This document shows positions 1 to 64,000 of a DNA stretch of 64,000 nucleotides, in pieces. Position numbers and translations under genes: made by a program. Origin of the DNA: an uncultured Lachnospiraceae bacterium (GTDB taxonomy: Bacteria > Bacillota > Clostridia > Lachnospirales > Lachnospiraceae); contig CAMKQH010000021.1 in NCBI GenBank assembly GCA_946414885.1, positions 1 through 64,000 of the forward strand, in the 5' to 3' direction. The notes under the pieces are model-generated. The model saw only the letters and a list, made by a program, of their open reading frames with translations. It had not been told where the DNA came from and made no database searches. Position 1 is the stretch's first letter. Each line of letters starts with the position of its first letter.

Positions 1-312
1 GAGCAAAAACAAGAGGCAGGCGGTAGTGAAATGGGTAAATGCTACCGCCTGGATAAAAAAAACATGAGCTAGGCGGGAAAGGGAAAAAAAGATGGGGCAC
101 AAGAGGACGAAAAAGGGTAGGAAAGAAATTTTAGTTCCCCCGAAGTTACGAAAAAATGAGATAAAATTTGGGCAAAAATACGTCTTGTGGAGTGCGGGCG
201 GAAGGGGGTATACTATATGTTGTTGATTTCAAAAAGATGTGGTTGGTAAAGAAGAATTGGTGAACCGGAGGGGTTCGCGATCTGGGACAGAGTTGTTAGG
301 AGAGTTGAGAAG

Positions 313-1371
313 ATGAGTTTTCGGGATAATACGAAGGTGATCAAAATAGGGGACAGGGTGATTGGCGGAGGAAATCCGATCCTGATCCAGTCCATGACGA
401 ATACGAAGACGGAGGACGTGGAGGCGACGGTGGCGCAGATCCATGCGCTGGAGCGCGCAGGCTGTGAGATCATTCGTTGTACGGTGCCGACGATTGAGGC
501 GGCAAGAGCAATTGGAGAGATCAAGAAGCAGATACAGATCCCTTTGGTCGCTGACATTCACTTTGATTATAAAATGGCGATTGCAGCCATGGAGAACGGA
601 GCGGATAAGATTCGAATCAATCCCGGAAACATTGGATCAAAGGAGCGGGTGAAGGCCGTGGTTGACGTTGCGAAGGAACGAAGCGTTCCCATCCGCGTTG
701 GCGTGAACAGTGGTTCCCTGGAAAAGCATTTGTTGGAAAAATACGGCGGCGTTACGGCGGAAGGCATCGTGGAGAGTGCGTTGGATAAAGTTCACTTGAT
801 CGAGGATCTCGGATATGATCAGCTTGTGATCAGCATCAAGTCCTCGGACGTTCTTACGTGCGTGAAGGCCCATGAGCTTCTTGCCGGGAAAACGACGTAT
901 CCCCTGCACGTTGGCATTACGGAATCCGGTACGGTGCGAAGCGGAAACATTAAATCTGCAATTGGATTGGGGTTAATTCTAAATCAAGGGATCGGTGACA
1001 CCATCCGCGTATCTCTTACGGGAGATCCGGTGGAGGAGATTTATTCTGCTAAGCTGATCCTCCGGACGTTGGGACTTCGCACCGGCGGCATTGAGGTGGT
1101 GAGCTGTCCGACATGCGGCAGAACACAGATCGACCTGATTGGGCTGGCAGGCAAGGTGGAGCAAATGGTAGCCGATTATCCGCTTGACATTAAGGTTGCC
1201 GTGATGGGCTGCGTGGTGAATGGACCGGGAGAAGCCAGAGAGGCTGATCTTGGCATTGCCGGCGGCATTGGCGAAGGACTCCTGATCAAAAAAGGAGAGG
1301 TCATCCGGAAGGTTCCGGAAGCAGAACTCCTGAATGCATTGAAAGCAGAGTTGGACGCGTGGGAGGCTTAA
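313..1371 (+). CDS. ispG: 4-hydroxy-3-methylbut-2-enyl diphosphate synthase (flavodoxin)
   Basis: 352-aa ORF; N-term NPILIQSMTNTKTEDVEAT, C-term CPTCGRTQIDL and VMGCVVNGPGEAREADLGIAGG typical of IspG/GcpE. Upstream TTGTGG(185-190)-18-TATACT(209-214) promoter-like sequence. Confidence 0.96.
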   Translation: MSFRDNTKVIKIGDRVIGGGNPILIQSMTNTKTEDVEATVAQIHALERAGCEIIRCTVPTIEAARAIGEIKKQIQIPLVADIHFDYKMAIAAMENGADKIRINPGNIGSKERVKAVVDVAKERSVPIRVGVNSGSLEKHLLEKYGGVTAEGIVESALDKVHLIEDLGYDQLVISIKSSDVLTCVKAHELLAGKTTYPLHVGITESGTVRSGNIKSAIGLGLILNQGIGDTIRVSLTGDPVEEIYSAKLILRTLGLRTGGIEVVSCPTCGRTQIDLIGLAGKVEQMVADYPLDIKVAVMGCVVNGPGEAREADLGIAGGIGEGLLIKKGEVIRKVPEAELLNALKAELDAWEA

Positions 1372-1374
1372 GTA

Positions 1375-4300
1375 ATGAAGGCTTTTTTTGAGGCATTTCC
1401 AAACGTGCAGTTGCCACAGAATCTGCACAACCTCATGGCTCAAACGAACATAGAGAAGATCACGACGACAAAGTCCAAGGATTTCCTGAGAATCTATTTG
1501 GTCTCAAGAAATCTGATCGATAAAAGAGACGTCTATAAGGTGGAGAAGGAAATCAAAAGACAGCTCTTTGAGGGCATATCCATTGCAGTGAAGATCTATG
1601 AACGGTTTGAACTGTCAGCGCAATACACTCCGGAAAAGCTCCTGGACGTTTACCGGGAAAGCATTCTGGAGGAATTAATGGAATACAGTCATGTCCTGTT
1701 TATAGCGCTAAAGGGCGCGCAGTTTTCCTATCCCGAGGCGGGACGCGTTGTGGTGAATCTAGAGGATTCCGTCCTTGTGAAGAGCAAGGAAGAGGAATTG
1801 CACCGCATCTTGGAAAAGATTCTCGTGGAACGCTGTGGTTTTGGCGTAAGGATCGATCTGGAATATCGGGAAAAGGACAGATCCCAGGATCGTGAGGAAG
1901 AAGAGAGACTGATCAGCCTAAAGGTCGCAGAGATCACGGGCAGACTGAAGGGATATGAGAGCACTGGCGATAAAGCTGCCGGTGCGAACGGGGACAAGGC
2001 TCCCGGGACGGATGGCGCAAATGGAAATGGAGCCGCAGGGAGCGAAAAACAGAAGGACGGAGCCGGCGCGACGCAGGATGGTGCTGCAAGTGCCGGTGAA
2101 AATGGCGCGGCTGCAAACACAGGCGAAACTGGCGGAAAGACGGCAGAAAAGACGGGTGAATTGCGCTCTTCCGCGGGCGGCAAGCTGAATACCGGCAGAG
2201 GTGAATTCTCGAAGTTTAAGAAGGGCGAGAGAGGCGGTTTTGACCGCGGCGCCGTGAAAAAATCGGACAATCCCGACGTCATTTACGGAAGAGATTTCGA
2301 GGAGGAACCGATGAAACTGGAGGACGTCATCGGTGAGATCGGCGAAGTCGTGGTGCAGGGTAAGATCCTGAAACTGGAGACCCGCGAGATCAAGAATGAA
2401 AAGACCATCATCTTTTTTGACATAACGGATTTTTCCGACACGATGACAGTCAAGATGTTTGCTAAGAATGAGCAGGTCAAGGAGATCACGGACGGACTGA
2501 AGGCCGGCAGCTTTATTAAGGTTAAGGGCATTGCCATGATGGACAAGTTCGATCACGAGCTGACCATCGGTTCCATTGCCGGGATCAAGAAGACTGCGGA
2601 CTTTTCTGTCAGCCGTTCTGACGTGGCGCTAAAAAAGAGGGTGGAGTTGCATTGTCATACAAAGATGAGCGACATGGACGGCGTCTCCGAAGCGAAGGAT
2701 ATCGTAAAGCGTGCTTATAAATGGGGACACAGGGCCATCGCCATCACGGATCACGGCGTGGTGCAGGGCTTCACGGACGCAGGCCACGTATGGGATGACC
2801 TTTGGAAGGCAAAGAAGAACGAATGTAAGGAAAAGGAACTTCCGGCGCCGGACAAGCAGGATTTCTTTAAGGTACTTTATGGCATGGAGGCATATCTGGT
2901 TGACGATCTCCGGGAGATCGTAACTGGAGACAAAGGCCAGGACCTGCAGACGGATTTTGTGGTTTTTGACATTGAGACCACGGGATTTTCGCCCGTGACA
3001 AATAAGATCATTGAGATCGGCGCGGTGAAGGTCAGCGGCGGTGAAATTGTTGACAGGTTTTCCACCTTTGTCAATCCGCAGGTTCCGATTCCCTTCGAAA
3101 TCGAACAGCTGACGAGCATCCGGGATGACATGGTGATGGATGCGCCCGTGATCGAGGAAATCCTGCCGCGCTTCCTGGAGTTCAGCGAAGGATGCGTAAT
3201 GGTGGCGCACAATGCCAATTTCGACATGAGCTTTATCATGGAGAACTGCAGAAGACAAGGATTTTCTGATAACTTTACCTTTGTTGACACGGTGCAGATA
3301 TCGAGGGCGCTGTTAAAAGATCAGGCGAAGCATACGCTGGATGCGATCTGTAAAACCCTCGGAATTTCGCTGGAGAATCATCACCGGGCCGTAGATGACG
3401 CTGAGGCAACGGCTCACATATTCGTAAAGTTCATTAAGATGCTGGCGGAGGAGAAAATCTTTACCCTGAAAGAATTGAACGTGCTCGGTGAGAGCAGTCC
3501 TTCCGTGGTACAGAAATCCCCTTCCTATCATGCGATCATTCTGGCGAAGAATGATCTGGGACGGACGCACCTTTATAAACTTGTTTCGGAATCTCACCTG
3601 ACCTATTTTCACAGGGTGCCGAGGGTTCCGAAGAGCCTTGTGCAAAAATATCGCGAGGGTTTGATCCTGGGCAGCGCTTGTGAGGCAGGCGAGCTTTACC
3701 GCGCGCTTCTGGACGGGCAGACGGATCAGCAGATCGCAAGGCTGGTAAGCTTTTATGACTATCTGGAGATCCAACCCGTTGGAAACAATGCGTTTATGAT
3801 CCCGTCGGATAAGTTCCGGACGATTGAGAGCGCGGAGGACATTCAGGAGGTCAATCGCAAGATCGTAAAACTAGGCGAGCAATTCCACAAGCCAGTCGTG
3901 GCGACCTGTGACGTGCATTTCTTAGATCCGGCCGATGAGGTTTACCGCCGGATTATCATGGCGGGTAAGGGCTTTGAGGACGCTGACGATCAGGCACCGC
4001 TGTATCTCCACACGACGGAGGAGATGCTGAAGGAATTCGAGTATCTCGGAAGTGACAAGGCCTATGAGGTCGTCGTAAAGAATACGAACATGATCGCGGA
4101 CATGATCGAGACCATCGCCCCGGTGCGGCCGGACAAATGTCCTCCCGTGATCCCGGACAGCGATAAGACGCTGACTAAGATTTGTTATGACCGCGCCCAT
4201 GAGATATATGGGCCGGAGCTTCCGGAGATCGTTGAGGCGAGGTTGAAGAGAGAGCTAAATTCCATTATTTCCAATGGATTTGCCGTGATGTACATCATTG

Positions 4301-6054
4301 CGCAAAAGCTCGTTTGGAAATCCGTGGAGGATGGTTATCTGGTTGGTTCGAGAGGATCGGTAGGAAGCTCCTTCGTGGCCACCATGGCGGGAATCACGGA
4401 GGTCAATCCCTTAAGCCCGCACTATTATTGCAGTAAATGCCATTACGTGGACTTCGAATCTGATGAGGTAAAGGCATACGCGGGAAAGGCCGGGATCGAC
4501 ATGCCGGACAAGGCTTGTCCCGTCTGTGGCGAGCCTCTCCATAAGGACGGATTCGACATTCCCTTTGAGACGTTCCTTGGATTTAAGGGAGACAAGGAGC
4601 CCGACATTGACTTAAACTTCTCGGGTGAATATCAGTCCAAGGCACATAAGTATACCGAGGTTATTTTTGGCGCGGGCCAGACGTTCCGCGCAGGTACGAT
4701 TGCAACCGTGGCGGATAAGACGGCATTCGGTTACGTGAAGCACTATTTCGAGGAAAAGGGAATCACAAAGCGTACCAGTGAGATCGAAAGGCTTTCCGTG
4801 GGTTGTACGGGCGTTCGCCGGAGTACGGGCCAGCACCCGGGAGGCATCGTGGTATTGCCCTTGGGACAGGACATTAACTCCTTTACTCCCGTCCAGCATC
4901 CGGCGAACGACATGACGACCGACACGGTGACGACGCACTTTGATTATCACTCGATCGATCATAACCTGTTAAAACTTGACATTCTCGGACACGATGATCC
5001 TACCATGATCAGAATGCTGCAGGACCTGACGGGAATTGATCCCCTGACGATCCCATTGGACGGACAGGACGTCATGAGTCTGTTCCAGAATACGGACGCC
5101 CTGGGCATCACGCCGGATCAGATCGGCGGCACGAAGCTTGGAGCACTGGGAATCCCTGAGTTCGGTACGGACTTTGCAATGCAGATGGTTATCGACGCAC
5201 AGCCGAAATCCTTCTCGGACCTGGTAAGAATTTCCGGTCTGTCACATGGCACGGACGTGTGGCTTGGGAACGCGCAGGATCTGATCAAGAGCGGTATTGC
5301 GACGATTTCCACGGCGATCTGTACCCGTGATGACATTATGACTTATCTGATCGGTAAGGGCGTGGATCCGGAGCGCTCCTTTAAGATCATGGAGAACGTG
5401 CGTAAAGGCGTGGTGGCAAAGGGGAAGTGTGCGCAGTGGCCGGAATGGGTGGAGGACATGAAGGCGCATGACGTGCCGGATTGGTACATCGGTTCCTGTA
5501 AGAAGATTGCATACATGTTTCCGAAAGCGCATGCGGCGGCGTACGTTATGATGGCGTGGCGCATTGCCTACTGTAAGATCCATTATCCGCTGGCATATTA
5601 TGGCGCATTCTTTACGATCCGCGCGAAGGCATTCGATTATGAAAGAATGTGTCTTGGCAAGGCAGCCCTGGAGAAGAACCTAAAGGAGCTTCGCGGGCTG
5701 GAAAAGCCTTCCAACAAAGACAAGGACCAGATCGGTGACATGAGGATCGTGCAGGAGATGTACGCAAGGGGATTTGAATTTGCCCCCATTGACGTTTACA
5801 AGGCACACTCCAGACATTTCCAGATCATTGACGGAAAGCTGATGCCTGCACTGACGACTATTGAAGGCATGGGCGAAAAGGCTGCGGATGCGGTGATGGA
5901 AGCGGCGAAGGATGGTCCTTTCCTTTCAAGGGATGATTTCCGGGACAGAACGAAGGTTTCCCAGACGACGATCGACACCATGGCGAGACTTGGCCTTTTG
6001 GAGGGCTTGCCCGAGAGCAATCAGATCAGTCTGTTTGATTTTATGCAGGGTTAA
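1375..6054 (+). CDS. polC: DNA polymerase III PolC-type alpha subunit
   Basis: 1559 aa; OB fold, PHP (HCHTKMSDMDG), DEDD exonuclease (FVVFDIETTGFSP) and PolC polymerase core (GSRGSVGSSFVATMAGITEVNPL, EPDIDLNFSGEYQ). Confidence 0.97.
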   Translation: MKAFFEAFPNVQLPQNLHNLMAQTNIEKITTTKSKDFLRIYLVSRNLIDKRDVYKVEKEIKRQLFEGISIAVKIYERFELSAQYTPEKLLDVYRESILEELMEYSHVLFIALKGAQFSYPEAGRVVVNLEDSVLVKSKEEELHRILEKILVERCGFGVRIDLEYREKDRSQDREEEERLISLKVAEITGRLKGYESTGDKAAGANGDKAPGTDGANGNGAAGSEKQKDGAGATQDGAASAGENGAAANTGETGGKTAEKTGELRSSAGGKLNTGRGEFSKFKKGERGGFDRGAVKKSDNPDVIYGRDFEEEPMKLEDVIGEIGEVVVQGKILKLETREIKNEKTIIFFDITDFSDTMTVKMFAKNEQVKEITDGLKAGSFIKVKGIAMMDKFDHELTIGSIAGIKKTADFSVSRSDVALKKRVELHCHTKMSDMDGVSEAKDIVKRAYKWGHRAIAITDHGVVQGFTDAGHVWDDLWKAKKNECKEKELPAPDKQDFFKVLYGMEAYLVDDLREIVTGDKGQDLQTDFVVFDIETTGFSPVTNKIIEIGAVKVSGGEIVDRFSTFVNPQVPIPFEIEQLTSIRDDMVMDAPVIEEILPRFLEFSEGCVMVAHNANFDMSFIMENCRRQGFSDNFTFVDTVQISRALLKDQAKHTLDAICKTLGISLENHHRAVDDAEATAHIFVKFIKMLAEEKIFTLKELNVLGESSPSVVQKSPSYHAIILAKNDLGRTHLYKLVSESHLTYFHRVPRVPKSLVQKYREGLILGSACEAGELYRALLDGQTDQQIARLVSFYDYLEIQPVGNNAFMIPSDKFRTIESAEDIQEVNRKIVKLGEQFHKPVVATCDVHFLDPADEVYRRIIMAGKGFEDADDQAPLYLHTTEEMLKEFEYLGSDKAYEVVVKNTNMIADMIETIAPVRPDKCPPVIPDSDKTLTKICYDRAHEIYGPELPEIVEARLKRELNSIISNGFAVMYIIAQKLVWKSVEDGYLVGSRGSVGSSFVATMAGITEVNPLSPHYYCSKCHYVDFESDEVKAYAGKAGIDMPDKACPVCGEPLHKDGFDIPFETFLGFKGDKEPDIDLNFSGEYQSKAHKYTEVIFGAGQTFRAGTIATVADKTAFGYVKHYFEEKGITKRTSEIERLSVGCTGVRRSTGQHPGGIVVLPLGQDINSFTPVQHPANDMTTDTVTTHFDYHSIDHNLLKLDILGHDDPTMIRMLQDLTGIDPLTIPLDGQDVMSLFQNTDALGITPDQIGGTKLGALGIPEFGTDFAMQMVIDAQPKSFSDLVRISGLSHGTDVWLGNAQDLIKSGIATISTAICTRDDIMTYLIGKGVDPERSFKIMENVRKGVVAKGKCAQWPEWVEDMKAHDVPDWYIGSCKKIAYMFPKAHAAAYVMMAWRIAYCKIHYPLAYYGAFFTIRAKAFDYERMCLGKAALEKNLKELRGLEKPSNKDKDQIGDMRIVQEMYARGFEFAPIDVYKAHSRHFQIIDGKLMPALTTIEGMGEKAADAVMEAAKDGPFLSRDDFRDRTKVSQTTIDTMARLGLLEGLPESNQISLFDFMQG

Positions 6055-6063
6055 AAAAACTGG

Positions 6064-6126
6064 TTGAAATATAATAAGAAAAGATGTATAATGTCTTTCG
6101 GATTTTGGGGCATGAAGAGGTGCCCC
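6064..6126 (+). promoter_or_regulatory. Promoter TTGAAA-17-TATAAT plus leader hairpin GGGGCA/TGCCCC
   Basis: TTGAAA 6064-6069, TATAAT 6087-6092, perfect 6-bp stem 6107-6126. Confidence 0.65.
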
Positions 6127-6175
6127 GCGAAACGAACAAATTAAGATTCTATAGAGAAAAGGATGAGTGTGAATC

Positions 6176-7522
6176 ATGGCAAACGAAACAAAAACCGGGG
6201 GCTGGCGCTCCAACAAATGGGTGAGGGCTGCAATTCCCGCACTGCTGTTACACTGTAGTATTGGTACCGTTTATTGCTGGAGTATTTTCAGCCAGGAGAT
6301 CGCTGATTACATTGGTTATACCAAGAGCGCAACCGAATGGGCATTCAGCTTTGCCATTTTCTTCCTTGGCATGTCTGCTGCATTCCTTGGCAACGTGGTA
6401 GAGAAGGACATTCACAAGTCTTCCCTGATCGCAACGATCTGTTTTGCACTCGGCATGGCTTTGACCGGATTCTTCATTTCATACGGTGGCCAGAACCAAC
6501 ATTCACCCGTTGCACTGATCGGAATTTACGTATCCTATGGTTTCATCATGGGAATCGGTCTTGGTACCGGTTATCTTTCTCCCGTAAAGACCTTGATGCT
6601 TTGGTTCTCTGACAGAAAAGGCCTTGCAACCGGTCTTGCGGTAGCGGGTTTTGGCGCGGCTAAGGCAATCGCAAGCCCGATCATGCAGTGGATGCTGCAC
6701 GGTCTTGGCGAGGGAGGCATCTATAAGATGTTTTACATTCTTGCCGGCGTATACTTTGTCATGATGTTTGTTGGACATCTACTTTTAAAGAAGCCCGATG
6801 GCTGGCACGAGCCTCAGTCCAAGGATGCAAAGCCCAGCATCATGCAGGTGCTGAAGACGAAGCCCATGACCAACTACATTGGCATTTGGCTGATGTTCTA
6901 TATCAATATTACCTGTGGCCTTGCCCTGATCTCTCAGGAGAAGATGATCGTAAAGTGTATCGGACTTGCAGCTTCCGTTGGCATTATTTCCACCATTTCC
7001 GCAGTGTTTAACGCAGGCGGACGTCTTGGCTTCTCTGCATGGGCTGATACCATGAAGGACAGAAATACTATTTACAAGATGATCTTTATCATTTCCATCG
7101 CATTCACCGGACTGGTTATGGTAACGGGCGGCATCAAGAACGGCGAGGGAAATGGTCTTTTGATCTTCCTTGTGCTTGCATTGATCTTCTTCGTAAACGC
7201 TGGTTACGGCGGAGGTTTCTCCAACGTACCTACCCTGCTGTCTGATCATTATGGCATGGGTTCCATCAGTGCCATTCACGGAATTACGCTTTCCGCATGG
7301 GCATTTGCAGGTCTGACCGGTAACCAGGTTGCAACCTACATCGTAAACCATTCCGGAGAGTGGGTTGATCATGACGGAACGAAGATGAATCCTGTTGGAT
7401 ATCAGAACGTATTGATCTTTACCATTGCTCTTTACATTGTAGCCCTAATCCTTTGCCTGGTGCTTGTAAAACCTACCGACAAGGCGCTGGAAGCTAAGAA
7501 TGCGAAGAAGGCCGCTAAGTAA
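6176..7522 (+). CDS. OFA family MFS transporter (oxalate/formate antiporter-like)
   Basis: 448 aa, multiple TM segments, N-term WVRAAIPALLLHCSIGTVYCWSIF typical of OFA MFS transporters. Confidence 0.85.
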   Translation: MANETKTGGWRSNKWVRAAIPALLLHCSIGTVYCWSIFSQEIADYIGYTKSATEWAFSFAIFFLGMSAAFLGNVVEKDIHKSSLIATICFALGMALTGFFISYGGQNQHSPVALIGIYVSYGFIMGIGLGTGYLSPVKTLMLWFSDRKGLATGLAVAGFGAAKAIASPIMQWMLHGLGEGGIYKMFYILAGVYFVMMFVGHLLLKKPDGWHEPQSKDAKPSIMQVLKTKPMTNYIGIWLMFYINITCGLALISQEKMIVKCIGLAASVGIISTISAVFNAGGRLGFSAWADTMKDRNTIYKMIFIISIAFTGLVMVTGGIKNGEGNGLLIFLVLALIFFVNAGYGGGFSNVPTLLSDHYGMGSISAIHGITLSAWAFAGLTGNQVATYIVNHSGEWVDHDGTKMNPVGYQNVLIFTIALYIVALILCLVLVKPTDKALEAKNAKKAAK

Positions 7523-7571
7523 GACGGCGATGCTTTGAAGCTTTGTGGCTTCAGACAATAGAAAAAATGAG

Positions 7572-7599
7572 GAGGCTGCCCTGATCGGCAGCCTCTTTC
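7572..7599 (+). terminator. Rho-independent terminator
   Basis: GAGGCTGCC-ctgatc-GGCAGCCTC followed by TTTC. Confidence 0.75.
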
Positions 7600-7642
7600 A
7601 GAATCTGGGGATTTAAGCATAAACGAGGGAGGAAAGAGGCAG

Positions 7643-8512
7643 ATGATTGATGGAAGAACAAGGATCTGCGGACTGATTGGTAATCCGGTGGAGCATACGA
7701 TGTCGCCGGCAATCCATAATTTTCTTGCTGGACAAACGGGACAAAACCTTGTATATCTGCCGTTTCCCGTGAAGGATGGAGAAAGAATCGGAGATGCCGT
7801 GCGGGGAGCGCTTTCCATGGATTTCCTTGGCTTGAACGTCACTGTGCCATATAAGAGTGACGTCATTCCTTTCTTAAAAGAAACCGACGAGTTGGCGGCA
7901 CAGATCGGCGCAGTCAATACGCTGGTGCGGACGGAAGGTGGATTTAAGGGCTACAATACGGACATGCCGGGCCTGTACCGGGCAATGCTTTCGGACGGCG
8001 TTAGCGTGGAAGGGGAGAGGGTGCTGATCCTTGGAGCAGGCGGCGTCGCAAGAGCCGTGGCCATGATGCTGGCAAAGAAAAATGCAGCAGAGATCAGGAT
8101 CTTAAACCGGACGCTGGAAAAAGCCAAAGCCATCGCGAGCGAGATCAATCAGTTGGAGGGCAGGGAGGCCGTGATCCCCATGGAGCTTTCTGCATGGAAG
8201 GAGCTTCCTGAGGGAAAAAGGTATTTGGTGATCCAGGCTACAAAGGTTGGGATGTATCCTGACGTGAATGCCGCGGTGATCGAGGATGCTTCCTTTTATG
8301 AGCTGGTGAAGGTCGGGTATGACCTAATCTATAATCCGATGGACACGAAATTCATGCAGCTTGTGAGACGGGGCGGTGGAGAGGCATTCCACGGATTTAA
8401 AATGCTTTTGTATCAGGGGATCATCGCCTATGAATTATGGACGGGCATCCAGATTTCAGAAGAACTTGCGGACAAAACTTATCAGCACGTGATTGAACAA
8501 ATGAAGAAATAA
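7643..8512 (+). CDS. aroE: shikimate dehydrogenase
   Basis: GLIGNPVEHTMSPAIHN and GLNVTVPYKSDV motifs; NAD(P) motif LILGAGGVARAVA. Confidence 0.95.
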   Translation: MIDGRTRICGLIGNPVEHTMSPAIHNFLAGQTGQNLVYLPFPVKDGERIGDAVRGALSMDFLGLNVTVPYKSDVIPFLKETDELAAQIGAVNTLVRTEGGFKGYNTDMPGLYRAMLSDGVSVEGERVLILGAGGVARAVAMMLAKKNAAEIRILNRTLEKAKAIASEINQLEGREAVIPMELSAWKELPEGKRYLVIQATKVGMYPDVNAAVIEDASFYELVKVGYDLIYNPMDTKFMQLVRRGGGEAFHGFKMLLYQGIIAYELWTGIQISEELADKTYQHVIEQMKK

Positions 8513-9060
8513 TGGGAAAAGACATGGAACGTAATAGAAGGATTAAGAAGAACGTCCTGCTGATCGGATTTATGGGAGCAGGAAAGACAAGCGTTGGAAG
8601 GAAGCTTTCCTGGAAGCTCCGGATTCCCGTGGAAGACACGGACAAACTGATAGAGCAAAAGGCGGGAAAGAGCATTTCCGAGATTTTTGCCACGGAAGGC
8701 GAGGAAGCGTTTCGACGCATGGAGACCGAGGAACTCCGGGAAATTTGCTCCAGACCATATTGTCGCATCCTTTCCGTTGGCGGCGGAACGCCCGTCAGGG
8801 AAGAGAACAGAAAACTTCTGAAAAAGTGCGGAACGGTAGTTTATCTGCGCGTTAAGCCGGAGACCGTTTGGGAACGCCTTAAGGAAGATACGACAAGGCC
8901 TTTGCTGAATTGTGACGATCCCCTGGCGAAGATCAGAGAACTGATGGCGGCAAGAAAAGAAGCATATGAGAGCTGCGCCGACGTGATCCTTGACGTTGAC
9001 GAGATGAACGTGGACGACTGCGCGAGCAGTTTGGCACAGTGGCTGGAGGAAAATGCATGA
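8512..9060 (+). CDS. aroK: shikimate kinase
   Basis: LIGFMGAGKTSVGRKLS P-loop, DTDKLIEQ, GGGTPVREENR. Confidence 0.93.
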   Translation: MGKDMERNRRIKKNVLLIGFMGAGKTSVGRKLSWKLRIPVEDTDKLIEQKAGKSISEIFATEGEEAFRRMETEELREICSRPYCRILSVGGGTPVREENRKLLKKCGTVVYLRVKPETVWERLKEDTTRPLLNCDDPLAKIRELMAARKEAYESCADVILDVDEMNVDDCASSLAQWLEENA

Positions 9061-9503
9061 AAATATTAGTGATCAACGGACCGAACTTGAATTTCCTGGG
9101 GATTCGCGAGAAGGCAGTTTACGGAACGCAGGATTATAATTATTTGTTGGAGATGATCCACAAAAAAGGGGAACAGGTTGGATGTGAGACGGAGGTGTTC
9201 CAGAGCAATCACGAGGGAGCCATCATTGACCGCATCCAGGAGGCATATTTTGACGGAACGGCAGGGATTGTGATCAATCCCGGGGCGTATACGCATTATT
9301 CTTACGCGATCCATGACGCGCTGGCAAGCGTGACCACAATTCCAAAGGTGGAAATCCATATTTCGGACATTACGAAGCGGGAGGATTTCCGCAAGATTTC
9401 CGTGACGGCACCGGCCTGCGACGCACAGATTTACGGTCACGGACTGGAAGGCTACTGCATGGCCATCGACGCAGTGTTGGAGAGGATCGGTTCTGGCCAA
9501 TAA
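9057..9503 (+). CDS. aroQ: 3-dehydroquinate dehydratase, type II
   Basis: MKILVINGPNLNFLGIRE, NPGAYTHYSYAIHDAL, EIHISDI; ATGA overlap with aroK stop. ORF-track start (9039) is upstream of the better-supported ATG at 9057. Confidence 0.95.
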   Translation: MKILVINGPNLNFLGIREKAVYGTQDYNYLLEMIHKKGEQVGCETEVFQSNHEGAIIDRIQEAYFDGTAGIVINPGAYTHYSYAIHDALASVTTIPKVEIHISDITKREDFRKISVTAPACDAQIYGHGLEGYCMAIDAVLERIGSGQ

Positions 9504-9618
9504 AAACGGGGATTTGCAAAAAAGAAAAATTTTTTCAAAAATCTGTTGAAATATTGTCGCTTTTATATTAAACTGTTAAAGAATTATAACCGTGAAAACT
9601 TTAGGAGGATAATTTTTT

Positions 9619-10176
9619 ATGATTTCTGCAGGTGATTTCAGAAATGGCATGACCATTGAATTGGATAATAACGTATTCCAGATTATTGAGTTCCAGCACG
9701 TAAAGCCTGGTAAGGGCGCTGCATTCGTTCGTACGAAGCTGAAGAACATCAAGTCCGGCGGCGTTGTTGAGAGAACCTTCCGTCCTACCGAGAAGTGCCC
9801 TCAGGCACGTATCGACAGAAAGGACATGCAGTATTCCTATTCCGATGGCGACCTTTTCTATTTCATGGATACCGAGACCTATGATCAGATCGCACTGAAC
9901 GCTGAGACCGTTGGTGATGCGCTGAAGTTTGTTGTAGAGAATGAGGTTTGCAAGATCTGTTCTCACAACGGAAGCGTATTCTCCGTAGAGCCTCCGCTGT
10001 TCGTAGAGCTGACCATCACCGATACCGAGCCTGGCTTCAAGGGTGACACCGCTACAGGTGCAAGCAAGCCCGCAATCGTTGAGACCGGTGCACAGGTTAT
10101 GGTTCCTCTGTTCGTTGAGCAGGGCGACAAGATCAAGATCGACACCAGAACCGGCGAGTATCTGTCCAGAGTATAA
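9619..10176 (+). CDS. efp: translation elongation factor P
   Basis: 185 aa; [44 protein letters not shown]-term [24 protein letters not shown]. Upstream TTGAAA-17-TAAACT. Confidence 0.97.
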
Positions 10177-10220
10177 GCGATAACTTTTCTGGAATCTGAA
10201 ATCGTAAGACAGACTTATAA

Positions 10221-10260
10221 GACAATGAGTTCCTTTGGGGATTCATTGTCTTTTTGTTTT
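10221..10260 (+). terminator. Rho-independent terminator after efp
   Basis: GACAATGA...TTCATTGTC followed by TTTTTGTTTT. Confidence 0.85.
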
Positions 10261-10301
10261 GAGGGATTCAGGGAAGAGGGGCCGGAGGGGATGACGGCCG
10301 C

Positions 10302-11237
10302 ATGCTTGGTAAAGGTTTTAGGATGAATAAAAGGGAATTTGGAGAAGCTGTCAAGAGAGGATTGGAGGAGCGCTTTGAAGGGAATCTGGAGATTAAGCTG
10401 CAGGAGGTGAAGAAGAATAACGGGGTAACGCTTTTGGGGATCATGGTCAACGACTCGGAAAAGAACATTGCGCCGACCGTTTACCTGGATGATCTATTTA
10501 AGGATTGGAAAGACGGAAGGGCCATGGAGGACGTTCTGGATCTGTTGGAGCGAAGCATCAGGTCGGGCATGCCAAGGAAGCGGATCGACATGGAATTCTT
10601 TACGGATTATGAAAAGGTTAAGGATAAGATATGTTACAAACTGGTCAACGGGGAGAAAAACAGGGAGCTCTTGGAAGAAATCCCGAACTTACCGTTTTTG
10701 GATCTGGCCATTTGCTTCTTTTATCCCTTTTATCACGAAGAAATCGGACATGGCAGCATTTTGATCAGGAATGATCACTTAAAGAGTTGGGGCGTGACCG
10801 TGACGGACGTATGGAAGGCAGCCGAACGTAACACGAGGATTGCCTACCCGCAGCAATGCTGTCCCATGGAAGAAGTACTCATGGAAATCACGGGGAAAAA
10901 GGCAAGGATTTGGCCGGCCCTGCCTGAAGAAAACGAGGAGGGTCCCTTTGCGATGAAGATCCTGACCAACCGTCAGAGGGTTTTTGGGGCGGCAGTGATC
11001 CTGTATGACCGTTATCTGGAAGAACTCGCTGATTGCCTGAACGGTAATTTCTATTTGCTGCCTTGTTCCATTCACGAGATGATCCTGCTTCCAGAGAAAG
11101 AAAACATGGAAAAGAGATTTTTGGAGAATATGGTGCGGGATTCAAATGAGAAGGTTGTCGAGGAACAGGAGTATCTGTCGAATCACGTCTATTTCTTTGA
11201 CAGAACGCGTAAAAGAGTGGAGATTGTCACCCCTTAA
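10302..11237 (+). CDS. DUF5688-like protein of unknown function
   Basis: 311 aa ORF with good codon usage; resembles the DUF5688 family frequent in Lachnospiraceae. Start may be 10302 or 10323. Confidence 0.65.
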   Translation: MLGKGFRMNKREFGEAVKRGLEERFEGNLEIKLQEVKKNNGVTLLGIMVNDSEKNIAPTVYLDDLFKDWKDGRAMEDVLDLLERSIRSGMPRKRIDMEFFTDYEKVKDKICYKLVNGEKNRELLEEIPNLPFLDLAICFFYPFYHEEIGHGSILIRNDHLKSWGVTVTDVWKAAERNTRIAYPQQCCPMEEVLMEITGKKARIWPALPEENEEGPFAMKILTNRQRVFGAAVILYDRYLEELADCLNGNFYLLPCSIHEMILLPEKENMEKRFLENMVRDSNEKVVEEQEYLSNHVYFFDRTRKRVEIVTP

Positions 11238-11302
11238 GATTTTATAAACAAAAGTCTTTTGGAAAAATCAAGGTAGACATTCTCATAAAATTATGGTAGT
11301 AT

Positions 11303-11457
11303 AATCAAGGTGACGCAATTGAAAGATTTAATATGGACATGCCGCTTGTCGGCAAAGACCGCTGCTTGCGACCGTAGTCTAATGGATAAAACGATGGCCT
11401 CCGACGCCGTTGTTGCAGGTTCGAGTCCTGTCGGTCGCACTGTGCGTCACCTTGATT
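11303..11457. repeat. 15-bp perfect inverted repeat flanking tRNA-Arg
   Basis: AATCAAGGTGACGCA at 11303-11317 and its exact reverse complement TGCGTCACCTTGATT at 11443-11457. Confidence 0.9.
11368..11439 (+). tRNA. tRNA-Arg(CCG)
   Basis: Acceptor GCGACCG/CGGTCGC plus discriminator A; anticodon stem-loop ATGGC-CTCCGAC-GCCGT (anticodon CCG); T arm GCAGGTTCGAGTCCTGT. No encoded CCA. Confidence 0.93.
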
Positions 11458-11470
11458 TGATGGGAGGGGG

Positions 11471-11496
11471 TCGAGCGGTTTTACTGCTCGATTTTT
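11471..11496 (+). terminator. Rho-independent terminator downstream of tRNA-Arg
   Basis: TCGAGC-ggttttact-GCTCGA followed by TTTTT. Confidence 0.8.
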
Positions 11497-11519
11497 GACT
11501 ATTTTAAAGCGAGGTTGTA

Positions 11520-12752
11520 ATGAAAGAGAAACTTAGAAACGCATGGAAAACTGCGGTGAAGAACGGAAAGTACGTTTTTCCCGTAATAGTATGTCTGGCG
11601 GTGGCGATCACGGTTGTGGTCGCATTGCGGGCAAAGGGCGTGCGCAACGAGGAACTGGAGAAGATCGGTGAGACGGTCCAATCCCCGGCTCCGACGACGG
11701 AGTCTTCATCCGATCCTGCCAGTGACGAGGTTGCTCTAAAGAAAAATGATGATCCCCAGATCGAGGAAGTGATCCTAAAGTACTATAATGCGCTTGCTGA
11801 CGGAGACGAAGCTGCGCTGAATGCGATCTGCGACAAGATTGATGACATTTACATGCTCTGGTTTCTGGAGACTTCAAAGTACATTGAACATTATTCATTT
11901 ATTGAAATATACGTGAAGCCTGGATATGCGGAGGGCGAAACGATCGCCTACGTATACTTTAAGGCAAAGCTGACCGGAAAGGATGCCGAATATCCTTCCC
12001 TTGCCCATCATTATATCTGCACGGCAGAGGACGGATCATTGTACGTGAAGTTCTCAACGCTGTCCACGGAGCAGGAAGAGTACCAGATAAAAGTCAGCAA
12101 ACAGGCTGACGTTTTGGAACTGGTCAATCGCGTAAAGGTAGAGTTTGACGAGCTTATGGAAGAACAGCCTGATCTTCTCGCTTACATGGGAGACGTATCC
12201 GGAGAAGTCAAAAGCATGGTCGGCATAGAGATCAGCAGCCAGAAGGGAGATTCCGGGCAGGATGATCCCACGGAGCCCAGCGGCGACGGAAACGATGAAT
12301 CCGGCGAAGGACAGGAGGGCAATCCTGAGCAGCGGACGGAAGCTGACGTGGAAGAGGTTATTTATGCCGTGGCATCCACGACGGTCAACGTCAGAAAGTC
12401 TGACAGCCAGAAGGCTGAAAAGCTTGGCAGACTGACGGGCGGAACGAAGGTGCAGGTTCTCGAAGAGCTTGTAAACGGATGGACAAAGATCATGTTTGAA
12501 AAGCAGGAAGGCTACGTAATGTCCAAGTACCTGAAGGTACAGGAGTCTGCTTTGAAATATACGCCCATCGGTAAGGTTAAGGCATTGGACAACATCAACG
12601 TGCGTGCGGACGCAAGCACGGATTCCACGAAGATCGGCACCTTGGTAAAGGGTGACGAGGCGGACCTTTTGGAAGTGGAAGGGGAATGGTGCAAGATCAG
12701 CTTTAAGAACCAGATCGCATACGTGAAGGCCGAATACGTGGAGAGACAGTAA
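11520..12752 (+). CDS. membrane-anchored protein with two bacterial SH3 domains
   Basis: N-term TM segment; C-term repeats STTVNVRKSDSQKAEKLGRLTGGTKVQVLEE..GWTKI and DNINVRADASTDSTKIGTLVKGDEADLLEVEGEWCKI. Confidence 0.8.
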   Translation: MKEKLRNAWKTAVKNGKYVFPVIVCLAVAITVVVALRAKGVRNEELEKIGETVQSPAPTTESSSDPASDEVALKKNDDPQIEEVILKYYNALADGDEAALNAICDKIDDIYMLWFLETSKYIEHYSFIEIYVKPGYAEGETIAYVYFKAKLTGKDAEYPSLAHHYICTAEDGSLYVKFSTLSTEQEEYQIKVSKQADVLELVNRVKVEFDELMEEQPDLLAYMGDVSGEVKSMVGIEISSQKGDSGQDDPTEPSGDGNDESGEGQEGNPEQRTEADVEEVIYAVASTTVNVRKSDSQKAEKLGRLTGGTKVQVLEELVNGWTKIMFEKQEGYVMSKYLKVQESALKYTPIGKVKALDNINVRADASTDSTKIGTLVKGDEADLLEVEGEWCKISFKNQIAYVKAEYVERQ

Positions 12753-12853
12753 GGCTTATTATGCGAGGGTATCATTGTATACAAGTATGTGATTTTGTGC
12801 ATTTTCCACAAAATTCACGCCAAAAATTTTACGCGTTAAATGGATAAAGTACA

Positions 12854-14338
<1,485 letters not shown>

Positions 14339-14356
14339 GTATAATTGAGTTTTTAG

Positions 14357-14388
14357 AAACCCATGGCTTTAAGGCCATGGGTTTTTTA
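14357..14388 (+). terminator. Rho-independent terminator after gdhA
   Basis: AACCCATGGC...GCCATGGGTT followed by TTTTT. Confidence 0.88.
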
Positions 14389-14503
14389 AATTGTAACGGT
14401 TTGGTCACGTATGCCATTTTGCATTGACGTTCTTGCCGAAAAAGGCTATTATTGACATAAGGGGTTGTATCAAAAACCGTTAGGAAGAAGGGGGAATGCT
14501 CTG

Positions 14504-15694
14504 ATGTACGTCAATAAGATTCTTCAAAGATTCTACACGCAAAATGATACCGAGGTGAATCCGGATCAGATCCGCGGATGCCTGTATGGCGGCGCCGTTG
14601 GTAACGCGCTTGGATTTTCCGTTGTGTTTATGGATGAAGCACAGATTCGCGAGCGCTACGGGGAAAAGGGTATTACGGAGTTCCAGATCGCCAGAGAAGG
14701 CGGTAAGGCCATGATCTCCGATGACACGCAGATGACGCTGTTTACCGCAAATGGCCTTTTGGTTGCTGATACCAAGGCGAAGATCGGCAACATTCAGGTT
14801 TGGCCCAGAAGCTATGTTGCAATGGCGTATCAGGATTGGCTCCGCACGCAGGACATGTCCTACGAGGAGTACACAAAGGCCATGGAAGATTCCGAGGGCG
14901 GCGCGCCGCACTGCGTATCCTGGCTTTCGGACGTCCCAGAATTATATTGCCGGAGACTTCCGGGAAATACTTGCCTTTCTGCACTGAAGATCAGGAAGAA
15001 CAGTGGCTATATTGCCGAGGATTATACGAAGGACGTTGTCAACAACAGTAAGGGTTGCGGCGGCGTGATGAGGATCGCGCCCCTTGGCTTGATGTATCAT
15101 AAGATGAATACGCTTCGTCTGGACGGAGAAGGTGCCCAGATCGCGGCGATCACTCACGGGAATTCCTTAGGTTACATGCCTGCGGCGGTATTGACTCATA
15201 TCATCAACCGCATCGTGTTCCCGAAGGAAAAGCTGACTTTGAAGCAGATTGTCGTGGAAGCGATGAATAAGGCATGGCAGCTTTTCGAGGGCGATGAGCA
15301 TTTGAAAGAATTTGCAGACATTATGGATCTGGCGATCAGCCTGTCAGAGAATGATGAATCTGATCAGGACAACATTCGCAAGATCGGTGAAGGCTGGGTG
15401 GCTGAAGAAACGCTTGCAATTGCCGTTTACTGCGCGCTCCGCCATCAGGATAATTTCTCGGATGGCATTATCGCGGCGGTAAATCACGCCGGTGACAGCG
15501 ATTCCACCGGTGCGATCGCAGGAAACATACTCGGAGCACTTTTGGGATATGAAGCAATGGAAGAGAAGTGGAAGAAGAATCTGGAGCTTTCTGACGTGAT
15601 CATGGAGCTTGCGGATGATCTTTGCACTTGGATCCAGATGTCCGACAAGAGCAGCTTCGATGATCCAAAGTGGATGAAGAAGTACTACAGATAA
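14504..15694 (+). CDS. ADP-ribosylglycohydrolase family protein
   Basis: Motifs ISDDTQMTLFTANGL, GCGGVMRIAPLGL and HAGDSDSTGAIAGNILGALLG of the DraG/ARH family. ATG 14504 is preceded by AGAAGGGGG. Confidence 0.88.
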   Translation: MYVNKILQRFYTQNDTEVNPDQIRGCLYGGAVGNALGFSVVFMDEAQIRERYGEKGITEFQIAREGGKAMISDDTQMTLFTANGLLVADTKAKIGNIQVWPRSYVAMAYQDWLRTQDMSYEEYTKAMEDSEGGAPHCVSWLSDVPELYCRRLPGNTCLSALKIRKNSGYIAEDYTKDVVNNSKGCGGVMRIAPLGLMYHKMNTLRLDGEGAQIAAITHGNSLGYMPAAVLTHIINRIVFPKEKLTLKQIVVEAMNKAWQLFEGDEHLKEFADIMDLAISLSENDESDQDNIRKIGEGWVAEETLAIAVYCALRHQDNFSDGIIAAVNHAGDSDSTGAIAGNILGALLGYEAMEEKWKKNLELSDVIMELADDLCTWIQMSDKSSFDDPKWMKKYYR

Positions 15695-15750
15695 GAGGAA
15701 TACGGATAAGAATACTGCGGACAAAGAGCTTTAACGATTGGAAATAATAA

Positions 15751-15778
15751 AAGGCGGTGGGTTTTCACTCACCGCCTT
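15751..15778 (-). terminator. Rho-independent terminator
   Basis: AAGGCGGTG...CACCGCCTT with TTTTATTATTT on the minus strand. Confidence 0.75.
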
Positions 15779-15793
15779 CATTCATGGCCTGAT

Positions 15794-15982
15794 CTAGAAT
15801 GCTTCTGCCTGCTCTGACTGGCTTAATTCCTTTTGTTTTGCGATGCGCTTATAGGCATCAACGTATTTGTCATAGATTTCTTCGGGCGCCAGACCTGAGA
15901 GGGTTAGCTCTTCAAGGTAAAGCATGGTCAATGCTTCCACTTCGTTAGAGGGAAATCCGGGTTTGTTCATCGCATCCATCAT
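15794..15982 (-). CDS. small uncharacterised protein (~62 aa)
   Basis: MMDAMNKPGFPSNEVEALTMLYLEELTLSGLAPEEIYDKYVDAYKRIAKQKELSQSEQAEAF; SD AAAGGAG just upstream and terminator downstream on the same strand. Track ORF starts at 16021. Confidence 0.7.
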   Translation of the reverse strand: MMDAMNKPGFPSNEVEALTMLYLEELTLSGLAPEEIYDKYVDAYKRIAKQKELSQSEQAEAF

Positions 15983-16271
15983 AAGAAAGCTCCTTTCTTT
16001 GAACTTGATTATTGTTTTCAAGTTCCATTAACAACATTATAAAGAATTCTTTCAAAATATTCAACTACAAATAAATCGCAAAAGGTTTTTTTCATGGAGG
16101 AAAAAAGAAAAATGCTCATCGCAAAGGAAAACCGTAAAAGATGGCTGGAATAGACAAAAAAGGCTATTGTGTCTAAAAACCAGCGCAGGTACTTGCGAAG
16201 TGGATAGGAAACTGTTATGATGAAAGACATAAAGAGTAAGCATGTCTTACCATTAGGAAAGGAGAAACGAA

Positions 16272-17216
16272 ATGAAAAAGATTGCATTGCTTTTGGGAAC
16301 TGTCGCCGTGGCGCTTACGACCATATTGGCATTTCCCGCAAATTCAAAGGCATATACGGAGGGTAATGTCGAGTGGGGAAAAGTAGACTATGACGCTGAA
16401 GGGATTGTTCCTTTAGGAATAACTACGGACATTTCGTTCTTTACGAAGGATGCAGCTTCAGATATTTCTTCCGCTTCGGGTTATTTTGATTATGCCAATG
16501 ACTTTGCAAGTCATTATGGCGCGCCCAGCGATTGGGAGTATTTTGACATGGTAGCATTAAACCTTAGTGTAGCTGGTGTTTTCCATGATGGAGACGTTCT
16601 GAAGATTTACGTGCCTGACACTGATGCGCTCAAAGCCCCAGATGAGTGCACGATTAGTGCAGGCTGGAGTTACACTGTCACGGTTGATTACATTGCTCTA
16701 CATTGTAAACAAGATTCGTCAGAAGTAATGTTTCATTTTTTATTTAAAGAACCTAGTACCTATACGCCGCCGGTACAGTCCACCAGTGATTGGTTGGAGC
16801 CACTCATGAGCCGGCTTAGGGCAGCCGCCGGCGTTAGCGGGAATCCAGTGGTGGAATATTCCGGAGACTTTTCCCTTCCTTATGCTGCCATGAAGATTTT
16901 GAAGGATCATCCAAACGTTACCTTAAAGTATACGCTGACGGTAAATAACGAGAAGAATACCTTTGTGATTGGAGGAAGTAACGTGGTTGCAGATCCCGCC
17001 ATTCCTTGGTATGGTCCGGATTTCCTGAAAGCATATTATGGTGAGAATGCCGAGGCGGCTTCGAACAATGCGTCAAGTGGGCAGTACCTTATCATGAAGG
17101 GCGATACCCTGAGCAAGATTGCAGCCAAATTAAATGTCTCTTTGAAGGTTTTGGCTGAGAAAAATGGAATTAAGGATGTCAATTACATTATTGCAGGCAG
17201 AACGCTGAACTATTAA
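16272..17216 (+). CDS. secreted protein with C-terminal LysM domain
   Basis: Signal peptide MKKIALLLGTVAVALTTILAFPANSKA; C-term YLIMKGDTLSKIAAKLNVSLKVLAEKNGIKDVNYIIAGRTLNY. AAAGGAG upstream. Confidence 0.85.
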   Translation: MKKIALLLGTVAVALTTILAFPANSKAYTEGNVEWGKVDYDAEGIVPLGITTDISFFTKDAASDISSASGYFDYANDFASHYGAPSDWEYFDMVALNLSVAGVFHDGDVLKIYVPDTDALKAPDECTISAGWSYTVTVDYIALHCKQDSSEVMFHFLFKEPSTYTPPVQSTSDWLEPLMSRLRAAAGVSGNPVVEYSGDFSLPYAAMKILKDHPNVTLKYTLTVNNEKNTFVIGGSNVVADPAIPWYGPDFLKAYYGENAEAASNNASSGQYLIMKGDTLSKIAAKLNVSLKVLAEKNGIKDVNYIIAGRTLNY

Positions 17217-17239
17217 GCACTATTCTAATCGATTTTGAA

Positions 17240-17264
17240 GGGGGAGCGCATGCTCCCTCTTTTT
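17240..17264 (+). terminator. Rho-independent terminator
   Basis: GGGAGCGCATGCTCCC followed by TCTTTTT. Confidence 0.75.
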
Positions 17265-17392
17265 GCAGGAAAAAGAATGGATTTTTAGGGTGGCATGCTT
17301 GTTGAATCAAGCTAGCGTTTGACTTTCCCACGGGGTACGTGCTATACTAAATCATGTGTTTTGACAGCTATGAGAAAGTGGAGGAAGAAAGA

Positions 17393-17998
17393 ATGAACGT
17401 CGTATGTTTGGACCTGGAGGGAGTATTGGTGCCGGAGATCTGGATCGCGTTTTCTGAGGCCAGCGGAATTCCGGAGCTGAAGAGAACGACCAGGGACGAG
17501 CCGGATTATGATAAATTGATGCGTTGGAGAATTGGTATCTTAAAGGAGCATGGCCTTGGATTAAAAGAGATCCAGGAGACCATCGCAAAGATCGATCCCA
17601 TGCCCGGCGCAAAGGAGTTCCTGGATGAGCTTCGCAGCATCACGCAGGTGATCATCATCAGCGACACGTTTTCCCAGTTTGCCGGCCCTCTGATGAAGAA
17701 ACTTGGTTGGCCCACCATCTTCTGTAATGAGTTAGAGGTCGGCGAAAACGGTGAGATCACGGGATTCAAGATGCGCTGCGAACAGTCCAAGCTGACCACG
17801 GTAAAGGCGCTTCAGTCGATCGGTTTTGACACGATTGCCAGCGGTGACAGCCATAATGACCTTGGCATGATTCTTGCCAGCAAGGCAGGATTCCTGTTCC
17901 GCAGCACGGAGCAGATCAAGAAGGATCATCCGGAGCTTGAGGCATTTGAAACCTATGAAGAGCTTATGTCGGCAATCAAAAAGGCCATAAGCGAATAA
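17393..17998 (+). CDS. thrH: ThrH-like phosphoserine phosphatase / homoserine phosphotransferase
   Basis: MNVVCLDLEGVLVPEIWIAFSEASGIPEL (HAD), GDSHNDLGMILASKAGFLFRS. SD GGAGG; upstream ATG 17354 lies at the likely TSS. Confidence 0.85.
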   Translation: MNVVCLDLEGVLVPEIWIAFSEASGIPELKRTTRDEPDYDKLMRWRIGILKEHGLGLKEIQETIAKIDPMPGAKEFLDELRSITQVIIISDTFSQFAGPLMKKLGWPTIFCNELEVGENGEITGFKMRCEQSKLTTVKALQSIGFDTIASGDSHNDLGMILASKAGFLFRSTEQIKKDHPELEAFETYEELMSAIKKAISE

Positions 17999-18004
17999 TA
18001 ACGG

Positions 18005-18040
18005 AAAGGCCCATGGCGTGCTAAAACGCCGTGGGCTTTT
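18005..18040 (+). terminator. Rho-independent terminator
   Basis: AAGGCCCATGGCG...CGCCGTGGGCTTTT. Confidence 0.75.
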
Positions 18041-18061
18041 CGGGTAAGTAAAGGGGAGCCT

Positions 18062-18535
18062 ATGGAGAACGTGCTCACGGCCTACGTAGATGGAAGCTAT
18101 AATGATGAGATCAAGCGATACGCCTTTGGATGCGTATTTTTGCCGCCTCAGGGAGGCATTTATCTGGCCACGGGAAACGGTGAAAATCCGGAGACCGTGT
18201 CCATGCGCAACGTAACTGGGGAAATGCTTGGCGCAATGTATGCCGTGAAGACGGCCATGAAGAATGGGTTTACCGCCATTGAGATATACTATGACTATGA
18301 GGGCATCGAAAAGTGGGTGACCGGAGAGTGGAAGGCAAAGAAGGAGCATACGCAAAAGTACGCAAAGGCAATGCGTGAGTGGGGAACGCAGATCCGTATC
18401 GGTTTTCACAAGGTAACGGCCCACGCAAAGGTGGAATACAATGAACTTGCAGACAAGACGGCCAAGAGAGGCCTGGAGGAAGGCAAGGGGATTCCACCCA
18501 TTCGCATGCTAGAGGAATTGGAAACATGGAACTGA
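18062..18535 (+). CDS. RNase H family protein
   Basis: AYVDGSYNDEIKRYAFGCVFL, ..VTGEMLGAMYAVKTAMKNG, VTAHAKVEYNELADKTAKRGL (DEDD-type RNase HI-like). Confidence 0.85.
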   Translation: MENVLTAYVDGSYNDEIKRYAFGCVFLPPQGGIYLATGNGENPETVSMRNVTGEMLGAMYAVKTAMKNGFTAIEIYYDYEGIEKWVTGEWKAKKEHTQKYAKAMREWGTQIRIGFHKVTAHAKVEYNELADKTAKRGLEEGKGIPPIRMLEELETWN

Positions 18536-19344
18536 CAAGGTTGAACAAGTATCTTGCGTCCTGCGGCGTCTGCTCCAGAAGGGACGCGGACAAGCTAATC
18601 GAAGACGGTCTGGTTTTGGTGAACGGGATGCCTGCGCAGATGGGCATGATGGTGGATGGCACCGAAGAGATTTTCTGCAGGGGCAGGAAGGTCGGCGGAC
18701 AGGAGAAAAAGGTGCTTCTCTTGTATCATAAGCCGGCAGGCGTCACCTGTACGGAGAAGGACGAACATGCGGAGCGCACCATCCGGACGGAGGTCAAGTA
18801 TCCCGTCCGCGTCACGTATGCAGGACGACTTGACAAAGAATCCAAGGGATTGTTGCTCCTGACAAATGACGGAGACCTCATCGAAGAGATGATGCGTGGG
18901 GCGAACGGTCATGAAAAGGAATACGCCGTCAGGGTAAACAAGCCCATTTTGGCTTCGGATCTCAAAAAGATGGCAGACGGGCTTTACCTAGAGGATCTGG
19001 ACGTGACAACCAGACCCTGCAGAACAAGAAAGACGGGAGACAAAACGTTTCGCATTACGCTGACGCAGGGATTGAACCGTCAGATCAGAAGAATGTGCGA
19101 GGCACTTGGGTACAGGGTTGTGAATCTGATCCGGCTTCGCGTCGTGAATCTGGAACTGGGAGACCTTCCCGAGGGGCAGTGGAGGGAAGCAAGCGAGGAG
19201 GAGATTTCAGGCCTCTGGGAAGCACTGAGGATCGGAAACAAAGAATTGAAAAAAGAGGATGGGGGAAAGCATGGACGAAGAGAAGAACGTGCAGGCAGAA
19301 TACCAAACGAAGGCCGGAGACGACAGCCGGGACAAAAAAATTGA
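18526..19344 (+). CDS. 23S rRNA pseudouridine synthase (RluB/RluF family)
   Basis: S4 domain RLNKYLASCGVCSRRDADKLIEDGLVLVNG; YAGRLDKESKGLLLLTNDGD; GLNRQIRRMCEALGYRVVNLIRLR. Confidence 0.92.
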   Translation: MELTRLNKYLASCGVCSRRDADKLIEDGLVLVNGMPAQMGMMVDGTEEIFCRGRKVGGQEKKVLLLYHKPAGVTCTEKDEHAERTIRTEVKYPVRVTYAGRLDKESKGLLLLTNDGDLIEEMMRGANGHEKEYAVRVNKPILASDLKKMADGLYLEDLDVTTRPCRTRKTGDKTFRITLTQGLNRQIRRMCEALGYRVVNLIRLRVVNLELGDLPEGQWREASEEEISGLWEALRIGNKELKKEDGGKHGRREERAGRIPNEGRRRQPGQKN

Positions 19345-21319
19345 ACGGATCAAGGAATTGGTTCCTTTGCTGAGCCGCGCAGCCATGGCGTATTATGCGG
19401 AAGACCGCGAAATCATGAGTAATCTGGAGTATGACAGATTATATGACGAATTGGTCATGCTGGAAAAGGAGACGGGGCTTGTCATGGCAGGGTCTCCTAC
19501 GGTGAAGGTTGGCTATGAGGCCGTGGATTTTTTGCCGAAGGAGCGTCACGCAGCACCCATGTTGTCTCTGGACAAGACCAAGAGCAGGGAAGAACTGAGA
19601 AGCTGGCTGCAGGGGCATGCGGGCGTTCTCAGCTGGAAGCTGGATGGACTGACCATCGTGCTGACCTATCAGGGCGGACGGCTTGCAAAGGCCGTAACGC
19701 GCGGAAATGGTGAGGTCGGCGAGGTGATCACGGCAAACGCCAGGACATTTGTCAACTTGCCGGCAGCCATTCCGTTTCAGGGGAATCTGGTGCTTCGCGG
19801 AGAGGCGATCATCACCTATTCCGATTTTGAAAAAATCAACGCCAAGATACCGGAAGAAGGCGAAAAGTATAAGAATCCCAGAAATCTGTGCAGCGGTTCC
19901 GTGAGACAGCTGGACAGCAGGATCACCGCGGAGCGAAACGTTAGATTCTATGCGTTTTCTTTGGTGGAAGCCGTGGATGAGGACGGTACGGTCAGGGAAT
20001 TTGAGAATTCACGTCTTGCAGAGTTCCGGTTTTTGAAGGAACAGGGCTTTACCGTGGTGGAACATTTCCTGGTGACGGAAGATACGATCATCCATCAGAT
20101 CGAAGACTTTGAAAAACGGATTGACACAGTGGACGAGCCTTCGGACGGACTGGTTCTGACGTATGAGGATGTTGCCTTTGGACGCAGTCTTGGCAGAACG
20201 GCTAAGTTCCCAAGACATTCCATCGCATTCAAGTGGGCGGATGAGCTTCGCGAGACGACGCTCACGGAGGTGGAGTGGAGTCCGAGCCGTACCGGACTGA
20301 TCAATCCCGTTGCCATTTTTGAACCGGTGGAACTGGAAGGAACGACCGTGAGCCGTGCTTCCGTGCACAATGTCAGCGTTGTACGGGCCCTGCGCCTTGG
20401 CATCGGCGATAAGATCACAGTGTATAAGGCCAACATGATCATACCGCAGATCTCGGAGAACCTGACCTGCAGCGACACGCTGGAGATACCGAAAACATGT
20501 CCCGTGTGCGGGGCTCCTACGGAGATCCGGCAGACGGGAGAAGCGCAGGCGCTTTACTGTACGAATGAGAAATGCCCTGCAAAGCAGATCGGAAGCTTTG
20601 TGCTCTTTGTCAGCCGGGATGCCATGAACGTGGACGGATTGTCCGAGGCAACTCTTGAGAAGCTGGTAGATCTGGGATTTGTCAAGGAATTTGCGGATCT
20701 GTTTGCCCTGGAAAGCCATCGTGCAGAGATTGCGGCGATGGAGGGTTTTGGTGAGAAATCCTGCCAGAATCTCTTGGACGGCATTGAGAAGGCCAGAACG
20801 ACGACCATGCCGAGGATCATTTACTCCTTAGGCATTGCTAACATTGGTCTTGCAAATGCGAAGTTGCTTTGCAAGCGGTTTGGATATGACTTGGACCAGC
20901 TTATGAATGCCAGTGAGGAAGACTTGAGTGCCATTGACGGGATCGGCGAGGTGATTGCAAGGTCCTACGTGGAATACATGTCGGACGAAGAGAATCGCGA
21001 AAAGCTGCTTCGGCTCGTAAAAGAACTGAACGTGGAAAAACCGCAGGAAAACGCGATGGAGCAGACGTTGGAAGGAAAATCCTTTGTCGTGACCGGAAGC
21101 CTAGTGCATTATGCGAGCCGCAATGACCTGAAAGATGAGATCGAGGCAAGAGGCGGAAAGGTGACGGGAAGCGTCACCGGAAAGACGGAATGCCTGATCA
21201 ATAATGACGTGACGTCGAATTCCACGAAGAATCAAAAGGCCAAGGAATTGGGCGTGAAGATTCTTTCGGAGGATGAATTCCTTGCCACGTATTTTGGCAG
21301 GAAGGACGGCGAAAGCTAA
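19271..21319 (+). CDS. ligA: NAD-dependent DNA ligase
   Basis: [14 protein letters not shown] adenylation site, four-Cys zinc finger ([17 protein letters not shown]), HhH repeats, BRCT C-terminus. Confidence 0.93.
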
Positions 21320-21372
21320 GCTTACGGTATTTCATGAAACGCAACATAAATTTAGAAATCGAGGAAACGAAA

Positions 21373-22296
21373 ATGCCAATCAAAATACAAAGTCAACTTC
21401 CCGCTAAGGAAATCCTGGAGACGGAGAATATTTTTGTGATGGATGAAACAAGGTCCCTGCATCAGGACATCAGACCTTTGAAGATTTTGATCTTAAACAA
21501 CATGCCGGTCAAGCAGGATACGGAGTTGCAACTCCTCCGTGCCCTTTCCAACACGCCTTTGCAGGTGGAAGTGACGCTGATGAACACCGTGACGCACGTA
21601 TCGAGAAATACCAATACGCCGCAGAGTCACTTGAATAAGTTTTACACCACCTTTGACAACGTAAAGGATGATTATTTTGACGGTTTGATCATTACCGGTG
21701 CACCCGTGGAAGACATCGCGTTTGAAGAAGTGGATTATTGGGATGAGACCTGCCAGATCATGGACTGGGCGGAGGAACACGTGACGAGCACGCTTCACAT
21801 CTGTTGGGCGGCACAGGCAGGGTTTTATCATTATTACGGCATTAATAAGTCCAAGCTTCCCCAAAAGCTCTTTGGCGTATACGAGCATCGGGTGCTGAAC
21901 AGGAAAATTCCCCTGGTGAGGGGGTTTGACGACATTTTTCTGGCACCGCACAGCCGCCATACCGAAACGAGTGCGGAAGCGATCCATGCGTGCAAGGAAC
22001 TGACGATCATGGCGGAGAGCGACGTGGCCGGCGTATTTCTTGCCTTTGCGGAAAACGGAAAGAAAATCTTTGTGACGGGACATCCGGAATATGACCGCAT
22101 GACGCTCAGCAATGAGTATTTTAGGGATAAGAACAAGGGATTGCCCATTCAGGTACCCTATAATTACTTCCCAAACGATGATCCCACGCAAAAACCGCTG
22201 TTACAGTGGAGATCGCACAGCAATAACCTTTACAGCAACTGGCTGAATTACTATGTATACCAGGTAACGCCATATGTCTTGAAAAGCAAGGGTTGA
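21373..22296 (+). CDS. metA: homoserine O-acyltransferase (MetA)
   Basis: [60 protein letters not shown] catalytic Cys. SD GAGGAAA before ATG 21373. Confidence 0.94.
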
Positions 22297-22334
22297 CGCA
22301 ATTTTTAAGACGAATTTCTAACAGAAAATAGAAC

Positions 22335-22363
22335 TTGACGAAAAAGTTGACCTAGGATATACT
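22335..22363 (+). promoter_or_regulatory. Promoter TTGACG-17-TATACT upstream of the cpsB-like gene
   Basis: -35 at 22335-22340, -10 at 22358-22363. Confidence 0.6.
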
Positions 22364-22416
22364 AATATGCGGTATCCTGCATGATTTGTGGGAATATTTT
22401 GTTGAAGAGGAAAAGC

Positions 22417-23133
22417 ATGGGATACGTTGACGTACATTGTCATCTGTTGCCTGGCATCGATGACGGCTCGCAAAACATGGAACAAACCATGGAGATGCTG
22501 CGGATAGCGGAAGCTAACGGCATAACTGATGCGATCGTGACGCCTCATTACAAGCAGGGAAGGGTCGGTACGCCGAGAAAGGTGATCGGCGAGATGATCC
22601 AAGAGGTGGAAAGCCTTGCGCGGCAAGACGGTTTATCCATACGATTGCATCCCGGAACGGAGATCTACTATAATTCTTCCCTGGAAGAGAAGCTGGAGAG
22701 CGGATGGCTTTCCCGCATGAATGACACGGAATACGTTCTGGTGGAGTTTAATCCGCTGGAAAACTATTCTTACGTCAGGAATGCCATGGAAGATTTGCTA
22801 GGGATGGGATATCATCCAATCCTGGCTCACGTTGAAAGGTATCAATGCATGCTTGGCAGTTTGGAAAACATAAGATCCCTCAGAGGTCTCGGATGCCGGA
22901 TCCAGGTGAACGCGGGAAGCGTTGCCGGAAATTATGGGTTTAAGGTAAAGCATTTTATCAAAAAACTTCTCAAAGAAGAACTGATCGATTACGTAGGCAC
23001 GGATGCACATGACGTAAGGAGCAGAAGCCCTGAAATGAAAAAGTGTGCGGAAGTGATCCGGAAATACTGTGATCCGGAGTATGCGGACGACGTTCTATTT
23101 AGAAATGCAATGACGGAACTTTTGGCAGAATGA
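22417..23133 (+). CDS. CpsB/CapC-type PHP tyrosine phosphatase
   Basis: VDVHCHLLPGIDDGSQNMEQTMEMLRIAEANGITDAIVTPHY; HPGTEIYY; GTDAHDVRSRSPEM. Confidence 0.9.
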   Translation: MGYVDVHCHLLPGIDDGSQNMEQTMEMLRIAEANGITDAIVTPHYKQGRVGTPRKVIGEMIQEVESLARQDGLSIRLHPGTEIYYNSSLEEKLESGWLSRMNDTEYVLVEFNPLENYSYVRNAMEDLLGMGYHPILAHVERYQCMLGSLENIRSLRGLGCRIQVNAGSVAGNYGFKVKHFIKKLLKEELIDYVGTDAHDVRSRSPEMKKCAEVIRKYCDPEYADDVLFRNAMTELLAE

Positions 23134-23184
23134 TTGACGTGGCGTGCTTTATAAAGAAATAGCTGATAAGGATGGGGAATATTC

Positions 23185-24003
23185 ATGCAAAGCAAAGAAG
23201 ACGTTATAGAAATTGATTTACAGGAATTGATCGGCTTGTTATTTCATTGGTTGTGGCTTTTGATCTTATGCGGAGCAGTTACCGGCATTGCAGGCTTTTT
23301 GATCTGCAAATTAACCGTAACTCCCTGGTATGAATCCACGACTAGAATCTTTATTCTGAATAAAAACAACGAATCGACGGTATCCTATTCCGATCTGCAG
23401 ACGTCGAACCAGTTGACAAAGAACTATACTCCGTTGATCAAGAGCAGGGACGTACTGGAGAAAGTAATCGCTGCCTGCGAATTAAAAGAGTCTTATGAAA
23501 GCTTTGCAAGCCGCGTTAAGGTATCTACCGTAGGTGATTCCAACCTGATCTCCATCACCGTTACGGATTCGGATCCGCAGATGGCGCAGCGCCTGGCAAA
23601 GGAAGTCAGAATGGAGGCTTCCGATCATATTGTCGAGGTTATGGCCATCCAGGCAGCTAATTTGGAGACGGAAGCAAACCTTCCCAAAAGACCATCGGGG
23701 CCCAAGGCGAAAAAATGGGGTCTGATCGGTGCTTTCCTTGGCGCATTTACCTGCGCAGCCATTTTGATCATTCAGTATCTTTTGGATGATTCCATCAAGA
23801 GTGCCGAGGACGTGGAGAGATATCTTGGACTTAGCACGCTGGCAATGATTCCGGTTGCCGATCAGAATGAAAAGAACAAGAAAAAAAGAGGAAAATCCCA
23901 TGAACATTTTGATTCGGAGATGGTAAAAGCCGTTGACGAGGAGAGTGGCAACATGGATCTTGTGGTACAGGAAATCAACGTTGATAATCACGGGGAGGCA
24001 TAA
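23185..24003 (+). CDS. Wzz/CpsC-type polysaccharide chain-length/BY-kinase modulator
   Basis: IDLQELIGLLFHWLWLLILCGAVTGIAGFLICKL; LPKRPSGPKAKKWGLIGAFLGAF; two TM segments. Confidence 0.88.
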   Translation: MQSKEDVIEIDLQELIGLLFHWLWLLILCGAVTGIAGFLICKLTVTPWYESTTRIFILNKNNESTVSYSDLQTSNQLTKNYTPLIKSRDVLEKVIAACELKESYESFASRVKVSTVGDSNLISITVTDSDPQMAQRLAKEVRMEASDHIVEVMAIQAANLETEANLPKRPSGPKAKKWGLIGAFLGAFTCAAILIIQYLLDDSIKSAEDVERYLGLSTLAMIPVADQNEKNKKKRGKSHEHFDSEMVKAVDEESGNMDLVVQEINVDNHGEA

Positions 24004-24006
24004 ATC

Positions 24007-24723
24007 ATGCAGAACATTGAACTGAATCTGGAAGAATTAGATTACAGAACGCGTGAAGCATATAAGACTCTCCGAACCAATATTGAGTTTTCCGGAGATG
24101 ACATCAAGGTAATTTGCGTTACCAGTGCTACTCCTAACGAGGGAAAGAGCAGTATTTCCTTTGAACTTGCGATTTCTTACGCGCAGATGGGAAAAAAGGT
24201 GCTTTTGGTGGACGGAGACCTTCGTAAATCCGTGATGCGTCAGCGCCATAAAAAAGGTAAGGTTCGTCTCGGACTTGCAAACTATTTGGTAGGAAAGGCA
24301 AACCTGGAAGACGCGCTGTGTGTTACCAACGTTAGAAACCTGGACATGATCTTTTCCGGTCCCGTTCCGCCTAACCCCAGTGAGCTTCTTGGAAACAATC
24401 GCTTCAAGAAGATGGTAGCAGAGGCAAGGGATTATTATGACATGGTGATCATTGACACGCCGCCTCTTGGAAGCGTTATTGACACGGCAGTTGTTTCAAA
24501 GTGCTGTGACGGTGCCGTGATCGTTGTATCCTGCGGAGACGTAAGCTATCGTTTTGTTCGTAAGGTAAAAGAACAGCTGGACGTTGCGGGCATTCGCATT
24601 CTTGGCGTTGTCCTGAACAAAGTTAATATTTCCGGCAAGGGTTACTATGGTAAGTACTATGGTAAGTACTACGGAAAGTATTACGGAAAGTATTACGGTA
24701 ATTATGGAGATGGATCAAACTAA
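24007..24723 (+). CDS. CpsD-type bacterial tyrosine kinase
   Basis: ITSATPNEGKSSISFELAISYAQMGKKVLLVDGDLRKSVMRQ; Tyr-rich repeat tail YYGKYYGKYYGKYYGKYYGKYYGNYG. Confidence 0.92.
   Translation: MQNIELNLEELDYRTREAYKTLRTNIEFSGDDIKVICVTSATPNEGKSSISFELAISYAQMGKKVLLVDGDLRKSVMRQRHKKGKVRLGLANYLVGKANLEDALCVTNVRNLDMIFSGPVPPNPSELLGNNRFKKMVAEARDYYDMVIIDTPPLGSVIDTAVVSKCCDGAVIVVSCGDVSYRFVRKVKEQLDVAGIRILGVVLNKVNISGKGYYGKYYGKYYGKYYGKYYGNYGDGSN
24649..24696 (+). repeat. 12-bp tandem repeat GGN-AAR-TAY-TAY x4 encoding GKYY
   Basis: GGTAAGTACTAT GGTAAGTACTAC GGAAAGTATTAC GGAAAGTATTAC. Confidence 0.9.
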
Positions 24724-25768
24724 TAAAAATCAAAAAGAACCCGTGAAGAAAAATCAGAGGAAGAGACATGGAATGGGCCTTGGGCCCATTTCCGTGGCCC
24801 TTCTTCTTGTTATTGTGGGGCTAATCATCTTTCTTTGCATTAAGCTGAAGGAAGGTAAGAATGAGCCAGTGGCCGTTGCGGAGAACGCGTCTTTGGAGGT
24901 CTCCGACGATACGCCAAAATCCGTGGCGGATAAGATACAGGAAGAGCTTAAGGAGAGCGAAGAACCGGAATTTGAGATTATAGAGTTCCGGACTCCGGAC
25001 GTGGAGCCTGAGGATCTCCCCGTGGACGAAGACGGTTACAACGGAGAGAGCATGGAAATCGAATTCCCTGGTGAGCAGACGACGGCACCGGAGGAAACGG
25101 AAAAGCCTGAGAGCACGGAAGAGCCAGAAACGGAACCTACCGCAGAGCCTACCCAGAAGCCTGTTTCAAAGAGCTCGGATCCCATGAACCGCGTGATTGA
25201 TTTTACGACGCTCCAGACCAAGAAAAACGGTCATATTTATGCATGGATCAGTGTGCCGGGAACCAATATTGATTATCCCATACTTCGCCATCCCACGGAT
25301 GACGGATACTATCTTTATCATAACTTAAACGGTAGTGAAGGTTATCCCGGATGTATTTACACCGAAAACTGGAATTCAAAGGATTGGAATGATCCCGTGA
25401 CGGTCATGTACGGACATGACATGCGTTCGACGGGCACCATGTTCCATCAGCTTCACAAGTTTGAAACCCAGAGCTTCTTTGACAAGAATCAGTATTTTTA
25501 CGTATATACGCCGGACAAAACCTTGAAATATGAGATTTTTGCCGCTTACGTTCACAGCAATGAGCATTTGCTTGCAAATCACGATTTCAATAATGAAGAC
25601 AGCTTTGAAGCGTTCTTTGGAACGGTTTTGGCTGCAAGCAACAGTGGGGCAAACCATGTGCGTGACGGCGTAACCATAACCTCTGACAGCAAGATCGTTA
25701 CGCTGTCGACCTGCATAAAAAATAAACCCAATAACAGATATCTGATCTTTGGGGTTTTGGTAAATTAA
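24704..25768 (+). CDS. class B sortase with acidic stalk
   Basis: TM, Glu/Thr/Pro-rich linker, then IYAWISVPGTNIDYPILRHPTDDGYYLYHNLNG, YGHDM, catalytic LSTCIKNKPNNRYLIFGVL. Start 24704 or 24710; overlaps the upstream kinase gene. Confidence 0.88.
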   Translation: MEMDQTNKNQKEPVKKNQRKRHGMGLGPISVALLLVIVGLIIFLCIKLKEGKNEPVAVAENASLEVSDDTPKSVADKIQEELKESEEPEFEIIEFRTPDVEPEDLPVDEDGYNGESMEIEFPGEQTTAPEETEKPESTEEPETEPTAEPTQKPVSKSSDPMNRVIDFTTLQTKKNGHIYAWISVPGTNIDYPILRHPTDDGYYLYHNLNGSEGYPGCIYTENWNSKDWNDPVTVMYGHDMRSTGTMFHQLHKFETQSFFDKNQYFYVYTPDKTLKYEIFAAYVHSNEHLLANHDFNNEDSFEAFFGTVLAASNSGANHVRDGVTITSDSKIVTLSTCIKNKPNNRYLIFGVLVN

Positions 25769-25781
25769 GGAGAAAAAGAAA

Positions 25782-27269
25782 ATGGAAGTGTTGTATTACA
25801 GTACCAGAAGCAACGGACAGCCGATCAAGGCTTCCCAGGCAATCTTAAAGGGCCTCTCTGATGACGGCGGACTCTTCGTGCCGGACCACGTGCCTGCATT
25901 GGACAAGAGCTTAAAAGAGCTTGCGGGCATGAGCTATCAGCAGGTTGCCTATGAGGTGATGAAGCTGTTCCTCACGGATTTTACGGAGGAAGAACTGAAA
26001 AATTGCATCGCAAAGGCATATGATGAAAAATTTGACACTGACGTGATCGCACCCATGGCAGAAGCGGAGGGAGCTTATTTCTTAGAGTTGTTCCATGGCC
26101 CCACCATCGCGTTTAAGGACATGGCACTCTCTATCTTACCGCACCTTCTGATCACCTCCGCAAGAAAGAATCAGATCAAGAATGAAATTGTCATTTTGAC
26201 CGCAACCTCCGGAGATACTGGTAAGGCAGCATTGGCAGGTTTTGCAAACGTAGAAGGTACCAGAATCATCGTATTCTATCCGAAGAACGGCGTGAGCCCC
26301 ATCCAGGAAAAGCAAATGGTGACCCAGAAGGGCGCTAACACGCTGGTTGTCGGCATTCACGGTAACTTTGATGATGCACAGACCGGAGTGAAAAAGATTT
26401 TCTCTGATAAGGCATTGGCGAAGGAAATGGATGAGAAGGGCTTCCAGTTCTCCTCTGCAAATTCCATTAACGTGGGCCGCCTGGTGCCTCAGGTATGTTA
26501 TTACGTATATGCGTACGCAAGACTTCTTGCTGAGGGACGCATAGCAGAGGGCGAAAAGATTAACATTGTCGTGCCCACTGGTAATTTTGGAAACATTTTG
26601 GCCGCATTTTATGCGAAAAACATGGGTCTTCCCATCGATAAGCTGATCTGTGCGTCCAATGAGAATAAGGTTCTCTTTGATTTCTTCAGCACTGGCGTAT
26701 ATGACAGAAACAGAGAATTTATGCTGACCAGTTCGCCTTCCATGGATATCCTGATCTCCAGCAACTTAGAGCGCCTGATCTACCGTATTGCTGGCAATGA
26801 TGCGAAGAAGAATCAAGAACTGATGGCAGCACTCAGCGGTCAGGGAAAGTATGTGATCGACGATGCAATGAAGGCTGGTCTTGCTGACTTTTACGGCAAT
26901 TACGCAAGCGAGCAGGAGACCGCGGCGATCATCAAGAAGATTTACGAGGATTGCGGTTACGTGATCGACACGCATACCGCCGTTGCCGCAGCCGTTTACG
27001 AGAAATATCAGGCTGAGACCAAGGACCAGACCAAGACGGTCATTGCCTCCACGGCAAGCCCCTTCAAGTTTACCAGAAGTGTCATGAACGCCATTGATGC
27101 AAAGTATGACTCCATGACCGACTTTGAACTTGTAGACGAGCTTTCCAAGCTCGCCAACGTCAAGGTTCCCAATGCCATCGAGGAGATCCGCACGGCTCCC
27201 GTTCTTCATGACAAGCAGTGTGATTCCGACCAGATGCAGAATGTTGTTCGCGAGTTTCTTGGTTTATAA
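25782..27269 (+). CDS. thrC: threonine synthase
   Basis: EVLYYSTRSNGQPIKASQAILKGLSDDGGLFVP; FHGPTIAFKDMALSILPHLL; TATSGDTGKAALAGF. Confidence 0.95.
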   Translation: MEVLYYSTRSNGQPIKASQAILKGLSDDGGLFVPDHVPALDKSLKELAGMSYQQVAYEVMKLFLTDFTEEELKNCIAKAYDEKFDTDVIAPMAEAEGAYFLELFHGPTIAFKDMALSILPHLLITSARKNQIKNEIVILTATSGDTGKAALAGFANVEGTRIIVFYPKNGVSPIQEKQMVTQKGANTLVVGIHGNFDDAQTGVKKIFSDKALAKEMDEKGFQFSSANSINVGRLVPQVCYYVYAYARLLAEGRIAEGEKINIVVPTGNFGNILAAFYAKNMGLPIDKLICASNENKVLFDFFSTGVYDRNREFMLTSSPSMDILISSNLERLIYRIAGNDAKKNQELMAALSGQGKYVIDDAMKAGLADFYGNYASEQETAAIIKKIYEDCGYVIDTHTAVAAAVYEKYQAETKDQTKTVIASTASPFKFTRSVMNAIDAKYDSMTDFELVDELSKLANVKVPNAIEEIRTAPVLHDKQCDSDQMQNVVREFLGL

Positions 27270-27273
27270 TATT

Positions 27274-27544
27274 AACTTCCCATTCCGGTTATAAGTGAAC
27301 CAAAGCCTCCGTGCCCGCCGGATATCATCTTCTTGAAACGGCACGGACTGCACTAAGCTCAACAACCGTCTGAATGGAGTGGAAAATCTCGAGAACAACT
27401 CGGAGCTGACGCTCCTCAGACAATTCTCGAGATTTTCCATTCAGCCGGCTGCTTTGCTAAGTGCAGCCGGCTAATTGTTTCAAGAAGATGATATCAGGCG
27501 GGCACTGGTTCTTTGAAGAAATTGTGCAACCGGAATGGGAAGTT
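27274..27544. repeat. ~271-bp imperfect palindrome / MITE-like or structured element
   Basis: 17-bp perfect terminal inverted repeats (27274-27290 / 27528-27544), 9-bp (27311-27319 / 27497-27505), 19-bp (27321-27339 / 27477-27495) and 16-bp (27380-27395 / 27424-27439) perfect inverted segments in nested order. Confidence 0.93.
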
Positions 27545-27632
27545 TTGATACCAGCGTGAAGAAAAGTAGACAGAGCAGATAATGAAAGAAAGAAGTAACA
27601 GAAAAAATTGGAGGACGAAAGTAGAGGGTAAG

Positions 27633-28298
27633 ATGACGGCGAAGGAGATGCTTCAGAAGGTAGACCATACGCAGTTAAAGGCATTTGCGACTTGGGAAGA
27701 CATTCAGAAATTGTGTGAAGAGGCGATTGCGTACCATACGGCGAGCGTATGCATTCCGCCGGCGTATATTAAGCGCGTGCATGACGCCTATGGGGAGAAG
27801 ATCAATATTTGTACGGTAGTTGGTTTTCCTTTGGGTTACAGCGTAACGGAAGCTAAGGTTGCGGAAGTGGAGAAGGCTCTGAAGGATGGCTGTAACGAGA
27901 TCGACATGGTGATCAACGTAAGCGACGTAAAGAACGGGGATTATGATAAGGTGGAAGAAGAAATCCGCACCATGAAAAAGGCATGCGGGGAACATATCCT
28001 AAAGGTGATCGTTGAGACCTGTTATCTGACGACGGAAGAGAAGATCGCCATGTGTAAGGCAGTGACAAACGCAGGAGCAGATTATATCAAGACGTCCACG
28101 GGCTTTGGAACGGGCGGCGCAACCATCGAGGACGTGAAGCTCTTTAAGGAGAATATTGGCCCGAACGTGAAAATTAAGGCGGCAGGCGGCGTGTCTACCA
28201 TCGATGACCTGAAAGCATTTATTGAACTTGGATGCGATCGGATAGGTACCTCTAGGGCAGTAGGTTTGTTAAAGGGCGAGATGACGGAAGGCTATTGA
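27633..28298 (+). CDS. deoC: deoxyribose-phosphate aldolase
   Basis: VDHTQLKAFATWEDIQKLCEEA; VIVETCYLTTEEK; DYIKTSTGFGTGGAT; KAAGGVSTIDDL. Track start 27582 is upstream. Confidence 0.95.
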   Translation: MTAKEMLQKVDHTQLKAFATWEDIQKLCEEAIAYHTASVCIPPAYIKRVHDAYGEKINICTVVGFPLGYSVTEAKVAEVEKALKDGCNEIDMVINVSDVKNGDYDKVEEEIRTMKKACGEHILKVIVETCYLTTEEKIAMCKAVTNAGADYIKTSTGFGTGGATIEDVKLFKENIGPNVKIKAAGGVSTIDDLKAFIELGCDRIGTSRAVGLLKGEMTEGY

Positions 28299-28384
28299 TG
28301 CTATGTCTCACCGGGACTTGCGAATATGGTTGTAAATAAAGCATTGAACAAAAAGGAAGTATAGGTAGAAAAGAGGTTGCAGAA

Positions 28385-30181
28385 TTGGAAAATCAATTGA
28401 TTCGGTCTAGATTATCAGCACTTCGAGAGGTGATGAAGGACAGGGGCGTGGATTATTACGTGATCCCGACGGCGGACTTTCACGGCTCTGAGTACGTAAA
28501 TGAATATTTTAAGGTGAGGGAGTTTTTCTCGGGCTTTACGGGATCGGCAGGAACGCTTCTCGTATGGCAGGATGGCGCTGCACTTTGGACGGACGGAAGA
28601 TACTTTATCCAGGCGGCAACGGAGCTTTCGGGCACTGGCGTTGATCTGATGAAGATGCGTGAGGAAGGCGTGCCCACGCTGGAAGAATTCCTTCAGGAAA
28701 AGATCCAAAACGGCATGACGCTTGGGTTTGACGGCAGAACGATTTCTGCCAGGGAAGGAAAGTCTTTTGAGGAGAAATTAAAGGATAAGAACGTAAAATT
28801 CTATTACGAGGAGGACCTTGCGGAGAGCGTTTGGAAGGACCGGCCTGCATTTCCCTGCGGAGAGACGTATCTTATCCCGGAAAGCGTTGCGGGAAGAAAC
28901 CTTTTGGAGAAGGCCTCGGACGTAAGGAAAAAGCTTACGGGGTTGGGCGCGGAAAGCACGCTCCTGACAAAGCTGGATGACGTTGCCTGGCTTCTGAACG
29001 TAAGGGGATGCGACGTGGAATGCAATCCTGTGGTGATCTCCTACGTGTACGTGTCGGATAAAAAGATCGTACTGTTTATTCAGGATAAGGCGTTGAATGC
29101 AGACGTCAGGGAGTACCTTGTGAAAAACGGCGTCGAGATCGCCCCGTACGATAAGGTCGCTGATTTCGTAAAGAGTCTGTCCGGCGAAAAGATCCTTTTG
29201 GATGACAGATATTGCGGCTATGCAACCTTTAAGAACTGTACGATGAAGAACCAGGTGGTCGAAGCGCCTAATCCAACGGAACTCCTGAAGTCAATCAAGA
29301 ATCCCACGGAGCTTGCCAACATGGAAAAGATCTACATGGCGGACAACATTGCGCTGACGAAATTTATTTATTGGCTCAAGAAAAATATCGGGAAAATGGA
29401 GATCACGGAGGTTTCCGCGTCAGACAAGCTCGAAGAGTTTAGACGCCAGATTCCGGAATTCCTGGATCTTTCCTTCCCGACCATTGCGGGATATGAAGCG
29501 AACGCGGCCATGATGCACTATGAGGCAACGCCGGAGAATCATGCGATTCTTCAGAAAAAAGGATTTCTTTTGGTAGACTCGGGCGGTCAGTATATGGGCG
29601 GAACGACGGACGTGACCCGTACCATCGCGCTTGGCGAACTGACGGAAGAGGAGATTTATCACTATTCTTTGGTGGCTGCAGGCATGATCCAGATGACGAA
29701 TGCCAGATTCCTGTATGGCTGTACGGGAAGAAATCTCGACATTCTTGCGAGAGAGCCAATCTGGGAGAAGGGACTTGACTATAAATGCGGAACGGGTCAT
29801 GGCGTTGGTTATATTCTCAACGTGCACGAGGGACCACAGTCCCTGCGATGGCAGTACTTAAAGGGGGCAACGGAATATCCCTTTGAGGAAGGCATGGACG
29901 TGACGAATGAGCCGGGCATTTACGTGGAGGGAAGCCACGGCATCCGCATTGAGGACGTGATGGTCGCAAAGAAGGGGGAAAAGAATGAGTATGGCCAGTT
30001 TATGTACTTTGACACCCTGACCTGGGTTCCCTTGGAGCGGAGCGCCATTGACGTAAAGTTCCTGACGGACAGACAAAGGACTTGGATCAATGCCTACCAG
30101 CAGACGGTATTTGAGAAAATTTCTCCTTATCTGAGCGAAGAAGAACGCGATTGGCTCCGCGGCGAAACGGCTGCAGTTTAA
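28385..30181 (+). CDS. pepP: Xaa-Pro aminopeptidase (M24B)
   Basis: N-term creatinase-like domain; VDSGGQYMGGTTDVTRTIALG; GTGHGVGYILNVHEGPQ; TNEPGIYVEGSHGIRIED. TTG start. Confidence 0.9.
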   Translation: MENQLIRSRLSALREVMKDRGVDYYVIPTADFHGSEYVNEYFKVREFFSGFTGSAGTLLVWQDGAALWTDGRYFIQAATELSGTGVDLMKMREEGVPTLEEFLQEKIQNGMTLGFDGRTISAREGKSFEEKLKDKNVKFYYEEDLAESVWKDRPAFPCGETYLIPESVAGRNLLEKASDVRKKLTGLGAESTLLTKLDDVAWLLNVRGCDVECNPVVISYVYVSDKKIVLFIQDKALNADVREYLVKNGVEIAPYDKVADFVKSLSGEKILLDDRYCGYATFKNCTMKNQVVEAPNPTELLKSIKNPTELANMEKIYMADNIALTKFIYWLKKNIGKMEITEVSASDKLEEFRRQIPEFLDLSFPTIAGYEANAAMMHYEATPENHAILQKKGFLLVDSGGQYMGGTTDVTRTIALGELTEEEIYHYSLVAAGMIQMTNARFLYGCTGRNLDILAREPIWEKGLDYKCGTGHGVGYILNVHEGPQSLRWQYLKGATEYPFEEGMDVTNEPGIYVEGSHGIRIEDVMVAKKGEKNEYGQFMYFDTLTWVPLERSAIDVKFLTDRQRTWINAYQQTVFEKISPYLSEEERDWLRGETAAV

Positions 30182-30252
30182 TCAGCCGGGCACATGGCAA
30201 AAAGTGAGAATGCAACGGCAAGAAAAATGAGAAAAAACCACGAGGTTAGACG

Positions 30253-30316
30253 TTGCTTTTTTGGGAACCTTCGTGTATAATGATACATGGCAATTTTTGG
30301 CGAACAAGCGCCAAAA
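30253..30316 (+). promoter_or_regulatory. pckA promoter (TTGCTT-17-TATAAT) and 5' leader stem-loop
   Basis: -35 30253-30258, -10 30276-30281; perfect stem TTTTGGCG (30295-30302) / CGCCAAAA (30309-30316). Confidence 0.65.
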
Positions 30317-30391
30317 GAATGGTATTGGTTTCAAAAAACAACGTACCAAGAGTCACAAGAAAATAAATTTAAGGAAAAGGAGTAAGTACAA

Positions 30392-32005
30392 ATGGCAGTA
30401 ATTGATTTAACCAAGTATGGCATTACCGGAAGTACGGAGATTGTTTACAATCCTTCCTACGAGACTCTCTTTGATGAGGAGATGAAGCCTGAGCTTACCG
30501 GCTACGACAAGGGACAGCTTACCGAGCTGGGAACCGTAAACGTTATGACCGGCGTTTACACCGGACGTTCCCCTAAGGATAAGTACATCGTTATGGATGA
30601 GAACTCCAAGAACACCGTATGGTGGACCACCGACGAGTACAAGAATGATAACCATGCAATGTCTGAGGAGACCTGGGCAGCCGTTAAGGACATCGCTAAG
30701 AAGGCACTTTCCAATAAGAGACTTTTCGTTGTAGATGCATTCTGCGGCGCTAACAAGGATACCCGCATGGCTGTTCGTTTCATCATGGAGGTAGCTTGGC
30801 AGGCACACTTCGTTAAGAACATGTTCATTGTTCCCACCGAGGAAGAACTGAAGAGCTTTACCCCTGATTTCGTTATCTACAATGCATCCAAGGCAAAGGT
30901 TGAGAACTACAAGGAGCTTGGCCTCAATTCCGAGACCTGCGTAGCCTTCAACATCACCTCCAGAGAGCAGGTAATCCTGAACACCTGGTACGGCGGCGAG
31001 ATGAAGAAGGGTATGTTCTCCATGATGAACTACTATCTGCCTCTGAAGGGCATTGCTTCCATGCACTGCTCCGCTAACACCGACATGAAGGGCGAGAACA
31101 CCGCAATCTTCTTCGGTCTGTCCGGAACCGGTAAGACCACCCTTTCCACCGATCCCAAGAGACTGCTCATCGGTGATGACGAGCACGGCTGGGACGACAA
31201 CGGCGTGTTCAACTTCGAGGGCGGCTGCTACGCTAAGGTTATTGGCCTTGACAAGGAGTCTGAGCCTGACATCTACAACGCGATCAAGAGAAATGCTCTT
31301 CTTGAGAACGTAACCGTAGCTGCTGACGGTAAGATTGATTTCGATGATAAGAGCGTTACCGAGAACACCCGCGTATCTTATCCCATTGATCACATTAATA
31401 ACATCGTACTGAAGGTTAACCCTACTTCCTCAGGCCCTGCAGCGAAGAACGTAATCTTCCTGAGCGCAGATGCATTCGGAGTACTTCCTCCCGTATCCAT
31501 TCTGACTCCTGAGCAGACCCAGTACTACTTCCTGAGCGGATTTACTGCAAAGCTTGCTGGTACCGAGCGTGGCATTACCGAGCCCACCCCTACCTTCTCC
31601 GCATGCTTTGGCCAGGCATTCCTGGAGCTCCATCCCACCAAGTACGGTGAGGAGCTGGTTAAGAAGATGCAGGCAAGCGGCGCAAAGGCTTACCTTGTAA
31701 ACACCGGTTGGAACGGCACCGGCAAGAGAATCTCCATCAAGGATACCAGAGGAATCATCGATGCAATCCTGAATGGTGACGTTAACAATGCGCCTACCAA
31801 GAAGATCCCCATCTTTGACTTTGAGGTTCCCACCGCACTTCCCGGAGTTGATCCTGCAATCCTGGATCCCAGAGATACCTACGCTAACGCTTCCGAGTGG
31901 GAGGCTAAGGCTCAGGATCTTGCACAGAGATTCATCAAGAACTTCAAGAAGTATGAAGGCAATGAGGCTGGTAAGGCACTGGTTGCTGCAGGCCCTCAGC
32001 TGTAA
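30392..32005 (+). CDS. pckA: phosphoenolpyruvate carboxykinase (ATP)
   Basis: [46 protein letters not shown]. Confidence 0.97.
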
Positions 32006-32047
32006 TTCCCATAAAGCGGTCAAAACCGCTGCATAAGTAAAACATAA

Positions 32048-32090
32048 GACCCATGGTGAACGGAAAGACGCTTGCCATGGGTCTTTTTTA
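32048..32090 (+). terminator. Rho-independent terminator after pckA
   Basis: AGACCCATGG...CCATGGGTCT followed by TTTTTTAT. Confidence 0.85.
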
Positions 32091-32198
32091 TGACGTTTGT
32101 CACTTGACGTCGCGTTGAAAAAGTGACGTATGGCACGTGCATTGGATGAGTGCATCTGGTAGAATAGGATTAGAAAAGCAAATGAAAGGGGAACGTCC

Positions 32199-32432
32199 AT
32201 GGATATTCTAATGCGGATTTTCGGCTGGCTGATCATCATTGCAATTGCATTATTCGTGTTTGCTTCCATTGTGTTGTTCATTAAAGATGGCATGGATTCT
32301 AAGAAAGAAGGGCGGCGCAGAAAAACAATCTATACGGTTATGTTTATCATTAGTATGGTTATTGTAGTCTTATTTATTTTGGGCATCATATTTTTAAGCA
32401 TTCTTGCCATGCTTATCATGAGGAGTATGTAA
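32199..32432 (+). CDS. small two-TM membrane protein (77 aa)
   Basis: MDILMRIFGWLIIIAIALFVFASIVLFIKDGMDSKKEGRRRKTIYTVMFIISMVIVVLFILGIIFLSILAMLIMRSM; GAAAGGGGAACG upstream. Confidence 0.75.
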   Translation: MDILMRIFGWLIIIAIALFVFASIVLFIKDGMDSKKEGRRRKTIYTVMFIISMVIVVLFILGIIFLSILAMLIMRSM

Positions 32433-32433
32433 C

Positions 32434-32577
32434 ATGAGTGACCGTGCTTTTATCAGAGTATTGATCATCGTGATTCTGTTAGGAATGCTGGCGACGGTTG
32501 CTCATTGCATTTATATCTGTTTTGCCTATCAGAATTCTTCAATCATACAATTTATTGCAAGGGAGTTGTGGCCATGA
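32434..32577 (+). CDS. 47-aa single-TM membrane protein (absent from ORF track)
   Basis: ATG 32434 preceded by AGGAG; MSDRAFIRVLIIVILLGMLATVAHCIYICFAYQNSSIIQFIARELWP, stop TGA 32575-32577 overlaps next ATG (32574) as ATGA. Confidence 0.7.
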   Translation: MSDRAFIRVLIIVILLGMLATVAHCIYICFAYQNSSIIQFIARELWP

Positions 32578-33560
32578 AGAAGATCATCGTTATTTTGGGA
32601 ACGGTTTTCCTGTTTGTGGCCGTAAACGTCTTCCTGTACGTAGCAATTACGAGCCGTCTTGCCAATAATTTCAGCGGTACAAACCAACTCAAAATGATCG
32701 ACGTGGCTAAATTTCTGCCGTTTGAGGAGACGTCTGAGCTTGCAAGAACGGGCTCTTCCTTCAGATTTCAAAGTGGCGAAGATTTGCCCGTGTTAGACGG
32801 CGCGGCAGCCCTCGTTCCGGTTTATGCATCGGTAATAGAGAATTGCTATCCCGCGGGAACCGTCACTTATGAGGGCGGCGTGTTTTCTGATGATAATTAC
32901 TATGGTGAGAATTTTGCCCCTGACAGCGTGATGCAATATCAAAACACCGTCAGAGGTTTTGATGCCCTTGTTGAAGGCTCCGTTGATCTGTTTTTTACGG
33001 CGCACCCGTCGAAAGAACAAATGCAGTCTGCTAAGGATAAGGGCGTCGAGCTGGAGATCGTGCCGATCGGCTTGGAAGCATTTGTATTCTTTGTAAACAA
33101 AGACAATCCCGTGGACGGACTTACGACGGAACAGATACGGTCCATATACAGGGGAGAGATCACAAACTGGAAAGAGGTTGGCGGCGCTTCAAAAATGATC
33201 AATCCGCTGACCAGAGTAAAGGGCTCCGGCAGTCAGACCATGATGGATAAGTTTATGGAGGATGACATGTTGACCTCCAGACGGCTCCTGTCCGTATTTG
33301 GCGCAGGGATTGGTTATTCCTTCCGGTATTATCTTTCGGGCATGGTGGCAGATGATAACGTAAAAATGCTGGCTGTTGACGGAATCTATCCGAGTGCTGA
33401 GAACGTACGAAATGGCTCTTATCCGATCAGCACAAAATTTTACGTCGTTTATCGTAAGGATAATCAAAATGGAAACGTAACAAGACTCGTTGAATGGCTA
33501 TTGTCCGAGGAAGGACAAACCATGATCGAAGCCTGTGGTTACGTGGGATTGCCAGAATAA
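32574..33560 (+). CDS. membrane-anchored PstS-like periplasmic-binding-fold protein
   Basis: N-term TM; ..FDALVEGSVDLFFTAHPSKEQ..GLEAFVFFVNKDNPVDGLTTEQIRSIYRGEITNWKEVGG (PBP/PstS family). Start 32574 with AAGGGAG SD. Confidence 0.8.
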   Translation: MKKIIVILGTVFLFVAVNVFLYVAITSRLANNFSGTNQLKMIDVAKFLPFEETSELARTGSSFRFQSGEDLPVLDGAAALVPVYASVIENCYPAGTVTYEGGVFSDDNYYGENFAPDSVMQYQNTVRGFDALVEGSVDLFFTAHPSKEQMQSAKDKGVELEIVPIGLEAFVFFVNKDNPVDGLTTEQIRSIYRGEITNWKEVGGASKMINPLTRVKGSGSQTMMDKFMEDDMLTSRRLLSVFGAGIGYSFRYYLSGMVADDNVKMLAVDGIYPSAENVRNGSYPISTKFYVVYRKDNQNGNVTRLVEWLLSEEGQTMIEACGYVGLPE

Positions 33561-33576
33561 TTCAGCCTATGAATAA

Positions 33577-33609
33577 CACCTTTCGGATTTGACCGGAAGG
33601 TGTTTTTTT
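33577..33609 (+). terminator. Rho-independent terminator
   Basis: CACCTTTCGG...CCGGAAGGTG followed by TTTTTTT. Confidence 0.85.
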
Positions 33610-33721
33610 GATGGGAGTGGAAAAAACTATTTACTAATGAAAAAAAATGTCGTATAATATGTTTCGCGTATGCCCGAACGGGGTACGAAAGGTAACGATT
33701 TAGGATGGAAGGGATTGGAAA

Positions 33722-34294
33722 ATGAACAGTTTGACGGAGATCAGATGGCATGGCCGAGGAGGCCAAGGCGCCAAGACGGCGGCTCTTTTGTTGGCTGACG
33801 TGGCATTTCAGCTTGGAAAACACGTGCAGGGCTTTCCTGAGTACGGCCCTGAGAGAATGGGTGCGCCCATTACTGCTTATGACAGGATCAGTGACAATCA
33901 GATCCGCGTGCACTCCAACATTTACGAGCCTGATTACGTGGTAGTCGTGGATGACACGCTGCTGGAGTCCGTGGACGTAACGGCTGGCCTAAAGAAAGAG
34001 GGTGCCATTCTTGTCAACACCACGAAGTCCAAGGAGGAGATCATTCCTCACTTAAAGGGCTACGAGGGTGAGGTTCATATCATCGACGCGAGAAAGGTCT
34101 GTCATGAGACGCTTGGAAAGTATTTCCCCAACACGCCCATGCTGGCTGCGATCGTAAAGGTATCCGGAGTAATTGAGCCTGAGACCTTTATCAATTTGAT
34201 GAGAGAATCCCTGGAACATAAATTTGCGAAAAAACCGGAGGTGCTGGACGGTAACATGAAGGCACTCCGTTTGGCGATGGAGGAGGTGCACTAA
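33722..34294 (+). CDS. 2-oxoacid:acceptor oxidoreductase, gamma subunit
   Basis: EIRWHGRGGQGAKTAALLLADVAFQLGKHVQGFPEYGPERMGAPI. Confidence 0.93.
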   Translation: MNSLTEIRWHGRGGQGAKTAALLLADVAFQLGKHVQGFPEYGPERMGAPITAYDRISDNQIRVHSNIYEPDYVVVVDDTLLESVDVTAGLKKEGAILVNTTKSKEEIIPHLKGYEGEVHIIDARKVCHETLGKYFPNTPMLAAIVKVSGVIEPETFINLMRESLEHKFAKKPEVLDGNMKALRLAMEEVH

Positions 34295-34596
34295 TGGCTT
34301 TACCTGCAGAAAAAATAGATGAACACGTAGTTTGGCAGGACGTTACGGAAGGCCTGCAGATCCATGAGCCCGCGACCAGTAAGGGCTTTATGACGGGTCA
34401 GTGGCGTACCAACACGCCCGTATGGATCAAGGAGAAGTGCAAACAATGTCTGCTCTGCGTTCCTTATTGTCCCGACAGCTGTATTATCGCAAAGAACAAT
34501 AAGAGAGAAGAGTTTGATTATGATCACTGCAAGGGCTGCGGCATTTGCGTAAAGGCTTGTCCCTTTGGTGCCATCGAGATGAAGGAGGGACAATAA
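34294..34596 (+). CDS. 2-oxoacid:acceptor oxidoreductase, delta (4Fe-4S ferredoxin) subunit
   Basis: CKQCLLCVPYCPDSCI and CKGCGICVKACPFGAIEM. Confidence 0.93.
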   Translation: MALPAEKIDEHVVWQDVTEGLQIHEPATSKGFMTGQWRTNTPVWIKEKCKQCLLCVPYCPDSCIIAKNNKREEFDYDHCKGCGICVKACPFGAIEMKEGQ

Positions 34597-34597
34597 G

Positions 34598-35809
34598 ATG
34601 AGCGTACAAGGAATTCCTCAGAGAATGTCCGGAAATGAGGCGGTTGCGGAAGCCATTCGTCAGATCAATCCCGACGTCATGCCTGCATTTCCCATTACGC
34701 CTTCCACGGAGATCCCGCAGTTTGTATCCAGCATGATCTCCAATGGTCAGATAGATACCGAATTTATTCCCGTAGAGAGTGAGCACAGTTCCATGAGCGC
34801 TGCCATCGGTTCCGAAGCGGCAGGCGCAAGAACCCTGACGGCAACCTCTTCTTGCGGTCTTGCCTTCATGTGGGAGGTATTATACGTGGCAGCGTCCAAT
34901 CGTCTGCCCATTATGCTGGAGCTTGTAAACCGTGCCCTTTCCGGACCCATCAACATCAATGCGGAGCATTCCGACAGCATGGGCGCGAGAGACAGCGGCT
35001 GGCTTCAGATTTATGCAGAAAACAATCAGGAAGCTTATGACAATACGCTTCAGGCATACCGAATCGCGGAGCATCCGGACGTAAAGCTTCCCATCATGGT
35101 ATGTCAGGACGGTTTCATCACCAGCCATGCCGTTGAAAACATCACGCTCCTTCCCGATGCTCCCGTCAAGGAGTTCGTGGGTGAGTATCATCCGGAGCAT
35201 TATCTCCTCAAGGAAGACGAGACCATGGCCGTTGGTCCTTATGCCGTTTCCCCTTATTGCATGGAGGCAAAGCGTGCGCAGGCGCAGGGCATGATCAATG
35301 CAAAGAAGGTCATTTTGGAAGTCGCTGAGGAATTTGAAAAGCTGTCCGGCAGAAAATACGGCTTTTATGAAGGCTATTGCTTAGAGGATGCCGATTATGC
35401 GCTGGTGGCAATTGGAAGCGTATGCGGTACCATCAAGGATGCCATTGATAAGCTCCGTGCGGAGGGCAAGAAGGTGGGGCTTTTGAAGATCCGCGTGTTC
35501 CGTCCCTTCCCGGGAGAAGAGTTTGCAAATGCGCTGAAGAATTGTAAGGCAGTTGGAATCCTTGACAGAAGTGAAGGCTACAACAGCGTTGGCGGACCGG
35601 TTGGCGCAGAAGTTACCGCAGCCATGTATCGTGCAAAATGCCAGGCTGAGACGGTAAATATCATTTATGGTCTGTCTGGCCGTGACGTGAGGGTTTCCGA
35701 CGTGGAGCGCGTATATGAGAAGCTCGAGAAGCTTGCGGCGGGAGAGAACGTCTTTGGACCTTATCCCTACCTTGGTCTTCGCAGTGCTGACGAATCAGAT
35801 TGTGTTTAA
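34598..35809 (+). CDS. 2-oxoacid:acceptor oxidoreductase, alpha subunit
   Basis: MSGNEAVAEAIRQINPDVMPAFPITPSTEIPQFVSSMI; ESEHSSMSAAIGSEAAGARTLTATSS. Confidence 0.93.
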   Translation: MSVQGIPQRMSGNEAVAEAIRQINPDVMPAFPITPSTEIPQFVSSMISNGQIDTEFIPVESEHSSMSAAIGSEAAGARTLTATSSCGLAFMWEVLYVAASNRLPIMLELVNRALSGPININAEHSDSMGARDSGWLQIYAENNQEAYDNTLQAYRIAEHPDVKLPIMVCQDGFITSHAVENITLLPDAPVKEFVGEYHPEHYLLKEDETMAVGPYAVSPYCMEAKRAQAQGMINAKKVILEVAEEFEKLSGRKYGFYEGYCLEDADYALVAIGSVCGTIKDAIDKLRAEGKKVGLLKIRVFRPFPGEEFANALKNCKAVGILDRSEGYNSVGGPVGAEVTAAMYRAKCQAETVNIIYGLSGRDVRVSDVERVYEKLEKLAAGENVFGPYPYLGLRSADESDCV

Positions 35810-35903
35810 GATAGCGCAGTGAATGAGGCGATCGGAGAAAACTACGGCGATTTGATTCAAACGGAGCAAAACATCGCTGAAGCCAATTGAAATTAGGAGA
35901 AGA

Positions 35904-36845
35904 ATGATGGAGCAGAGAGCTTTTAATTTTAGAGAGATTCAGGCAAGGGAAGAAAGACTTGCGCCCGGACACAGAATGTGTGCCGGCTGTGGCGGAACCA
36001 TTGCCGTTAGAAACGTACTGAAGGCCCTACATCCCGGAGACAAGGCCGTGATCGGAAATGCCACGGGATGTCTAGAGGTTTCCTCTTACATGTATCCTTA
36101 TACCGCGTATGAGGACAGCTATATCCACAATGCATTCGAGAATGCAGGTGCGACGCTTTCCGGCGTGGAGACGGCGTATCACGCATTGAAAAAACGCGGA
36201 AAGATTGGTTCTGAGTACAAGTTCATTACCTTTGGCGGTGACGGCGGTACTTATGACATTGGTCTGCAGTCCCTTTCCGGCGCCATGGAGCGTGGTCATG
36301 ACATGGTTTACGTATGCTATGACAACGGCGCATACATGAACACGGGCATCCAGAGATCCTCTGCAACGCCCATGTATGCCGATACCACGACGACTCCCGT
36401 GGGTACGCAGTCGAATGGTAAGCCTCAGTCCAGAAAGGATCTGGCGACCATTATCGCGGCGCACAACATTCCTTACGTTGCGCAGACCACCTTCATCGGC
36501 AACATGAAGGATCTCTACGTAAAGGCGGAACGCGCAATCTATACGCCCGGTGCGGCATTCCTGAATATCATGGCTCCCTGCCCGAGAGGATGGCGCTATG
36601 ACGCTCCTGACATCATTGAGATCTGCAAACTTGGCGTTGAGACCTGCTACTGGCCTTTGTTTGAAGTGGTGGAAGGCGAGTGGAGATTGAATTATCAGCC
36701 GAAGCATAAGCTTCCCCTGGAGGATTTCTTGAAGAAGCAGGGAAGATTCAAGCATCTGTTTAAGCCCGGAAATGAATATTTGATCGAGGCATTCCAGGCA
36801 GAAGTGGATAAGAGATGGGAAGAATTGCTCAAAAAATGTAATTAA
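35904..36845 (+). CDS. 2-oxoacid:acceptor oxidoreductase, beta (TPP) subunit
   Basis: HRMCAGCGGTIAVRNVLKAL; GDGGTYDIGLQSLSGAMERGHDMVYVCYDNGAYMNTG. Confidence 0.93.
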   Translation: MMEQRAFNFREIQAREERLAPGHRMCAGCGGTIAVRNVLKALHPGDKAVIGNATGCLEVSSYMYPYTAYEDSYIHNAFENAGATLSGVETAYHALKKRGKIGSEYKFITFGGDGGTYDIGLQSLSGAMERGHDMVYVCYDNGAYMNTGIQRSSATPMYADTTTTPVGTQSNGKPQSRKDLATIIAAHNIPYVAQTTFIGNMKDLYVKAERAIYTPGAAFLNIMAPCPRGWRYDAPDIIEICKLGVETCYWPLFEVVEGEWRLNYQPKHKLPLEDFLKKQGRFKHLFKPGNEYLIEAFQAEVDKRWEELLKKCN

Positions 36846-36892
36846 TAGCCACAATTATCAGAAAAAATTACCTAAAATGGCAAATTTTTCTG

Positions 36893-36921
36893 TTGAATTT
36901 TTGAGGCGGTTGGGTTATAAT
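36893..36921 (+). promoter_or_regulatory. Promoter of 6S RNA (TTGAAT-17-TATAAT)
   Basis: -35 36893-36898, -10 36916-36921, TSS expected ~36928. Confidence 0.75.
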
Positions 36922-36927
36922 ATAACT

Positions 36928-37127
36928 AACCTGAAATGTTCGATAAAGCTTGTTAGTTTTGAACCTACATTTACTTTCATGGGATTCTTATATTGCCAAG
37001 CGGCTGTCAAGCCCTCACTCCCAGGCATGCCTGGATCAGAGGATTGGAAGGGAAGGCAAAAACTTGGTTGCGGTTACCCACCTGGCGCGAGCTAGGAGTC
37101 AAAAAACAAGACGCGGCATTTCGGGGG
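36928..37127 (+). ncRNA. ssrS: 6S RNA
   Basis: 5' CCTGAAATGTTCG pairs with 3' GCGGCATTTCGGGG, matching the 6S closing stem (E. coli CTGAGATGTTCG...GCGGCATCTCGGAG); internal hairpin CCAGGCATGCCTGG; ~200 nt, own promoter, intergenic. Confidence 0.87.
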
Positions 37128-37164
37128 CAAAAAAAGCATCCGATGGATGCGGTACAAAAGATAA

Positions 37165-37200
37165 AAAGCAGCTTTTCGGGAGACCGGAGGCTGTTTTTTG
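37165..37200 (+). terminator. Rho-independent terminator after 6S RNA
   Basis: GCAGC..TTCGGGAGACCGGAGGCTG followed by TTTTTTG. Confidence 0.7.
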
Positions 37201-37238
37201 TTTCTGAGAATCGCAGATGATCCGGAGGCTGAAATAAA

Positions 37239-38672
37239 ATGAGAAAGATTCCGAAATGCGTTCGCGTGAGGATCTGGGGCTTTGCATGCTCTGGATTGCT
37301 GCTGGTGCTGATCAGTGCGTGCTGGCTAAAGGCATTTTCGACGGAAGACGTAAATAAGGATGAAGAGCCTGAAATGGCGGATCGGTCAGTGGCGGAAATG
37401 ATTCCGCAAGAGGATGCCGCACAAGCTGTGCCGTTAGCGGAATTGGGAAAACAAAACATACGCGTATTGATCAAAACTTCGCATTATAAGAACCTATTGC
37501 ATAAAGAATTATTGATCGGCTCGGATCAGAAATGGTATTTGGAGTATGGTGAGAATCCGGGTCAAAGGGAATGGCATGAAGCAGGAGAAACGGTTTGGAT
37601 CACGGAGGAAAGCGCGTGTTTTTCGCCCGAAAACAGTTACGTTCAAATCGGAACCGCGGAAACAAACGGTAGGATTTTTCTGAAAAACGTGGAGCGGGAT
37701 CAGGGGAATCCTTCCTATCGCGGAACCCTGGAGATCAGAAGGGTGTCTGACGGGATGGCAGTCATCAATTCCCTGGGACTTGAAGAATATCTTCTCGGCG
37801 TCATCCCAAGCGAAATGCCTGCAAGCTATCCCGTGGAAGCCTTAAAGGCACAGGCAATCTGTGCGAGAACCTATGCGGTTAGCCATCTGATTTCTCCGGG
37901 TTATCCGGAATTAAACGCGCATTTAGATGATTCAACGGCGTATCAGGCTTATGGCAACCAGCCGGAGCAAGAAAATGCGTCAACGGCCATAGAAGAGACG
38001 GAAGGATTGATTTTACTGACGGGGGAAGGTGATTTGATGGATACGTTTTATTATTCTACGTCCTGCGGAAAGGGGACGGACGTATCCGTATGGGATGACG
38101 CGGGAGGGAAGAAGACGTATCCTTTTTCGGAAGCCGTTGATGAGCCTAGTTTTCTGATGGAGGAATGCCGGGAGGACTTGGAATTTGAATTACCGTGGTA
38201 TCGCTGGACCTATGAAGTGCAAGAACTGGATCTTGGGACATTTGAAGGCAGATTACAAGCGCTTATTGGATCGAACGAACCGTTAAAGCTAAATACCCTT
38301 CATGATCTGGTGGTTACGAAACGCGCGAAAGGCGGCGCCGCAAAGGAATTGGCAATCATTTCAGATGAAGGCATTTACTGGATCCGGGGGGAGAGAAGGA
38401 TCAGGGAACTGCTTTGCGACGGAAAAGCAATGGCAAAAAGAAAGGACGGAAGTGAAATATTCTGTGCCACGCTGCTCCCAAGCGCATTTTTCTTGATGGA
38501 AATTGGAAAAAAGGAAGGAAACGTGGTAGGATACGTATTGACGGGCGGCGGATACGGCCATGGCGTTGGCATGAGCCAAAACGGTGCAATGGAAATGGCG
38601 CTTCAGGGAAGCACGGCCGGAGATATCTTGAAATACTACTATGAAGATGGCATCTTATCCAAGATGGATTGA
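37239..38672 (+). CDS. SpoIID/LytB domain protein
   Basis: LGLEEYLLGVIPSEMPASYPVEALKAQAICARTYA; FYYSTSCGKGTDVSVWDD; GGGYGHGVGMSQNGAMEMA. Confidence 0.9.
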   Translation: MRKIPKCVRVRIWGFACSGLLLVLISACWLKAFSTEDVNKDEEPEMADRSVAEMIPQEDAAQAVPLAELGKQNIRVLIKTSHYKNLLHKELLIGSDQKWYLEYGENPGQREWHEAGETVWITEESACFSPENSYVQIGTAETNGRIFLKNVERDQGNPSYRGTLEIRRVSDGMAVINSLGLEEYLLGVIPSEMPASYPVEALKAQAICARTYAVSHLISPGYPELNAHLDDSTAYQAYGNQPEQENASTAIEETEGLILLTGEGDLMDTFYYSTSCGKGTDVSVWDDAGGKKTYPFSEAVDEPSFLMEECREDLEFELPWYRWTYEVQELDLGTFEGRLQALIGSNEPLKLNTLHDLVVTKRAKGGAAKELAIISDEGIYWIRGERRIRELLCDGKAMAKRKDGSEIFCATLLPSAFFLMEIGKKEGNVVGYVLTGGGYGHGVGMSQNGAMEMALQGSTAGDILKYYYEDGILSKMD

Positions 38673-38686
38673 CGGGAGGACGCAGG

Positions 38687-39526
38687 ATGAAAGGGATTCG
38701 GAGTTTTGGTAAAGAGATTGGGAATCAGAACCTTAACGCATTTGCGGCGAGTACGGCTTTTTTCTTTTTCCTTTCGCTTGTCCCAATGCTCATTATGCTC
38801 TGCACGATCCTTCCGTACACGCCGCTTACGGAGGAGAATCTGTTATACGCAGTCAATGGAATCATACCGGAGAAGATGGTTCCCCTGGCCGAGGGCGTAA
38901 TACAAGACGTCTATGAAAAATCGGAGGGTTTGCTGCCCATTGCGGTTCTCTTGACTTTATGGTCTGCCGGAAAGGGCATGCTGGCGCTGACAAGGGGGCT
39001 GAATGCGGTCGGCGACGTAAAGGAGACGAGGAATTATCTTGTGATAAGGCTTGGAGCATGCTTTTATACGGCGCTAATGTTAATTATGGTGGTGCTTTGC
39101 CTCTTTGTGATGGTATTTGGCAATCGCTTTGTGGACATGCTGTTATATAAACTCCCAAGCCTTCAACCGCTTGTGGCGATGCTCATGAAACTTCGTTTTA
39201 TGGCAATCTGGGTCCTCTTAACCTTTTTGTTTGCTGCAATCTATTCGTACGTACCAAACGGAACGCTGAAATTCCGGGCGCAGATTCCGGGGGCAGCGTT
39301 TACCGCCGTTGGATGGAGCGTGTTCTCGTGGGGCTTTTCCCTGTACGTTGACTGGACGGATTACAGCGTCTACGGAAGCCTTGCGCTGATCATTTTGATC
39401 ATGCTGTGGTTGTATTTTTGCATGTACATCATCCTGATCGGGGCATATATTAACAGATTTTTAAAGGCGCGGGAAACGCAAGGGAGAGACGAAAAAGCCC
39501 CAAAAATGGGAAAAAACGCACGATAA
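38687..39526 (+). CDS. YihY/BrkB family membrane protein
   Basis: NLNAFAASTAFFFFLSLVPMLIML; LLTLWSAGKGMLALTRGLN; PNGTLKFRAQIPGAAFTAVGWSVFSWGFSLYV. SD GGGAGGA before ATG 38687. Confidence 0.88.
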   Translation: MKGIRSFGKEIGNQNLNAFAASTAFFFFLSLVPMLIMLCTILPYTPLTEENLLYAVNGIIPEKMVPLAEGVIQDVYEKSEGLLPIAVLLTLWSAGKGMLALTRGLNAVGDVKETRNYLVIRLGACFYTALMLIMVVLCLFVMVFGNRFVDMLLYKLPSLQPLVAMLMKLRFMAIWVLLTFLFAAIYSYVPNGTLKFRAQIPGAAFTAVGWSVFSWGFSLYVDWTDYSVYGSLALIILIMLWLYFCMYIILIGAYINRFLKARETQGRDEKAPKMGKNAR

Positions 39527-39711
39527 GCGTTTGTAACGTGGATAAGTTTGTGGATTAACACGTGGAAACGGCGTAGATTACTTCTTGACTTTTCATGCGT
39601 TATTTTGTAAAATGATACTGAATTATTTGAATGGAGAAGTATGGCATTCGCTTGAAACTAGGTTTGTTCGCTTATGACGTGACGATAATTAGGCGATGAT
39701 CAGCGAGGATT

Positions 39712-40608
39712 ATGGAACGAAATAAGAATCAAAACAGAAGAAATCCATGGGGAATCATTGCCGTGGTATTGGCGTTAGGCGCTTGCGTCTGCATAGGTTT
39801 TCTGATCAAGACGGCGATAGACAGCAAGAGAAGAGCCGATGAAATGTCCGATCTTGTGAAAGTCATAACGGGTACGGAGATCGACGTGACTTCATCTGAC
39901 ACCCCGCAAAGCTCTGAAAGTACTTCGACGAGCGATGGCGTGGAACCGACGGCGACGCCGGAACCGGTAGATCCCTTTGAGGAAAGCCTCCGGCTTGCTG
40001 AAGAGGCAGGAGCACCCATTCCTGATCTTGAAGTCGACCTGGAAAATTTGCAGAAAACCGTAAATGCTGACATCTATGCATGGATCTACGTGCCTGGAAC
40101 GAAAGTGAATTATCCCATTTTACAGCATCCGACGGATGATTCTTATTATTTGAACTATAATCTTGACGGAAGCAAGGGTTATCCAGGCTGCATCTATTCA
40201 GAAAAGACTTACAATAACAAAGAGTTTACGGATCACAACACGGTTCTCTACGGCCACAACATGAAAAACGGAACAATGTTTGGCAGCCTTCACAGGTATG
40301 AGGATGAAGAATTCTTTAACGAGAACCGATATATATACGTATATACGCAGGAAAAATTGTTGGTTTACAAGATTTTCGCCGCATACGTCCACAGCAATGA
40401 ACATTTGCTGTACAATCATAATTTTGATCTTCCGGAAATGGCGGCGCTCTATTTTGAGACAGTAAGAACGGAGCGTAACATGAACCGGATTTATGATGAC
40501 AGTATGGAACTGAACGGCGAAGAGTATTTTATAACGTTATCCACTTGTATCAATAATAAACCTGAGAATCGCTTTTTGGTGCAGGGAGTATTGATCAATG
40601 AAGAGTAG
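39712..40608 (+). CDS. class B sortase
   Basis: DIYAWIYVPGTKVNYPILQHPTDDSYYLNYNLDG; VLYGHNMKNGTMFG; catalytic LSTCINNKPENRFLVQGVL; paralog of the sortase at 24704. Confidence 0.9.
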   Translation: MERNKNQNRRNPWGIIAVVLALGACVCIGFLIKTAIDSKRRADEMSDLVKVITGTEIDVTSSDTPQSSESTSTSDGVEPTATPEPVDPFEESLRLAEEAGAPIPDLEVDLENLQKTVNADIYAWIYVPGTKVNYPILQHPTDDSYYLNYNLDGSKGYPGCIYSEKTYNNKEFTDHNTVLYGHNMKNGTMFGSLHRYEDEEFFNENRYIYVYTQEKLLVYKIFAAYVHSNEHLLYNHNFDLPEMAALYFETVRTERNMNRIYDDSMELNGEEYFITLSTCINNKPENRFLVQGVLINEE

Positions 40609-41716
40609 TTTTAAGATTCGCCGCAGCGTCCTAAAGTTCTTAATGTGGCTCATTATCATATGCGTCATTGGCTTTATGGTTTTTTTGGGACTTAGGATAT
40701 CTGGTAAAAACAGGTTGTATCGCAAAAGCGAAAACAAGAGACCAGACATGAACGTGGCAATGGCCGATTGGGCCTTGGAAGAAAGTAATAACCCTGAAAC
40801 GCCGTCGGAGTCGGTTCCCTTGATCCAGATTGACGAAGACAATGACAACTGGGAAGAGGGAGACATCCGCTATAAGGGCGTTCACTATCGATATAATGAC
40901 GAAATGCTTACGTTCCTGTTCCTTGGCATTGACAAAAATGGAACGGTGAAGGAAGCAAAGAATTCCGTGGACGGCGGACAATCAGACGCGATTTTCTTGT
41001 TGGCCCTGAATCCTAAGACCATGGAAGCGTCAGTCATAGGCGTCAATCGCGACACCATCACGGACATTGACATGTATTCACAAAACGGTACTTTCCTTGG
41101 AACCGTACAGGCGCAGCTCACGTTGCAGCATGGATACGGCGACGGAAAAGAGCTAAGTTGTGAAAGAAGTGTTGCAGCCGTATCAAAATTGTTTTATAAT
41201 TTACCCATTCATGGGTATTGTGCCATTAACTACGGAGCCATTCCTAAGATCAATGATGCGGTAGGCGGCGTTGAATTAGTCGCATTAGAGGATATTGGCA
41301 ATGCCAATAAATTGGTTTTCAAGGAAGGCCAAAAGGTTCATCTGAAAGGCGATCAGGCCGTTGTGTATCTTAGGTCTCGTGACTGTACCAGCTTTGGCAG
41401 TGCAGGACGAAGGACGGAGAGGCAAAAACAGTATTTGCTTGCATATGCCGACACGGCGAAGAAAGCCGTGAAAAAAGACGTATCTTTGCTAGTTACGTTA
41501 TACAACACCATCAAACAATACATGGTGACGGACGTGACAATAGATGAGATAAGCTATTTCTCGACGCAGGTTGATGATTATAAATTTGACAAAGAGAACA
41601 TGTTTTCCGTTCCCGGTGAGACCGAGATGGGAGAGAAGTTTGAAGAGTTCCACGTCGATGAAAAAGGCATGTATGAATTGATCCTGAAAGTATTCTATGA
41701 AGTGATCGAAGACTAA
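40598..41716 (+). CDS. LytR-CpsA-Psr (LCP) family protein
   Basis: N-term TM; GGQSDAIFLLALNPKTMEASVIGVNRDT; LRSRDCTSFGSAGRRTERQKQYLLA. Confidence 0.88.
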   Translation: MKSSFKIRRSVLKFLMWLIIICVIGFMVFLGLRISGKNRLYRKSENKRPDMNVAMADWALEESNNPETPSESVPLIQIDEDNDNWEEGDIRYKGVHYRYNDEMLTFLFLGIDKNGTVKEAKNSVDGGQSDAIFLLALNPKTMEASVIGVNRDTITDIDMYSQNGTFLGTVQAQLTLQHGYGDGKELSCERSVAAVSKLFYNLPIHGYCAINYGAIPKINDAVGGVELVALEDIGNANKLVFKEGQKVHLKGDQAVVYLRSRDCTSFGSAGRRTERQKQYLLAYADTAKKAVKKDVSLLVTLYNTIKQYMVTDVTIDEISYFSTQVDDYKFDKENMFSVPGETEMGEKFEEFHVDEKGMYELILKVFYEVIED

Positions 41717-41795
41717 AGGGATCCCAATTATTCCGGTATTAGGCCGCAAGGCTTGATATAACCACATGATTCTTAAAGAAAGGAGGACCAATCCA

Positions 41796-42386
41796 ATGAA
41801 AAAGTTTATGAGAACGATTGCTCTTACCGTTGCAGCCGTATTAGTATTTGGCATGACGGTAATGGCAGCCGGCAGTACCACGACGACCACCACCGATGCT
41901 AACCAGCAGCTTGCTACGCAGATTGCTCAGGATAACATCGACATGAACTACACCGCTACCGGTGCTAAGTTTGATGGCCTTAAGCCTGACTGGCTTGCTC
42001 GTGCAAGAAAGTATGCTGCTGATCATGGCCTTGGCGAGATCTATACGGTTTCCAACATCACCCATGACGGCCCTGCTACCGTTTCCTTCAGAAGCAAATA
42101 TGCTTCTGCCAATGGTGAGTATTATATGCTTCACTACATCGGCAAGGACTGGCAGAACGATGCTGCATACGATCCTGAAGCTTGGGTAGTAATTCCTGTT
42201 ACCAACAATAACGGAACTCTTACCTTCAGCTCCGATACCTTCTCACCTTTCGCTTTAGGTAAGGGCGCAGCTAAGGCTGTTGTTGCTCCTAAGACCGGTG
42301 AGGTTATCGCTATTTCTGCAATCCTTGCTATGCTGATGATGGCAGGTGCAGTTGTTTGCGCAAAGAAGGCTCGCCTTCAGAAATAA
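41796..42386 (+). CDS. secreted protein with PKTG-type C-terminal sorting signal
   Basis: Signal peptide MKKFMRTIALTVAAVLVFGMTVMAAG; C-term APKTGEVIAISAILAMLMMAGAVVCAKKARLQK. SD AAAGGAGGA before ATG 41796. Confidence 0.85.
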   Translation: MKKFMRTIALTVAAVLVFGMTVMAAGSTTTTTTDANQQLATQIAQDNIDMNYTATGAKFDGLKPDWLARARKYAADHGLGEIYTVSNITHDGPATVSFRSKYASANGEYYMLHYIGKDWQNDAAYDPEAWVVIPVTNNNGTLTFSSDTFSPFALGKGAAKAVVAPKTGEVIAISAILAMLMMAGAVVCAKKARLQK

Positions 42387-42531
42387 TAAAGGATGTTTAT
42401 CATTCTTTGTGATTAATCATGCATGATTAGTTAAATAATTTTTATAGTATTACCAAGAACTTCTTTTTGACATGTGGTTTTCTTGTGGAGTCAGGACGGG
42501 CAACCGTTTTGGCTCCACGGGATAAAAAGAC

Positions 42532-42560
42532 TTGACAATTTCGCGGTTATTCATTAGAAT
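42532..42560 (+). promoter_or_regulatory. Promoter of T-box/pheST (TTGACA-17-TAGAAT)
   Basis: -35 42532-42537, -10 42555-42560. Confidence 0.7.
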
Positions 42561-42566
42561 ACCATC

Positions 42567-42870
42567 ATATATAGGCGATGAAGGTGCAAACAGACCGTTA
42601 AGGTCGCCGTAGGAACTCATTTTCCTAAACGGATCAGAGAGGGGATGCCACCGGCTGAAAGCTTCCCAGGTAAAGATGAGATTTCGAATTTCCCACCGGA
42701 GCTGCTTCGATGAAGGTCGTAAGACGGATAGTTGAAGCCGGAAGCGTCCGTTATCCGCAACAGAGCGTCTGATCCATGGATTTTTCCGAAGCGATCAGGA
42801 AGCAGGGTGGTACCGCGTAGAAATAGTTACGTCCCTTACACAGAATGACTGTGCAGGGGATTTTTTATTT
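42567..42870 (+). promoter_or_regulatory. T-box riboswitch leader upstream of pheS (presumably tRNA-Phe)
   Basis: Conserved T-box AGGGTGGTACCGCG at 42804-42817; terminator CCCTTACACAG-aatga-CTGTGCAGGGG followed by ATTTTTTA. The specifier codon could not be assigned by eye. Confidence 0.92.
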
Positions 42871-42941
42871 GGGAAAAAAGCGTCCGCATGGCTGCGTAAT
42901 GGCAGAACGGGCGGTTGTAAGGATAAAAGGAGGAAAGAAGC

Positions 42942-43970
42942 ATGAGCGAGAGATTTGACGAGATCAAACAGGAGATTTTGGATGGCATTGGCGGACTTGC
43001 TAGTTCTAAGGCCGTATATGAATTCAAAAAGCAGTTTTTGGATTCTAAAGCCGGCAAGATCGGTCTTCTGATGAAGGAGATGAAAAACATTGCGCCAGAG
43101 GAGCGAGCAAGCTTTGGCAAGGGCGTAAACGATCTGAAGGAATGGGCACAGCAACGCTTTACGGATCTGGATGAAATGATCAAGGCGAAGGAACTCGAGC
43201 ATCGTTATGAGCAGGAAAGGATTGACGTGACGGAGCCCGGTGCGGAGATGAAATCTGGCAACCTGCATCCCATTACCCAGATGAGAAACGAGATCATCGA
43301 CGTATTCTCTGGCATGGGTTTCGAAGTGTTTGAGAATAAAGAGATCGAGAATGATTATTATAATTTCACCGCGTTGAATACGCCCAAGGATCATCCCGCA
43401 AGAGACATGCAGGATACGTTTTATCTCTCGCCGGAATTCCTGCTGGCTACGCAAACTTCCGCGGCGCAGATCCATACCATGGAAGCAAAGAAGCCTCCGA
43501 TCAAGATCCTTTGCCCCGGTAAGGTATTCCGTTCAGATGACGATGCAACGCATTCACCCATGTTCCATCAGATGGAAGGCTTGGTCGTTGACAAGAAGAT
43601 TACGCTTTGCGACTTAAAGGGCATGCTGGACGTGTTTGTGCAGAAGATTTACGGCGAAGGTACGACGACCAGACTGCGTCCTTCCTATTTCCCGTTCACG
43701 GAGCCTTCCGTTGAGGTGGACGTCAGCTGCTTTGAATGCGGCGGAAAGGGATGTAAGCTTTGCAAGGGGACGGGCTGGATTGAGATCCTTGGTGCCGGCA
43801 TTGTAAACCGCAAGGTATTACAGAACTGCGGAATCGATCCCGATGAGTACAGCGGCCTGGCATTTGGCATTGGCCTGGAGCGTGCCACCATGCTGAAATA
43901 CGGCATCAACAACATCAAGCTGTTGTTCGAGTCTGACATTAAGGTGCTCGAGCAGATCGATAATAATTAG
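42942..43970 (+). CDS. pheS: phenylalanyl-tRNA synthetase alpha subunit
   Basis: [71 protein letters not shown]. Confidence 0.97.
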
Positions 43971-43996
43971 GATGCGGAATATAGGAGGATAAAGAC

Positions 43997-46417
43997 ATGT
44001 TAGTGCCGCTTAGTTGGTTAAAAGAATACGTGGACGTGAACGTTAGCGCCGAGGAGCTGGAAAAGAAGCTTTTCTCCTGCGGCTTTGAAGTAGAGGAATT
44101 AAAGGAAGTTGGCAAGGACGTAAGCAACGTGGTTGTTGGATACGTGGAAGAGTGCGAGCCCATTCCCGAGACGCATTTGCACGTTTGCAAGGTTAATGCA
44201 GGCAGTCACGGAACCTTTCAGGTATGTTGCGGCGCGGATAACGTACAGGCAGGCGGAAAGTATCCCGTAGCGCTTGTAGGTGCATCCGTATATGCTACCG
44301 CAAAGGATCATAAGACCGTGGAAGGCGTGATGACGATCAAGAAGGGAAAGCTTCGCGGATATGATTCCGAGGGCATGCTTTGTTCCGGCGTGGAGCTTGG
44401 CGTATCCGAGGACATGTTCCCGGGAGCTGGATATAATGGACTTCTGGTACTTCCTGAGGATGCGGAAGTTGGCGCAGACGTAAAGCCGATCCTTGGATTG
44501 GATGACTACGTGTTTGACGTATCCATCACCGCAAACAGACCGGATTGTCAGAGCATTCTGGGCCTTGCCAGGGAGGTTGCTGCCGTATTGGATCTGCCCT
44601 TAAAGGAGCCATCTTACGAATATCATGAGACGGAAGTAAAGAAGGATGGATTTACCGTAAGCGTTACCGCTCCGGAGCTCTGCCCTAGATATATCGGACA
44701 TTACGTATATGACGTTCAGATCGGAGAGTCTCCTCTTTGGATGAAGAGAAGACTTGCCCTGGTTGGCCAGGCCTCCATTTCCAACATTGTAGACATTACA
44801 AATTACGTAATGCTGGAACAGGGTCAGCCCATGCATGCATTCGACAGCGAATATATTGAGGGTAATGCCATTTGCGTGCGCAGGGCCGGAGAAGGCGAGA
44901 AGATTACGACGCTTGACGAGCAGGAATATACTTTGAATCCCAACAATCTGGTCATTTGTGACGGCGTAAAGCCCGTGGCACTAGCCGGCGTGATGGGCGG
45001 CCTGAATTCCGAGATCCGCGATACGACGAAGGCCGTATTGTTTGAGTCCGCTAAGTTTGCAAGGGACAACATCCGCAAGACGGCCAGGGCGCTTGGAAAG
45101 CGTACGGACGCGAGTGCGAAATACGAAAAGGGCGTTGACGAGTATTCCACCGTTCATGCCATGAAGAGAGCGCTTCATTTGATCGAGGAGCTCGGCTGCG
45201 GTAAGGTATCCTCCACCCACGTGGACGTTAACACCGGCAATTCCATCGATCCATGGGAGATGAAGGTTAGCCTTAAGAAGGTGAACGACGTGCTCGGCAT
45301 TGAAGTGCCTGCCCGGGACGTGCTTCACATTTTGAATAATTTGAATTTTGCACCGGAAGTAAACGGTGACGAGCTTACGATCCACGTTCCCGCGTACCGT
45401 GAGGACATGGATTCTTATCCCGACGTTGCGGAGGAAGTGATCCGCATGTACGGATATGAGCACGTAAAGCCCACCTTCATGCCGGATGCGCTGGTGACGA
45501 CCGGCGGCATGAACGCAAAGCAGAGAAGAGAGCTGAAGCTCAAGAAGGATCTTTGCACGACGGGTGCGTATGAGTGCATCCATTATTCCTTCTTCTCGCC
45601 CTCGGATCTTGATCTTTTAAGACTTCCCAAGAGTGCTCCGGAGCGCCGGGCCATTAGGATCTTAAATCCGATCAACGAAGAGCTTTCTTTGATGAGAACG
45701 ACCCTGGCAGCCTCCATGTTGAATGCCATCAGCCGCAATCAAAAGAAGGGAAATCTCTCCGGAAGATTATATGAGATCGGCAAGAAATTCATCGCGAAGG
45801 AGCTTCCGCTGACGGATTATCCTGATGAGCGTGAAACCCTTTGCATCGGTATCTTTGGCGAGGCGGAAAGCTTCTTCACCTTAAAGGGTATGGCTCAGAA
45901 GGTTGCGGAAAGCCTGTACGTGAAATTTGATTACGTGCCAGGTAAGGTAAGTTTCCTTCATCCTTATCAGACGGCTACGATCCTTTGTAACGGAACCGAG
46001 ATCGGATACCTTGGAAAGGTGGCATATCCCGTTGCCGAGAAGCTGGATTTAAGAACGGATGCATATCTTTTGGAGATCGACCTAAAGACTCTTGGCGCGC
46101 TGCCGGCAGGAAAGGCAAGCTTTGAGCCTCTTCCGAAGTTCCCCGGCGAGAGCCGTGACCTTGCCCTTGTCATGAACAAGGAGATCACCTGCGGTCAGGT
46201 GGAGGATTGCATCCAGAAGAGCTGCCAGTACGTAAAGGGCATCAAGCTGTTCGACAAGTATGAAGGCGCACCGATCCCTCCGACGAAGAAGAGCATGGCC
46301 TTCACCATCGACTTCGTTCCCGGACAGGAGCCCTTCGAGGCGGATTCCGTTGATCATTTCGTAAAGAAAATCCTTAAGAACTTAAAGAATCAGTTAGACA
46401 TTGACCTTAGAAGCTAA
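43997..46417 (+). CDS. pheT: phenylalanyl-tRNA synthetase beta subunit
   Basis: VPLSWLKEYVDVNVSAEELEKKL; tRNA-binding domain HLHVCKVNAG; FDVSITANRPDCQSILGLAREVAAV; C-term anticodon-binding domain. Confidence 0.97.
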   Translation: MLVPLSWLKEYVDVNVSAEELEKKLFSCGFEVEELKEVGKDVSNVVVGYVEECEPIPETHLHVCKVNAGSHGTFQVCCGADNVQAGGKYPVALVGASVYATAKDHKTVEGVMTIKKGKLRGYDSEGMLCSGVELGVSEDMFPGAGYNGLLVLPEDAEVGADVKPILGLDDYVFDVSITANRPDCQSILGLAREVAAVLDLPLKEPSYEYHETEVKKDGFTVSVTAPELCPRYIGHYVYDVQIGESPLWMKRRLALVGQASISNIVDITNYVMLEQGQPMHAFDSEYIEGNAICVRRAGEGEKITTLDEQEYTLNPNNLVICDGVKPVALAGVMGGLNSEIRDTTKAVLFESAKFARDNIRKTARALGKRTDASAKYEKGVDEYSTVHAMKRALHLIEELGCGKVSSTHVDVNTGNSIDPWEMKVSLKKVNDVLGIEVPARDVLHILNNLNFAPEVNGDELTIHVPAYREDMDSYPDVAEEVIRMYGYEHVKPTFMPDALVTTGGMNAKQRRELKLKKDLCTTGAYECIHYSFFSPSDLDLLRLPKSAPERRAIRILNPINEELSLMRTTLAASMLNAISRNQKKGNLSGRLYEIGKKFIAKELPLTDYPDERETLCIGIFGEAESFFTLKGMAQKVAESLYVKFDYVPGKVSFLHPYQTATILCNGTEIGYLGKVAYPVAEKLDLRTDAYLLEIDLKTLGALPAGKASFEPLPKFPGESRDLALVMNKEITCGQVEDCIQKSCQYVKGIKLFDKYEGAPIPPTKKSMAFTIDFVPGQEPFEADSVDHFVKKILKNLKNQLDIDLRS

Positions 46418-46427
46418 TAAAGTATCC

Positions 46428-46468
46428 AAAATGCCTCTCCGGAGATCCCTCCGGGGAGGCATTTTCTT
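46428..46468 (+). terminator. Rho-independent terminator after pheT
   Basis: AAAATGCCTCTCCGG...CCGGGGAGGCATTTT. Confidence 0.85.
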
Positions 46469-46555
46469 AAGGGAATATTCATTTGCTTATTTCAATGAAA
46501 TATTGTATAATAACCATGTTTATGCACGGAGCTATATTGACAAGGACGTGACGGG

Positions 46556-48292
46556 ATGAAGAAGACGAATGCCTCGGTTTGTGGCCTCACGATCGATAAG
46601 CTTCTTCCTTTGATCCATTTTTTGGCATCATTTCTTTATGAGCGAAGCATACTGCTGTTTCGGCCGGAAAAGAACACGGTTGCCGCATATGCAAAGAGCC
46701 TGCGGTACAGTGATCTGTTTGAGAGGATCATGGGATATGCCTTATCCAAACTATTTGCCGCAATTATCATTTTTTTGATTTGGAAATTGATATTTTACGT
46801 CATTGACAATTGGAAGCAGAGCAGGATGATCCGGGCTTTTACCTGGTTCTTTTTCCTGGGGCTGCTTTGTTTGATTCTTTATTGTCCCGATGGGTTTATC
46901 CGAAGCGCGGACAACTACGTGACGTATTCCTACGCCATTCGTTTTTTCCCGGAATATTGGCACAATGCTTATTCCAGCATTATGTTTTGCGCATGCCTTA
47001 TGACGGCTCCGCATCCGTTTGCAATCTCCGTCATCCAGTGGCTGGCATTTGTTTTTGACCTGGCTTACTTGTGGCATCGCTTAGACGAGTGCCCGAAAGT
47101 GGTATCGAAGGCAAAGTGGTTTTCCTTTTTGATCTTTGCGCTTCCGGGAACCATTGTGATGATCACGGATCCCTATCGCACGGAGATCTATGCGCTTTTG
47201 TGCATTTACTACGTGACGGTGATATTGTTTGACGTGGCGGAGGGAAAGCAGTTTTCAGCGCGCAGGCTGGTTTTTTGGGCGTTTTTAAGTGCGCTGGTGG
47301 CCGTTTGGAGATCGGAAGGGATCATTTTGGGTGGCCTTGGCTTTATTGCCATTTTGCTGTTTGCTAACCGTTGCAAACTAAAGCAAGTTTTCCTTTTTGC
47401 AATCGTTTTCGTGATCGCCTTTGAAGTGACGTCGTTCCCGCAGAAGGTTGGCATGGAAAAGTATTACGGCAGTGATTATTCCATCATAAATTCGTTTCCG
47501 TTCCTACACAACGTGCTAAACCGTGAGGATTCCAATTTCGGCTACGACGGGGCGAAAGAGGATCTGGCAGCCATTGAGGCGGTGGTACCGATCGAGGTCA
47601 TCCAGGCATACGGAATGGATGGATACAGAAGATATAATTACTTAAACGGCAATAAAGACATTAATCAGTCCGTGGCGCCCATGGAACTGGGAAAAGCTTA
47701 CGTAAAGGCTTATTACCGGATCGTTCTTCACAATCCCGTCACTTACGTCCGGACGCAGCTTGGCATGTTAAAGGTGGTTTTGCGGCTTCGAACGGAGGAA
47801 TACATGGAGGGTTCCCGTGCGGTCCTGTCGCGTGATTATCCCAGTTGGGAGTTTCAGGCATGGGCGGACGGAAAGGAAGATTTCTTTTCGTATCCCGGTG
47901 TTCAGAGCTGGTCGGATTGGTCCGCAAGAAAGGCTTTTGCCGATGGAATGACGAATCTGGTAAAGACGCTGGAACAGTTCTTTATCAAGATCTACCTGGT
48001 TACTTTCTTGGTATTCCTGATCCCGTTTTTGGACGGCGTGATCTTCCTTAGGGAGTTGATCGCATTCCTGAGAATGCCGCGGAAGGAAAAGAATCTGCAG
48101 AGCTTATTCTTTGCGTTTATGACTATGATGCTGCTGGGACAGTTTGCCGCGATCGCGCTTGTCATGCCGGCAGGTATCTTATATTATTTTAGTGCAGTTT
48201 ATTTTTGTTCTTTTGCATTACAATGCTTATATTTTGGAAAATGGCTTTGTGACCGGAAGACGGCGAAAGACCATTTGGGAGGAAGAAAATGA
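46556..48292 (+). CDS. polytopic membrane protein, GT-C-like (uncharacterised)
   Basis: 578 aa, many TM segments; paralogous to 48996-50717 (shared SIINSFPFLHNVLNREDSN, EDLAAIEAVVPIE, MDGYRRYN, YYRIVLHNPVTYVRTQ). Confidence 0.75.
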   Translation: MKKTNASVCGLTIDKLLPLIHFLASFLYERSILLFRPEKNTVAAYAKSLRYSDLFERIMGYALSKLFAAIIIFLIWKLIFYVIDNWKQSRMIRAFTWFFFLGLLCLILYCPDGFIRSADNYVTYSYAIRFFPEYWHNAYSSIMFCACLMTAPHPFAISVIQWLAFVFDLAYLWHRLDECPKVVSKAKWFSFLIFALPGTIVMITDPYRTEIYALLCIYYVTVILFDVAEGKQFSARRLVFWAFLSALVAVWRSEGIILGGLGFIAILLFANRCKLKQVFLFAIVFVIAFEVTSFPQKVGMEKYYGSDYSIINSFPFLHNVLNREDSNFGYDGAKEDLAAIEAVVPIEVIQAYGMDGYRRYNYLNGNKDINQSVAPMELGKAYVKAYYRIVLHNPVTYVRTQLGMLKVVLRLRTEEYMEGSRAVLSRDYPSWEFQAWADGKEDFFSYPGVQSWSDWSARKAFADGMTNLVKTLEQFFIKIYLVTFLVFLIPFLDGVIFLRELIAFLRMPRKEKNLQSLFFAFMTMMLLGQFAAIALVMPAGILYYFSAVYFCSFALQCLYFGKWLCDRKTAKDHLGGRK

Positions 48293-48978
48293 AATTAGCG
48301 CTCTGTTTGTTAACCTGGAATGAGATCGAAGGATGTAAGCACGACGTGCCTTTGATCGACCGCAGTCAGTTTGATGAGATTTATTGCATTGACGGCGGAA
48401 GCACGGATGGCACGGTGGAATACTTGGAAGAGCAGGGGATCACCGTTTATCCCCAGAGCGCAAAGGGATTAAATCAGGCATGTAAGGACGGAGCAGCACA
48501 TTGTCATTGTGACGCGTTTGTTTTCTTTCATCCGAAGGGAAGCATTCCGGTGGAGGATACCTATCGCTTCCGGAAGTTTTATGAGGAAGGTTATGAATTC
48601 GTCGTTGGCAGCCGCATGATGAAGGGCGCCAGAAACGAAGAGGACGGCAAGCTGATCAAGCCCAGAAAGTGGTTTGTTTTATGCCTTGGCCTTGCGGCAA
48701 AGATCTTGTTTAAGAGAGAAGGAAATACGGTCTGGGACACGCTTCACGGATTCCGCGGCATGACGGTGGACGCCTTCAACCGCTGTGAGATCACGGACAT
48801 GTCTCCCTCCATTGACATTGAAATGGTATGCCGCAGCTATAAGCTTCACCTTAAGCGCATTGAATTCCCGACGACGGAGAGCGCAAGAATTTCCGGAGAA
48901 AGCCATTTCAAGGCATTTGCGACTGGGAAAAAGCTGCTCAAATATTTATGGTTTGAGATAAGAAGAGGACTCAAGTGA
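48289..48978 (+). CDS. family 2 glycosyltransferase
   Basis: LALCLLTWNEIEGCKHDVPLIDRSQFDEIYCIDGGSTDGTVEYLEEQGI; VVGSRMMKGARNEEDGKL. Confidence 0.88.
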   Translation: MKLALCLLTWNEIEGCKHDVPLIDRSQFDEIYCIDGGSTDGTVEYLEEQGITVYPQSAKGLNQACKDGAAHCHCDAFVFFHPKGSIPVEDTYRFRKFYEEGYEFVVGSRMMKGARNEEDGKLIKPRKWFVLCLGLAAKILFKREGNTVWDTLHGFRGMTVDAFNRCEITDMSPSIDIEMVCRSYKLHLKRIEFPTTESARISGESHFKAFATGKKLLKYLWFEIRRGLK

Positions 48979-48995
48979 TCATTTGAGAAAGGACT

Positions 48996-50717
48996 TTGAA
49001 AGAAGACATGAAGGACGGACTTGAAAAGAAGCACAAACTGTCTTTGGAAATACTTCTTCCGTGCATCCATTTCTTGAGTTCCTTTTTCTATGAGTGGACG
49101 ATTCTGCAGTGGAAGCCAGAGAAGATCACGGTGACGGCAAGGGCAAAGGACCTGACCTACAGTGATACTTTTGAACGCGTTATGGAATATGGGCTTGCAA
49201 AGCTTTTTGCAGCCCTGATCATTTTTTTGCTTTGGAAAATGGTCTTTTATTTCATTCATAATTTCCGGAAAGATAAGGAACTGATCTTTTTTGCACTGTT
49301 GTTTCTGCTTGGGACGGCATGCTTTGCCGTTACCTGGCCGAATCTTTTTTACTATGACGTAGACAATTACATAACCTATACTTACGCGATCCGGTTATAT
49401 CCCGAGTATTGGCACAATGCCTACACCAGCATACTGTATACGGCGTCGTTTATGACGGTCCCGCATCCGTTTGCGATTTGTTTTCTGCAGTGGACGTTGT
49501 TTTTCTTTAACATGGTTTATGCGTACAAACGCCTGAAAAACAGTCCTTGCATGCGCCGCTTTACCTGGCCGTTTTTGATCTTGGTTTTCATCGTGCCGAG
49601 AGTACTTCTTTTGATCAATGATCCGTACCGGACGGAACTGTATTCCCTTGTCTGCATCTATTACGTGTTTTCTATTCTCATGGACGCTTTGGAGGGAAAG
49701 ACGTATTCCAACGCAAAGCTCGTCTGCCTGGCATTCCTCAGCGCGCTGTTGGCAGTGTGGAGAACGGAAGGAATTATCCTTGGAACGCTCGGATTTCTTG
49801 TGATCCTGTTCTTTGTTAACCGCTGCAGCTTAAAGAAGCATTTGATCTTTTTGGTATTGTATGCCGTGGCGTTTTTGATCGTTTCCTTCCCCCAGAAGGT
49901 GGGCGACTTGAAATACTACGGAAGCGATTATGCCATTATCAATTCCTTCCCGTCTCTTCACAATATCCTGAATCGTGCGGATTCCAATCTGAGCTATCCG
50001 GGAGCCGAGGAGGATCTGGCGGCCATTGCGGCAGTCGTTCCCATCGAGGCCATTCAGGTGTATGACATGGACGGTTATCGCAGATATAATGTCATGAACG
50101 GAAACGTGGACATCAATCAGTCCATCACCTCCCATGAGACGGGAAAGCGTTACGTAAAGGCTTTTTACAGGATCGTGCTCCATAATCCCGTCACGTATCT
50201 CCGGACGCAATGGAATATGCTCATGGTTGTCTATAAGCTTTCAGATTACTATTATTCTGAAAAGCCTAGCGTTGAACTCTCCATGGAATACGAGCCATGG
50301 ACGTTCCCGGCATGGGAATCAGGCATCCTGGATCTGTATGGGAATCCGGCCGCCAAGCCTTGGATCGAATATGGAAAGCGAATTGCGTTGGCCGGTCTTG
50401 TGGAAAAGGTTTGGTGGACGACGGAAGGAATCATGATCCGCATCAAGGCTTATGGAATCATACTGATCATCATTCCTCTTGTGGAGTGCTTTATTGTTTT
50501 GCGCGAACTGATCCGGTTTTTTAAGGCGAAGGACAAAAAGAAAGCCTTGCGTGAACTGGGACCGGCATGCATGGCGATCGTGCTGCTTGGACAGTATGCG
50601 GCCATCGTGCTTGTGATGCCGGCGGGACAGTTGGTATATTTTCATGCGTTGTATTTTTGCTCTATATTCTTAGAAATCGTATATTTTGGATGGCGGAGGA
50701 ACTATGAAAAAATATGA
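48996..50717 (+). CDS. polytopic membrane protein, GT-C-like (uncharacterised paralog)
   Basis: 573 aa; clear paralog of 46556-48292. TTG start at 48996 or ATG at 49008. Confidence 0.75.
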   Translation: MKEDMKDGLEKKHKLSLEILLPCIHFLSSFFYEWTILQWKPEKITVTARAKDLTYSDTFERVMEYGLAKLFAALIIFLLWKMVFYFIHNFRKDKELIFFALLFLLGTACFAVTWPNLFYYDVDNYITYTYAIRLYPEYWHNAYTSILYTASFMTVPHPFAICFLQWTLFFFNMVYAYKRLKNSPCMRRFTWPFLILVFIVPRVLLLINDPYRTELYSLVCIYYVFSILMDALEGKTYSNAKLVCLAFLSALLAVWRTEGIILGTLGFLVILFFVNRCSLKKHLIFLVLYAVAFLIVSFPQKVGDLKYYGSDYAIINSFPSLHNILNRADSNLSYPGAEEDLAAIAAVVPIEAIQVYDMDGYRRYNVMNGNVDINQSITSHETGKRYVKAFYRIVLHNPVTYLRTQWNMLMVVYKLSDYYYSEKPSVELSMEYEPWTFPAWESGILDLYGNPAAKPWIEYGKRIALAGLVEKVWWTTEGIMIRIKAYGIILIIIPLVECFIVLRELIRFFKAKDKKKALRELGPACMAIVLLGQYAAIVLVMPAGQLVYFHALYFCSIFLEIVYFGWRRNYEKI

Positions 50718-51948
50718 TTATTTAATTCTCGGAGCTGGTCCGGCAGGCTTGTCGATCGCTAATCTGATCAAGAGAAACTGGCCAGGGAGAACGTTTCTGG
50801 TTTTGGAGAAGGAAGAGGAGGCTGGCGGACTCTGCCGCTCAAAGGACGTAGACGGAAGCCCGCTGGACATTGGCGGCGGACATTTCCTGGACGTAAGAAG
50901 ACCGAAAGTAAATGAGTTTTTGTTCTCCTTCATGCCGAAGGAAGAATGGAATGAATATGAGAGGGATTCCCGCATAGACATGGAAACCTATGAGATCGGA
51001 CATCCCTTTGAGGCAAACATTTGGCAAATGCCGCAGGAGGAACAGGTGAAATACCTGAAATCCATTGCGGTGGCGGGATGTAATCTCGGACAGCCAAAGC
51101 CGGAGAAGTTTGTGGACTGGATCACTTGGAAGCTGGGAGAAAAGATCGCGGGAGCATACATGCTTCCCTATAACGGAAAAATGTTCGGGGGAGAACTGGA
51201 CAGTCTTGGAACCTACTGGCTCGACAAGCTTCCCAACGTATCCTTTGAGGAGACTTTGTTATCCTGTCTGAATCGTAAGCCTTACGGAACGCAGCCGGGG
51301 CATGCCAGATTCTACTATCCGAAAAAATACGGTTACGGCGAGTTGTGGCTCCGCATGGCAAAAGCACTTGGGGAAAGCATCCGTTACCAAGTTTCAGTGT
51401 CAAAACTGGACTTTGCCCAAAAGGTTGTGACCTGTTCAGACGGAAATTCTTACGGCGCGGATGCGATTATTACGACAATTCCCTGGAGCAGCATTTCGGC
51501 GTATGAGGGATGCGGACCGGAATTTGCCGGTTGGGTGAAAGCCTTGAAGCATACGGGCACGGAAATACGCTACGTGGAGGAGACCTTGGATACAAAGGCA
51601 CATTGGATTTACGTGCCGGATGAGAAGAAGGCGCATCACAGGATCCTGGTGCGAAGCAATTTCTGTGACGGAAGCAAGGGATATTGGCTTGAGACCAATC
51701 TCAACCGTCTGGACAGGATTGATGAAAGCTATCCTGCAATTACGAGGGGCGGCGAGCAGGCGGCCTATGAAAATGAGTATACCTATCCCCTGAATACCAT
51801 AGACAAGCCCGTGGTGATGAAGCAGCTCCTTGCATATGCAAAGGAACGCGGCGTGATTGGACTTGGCCGTTGGGGTGAGCATGAGCATTACAATTCTGAC
51901 CGTACCGTGGAAAGGGCGATGGAGTTGTTTGAAGAATTAAATCAGTAA
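50704..51948 (+). CDS. FAD/NAD(P)-binding amine-oxidase-like protein (UDP-galactopyranose mutase/protoporphyrinogen oxidase-like fold)
   Basis: YDYLILGAGPAGLSIANLIKRNWPGRTFLVLEKEEEAGGLCRSKDVDGSPLDIGGGHFLD; GGAGG before ATG 50704. Confidence 0.75.
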   Translation: MKKYDYLILGAGPAGLSIANLIKRNWPGRTFLVLEKEEEAGGLCRSKDVDGSPLDIGGGHFLDVRRPKVNEFLFSFMPKEEWNEYERDSRIDMETYEIGHPFEANIWQMPQEEQVKYLKSIAVAGCNLGQPKPEKFVDWITWKLGEKIAGAYMLPYNGKMFGGELDSLGTYWLDKLPNVSFEETLLSCLNRKPYGTQPGHARFYYPKKYGYGELWLRMAKALGESIRYQVSVSKLDFAQKVVTCSDGNSYGADAIITTIPWSSISAYEGCGPEFAGWVKALKHTGTEIRYVEETLDTKAHWIYVPDEKKAHHRILVRSNFCDGSKGYWLETNLNRLDRIDESYPAITRGGEQAAYENEYTYPLNTIDKPVVMKQLLAYAKERGVIGLGRWGEHEHYNSDRTVERAMELFEELNQ

Positions 51949-51978
51949 AAGAATCAAAAGGAATTTAGGAGGCGTAAA

Positions 51979-53388
51979 GTGTCTAAGAATCGTGCATGGG
52001 AAACCTATGAAGAAAAGGACTTAAAGAAACTCGAGAAACTTTGTAAGGAATACAGGGAGTTCCTCGATAACGGAAAGACGGAGCGTGAATGCGTCGACGT
52101 GATCGTGAATAAGGTTGAGGCAGAGGGCTATCGTGAATTGGATGCCGTGATTAAAAAGGGAGAAAAGCTGAAGGCTGGCGATAAGGTATATGCCGTTTGG
52201 ATGAACAAGACCGTCGTTACGTTCCAGCTTGGAAAGAATCCTTTGGCGGAGGGAATGAACATTCTCGGAGCGCATATTGACAGCCCGAGACTTGACGTGA
52301 AGCAGGTACCGCTGTATGAGGACGGGGATCATTCCTTTGCTTATTTTGACACGCATTATTATGGCGGCGTAAAGAAGTATCAGTGGGTGACGCTTCCCCT
52401 GGCAATCCACGGCGTTGTGGTGAAGAAGGACGGAACCACCATCGAATTAAATCTTGGCGAGGAAGAGGATGATCCCGTATTCTTCGTTTCAGACCTGCTG
52501 ATCCACTTGTCTGCGGAGCAATTAGAGAAGAAGGCGGCTAAGGTGATCGAAGGAGAAGCGCTGGATCTGATCATCGGTTCCAAGCCCCTGACCATAAAGA
52601 ATGATGAGGAGAGTAAGGAAAAGGATCCCATCAAGGCCGGAGTGCTCTCCATTCTGAAAGAGAATTATGATTTTGAAGAAGAGGATCTTTTATCTGCAGA
52701 GCTTGAGATTGTTCCTGCCGGAAAGGCAAGGGAGGCTGGTTTCGATCGCAGCATGATCCTTGGTTATGGTCAGGATGACAGGGTTTGTGCATTCACGTCC
52801 CTGCGCGCGGCCTTGGATGTAAAGAATCTTGACAGAACGCTTTGCTGCATCCTTGTGGACAAAGAGGAGATTGGCTCCGTCGGCGCAACGGGAATGCAGT
52901 CCGCATTCTTTGAGAATACCGTTGCGGAAGTGATGAACCTGACGGGTGAATACAGCGAATTAAACGTTAGAAGATGTCTTGCAAAGAGCTGCATGCTTTC
53001 CTCTGACGTAAGTGCCGCGTATGATCCTTCTTATGCTTCCGCATTTGAAAAGAAAAACGCAGCCTGGCTTGGCGGCGGCATGTGCTTTAATAAGTTTACC
53101 GGCGCTCGCGGAAAGTCTGGATCCAATGACGCAAATGCAGAGTATATCGCGCATCTTCGCAAGGTTTTGGACGACAAAAAGGTTGTTTGGCAGACGGCTG
53201 AGCTTGGCAAGGTTGATGTTGGCGGCGGAGGAACCATCGCTTACGTGCTTGCACTGTATGGCATGAACGTGATCGACAGCGGCGTTGCCGTACTGAACAT
53301 GCATGCTCCCTGGGAGTGTACGAGCAAGGCTGACGTGTACGAGGCGTATCGCGGATACAAGGCATTTGCTGAAAATGCCAATTTCTAA
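51979..53388 (+). CDS. M18 family aspartyl aminopeptidase
   Basis: [54 protein letters not shown]. Confidence 0.92.
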
Positions 53389-53423
53389 TTTTGTCAGTAA
53401 GAAAACGGAAAGACGATGAAGTA

Positions 53424-54455
53424 ATGGAATTAAAGAAGTCAGATTTTTATTTTGACCTGCCGCAGGAATTGATCGCGCAGGATCCTTTGGAGGACAGGAG
53501 TGCGTCAAGACTCCTGCATTTGGACAAGGTGACGGGTGACGTCAGCCATCACGTGTTTAAGGAAGTACCTGAGTTCCTAAAGCCTGGAGATTGTCTGGTA
53601 TTAAACAATACGAAGGTAATCCCTGCAAGGCTTTTGGGACAGAGGGAAGGAACAGGCGGTCACGTGGAGGTGCTTCTACTTTCGAGAAAAGAGAGCGACG
53701 TCTGGGAGACCCTTGTCAAACCGGGGAAAAAGTGCAAGCCGGGTACAAGACTTACCTTTGGCGACGGTATTTTGAAAGCGGAAGTGTTGGAGACGCTGGA
53801 GGACGGAAACCGCAGGATCCGGTTTTACTATGACGGCATTTGGGAGGAGGTTCTGGACAGGCTCGGCGAAATGCCCCTGCCGCCTTACATTACCCATAAG
53901 CTGAAGGACAAGAATCGTTATCAGACGGTTTATGCCAAATATGAAGGCTCCGCGGCGGCGCCGACGGCAGGCTTACATTTTACCAAGGAATTGCTGGCGC
54001 AGATCGAGGCGCAGGGGATCAAGATTGTATACGTAACGCTTCACGTGGGACTTGGAACATTCCGGCCCGTAAAGGAAGAGAACGTACTCGATCATCACAT
54101 GCATTCCGAGTGGTATCAGGTGACGCCGGAAGCGGCAAACGTGATCAATGAGACGAAGGCAGCCGGGGGGAGAGTGATCTGCGTTGGTACAACGAGCTGC
54201 CGCACCATAGAAAGCGCTTCGGATGAAGACGGAAAAGTGAAGGCGGGAAGCGGTGACACACAGATCTTTATCTACCCGGGCTATCATTTCAAGGTATTGG
54301 ACGGATTGATCACCAATTTCCATCTGCCGGAATCCACGCTGGTCATGTTGGTCAGCGCACTGGCTGGCAGGGAGCGCGTGCTTGCGGCATATCAGGAAGC
54401 CATTAAAGAGAGATATCGCTTTTTTAGCTTTGGCGACGCAATGATTATTTTGTAG
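53424..54455 (+). CDS. queA: S-adenosylmethionine:tRNA ribosyltransferase-isomerase
   Basis: [76 protein letters not shown]. Track start 53391 is upstream. Confidence 0.96.
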
Positions 54456-54528
54456 AAGAAATCATGTTGCAGTTTCCAAACTGCCATGATATGATGAAAA
54501 AAAGACTTTTACTGAAAGGAGTTCGGAC

Positions 54529-54900
54529 ATGGACGACAGAAGAAAGAGCAAACGGACCAAGTTGGTTTCCAGATTGATCGTTAAGAGACTGGATTCGCGG
54601 GATGGCGGAGAAGTGGAAATCGACATTATTGACGTATCGAAGGACGGCGTCGGATTTACGGCTGCGCGTGATCTGAAGATCGGTGCCGTTTATGAAGGCT
54701 TTTTGACCATTTGGACGCATGAGGTGATTCATGCATTTCTCCAGATTGTCAGAATTGAACTCCTTGAGGACGGCGATGAGAATAAAAAGTATGGTTATGG
54801 GGCAAGATTTGTAGGCATGCCGGAGATGGAAGCCAATCGCATCGAGGTATACCAGACCGTAGAGGAAACCATACATGAGAGAAATGGAGCCCAAGGATGA
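54529..54900 (+). CDS. PilZ domain protein
   Basis: DDRRKSKRTKLVSRLIVKRLDSRDGGEVEIDIIDVSKDGVGFTAARDLKIGAVYEGFL. Confidence 0.78.
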   Translation: MDDRRKSKRTKLVSRLIVKRLDSRDGGEVEIDIIDVSKDGVGFTAARDLKIGAVYEGFLTIWTHEVIHAFLQIVRIELLEDGDENKKYGYGARFVGMPEMEANRIEVYQTVEETIHERNGAQG

Positions 54901-55430
54901 GTAAGGGAAAGGTCATAGCCTTTGAGCCTAAGAAGAAAAAGAGCCAGGTGGCAGTCAGTGTTTTGGCTGCCATCTTTCTTGTGATTTTATACTGTGCCAT
55001 CTTTAGTTTTTCAGAACAGAACGGCGAATCTTCAGGGCATTTAAGCCATGAAGTGACAAAATGGATTGTTGAGAGCTGGGAACGTTTGACTGGAGGCAAT
55101 TGGGCGGAGGACGTGAAAATTGCTTGGATCACTTATTGGGAACATCCCGTCCGGAAGCTGGCGCACTTCACGGAATACATGGTGATGGGCATCCTTGTGT
55201 TCAACGTATGGCATCCGTGGTTGAAAAAGGGGTGGAAAAAGAATCTGCTGGTCATCGCATGGGTCTTTGTTTCCGCCGCATTGGACGAATGGCACCAGAC
55301 CTTTGTCGCAGACCGCTGCGGTAACTTCTGGGACGTGCTTTTGGATACGTCCGGCGGATGCTTTGGATTACTATTATGCCTGTTTTTCTGCTGGATAACT
55401 TCACGAAAGAAAAAGAAGGGGTTGGCATGA
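54897..55430 (+). CDS. VanZ-like family protein
   Basis: FSFSEQNGESSGHLSHEVTKWIV; HPVRKLAHFTEYMVMGILVFNVW; DEWHQTFVADRCGNFWDVLLDTSGG. Confidence 0.88.
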   Translation: MSKGKVIAFEPKKKKSQVAVSVLAAIFLVILYCAIFSFSEQNGESSGHLSHEVTKWIVESWERLTGGNWAEDVKIAWITYWEHPVRKLAHFTEYMVMGILVFNVWHPWLKKGWKKNLLVIAWVFVSAALDEWHQTFVADRCGNFWDVLLDTSGGCFGLLLCLFFCWITSRKKKKGLA

Positions 55431-55444
55431 CGCCAACCCCTTTT
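55416..55444. terminator. Bidirectional terminator between vanZ-like gene and tyrA
   Basis: AAGGGGTTGGC-atgac-GCCAACCCC with T/A tracts on both sides; convergent genes. Confidence 0.8.
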
Positions 55445-55457
55445 AGGTTTGCAAAGA

Positions 55458-56552
55458 TCAGTCACGGGTATAAATGGTATAGCCTTTTCCCTTTAAGATC
55501 GATTCCGCCTTGTCGGTGCTTTCCTTATCGTAAAGCTCAATGCGAAGCACGCCGCCTTCGTATTCCCGGTTATGCGTGATGCCGATGTTCTTGATGCTTA
55601 CCTGATTCAACGCAAGAATTGTTGCAATGGCGGCAATGGCGCCGGGTTCATCCGCAATGTCCACCATGAGGACAAAGCTTTTCTTGATGGGGCCGCTGGA
55701 AGCGCTGATAAAGGAATCACGATAGATGCGCGCACTGTCAAAGGTTTCGTAGAGCTTTTCGGAATCCCTCCCCTTTAAGTACGTGCGGAATCTCTCAAGG
55801 GATTCCACGTAGCGATCCAAAAGAACTTCGATGTTCCCGGTGTTGGTCAGGCAGATCTGTTGCCACATGGCGGCGGAAGAGGAGGAGATGCGGGTGATGT
55901 CCTTAAATCCTCCGGCCGCGATCATTTTCATCAATCCGTCCGCATTGTCGCTGTCCCTCACAAGATTGACGAGGGATGCGGAGATCACGTGCGGCAGATG
56001 GCTTACGGCTGCAGTGACGTAGTCGTGCTCCTCGCAGGATAAGATCAAGGGAATGGAACCAAAACTGCTTACCAGCTCGCGGTAGCCTTCAAGTTTTTCC
56101 TTGGAAACCTCGGGCGTGGGAGTCAGAATGTAATAAGCGTTTTGCAGAAGAACGGACTTAGAATTAACATAGCCCACGCGTTCGCTGCCCGCCATGGGAT
56201 GTCCGCCGATAAACTGAGCCTCCAGGCCCAGTTTTTTTATGTTTTCGTGAATGTCAGTCTTTACGCTGCCGACGTCGGTCAGCAGGCAGTCGGGTGACAG
56301 ATAAGGCTTGAGGAGCAGGAGATTGGTGTCGTTTTTCTGAACGGGCGCACACAAAAACAGATAATCGCATGCGGAAAAACGATCATCGATCGCGTCGGTG
56401 ATCTCATTCGCCACGCCGTCAGAAAGGGCAAGGCGAAGAGATTCCTGATTGACGTCATGGGCGATGATCCTGGCGTCTTCCTGTGTTTCCCTGATCGCGC
56501 GGGCGATGGAGCCGCCGATCAATCCCAAACCAATAAATCCATAAGTCTTCAC
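55458..56552 (-). CDS. tyrA: prephenate dehydrogenase with C-terminal ACT domain
   Basis: YGFIGLGLIGGSIARAIRE; GGHPMAGSERVGYVNS; C-term VDIADEPGAIAAIATILALNQVSIKNIGITHNREYEGGVLRIEL. Confidence 0.93.
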   Translation of the reverse strand: MKTYGFIGLGLIGGSIARAIRETQEDARIIAHDVNQESLRLALSDGVANEITDAIDDRFSACDYLFLCAPVQKNDTNLLLLKPYLSPDCLLTDVGSVKTDIHENIKKLGLEAQFIGGHPMAGSERVGYVNSKSVLLQNAYYILTPTPEVSKEKLEGYRELVSSFGSIPLILSCEEHDYVTAAVSHLPHVISASLVNLVRDSDNADGLMKMIAAGGFKDITRISSSSAAMWQQICLTNTGNIEVLLDRYVESLERFRTYLKGRDSEKLYETFDSARIYRDSFISASSGPIKKSFVLMVDIADEPGAIAAIATILALNQVSIKNIGITHNREYEGGVLRIELYDKESTDKAESILKGKGYTIYTRD

Positions 56553-56827
56553 TAAGTCGTCCTCCGAATTAGGTTCCCCGCATGGTGCCGGAAACCGCGA
56601 TGATTAAGGTATATCGTTTGTACTATAGCACTTGAAGGCATAACAATCAATCAAAAAATGCATTTCCCACGCCAGTTTTTGTATGAAATTTCGGGCACTG
56701 AAAAATAATTTACTGCAAACGGAGAAAAAATTGGTGGAAATATAGAATTTTCCTTGTAATTTGACTGAATATTTAGTAAAATAGCTTTATGGGGTTTCCC
56801 AAAAATCAGCTATTGGAGGAAAGACAT

Positions 56828-58921
56828 ATGAATGTTTACACATCAGACAAGATTCGTAACGTAGTGCTGCTTGGACATGGCGGGGCAGGTAAGACCTCTT
56901 TGGCAGAGGCGTTTGGGTATATTTCCGGAATTACTTCCAGAATGGGCAAGGTATCTGACGGAAATACCATAAGCGATTACGGCAAGGAAGAGCAGAAGCG
57001 CCAGTTTTCCATTAGCACTTCCGTTATCCCCATCGAATGGGAAGGCATGAAGATCAACGTTTTGGATACCCCTGGCTATTTTGATTTTGTTGGTGAGGTT
57101 GAAGAGGCAGTCAGCGCGGCAGGCGCAGCAATCATCGTCGTAAACGGCAAGGCCGGCATCGAAGTTGGTACTTTAAAGGCTTGGGAGCTTTGCGAAAAGT
57201 ATAAGCTGCCCAGGATCATCTATGTGTCCAACATGGACGTGGACAATGCCTCCTTCCGTCAGGTTGTGGAAGACATGACGGCGATGTTTGGCAAGAAGAT
57301 GGCTCCGTTCCATCTGCCCATCCGTGAGAATGAGAAGTTCGTTGGTTACGTTAACGTGATCACCGAGACCGGTAATCGTTGGAATGGCAAGGAAGTTGTT
57401 CCCTGCGAGGTTCCCGAGTACAGTAAGGCAAACCTTCAGATCTGCCGCGATACCTTGATGGAATCCGTTGCTGAGACCAGCGAGGAAATGATGGAGCGTT
57501 ACTTTGGCGGTGAGGAATTCACGGAAGCCGAGATCCGTTCCGCACTCAGAATCAACGTATGTGATTGCCAGATCGTTCCCATGACCATGGGCTCGAGTGT
57601 TCTGTGTCAGGGCATTTACACGCTTTTGGATGACGTGATCAAATACTTCCCGAGCCCTGAGAACCGTGAGGTGGCCGGCATCAACAATAAAACTGGTGAA
57701 ATCTATCACGCAGATTACGATTTCTCAAAGGCAAAGACCGCGTATATCTGGAAGACCATCGTTGATCCCTTCATTGGAAAGTACTCCCTGATCAAGGTGA
57801 ACTCCGGCGTTCTGAAAACGGACGACGTGATGTACAATGTTGACAAGGACATTGAAGAGAAGATTGGTAAGCTCTACGTGCTTCAGGGCAACAAGCCCAT
57901 CGAAGTTCCCGAGCTTCACGCAGGCGACATCGGCGCACTGGCTAAGCTGACCGCTGCCCGCACCGGAAACAGCCTTTCCACGAAGGCAACCACGATTAAG
58001 TTTGGTAAATTTGAGATTTCGACGCCTTACACCTACATGCGCTATAAGCCCAAGAATAAGGCCGACGTCGACAAGATCTCTCAGGCACTTCAGAAGATCG
58101 GTCACGAAGATCTGACCATGAAGACCGTGAACGATTCCGAGAACAGCCAGCTTCTTCTTTACGGCATGGGCGATCAGCATCTTGAGATCATCGTGAGCAG
58201 ACTGCTCAACGAGTATAAGGTAGAGGTTGATCTGGCACAGCCGAAGGTGGCTTATCGCGAGACGATCCGCAAGAACTCCGACGTGGAATATAAGTACAAG
58301 AAGCAGTCCGGCGGACATGGCCAGTATGGTCACGTTAAGATGCGCTTTAGTCCTTCCGGTGATCTTGAAAAGCCTTATGAGTTCGAGACTGAGGTTGTGG
58401 GCGGTGCCGTTCCCAAGAACTACTTCCCCGCAGTGGAAAAGGGCTTGCAGGATTCCGTCCTGAAGGGACCTTTGGCAGCATATCCCGTAGTTGGCGTTAA
58501 GGCTGTTCTGTATGATGGTTCCTACCATCCCGTAGACTCTTCGGAAATGGCCTTCAAGGTTGCAACGATCCAGGCCTTCAAGAAGGGCTTCATGGAAGCA
58601 CAGCCCGTACTGCTTGAGCCCATCGTATCCCTGAAGGTTGTGGTTCCTGATTCCTATACCGGTGACGTTATGGGCGACCTCAACAAGAGAAGAGGACGCG
58701 TTCTGGGCATGAACCCCATTGCCGGAGGAAAGCAGCAAATCGAGGCAGACGTACCGATGAGCATGCTCTTTGGATACTGCACGGATCTTCGTTCCATGAC
58801 TGGCGGACGTGGCACTTATTCCTATGAATTTGCCCGTTACGAGCAGGCACCCAGCGACGTGCAGGAGAAGGAAGTTGCAGCAAGAGCGGCAAAGGTTGCG
58901 GAGAACGCAGTGGAAGAATAA
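56828..58921 (+). CDS. EF-G paralog (FusA2/EF-G2-like translation factor GTPase)
   Basis: NVVLLGHGGAGKTSLAEAFGY, NVLDTPGYFDFVGEV, full EF-G domain layout to GYCTDLRSMTGGRGTYSYEFARYEQAP. SD GGAGG before ATG 56828. Confidence 0.9.
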   Translation: MNVYTSDKIRNVVLLGHGGAGKTSLAEAFGYISGITSRMGKVSDGNTISDYGKEEQKRQFSISTSVIPIEWEGMKINVLDTPGYFDFVGEVEEAVSAAGAAIIVVNGKAGIEVGTLKAWELCEKYKLPRIIYVSNMDVDNASFRQVVEDMTAMFGKKMAPFHLPIRENEKFVGYVNVITETGNRWNGKEVVPCEVPEYSKANLQICRDTLMESVAETSEEMMERYFGGEEFTEAEIRSALRINVCDCQIVPMTMGSSVLCQGIYTLLDDVIKYFPSPENREVAGINNKTGEIYHADYDFSKAKTAYIWKTIVDPFIGKYSLIKVNSGVLKTDDVMYNVDKDIEEKIGKLYVLQGNKPIEVPELHAGDIGALAKLTAARTGNSLSTKATTIKFGKFEISTPYTYMRYKPKNKADVDKISQALQKIGHEDLTMKTVNDSENSQLLLYGMGDQHLEIIVSRLLNEYKVEVDLAQPKVAYRETIRKNSDVEYKYKKQSGGHGQYGHVKMRFSPSGDLEKPYEFETEVVGGAVPKNYFPAVEKGLQDSVLKGPLAAYPVVGVKAVLYDGSYHPVDSSEMAFKVATIQAFKKGFMEAQPVLLEPIVSLKVVVPDSYTGDVMGDLNKRRGRVLGMNPIAGGKQQIEADVPMSMLFGYCTDLRSMTGGRGTYSYEFARYEQAPSDVQEKEVAARAAKVAENAVEE

Positions 58922-58939
58922 TTCCAACGAAATTAAATC

Positions 58940-58971
58940 AAAGGGGTCCCGCATTTGCGGGGCTCCTTTTT
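58940..58971 (+). terminator. Rho-independent terminator
   Basis: AAGGGGTCCCGC-attt-GCGGGGCTCCTTTTT. Confidence 0.8.
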
Positions 58972-59102
58972 GCATTAGGAAATTTTAAGAATTTTCAGTA
59001 TTGATTATTTAGAAATATGTTATAAGATATTTATGTGAGAAAAACGTGCACAATTTGTCATAACGTAATAATTATGTAATCTTTTGTTATTTGGTGGATA
59101 CA

Positions 59103-59783
59103 ATGAAGAAAAGACTAGTTCCCGCGGAAATGATACTTCCGCTCCTTATTACCGTAATCGTTAATTTTTCGTCCTATTTTGGTTCCAGGATCTTTACCAC
59201 GAGCCTAACGCATCATGAGATTACCTTCGCATGGGAGAATAAGATCCCTCTCTGGTCCTGGACGATCGTGATCTACTGGGGATGCTATCTGTTTTGGATC
59301 GTTAATTATATCATTGCTGCGAGACGGGACAGGGCGGTTGCATATCGTTTCTTTTGTGCGGAGGTTTGTGCCAAGCTGATTTGCCTGTTTTTCTTTATCG
59401 TGTATCCTACGACGAACGTGCGCCCGGTCATTGAAGGAACCGGAATTTTTGACAAATGGATGCTTGCGCTGTATCAGGTGGACGCGGCGGATAATCTTTT
59501 TCCCTCGATCCATTGCTTGGTGAGCTGGTTTTGTGTCATCGCCGTGAGGGATAATGAGAAGATCCCCAAATGGTATAAGTGGTTTTCGCTCATTACGACC
59601 ATCGCCATTTGCCTGTCAACCCTGACGACGAAACAACATGCATTCGTGGACGTGGTGGGAGGCATTGGTTTTGCCGAGCTCTGTTATTTCCTGGTGCATA
59701 AGACGGGGCTGGATCGCAGATATGAAAGGAGATTAACTGCCATTGGAGGATTTTTCGGAAAACGAATTTCAAATAAAGCTTAA
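59103..59783 (+). CDS. PAP2 superfamily membrane phosphatase
   Basis: DNLFPSIHCLVSWF and TKQHAFVDVVGGIGFAELCYFLV; six TM segments. Start 59091 (GTG) or 59103. Confidence 0.8.
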   Translation: MKKRLVPAEMILPLLITVIVNFSSYFGSRIFTTSLTHHEITFAWENKIPLWSWTIVIYWGCYLFWIVNYIIAARRDRAVAYRFFCAEVCAKLICLFFFIVYPTTNVRPVIEGTGIFDKWMLALYQVDAADNLFPSIHCLVSWFCVIAVRDNEKIPKWYKWFSLITTIAICLSTLTTKQHAFVDVVGGIGFAELCYFLVHKTGLDRRYERRLTAIGGFFGKRISNKA

Positions 59784-60324
59784 ATCCTTGACGGTTTTGG
59801 GACTTTTGATCCTTCTGGCGGTTGGCCTAAAACTCCTGATCAAGGATAAAATCAGGTCCGTAGAAGATTTGCAAATCTACGTCAAACAGTTTGGGATGTT
59901 TGCGCCTGCATTACTCACGCTGATTCAGGCGTTTCAGGTTGTGGTGCCAATTCTCCCGGGATATCTTGGATGTGCCGCGGGTGCCATCGCTTTTGGAAGT
60001 GCCACGGGATTTTGGTGTAATTACGTTGGAATCAGCATTGGCTCCATCATTGCATATTTTTTGGCACGCAAATTTGGAATCGACATTGTGCTGACCATGT
60101 TTTCCAAAAAGTTTTACGACAAATGGTCCCGAAGGATCGAAAAAAGCAAGTCTTACGGGGTTTTTCTGTTTTTTGCAACGCTGTTGCCGCTGTTCCCTGA
60201 TGATTTTTTATGTTATTTTTCCGGTTTGATCAAGATGAACCGTCGCAAGTTCATTGGGATCATTCTCTTGGGAAAGCCATGGTGCATTTTGGCGTACAGT
60301 CTCATTTTTGGAATGATTAAATAG
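59743..60324 (+). CDS. TVP38/TMEM64 (DedA-like) family membrane protein
   Basis: PALLTLIQAFQVVVPILPGYLGCAAGAIAFGSATGFWCNYVGISIGSIIAYFLARKFG; TTG start, overlaps upstream gene by 41 nt. Confidence 0.82.
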   Translation: MEDFSENEFQIKLKSLTVLGLLILLAVGLKLLIKDKIRSVEDLQIYVKQFGMFAPALLTLIQAFQVVVPILPGYLGCAAGAIAFGSATGFWCNYVGISIGSIIAYFLARKFGIDIVLTMFSKKFYDKWSRRIEKSKSYGVFLFFATLLPLFPDDFLCYFSGLIKMNRRKFIGIILLGKPWCILAYSLIFGMIK

Positions 60325-60327
60325 AGA

Positions 60328-61044
60328 GTGAAAAGGATTTTCGCGAATATGGATAGAAAACAAATTGGCTATTATGATTATACGGTAGTGCTTACTTATC
60401 TTGGTTTTATCATCTCCCTCTGCGGGATCATGCAGGTAATTAACGGACAGTACCTGAATGCCGTTCTTTGTCTGATGGTCACGGGCATCTGTGACATGTT
60501 TGACGGGGCCGTGGCGGCGACCAAAAAGAACCGCACGCATCAGGAAAAGCGCTTTGGCATCCAGATCGATTCCCTGAGTGATCTTGTAAGCTTTGGCGTA
60601 TTTCCCGCACTTCTCGTATATGAAATGTCCGGAAAGGCTTTGGCCGTCGGCATTGTCAGCATTGTTTACGCGCTTTGTGCCTTGATCCGTCTTGCATATT
60701 ACAACGTGCTGGAAGAGGAGAGACAGGATAGGATCACGGAGCATCTGAAGGAAATGGCGGACCAAAGCCTGGAGACGCAGGTGATGGAGGAAGAGAAGAA
60801 GGTATATATGGGATTGCCCGTGACCTTTATCGCCATCACTTTGCCGGCAGTTTACTTTTTCTATGACGATAACATTGTGCACGCAAAGCTCTGGCTTGGC
60901 GGACTTTTGGCGATCATGGCGGTTGCGTTTGTAACGCCCGTAAAGATCCAAAAACCTAAGGTGATGGGAAAGATCGTTCTTCTGATCCTTGGAGTCCTTG
61001 AGATCATTGCCATGACTTGGCTTGCGCTCGTGGGGGCAACCTGA
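60328..61044 (+). CDS. pssA: CDP-diacylglycerol-serine O-phosphatidyltransferase
   Basis: CDMFDGAVAATKKNRTHQEKRFGIQIDSLSDLVSFGVFPALL CDP-alcohol phosphotransferase signature. Start 60328 (GTG) or ATG 60349. Confidence 0.88.
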   Translation: MKRIFANMDRKQIGYYDYTVVLTYLGFIISLCGIMQVINGQYLNAVLCLMVTGICDMFDGAVAATKKNRTHQEKRFGIQIDSLSDLVSFGVFPALLVYEMSGKALAVGIVSIVYALCALIRLAYYNVLEEERQDRITEHLKEMADQSLETQVMEEEKKVYMGLPVTFIAITLPAVYFFYDDNIVHAKLWLGGLLAIMAVAFVTPVKIQKPKVMGKIVLLILGVLEIIAMTWLALVGAT

Positions 61045-61880
61045 TGAAACAAATCAATCGTAAGCCTTCAGAGAGTATTGCACTTCGGTTCTTGTACCAT
61101 ACCGTTGCCGGAAGAACGGTTCTAAAGGTTCTTGTATGTCCGTTTGTCTCGAAAATTGCAGGAGCCGCGCTGGACGGTAAGGCATCGGCCGCATTGATCC
61201 CGTGGTTCCGGAAAAAGAACGGCATTTCCATGGAGGGCGTGATCGTTCCAAAGGGTGGATTCCCGTCATTTAACGCTTTCTTTTGCAGAAAGCGAATGAT
61301 GGGCAGCGTGGAGGAAAACAAGGCACTGACAAGTCCCTGTGATGCGTACCTGACCTGCATCCCAATCCATAAAAATCAGATTTTTGACGTAAAGCATACG
61401 AAATTTAGCCTGCAGGATCTATTGCAGGATAAGGATCTGGCAAGGGAATTTACGGACGGAATTGCATTGATATTTCGCCTTACGCCGTCCCATTATCATC
61501 GGTATGCCTACGCGGCAGACGGCAGAGTTTTAAGCTGGCGCAGGATTCGCGGCGTCTTCCACAGCGTTCGCCCAATCTGCACGAGGAAGGTTCCAGTGTA
61601 TGCCCAAAATGCCCGGGAATATCAGGTGATCGAGACAAAGGAACTGGGAAAGATTGTGCAAATGGAAATCGGCGCGATGATGATCGGACGTATTTCAAAT
61701 GAAAAGCCGGTGGACAGAAAAAGCGTCCGTGGCAAGGAAAAAGGGAAATTTGAATTTGGCGGTTCCACGATCATGCTCTTACTCCAAAAGGATTGCGTCT
61801 CCCTGCGAAAGGAAGTCTTGGAAGCGGGAATGGATGGCGGCGAATTGGCCGTAACCTACGGAGAAAGCTTAACGGAATAA
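61044..61880 (+). CDS. psd: phosphatidylserine decarboxylase proenzyme
   Basis: FNAFFCRKR, RLTPSHYHRYAYAADG, processing-site-like FEFGGSTIMLLLQK; TGATG coupling to pssA. Confidence 0.9.
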   Translation: MKQINRKPSESIALRFLYHTVAGRTVLKVLVCPFVSKIAGAALDGKASAALIPWFRKKNGISMEGVIVPKGGFPSFNAFFCRKRMMGSVEENKALTSPCDAYLTCIPIHKNQIFDVKHTKFSLQDLLQDKDLAREFTDGIALIFRLTPSHYHRYAYAADGRVLSWRRIRGVFHSVRPICTRKVPVYAQNAREYQVIETKELGKIVQMEIGAMMIGRISNEKPVDRKSVRGKEKGKFEFGGSTIMLLLQKDCVSLRKEVLEAGMDGGELAVTYGESLTE

Positions 61881-61888
61881 AATACTTT

Positions 61889-61924
61889 GGCTCCCTGAAA
61901 ACATTCTACTTCAGGGAGCTTTTC
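61889..61924 (+). terminator. Rho-independent terminator after psd
   Basis: GGCTCCCTGA...TCAGGGAGCTTTTCC. Confidence 0.78.
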
Positions 61925-61993
61925 CATGCCTTGACATTGCAGGGAAAAACGAGTAAAATAATGCTTTAACAAGATTCAAGGGAGGACGAAATT

Positions 61994-64000
61994 ATGGCAG
62001 TTCCTTATAATCATCATGAAGTAGAATCAAAATGGCAGGGAATCTGGGATCAGGAGAAGGCATTTGCTACCTCCAACGATTATTCCAAGCCGAAGTTTTA
62101 CGCGTTAGTTGAGTTCCCTTATCCTTCAGGACAGGGCCTCCACGTAGGTCATCCCAGACCTTACACCGCACTTGACATCGTAGCCAGAAAGAGAAGAATG
62201 CAGGGCTATAACGTGCTGTATCCCATGGGTTGGGACGCATTCGGTCTTCCTACTGAGAACTATGCGATCAAGAATCACATTCATCCCAAGATCGTAACGA
62301 AGAATAACGTTGCAAGATTTAAGATGCAGCTTCATTCCCTGGGTTATTCCTTTGACTGGGACCGCGAGATCAACACCACGGATCCCCAGTATTATAAGTG
62401 GACCCAGTGGATTTTTCTGAAATTATTTAAGGCAGGCCTTGCGTACAAGACCGAGATGCCCATCAACTGGTGTACCTCCTGTAAGGTTGGCCTTGCAAAC
62501 GAAGAGGTAGTAAACGGCGTTTGCGAGCGTTGCGGAAGCGAAGTTGTACGTAAGGTAAAGAGTCAGTGGATGCTGAAGATCACCGAGTATGCGGATAAGC
62601 TTCTCGAGGGTCTTGACACCGTTGATTACATTGAAAAGGTAAAGGTTTCCCAGAAGAACTGGATCGGCAAGTCGACCGGCGCCGAGGTGGATTTCCAGCT
62701 GGCAGGCAAGGAAGATAAGCTTCGCGTTTACACGACCCGTCCTGACACCCTGTTTGGCGCGACTTACATGGTTATTTCTCCTGAACATCCTCTGATCGAC
62801 AAGTATCAGGCAGAGATAGGGAACATGGACGAGGTGATCGCTTACAGAGAGCTCGCCGCAAGAAAGTCTGATTTCGAGCGTACCGAACTTGCAAAGGATA
62901 AGACTGGCGTTCAGATCAATGGTCTTTCTGCGATCAATCCCGTAAACGGAAAGGAGATTCCCATCTGGATCTCTGACTACGTACTGATGAGCTATGGTAC
63001 TGGCGCGATCATGGCAGTGCCTGCGCATGATGAGCGTGACTGGGATTTCGCAAAAAAATTTGGTCTTCCCATCATTGAGGTTGTTGCCGGAAGTCCCGTT
63101 TCCGTACAGGAGCAGGTATTCACCGACGTTCAGACCGGAATCTTAGTGAATTCTGATTTTCTCAACGGACTTTCCGTTGCAGACGCAAAGAAGAAGATCA
63201 TTGCATTCTTAGAGGAGAAGGGCATTGGCACCAGCAAGACGAACTTTAAGCTTCGTGACTGGGTGTTCTCCCGTCAGAGATATTGGGGTGAGCCCATTCC
63301 CATCGTAAAGTGTGAGAAGTGCGGTTACGTTCCCATCGATGAGAGCGAGCTGCCCTTAGAGCTTCCCGAGGTGGAGAGTTACATGCCCACCGACAACGGA
63401 GAATCTCCTCTGGCAACCATGACGGATTGGGTAAATACCACTTGTCCTTGCTGCGGCGGCCCCGCAAAGAGAGAGACGGACACCATGCCTCAGTGGGCTG
63501 GTTCTTCCTGGTATTTCCTCCGCTATACGGATCCTACCAATACGGAAGCCCTTGCAAGCAAGGAAGCATTAAAGTATTGGCTTCCCGTTGACTGGTACAA
63601 CGGAGGCATGGAGCATACGACTCTGCACCTTCTGTATTCCAGATTCTGGCACAGATTCCTGTATGATCAGGGCGTGGTACCCACCGCAGAGCCTTATCAG
63701 AAGAGAACGAGCCATGGCATGATCCTTGGATCCAACGGCGAGAAGATGTCCAAGTCCCGCGGAAACGTGGTAAATCCTGACGACATCGTGCAGGATTACG
63801 GCGCAGACACCCTTCGTACCTATGAGATGTTCATCGGTGCCTTTGACCTGTCCGCAGCATGGAGCGAGGACGGCGTAAAGGGTTGCCGCAGATTCTTAGA
63901 GAGAGTTTGGAAGCTGCAGGACATCCTTGTGGACGGAGATGTTTACAGTGCTGACTTAGAGACGAAGATGCATCAGACCATCAAGAAGGTTTCCTCAGAT
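61994..64000 (+). CDS. leuS: leucyl-tRNA synthetase (3' truncated by window end)
   Basis: ATG 61994; [37 protein letters not shown] (HIGH-like), KMSKSRGN at ~63750. Not in ORF track because no stop in window. Promoter TTGACA-17-TAAAAT upstream. Confidence 0.96.

Follow-up and report, generated by a model that had tools for sequence, protein, structure and literature searches.

Between thrC and deoC, in the 64,000 nucleotides of Lachnospiraceae DNA analysed here (the window), the whole intergenic region forms a near-palindrome of about 271 bp (27274-27544), raising the question of whether it is a mobile element, a structured RNA, a terminator or a local inverted duplication. We addressed this by dissecting the palindrome, collecting its relatives within and beyond the host genome, and comparing orthologous copies between species.

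A composite palindrome between thrC and deoC

Profile matches confirmed both neighbours, each on the + strand: thrC, encoding threonine synthase, lies upstream (25782-27269; TIGR00260, 239.9 bits) and deoC, encoding deoxyribose-phosphate aldolase, lies downstream (27582-28298; TIGR00126). The deoC profile match begins at residue 23; an ATG at 27633 is a likelier start than that of the ORF tool at 27582, which is probably 51 bp too early, and relatives begin ATGACGGCAAAGG at the corresponding ATG. The fold of the whole strand reached -152.3 kcal/mol, versus -73.9 (sd 5.0) in dinucleotide shuffles (z = -15.7), and 0 of 200 shuffles folded as well. The palindrome is genuine and lies well outside what chance would produce.

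An earlier reading of the letters alone (the sequence-only reading) had described nested inverted pairs around a short central hairpin, and we recovered them at 27274-27290/27528-27544 (17 bp, 100%), 27301-27339/27477-27515 (39 nt, 87%) and 27377-27395/27424-27442, with the hairpin, GGAGCTGACGCTCC, at 27402-27415. It was also right that the element holds no coding ORF.

The palindrome is a composite of three parts, all given here on the + strand: outermost a terminator-like stem, then the paired arms of the element, and a conserved cap. The outer left stem, AACTTCCCATTCCGGTT (27274-27290), apparently one half of a terminator-like hairpin older than the element, pairs perfectly with the outer right stem, AACCGGAATGGGAAGTT (27528-27544), directly 3' of which stands TTTTGAT. 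Inside these, the left arm of the element, CGTGCCCGCCGGATATCATCTTCTTGA (27310-27336; family consensus CGTGCCTGYCGG-variable-TCTTGG over 70 copies), is complementary to the right arm, TCAAGAAGATGATATCAGGCGGGCACT (27480-27506), after which TACGTTACTG comes next in many copies. Orthologues differ in the sequence of the left arm and largely retain its complementarity. The cap opens with its left base, AACGGCACGGACTGCACTAAGCTC (27337-27360), most of whose 24 bases are invariant across 11 copies in the genome, and closes with its right base, GCTAAGTGCAGCCGGCTAATTGTT (27456-27479); the two pair except for an A.A mismatch, an unpaired AATT and two bulges, one of A/T and one of A. Between them stands the distal hairpin of the cap in its long form (27361-27455), with a stem at 27380-27395/27424-27439 and the tip GGAGC-TGAC-GCTCC (27402-27415). 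The 10-bp hairpin noticed earlier in the right half (27443-27472, arms 27443-27452 and 27463-27472) is present, but it belongs to this copy and is no conserved feature of the family: aligned copies lack it, the same bases there being engaged with the left base of the cap.

A repeat family in Lachnospiraceae

BLAST of the element against the window's own genome (G000; the G-numbered genomes are drafts, many of them metagenomic) revealed about 11 further loci, all matching the central 27337-27479 (143 bp) only. Almost every one of these copies sits at the apex of a hairpin with complementary arms whose sequence is unrelated among copies; one copy (L014) is truncated. The cap base, AACGGCWCGGACNNNACTAAGCTC / GCTAAGTRCNGCCGGCTAATTGTT, is nearly invariant and the fold is much alike in every full copy, while the distal hairpin varies, giving cap lengths of 77, 118-120, 141-144 and 171-183. 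Several of the copies sit at contig ends.

At some loci the hairpins have been elaborated further. Arms have grown into tandem repeats with units of about 23-26 bp (L009, L015, L018, L240) or about 58 bp (L085), partly complementary between the arms, and contigs often end there. One locus carries two caps facing each other about 255 bp apart (L011, G000:C4:127898-128453), a pair retained in G089 and G011. Elsewhere a cap plus arm is partially duplicated in tandem (L271 and L273 in G071, L254 in G018).

A covariance model of the cap base (R1) detected compact relatives in 30 of the 138 genomes of the genus on which it was run; it missed the long-cap copies of the window's genome, with their long insert, which were therefore taken from BLAST. 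The compact homologue has 28 pairs, a 3-way junction and a GNRA mini-hairpin, its canonical strand reading arm-UCC-GAAAAACGYCGGUACUUAGCGAGG..CGAGCUUAGUACCGCUACGUUUUUC-GGA-GC-GNRA-GC-arm. Double changes occur at 20 of the 28 pairs of the consensus structure, and 153 of the 154 mini-hairpin loops detected are GNRA, in a search that fixed the outer loop positions, 1 as G and 4 as A, and left the purine at position 3 free. The compact and long-cap families are homologous, as indicated by their common ACTTAGC..GCTTAGT core and by cross-detection with the first model. Four compact copies of the window's genome (L336, L342, L345, L348) are enclosed by a longer inverted repeat, GGTCACGGGGACRTGTCTACTGACACA, and sequences that match this repeat in part are scattered widely across G000 and its relatives.

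With a covariance model of the compact cap, hits were obtained in 45 of the 294 genomes that represented the order, and all 45 belong to the window's own family, across 21 genera. Copy numbers ranged from 1 in one genome through 14 in the window's own and 42 in a two-contig genome to 60, the highest. A pattern scan returned at least 120 stretches, most of them filed under Lachnospiraceae, Butyrivibrio or Acetatifactor and a few under other or less specific names; these record titles are the basis for assigning the family to Lachnospiraceae. One compact copy (L137) belongs to a cultured strain, Butyrivibrio sp. CB08. There were no matches to the family in viral contigs, plasmids or phages, Rfam scans, run on both the window region and compact loci, gave no relevant match, and the literature searched for Lachnospiraceae MITEs or palindromes held nothing relevant. 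Apparently, this is a large family of hairpin-shaped repeats, multi-copy in a major gut-bacterial family and undescribed in Rfam and in the papers searched.

Synteny of the copies and evolution of arms and cap

The gap between thrC and deoC is filled by the element in G000 and in its two nearest relatives, G089 and G011. Of the empty sites that the sequence-only reading had proposed to look for, G078 offers a candidate: here thrC and deoC are separated by a lone terminator-like hairpin, CACTTCCCATGTC-GACACA-GACATGGGAAGTTTGATTT (read by eye). Its stem shares the start of the outer 17-bp arms of the window copy, so the window element appears to be inserted in that loop. The sequence-only reading had suggested comparing the outer ends with the terminal inverted repeats (TIRs) of transposases; these ends, AACTTCCCATTCCGG, are not TIRs and match this host hairpin standing alone. 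Other terminator-like hairpins occupy the gap in G138, G071, G018 and G118. The G011 copy has its cap inverted, and its arms have co-changed from GATATCATC/GATGATATC to GACGTGCTC/GAGCACGTC. A second site, L342, carries the element in G000 and G089, a window-type copy in G076, and plain terminators in G138, G018 and G071; G011 was rejected as a clean empty site here, its gap holding a different, 49-bp repeat-like sequence.

Eight genomes supplied 70 complete copies of the window type, which we sorted into 28 locus groups, 19 of which hold at least two loci, nearly all at orthologous positions in different genomes. For 45 of 58 caps the orthologue was the nearest neighbour. Over 25 orthologous pairs, which are drawn from about a dozen locus groups and are not independent, mean identity was 0.959 in the cap, 0.902 in coding sequence, 0.787 at third codon positions, 0.847 in the 25-bp arms and 0.722 in DNA 30-75 bp outside; the cap exceeded third codon positions in all 25. 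Separately, about 3.2 kb around L249 (G011:C24) and L259 (G076:C21) is 97-99% identical in species otherwise about 80% alike, with cap lengths of 174 versus 119 in the same hairpin, which may reflect recent transfer or contamination.

Of 54 comparisons between orthologues, 15 showed the cap flipped with respect to its flanks, and orthologous arms showed 22 compensated double changes, 42 pair losses and 40 pair gains. The compensatory changes are real; arms diverging without them are what the sequence-only reading would have counted against a structured RNA. Template switching is reported to homogenise inverted-repeat arms and invert spacers (PMC8604942, PMC8794818), and it most likely explains both the arms and the cap inversions. 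The same process would tend to erase the bulges of the cap, and their preservation therefore suggests selection.

Origin, rival explanations and known systems

Selection on one RNA strand predicts more G.U than A.C mismatches. The ratio of G.U to A.C was 194:210 in the arms of compact copies and 49:50 in those of the window type, and 28:24 and 6:4 in the caps, whereas the same count on 26 sequences of 6S RNA (rough alignment, 12 usable pairs) gave 16 versus 5. A 6S RNA gene lies in the window itself (36925-37131, +; RF00013, 60.6 bits); tRNA acceptor stems were set aside as a wobble control for being too few. With neighbours assigned from ORFs, the orientation of compact copies to the adjacent genes was random (++34, --30, +-17, -+17). 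Equal G.U and A.C together with random orientation point to selection or mutation on DNA structure and not on one RNA strand. In the transcript sense, G.U was mildly above A.C, at 118:94 in compact copies (p = 0.11) and 35 versus 19 in co-directional window-type copies (counted by hand), again with ORF-based neighbours. Transcripts may therefore be affected, though only weakly, and the structure chiefly concerns DNA.

These counts weigh on the idea of a large structured RNA, raised by the sequence-only reading, in which a 3' UTR element or independent small RNA would happen to be repeated. The conserved consensus structure with its double changes, the GNRA loops, a tandem G.A-like CGAGG/CGAGC apex and the mild G.U excess speak for it; the mismatch balance against the 6S RNA control, the random gene orientation, a cap that inverts between orthologues with its conservation intact, and a promoter signal at the window copy not above chance speak against it, and we consider it quite improbable. 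Slightly less so, though still unlikely, is a role for the host in place of ordinary terminators, either ending transcription in both directions or protecting mRNA ends. Such a role would fit the plain terminator hairpins of element-free species in the same gaps (thrC-deoC, L342) and the position of the G000 copies shortly after stop codons. However, a scan for U-tracts gave no pattern above chance (the outer stem is followed by TTTTGAT), L010, L011, L014 and L016 of G000 lie 3' of an intact separate terminator, and compact copies are equally frequent between divergent and convergent genes. A local inverted duplication peculiar to thrC-deoC, to which a single-copy result would have pointed, can practically be dismissed: the outer 17-bp arms are indeed locus-specific, but the copies in the genome and the family refute it.

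Evidence for mobility came from a compact subfamily of another genome. The compact element of G162 spans 194 bp and carries the TIR GTAACAGTTCAGCC, and four of six complete copies are flanked by target duplications of about 8 bp, 7-8 of 8 positions matching (read by eye: CCCTCRAA, ATTTACAR, RGTGGCAT, GTGTTACR). Three half elements in the same genome (L289, L292, L295) stop in or near the cap loop and continue into unrelated DNA, one of them beside a tRNA promoter. Like MITEs, the family is short, non-coding, multi-copy and dispersed. We sought an autonomous partner through the TIR pattern and through the Pfam families Y1_Tnp and IS66, and found no TIR pair at IS spacing in G162, no Y1_Tnp in the G000 draft assembly and no IS66 transposase in those of G000, G162 and G390. 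Neither the window copy nor its subfamily has a clean, recognisable TIR or target duplication, in line with the earlier remark that no clear duplication was visible. The proposal of a non-autonomous MITE or palindromic element thus holds as far as a repeated palindromic family, with related subfamilies bearing TIRs and duplications; the signature of conserved ends plus a matching transposase does not hold at the window, where the centre is conserved instead. For the window copy, we infer a mobile, MITE-like origin from the TIRs and duplications of the G162 subfamily.

Could the family be a plain selfish MITE with no host function, whose caps look alike through re-insertion at the same spot or exchange between species? 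Besides the TIRs and 8-bp duplications, recent bursts with identical caps in G399, cap types that differ at one locus between species (L232/L257/L265/L286) and flanks as similar as the cap at some loci (L235/L244, L253/L272), hinting at exchange, are what it would predict. Yet caps are near-identical in most orthologous pairs while the DNA 30-75 bp outside is far more diverged, and paralogues within a genome differ by about 6-20%, so that re-insertion would not restore the locus-specific version. We regard such a family as possible but rather doubtful.

The account that we favour, and hold to be moderately probable, is a Lachnospiraceae family of hairpin-capped palindromic repeats of MITE-like origin, inherited in place, with the cap selected as a DNA structure. 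A copy would have inserted into the terminator-like hairpin behind thrC, within its loop, before the split from the two nearest relatives, as the one relative with a lone hairpin suggests, and would since then have been passed on in place. Its arms would have been re-matched at the DNA level, most likely via replication template switching between them, with the cap sometimes inverted. The cap, whose bulged hairpin follows a fixed design, would be under purifying selection as a DNA structure in either orientation, and the extruded hairpin would most likely be recognised by a putative trans-acting DNA-binding or DNA-processing protein. Against this account stand the failure of the Y1_Tnp search (G000) and the IS66 search (G000, G162, G390) to reveal a partner, the GNRA rule of the compact mini-hairpin, which is an RNA hallmark, the mild G.U excess in transcript sense, the lack of clean TIRs or duplications in the window subfamily, and a cap constraint unusually strong for a plain MITE. 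A bolder version, in which dozens of dispersed loci across Lachnospiraceae carry an orientation-indifferent hairpin cap, more conserved than coding third positions and read in extruded form by a putative host or mobile protein and borne on arms that renew themselves by template switching, is offered only tentatively.

Two consequences extend beyond this locus. The family is a natural experiment in palindrome evolution: compensatory changes arise here without G.U bias, so covariation alone is no proof of RNA structure. In addition, that the cap is so strongly conserved whichever way round it lies points to a putative reader of DNA hairpins.

Set against known systems, the element is best read as a palindrome of the ERIC/MITE kind whose cap is under unusual constraint. 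We assign it to no named family, given a window copy with no recognisable TIR or duplication and searches (TIR pattern, Y1_Tnp, IS66) that yielded no partner transposase. ERIC sequences are palindromic in form and occur in length variants. They are regarded as MITEs and are intergenic repeats with tens of copies per genome or more (PMC10969869). The Lachnospiraceae repeats are likewise palindromic and intergenic and reach similar copy numbers, but they belong to another host group, having been found solely in Lachnospiraceae-type genomes, and combine locus-variable arms with conservation of the central cap only. The G162 subfamily, IS66-like in its TIR start and 8-bp duplication, resembles MITEs with TIRs and target duplications in GTAACAGTTCAGCC and in its approximate 8-bp duplications; it differs in that no IS66 transposase was detected in its genome and its conserved centre is common to subfamilies with unrelated TIRs. 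REPs are 20-40 bp long with a GTAG or CGTC tag at one end (PMC3733652). Our element shares with REP, BIME and REPIN sequences the form of an extragenic palindrome, some compact G000 copies even lying within outer repeats (GGTCACGGGGACRTGTCTACTGACACA), but it is far longer than a REP and the REP/RAYT pairing finds no counterpart in its own genome, where Y1_Tnp was not detected. Homogenised arms and inverted spacers also link it to the template-switch reports (PMC8604942, PMC8794818), which are not about a dispersed family, whereas here the process would act on many copies and the bulged cap is preserved.
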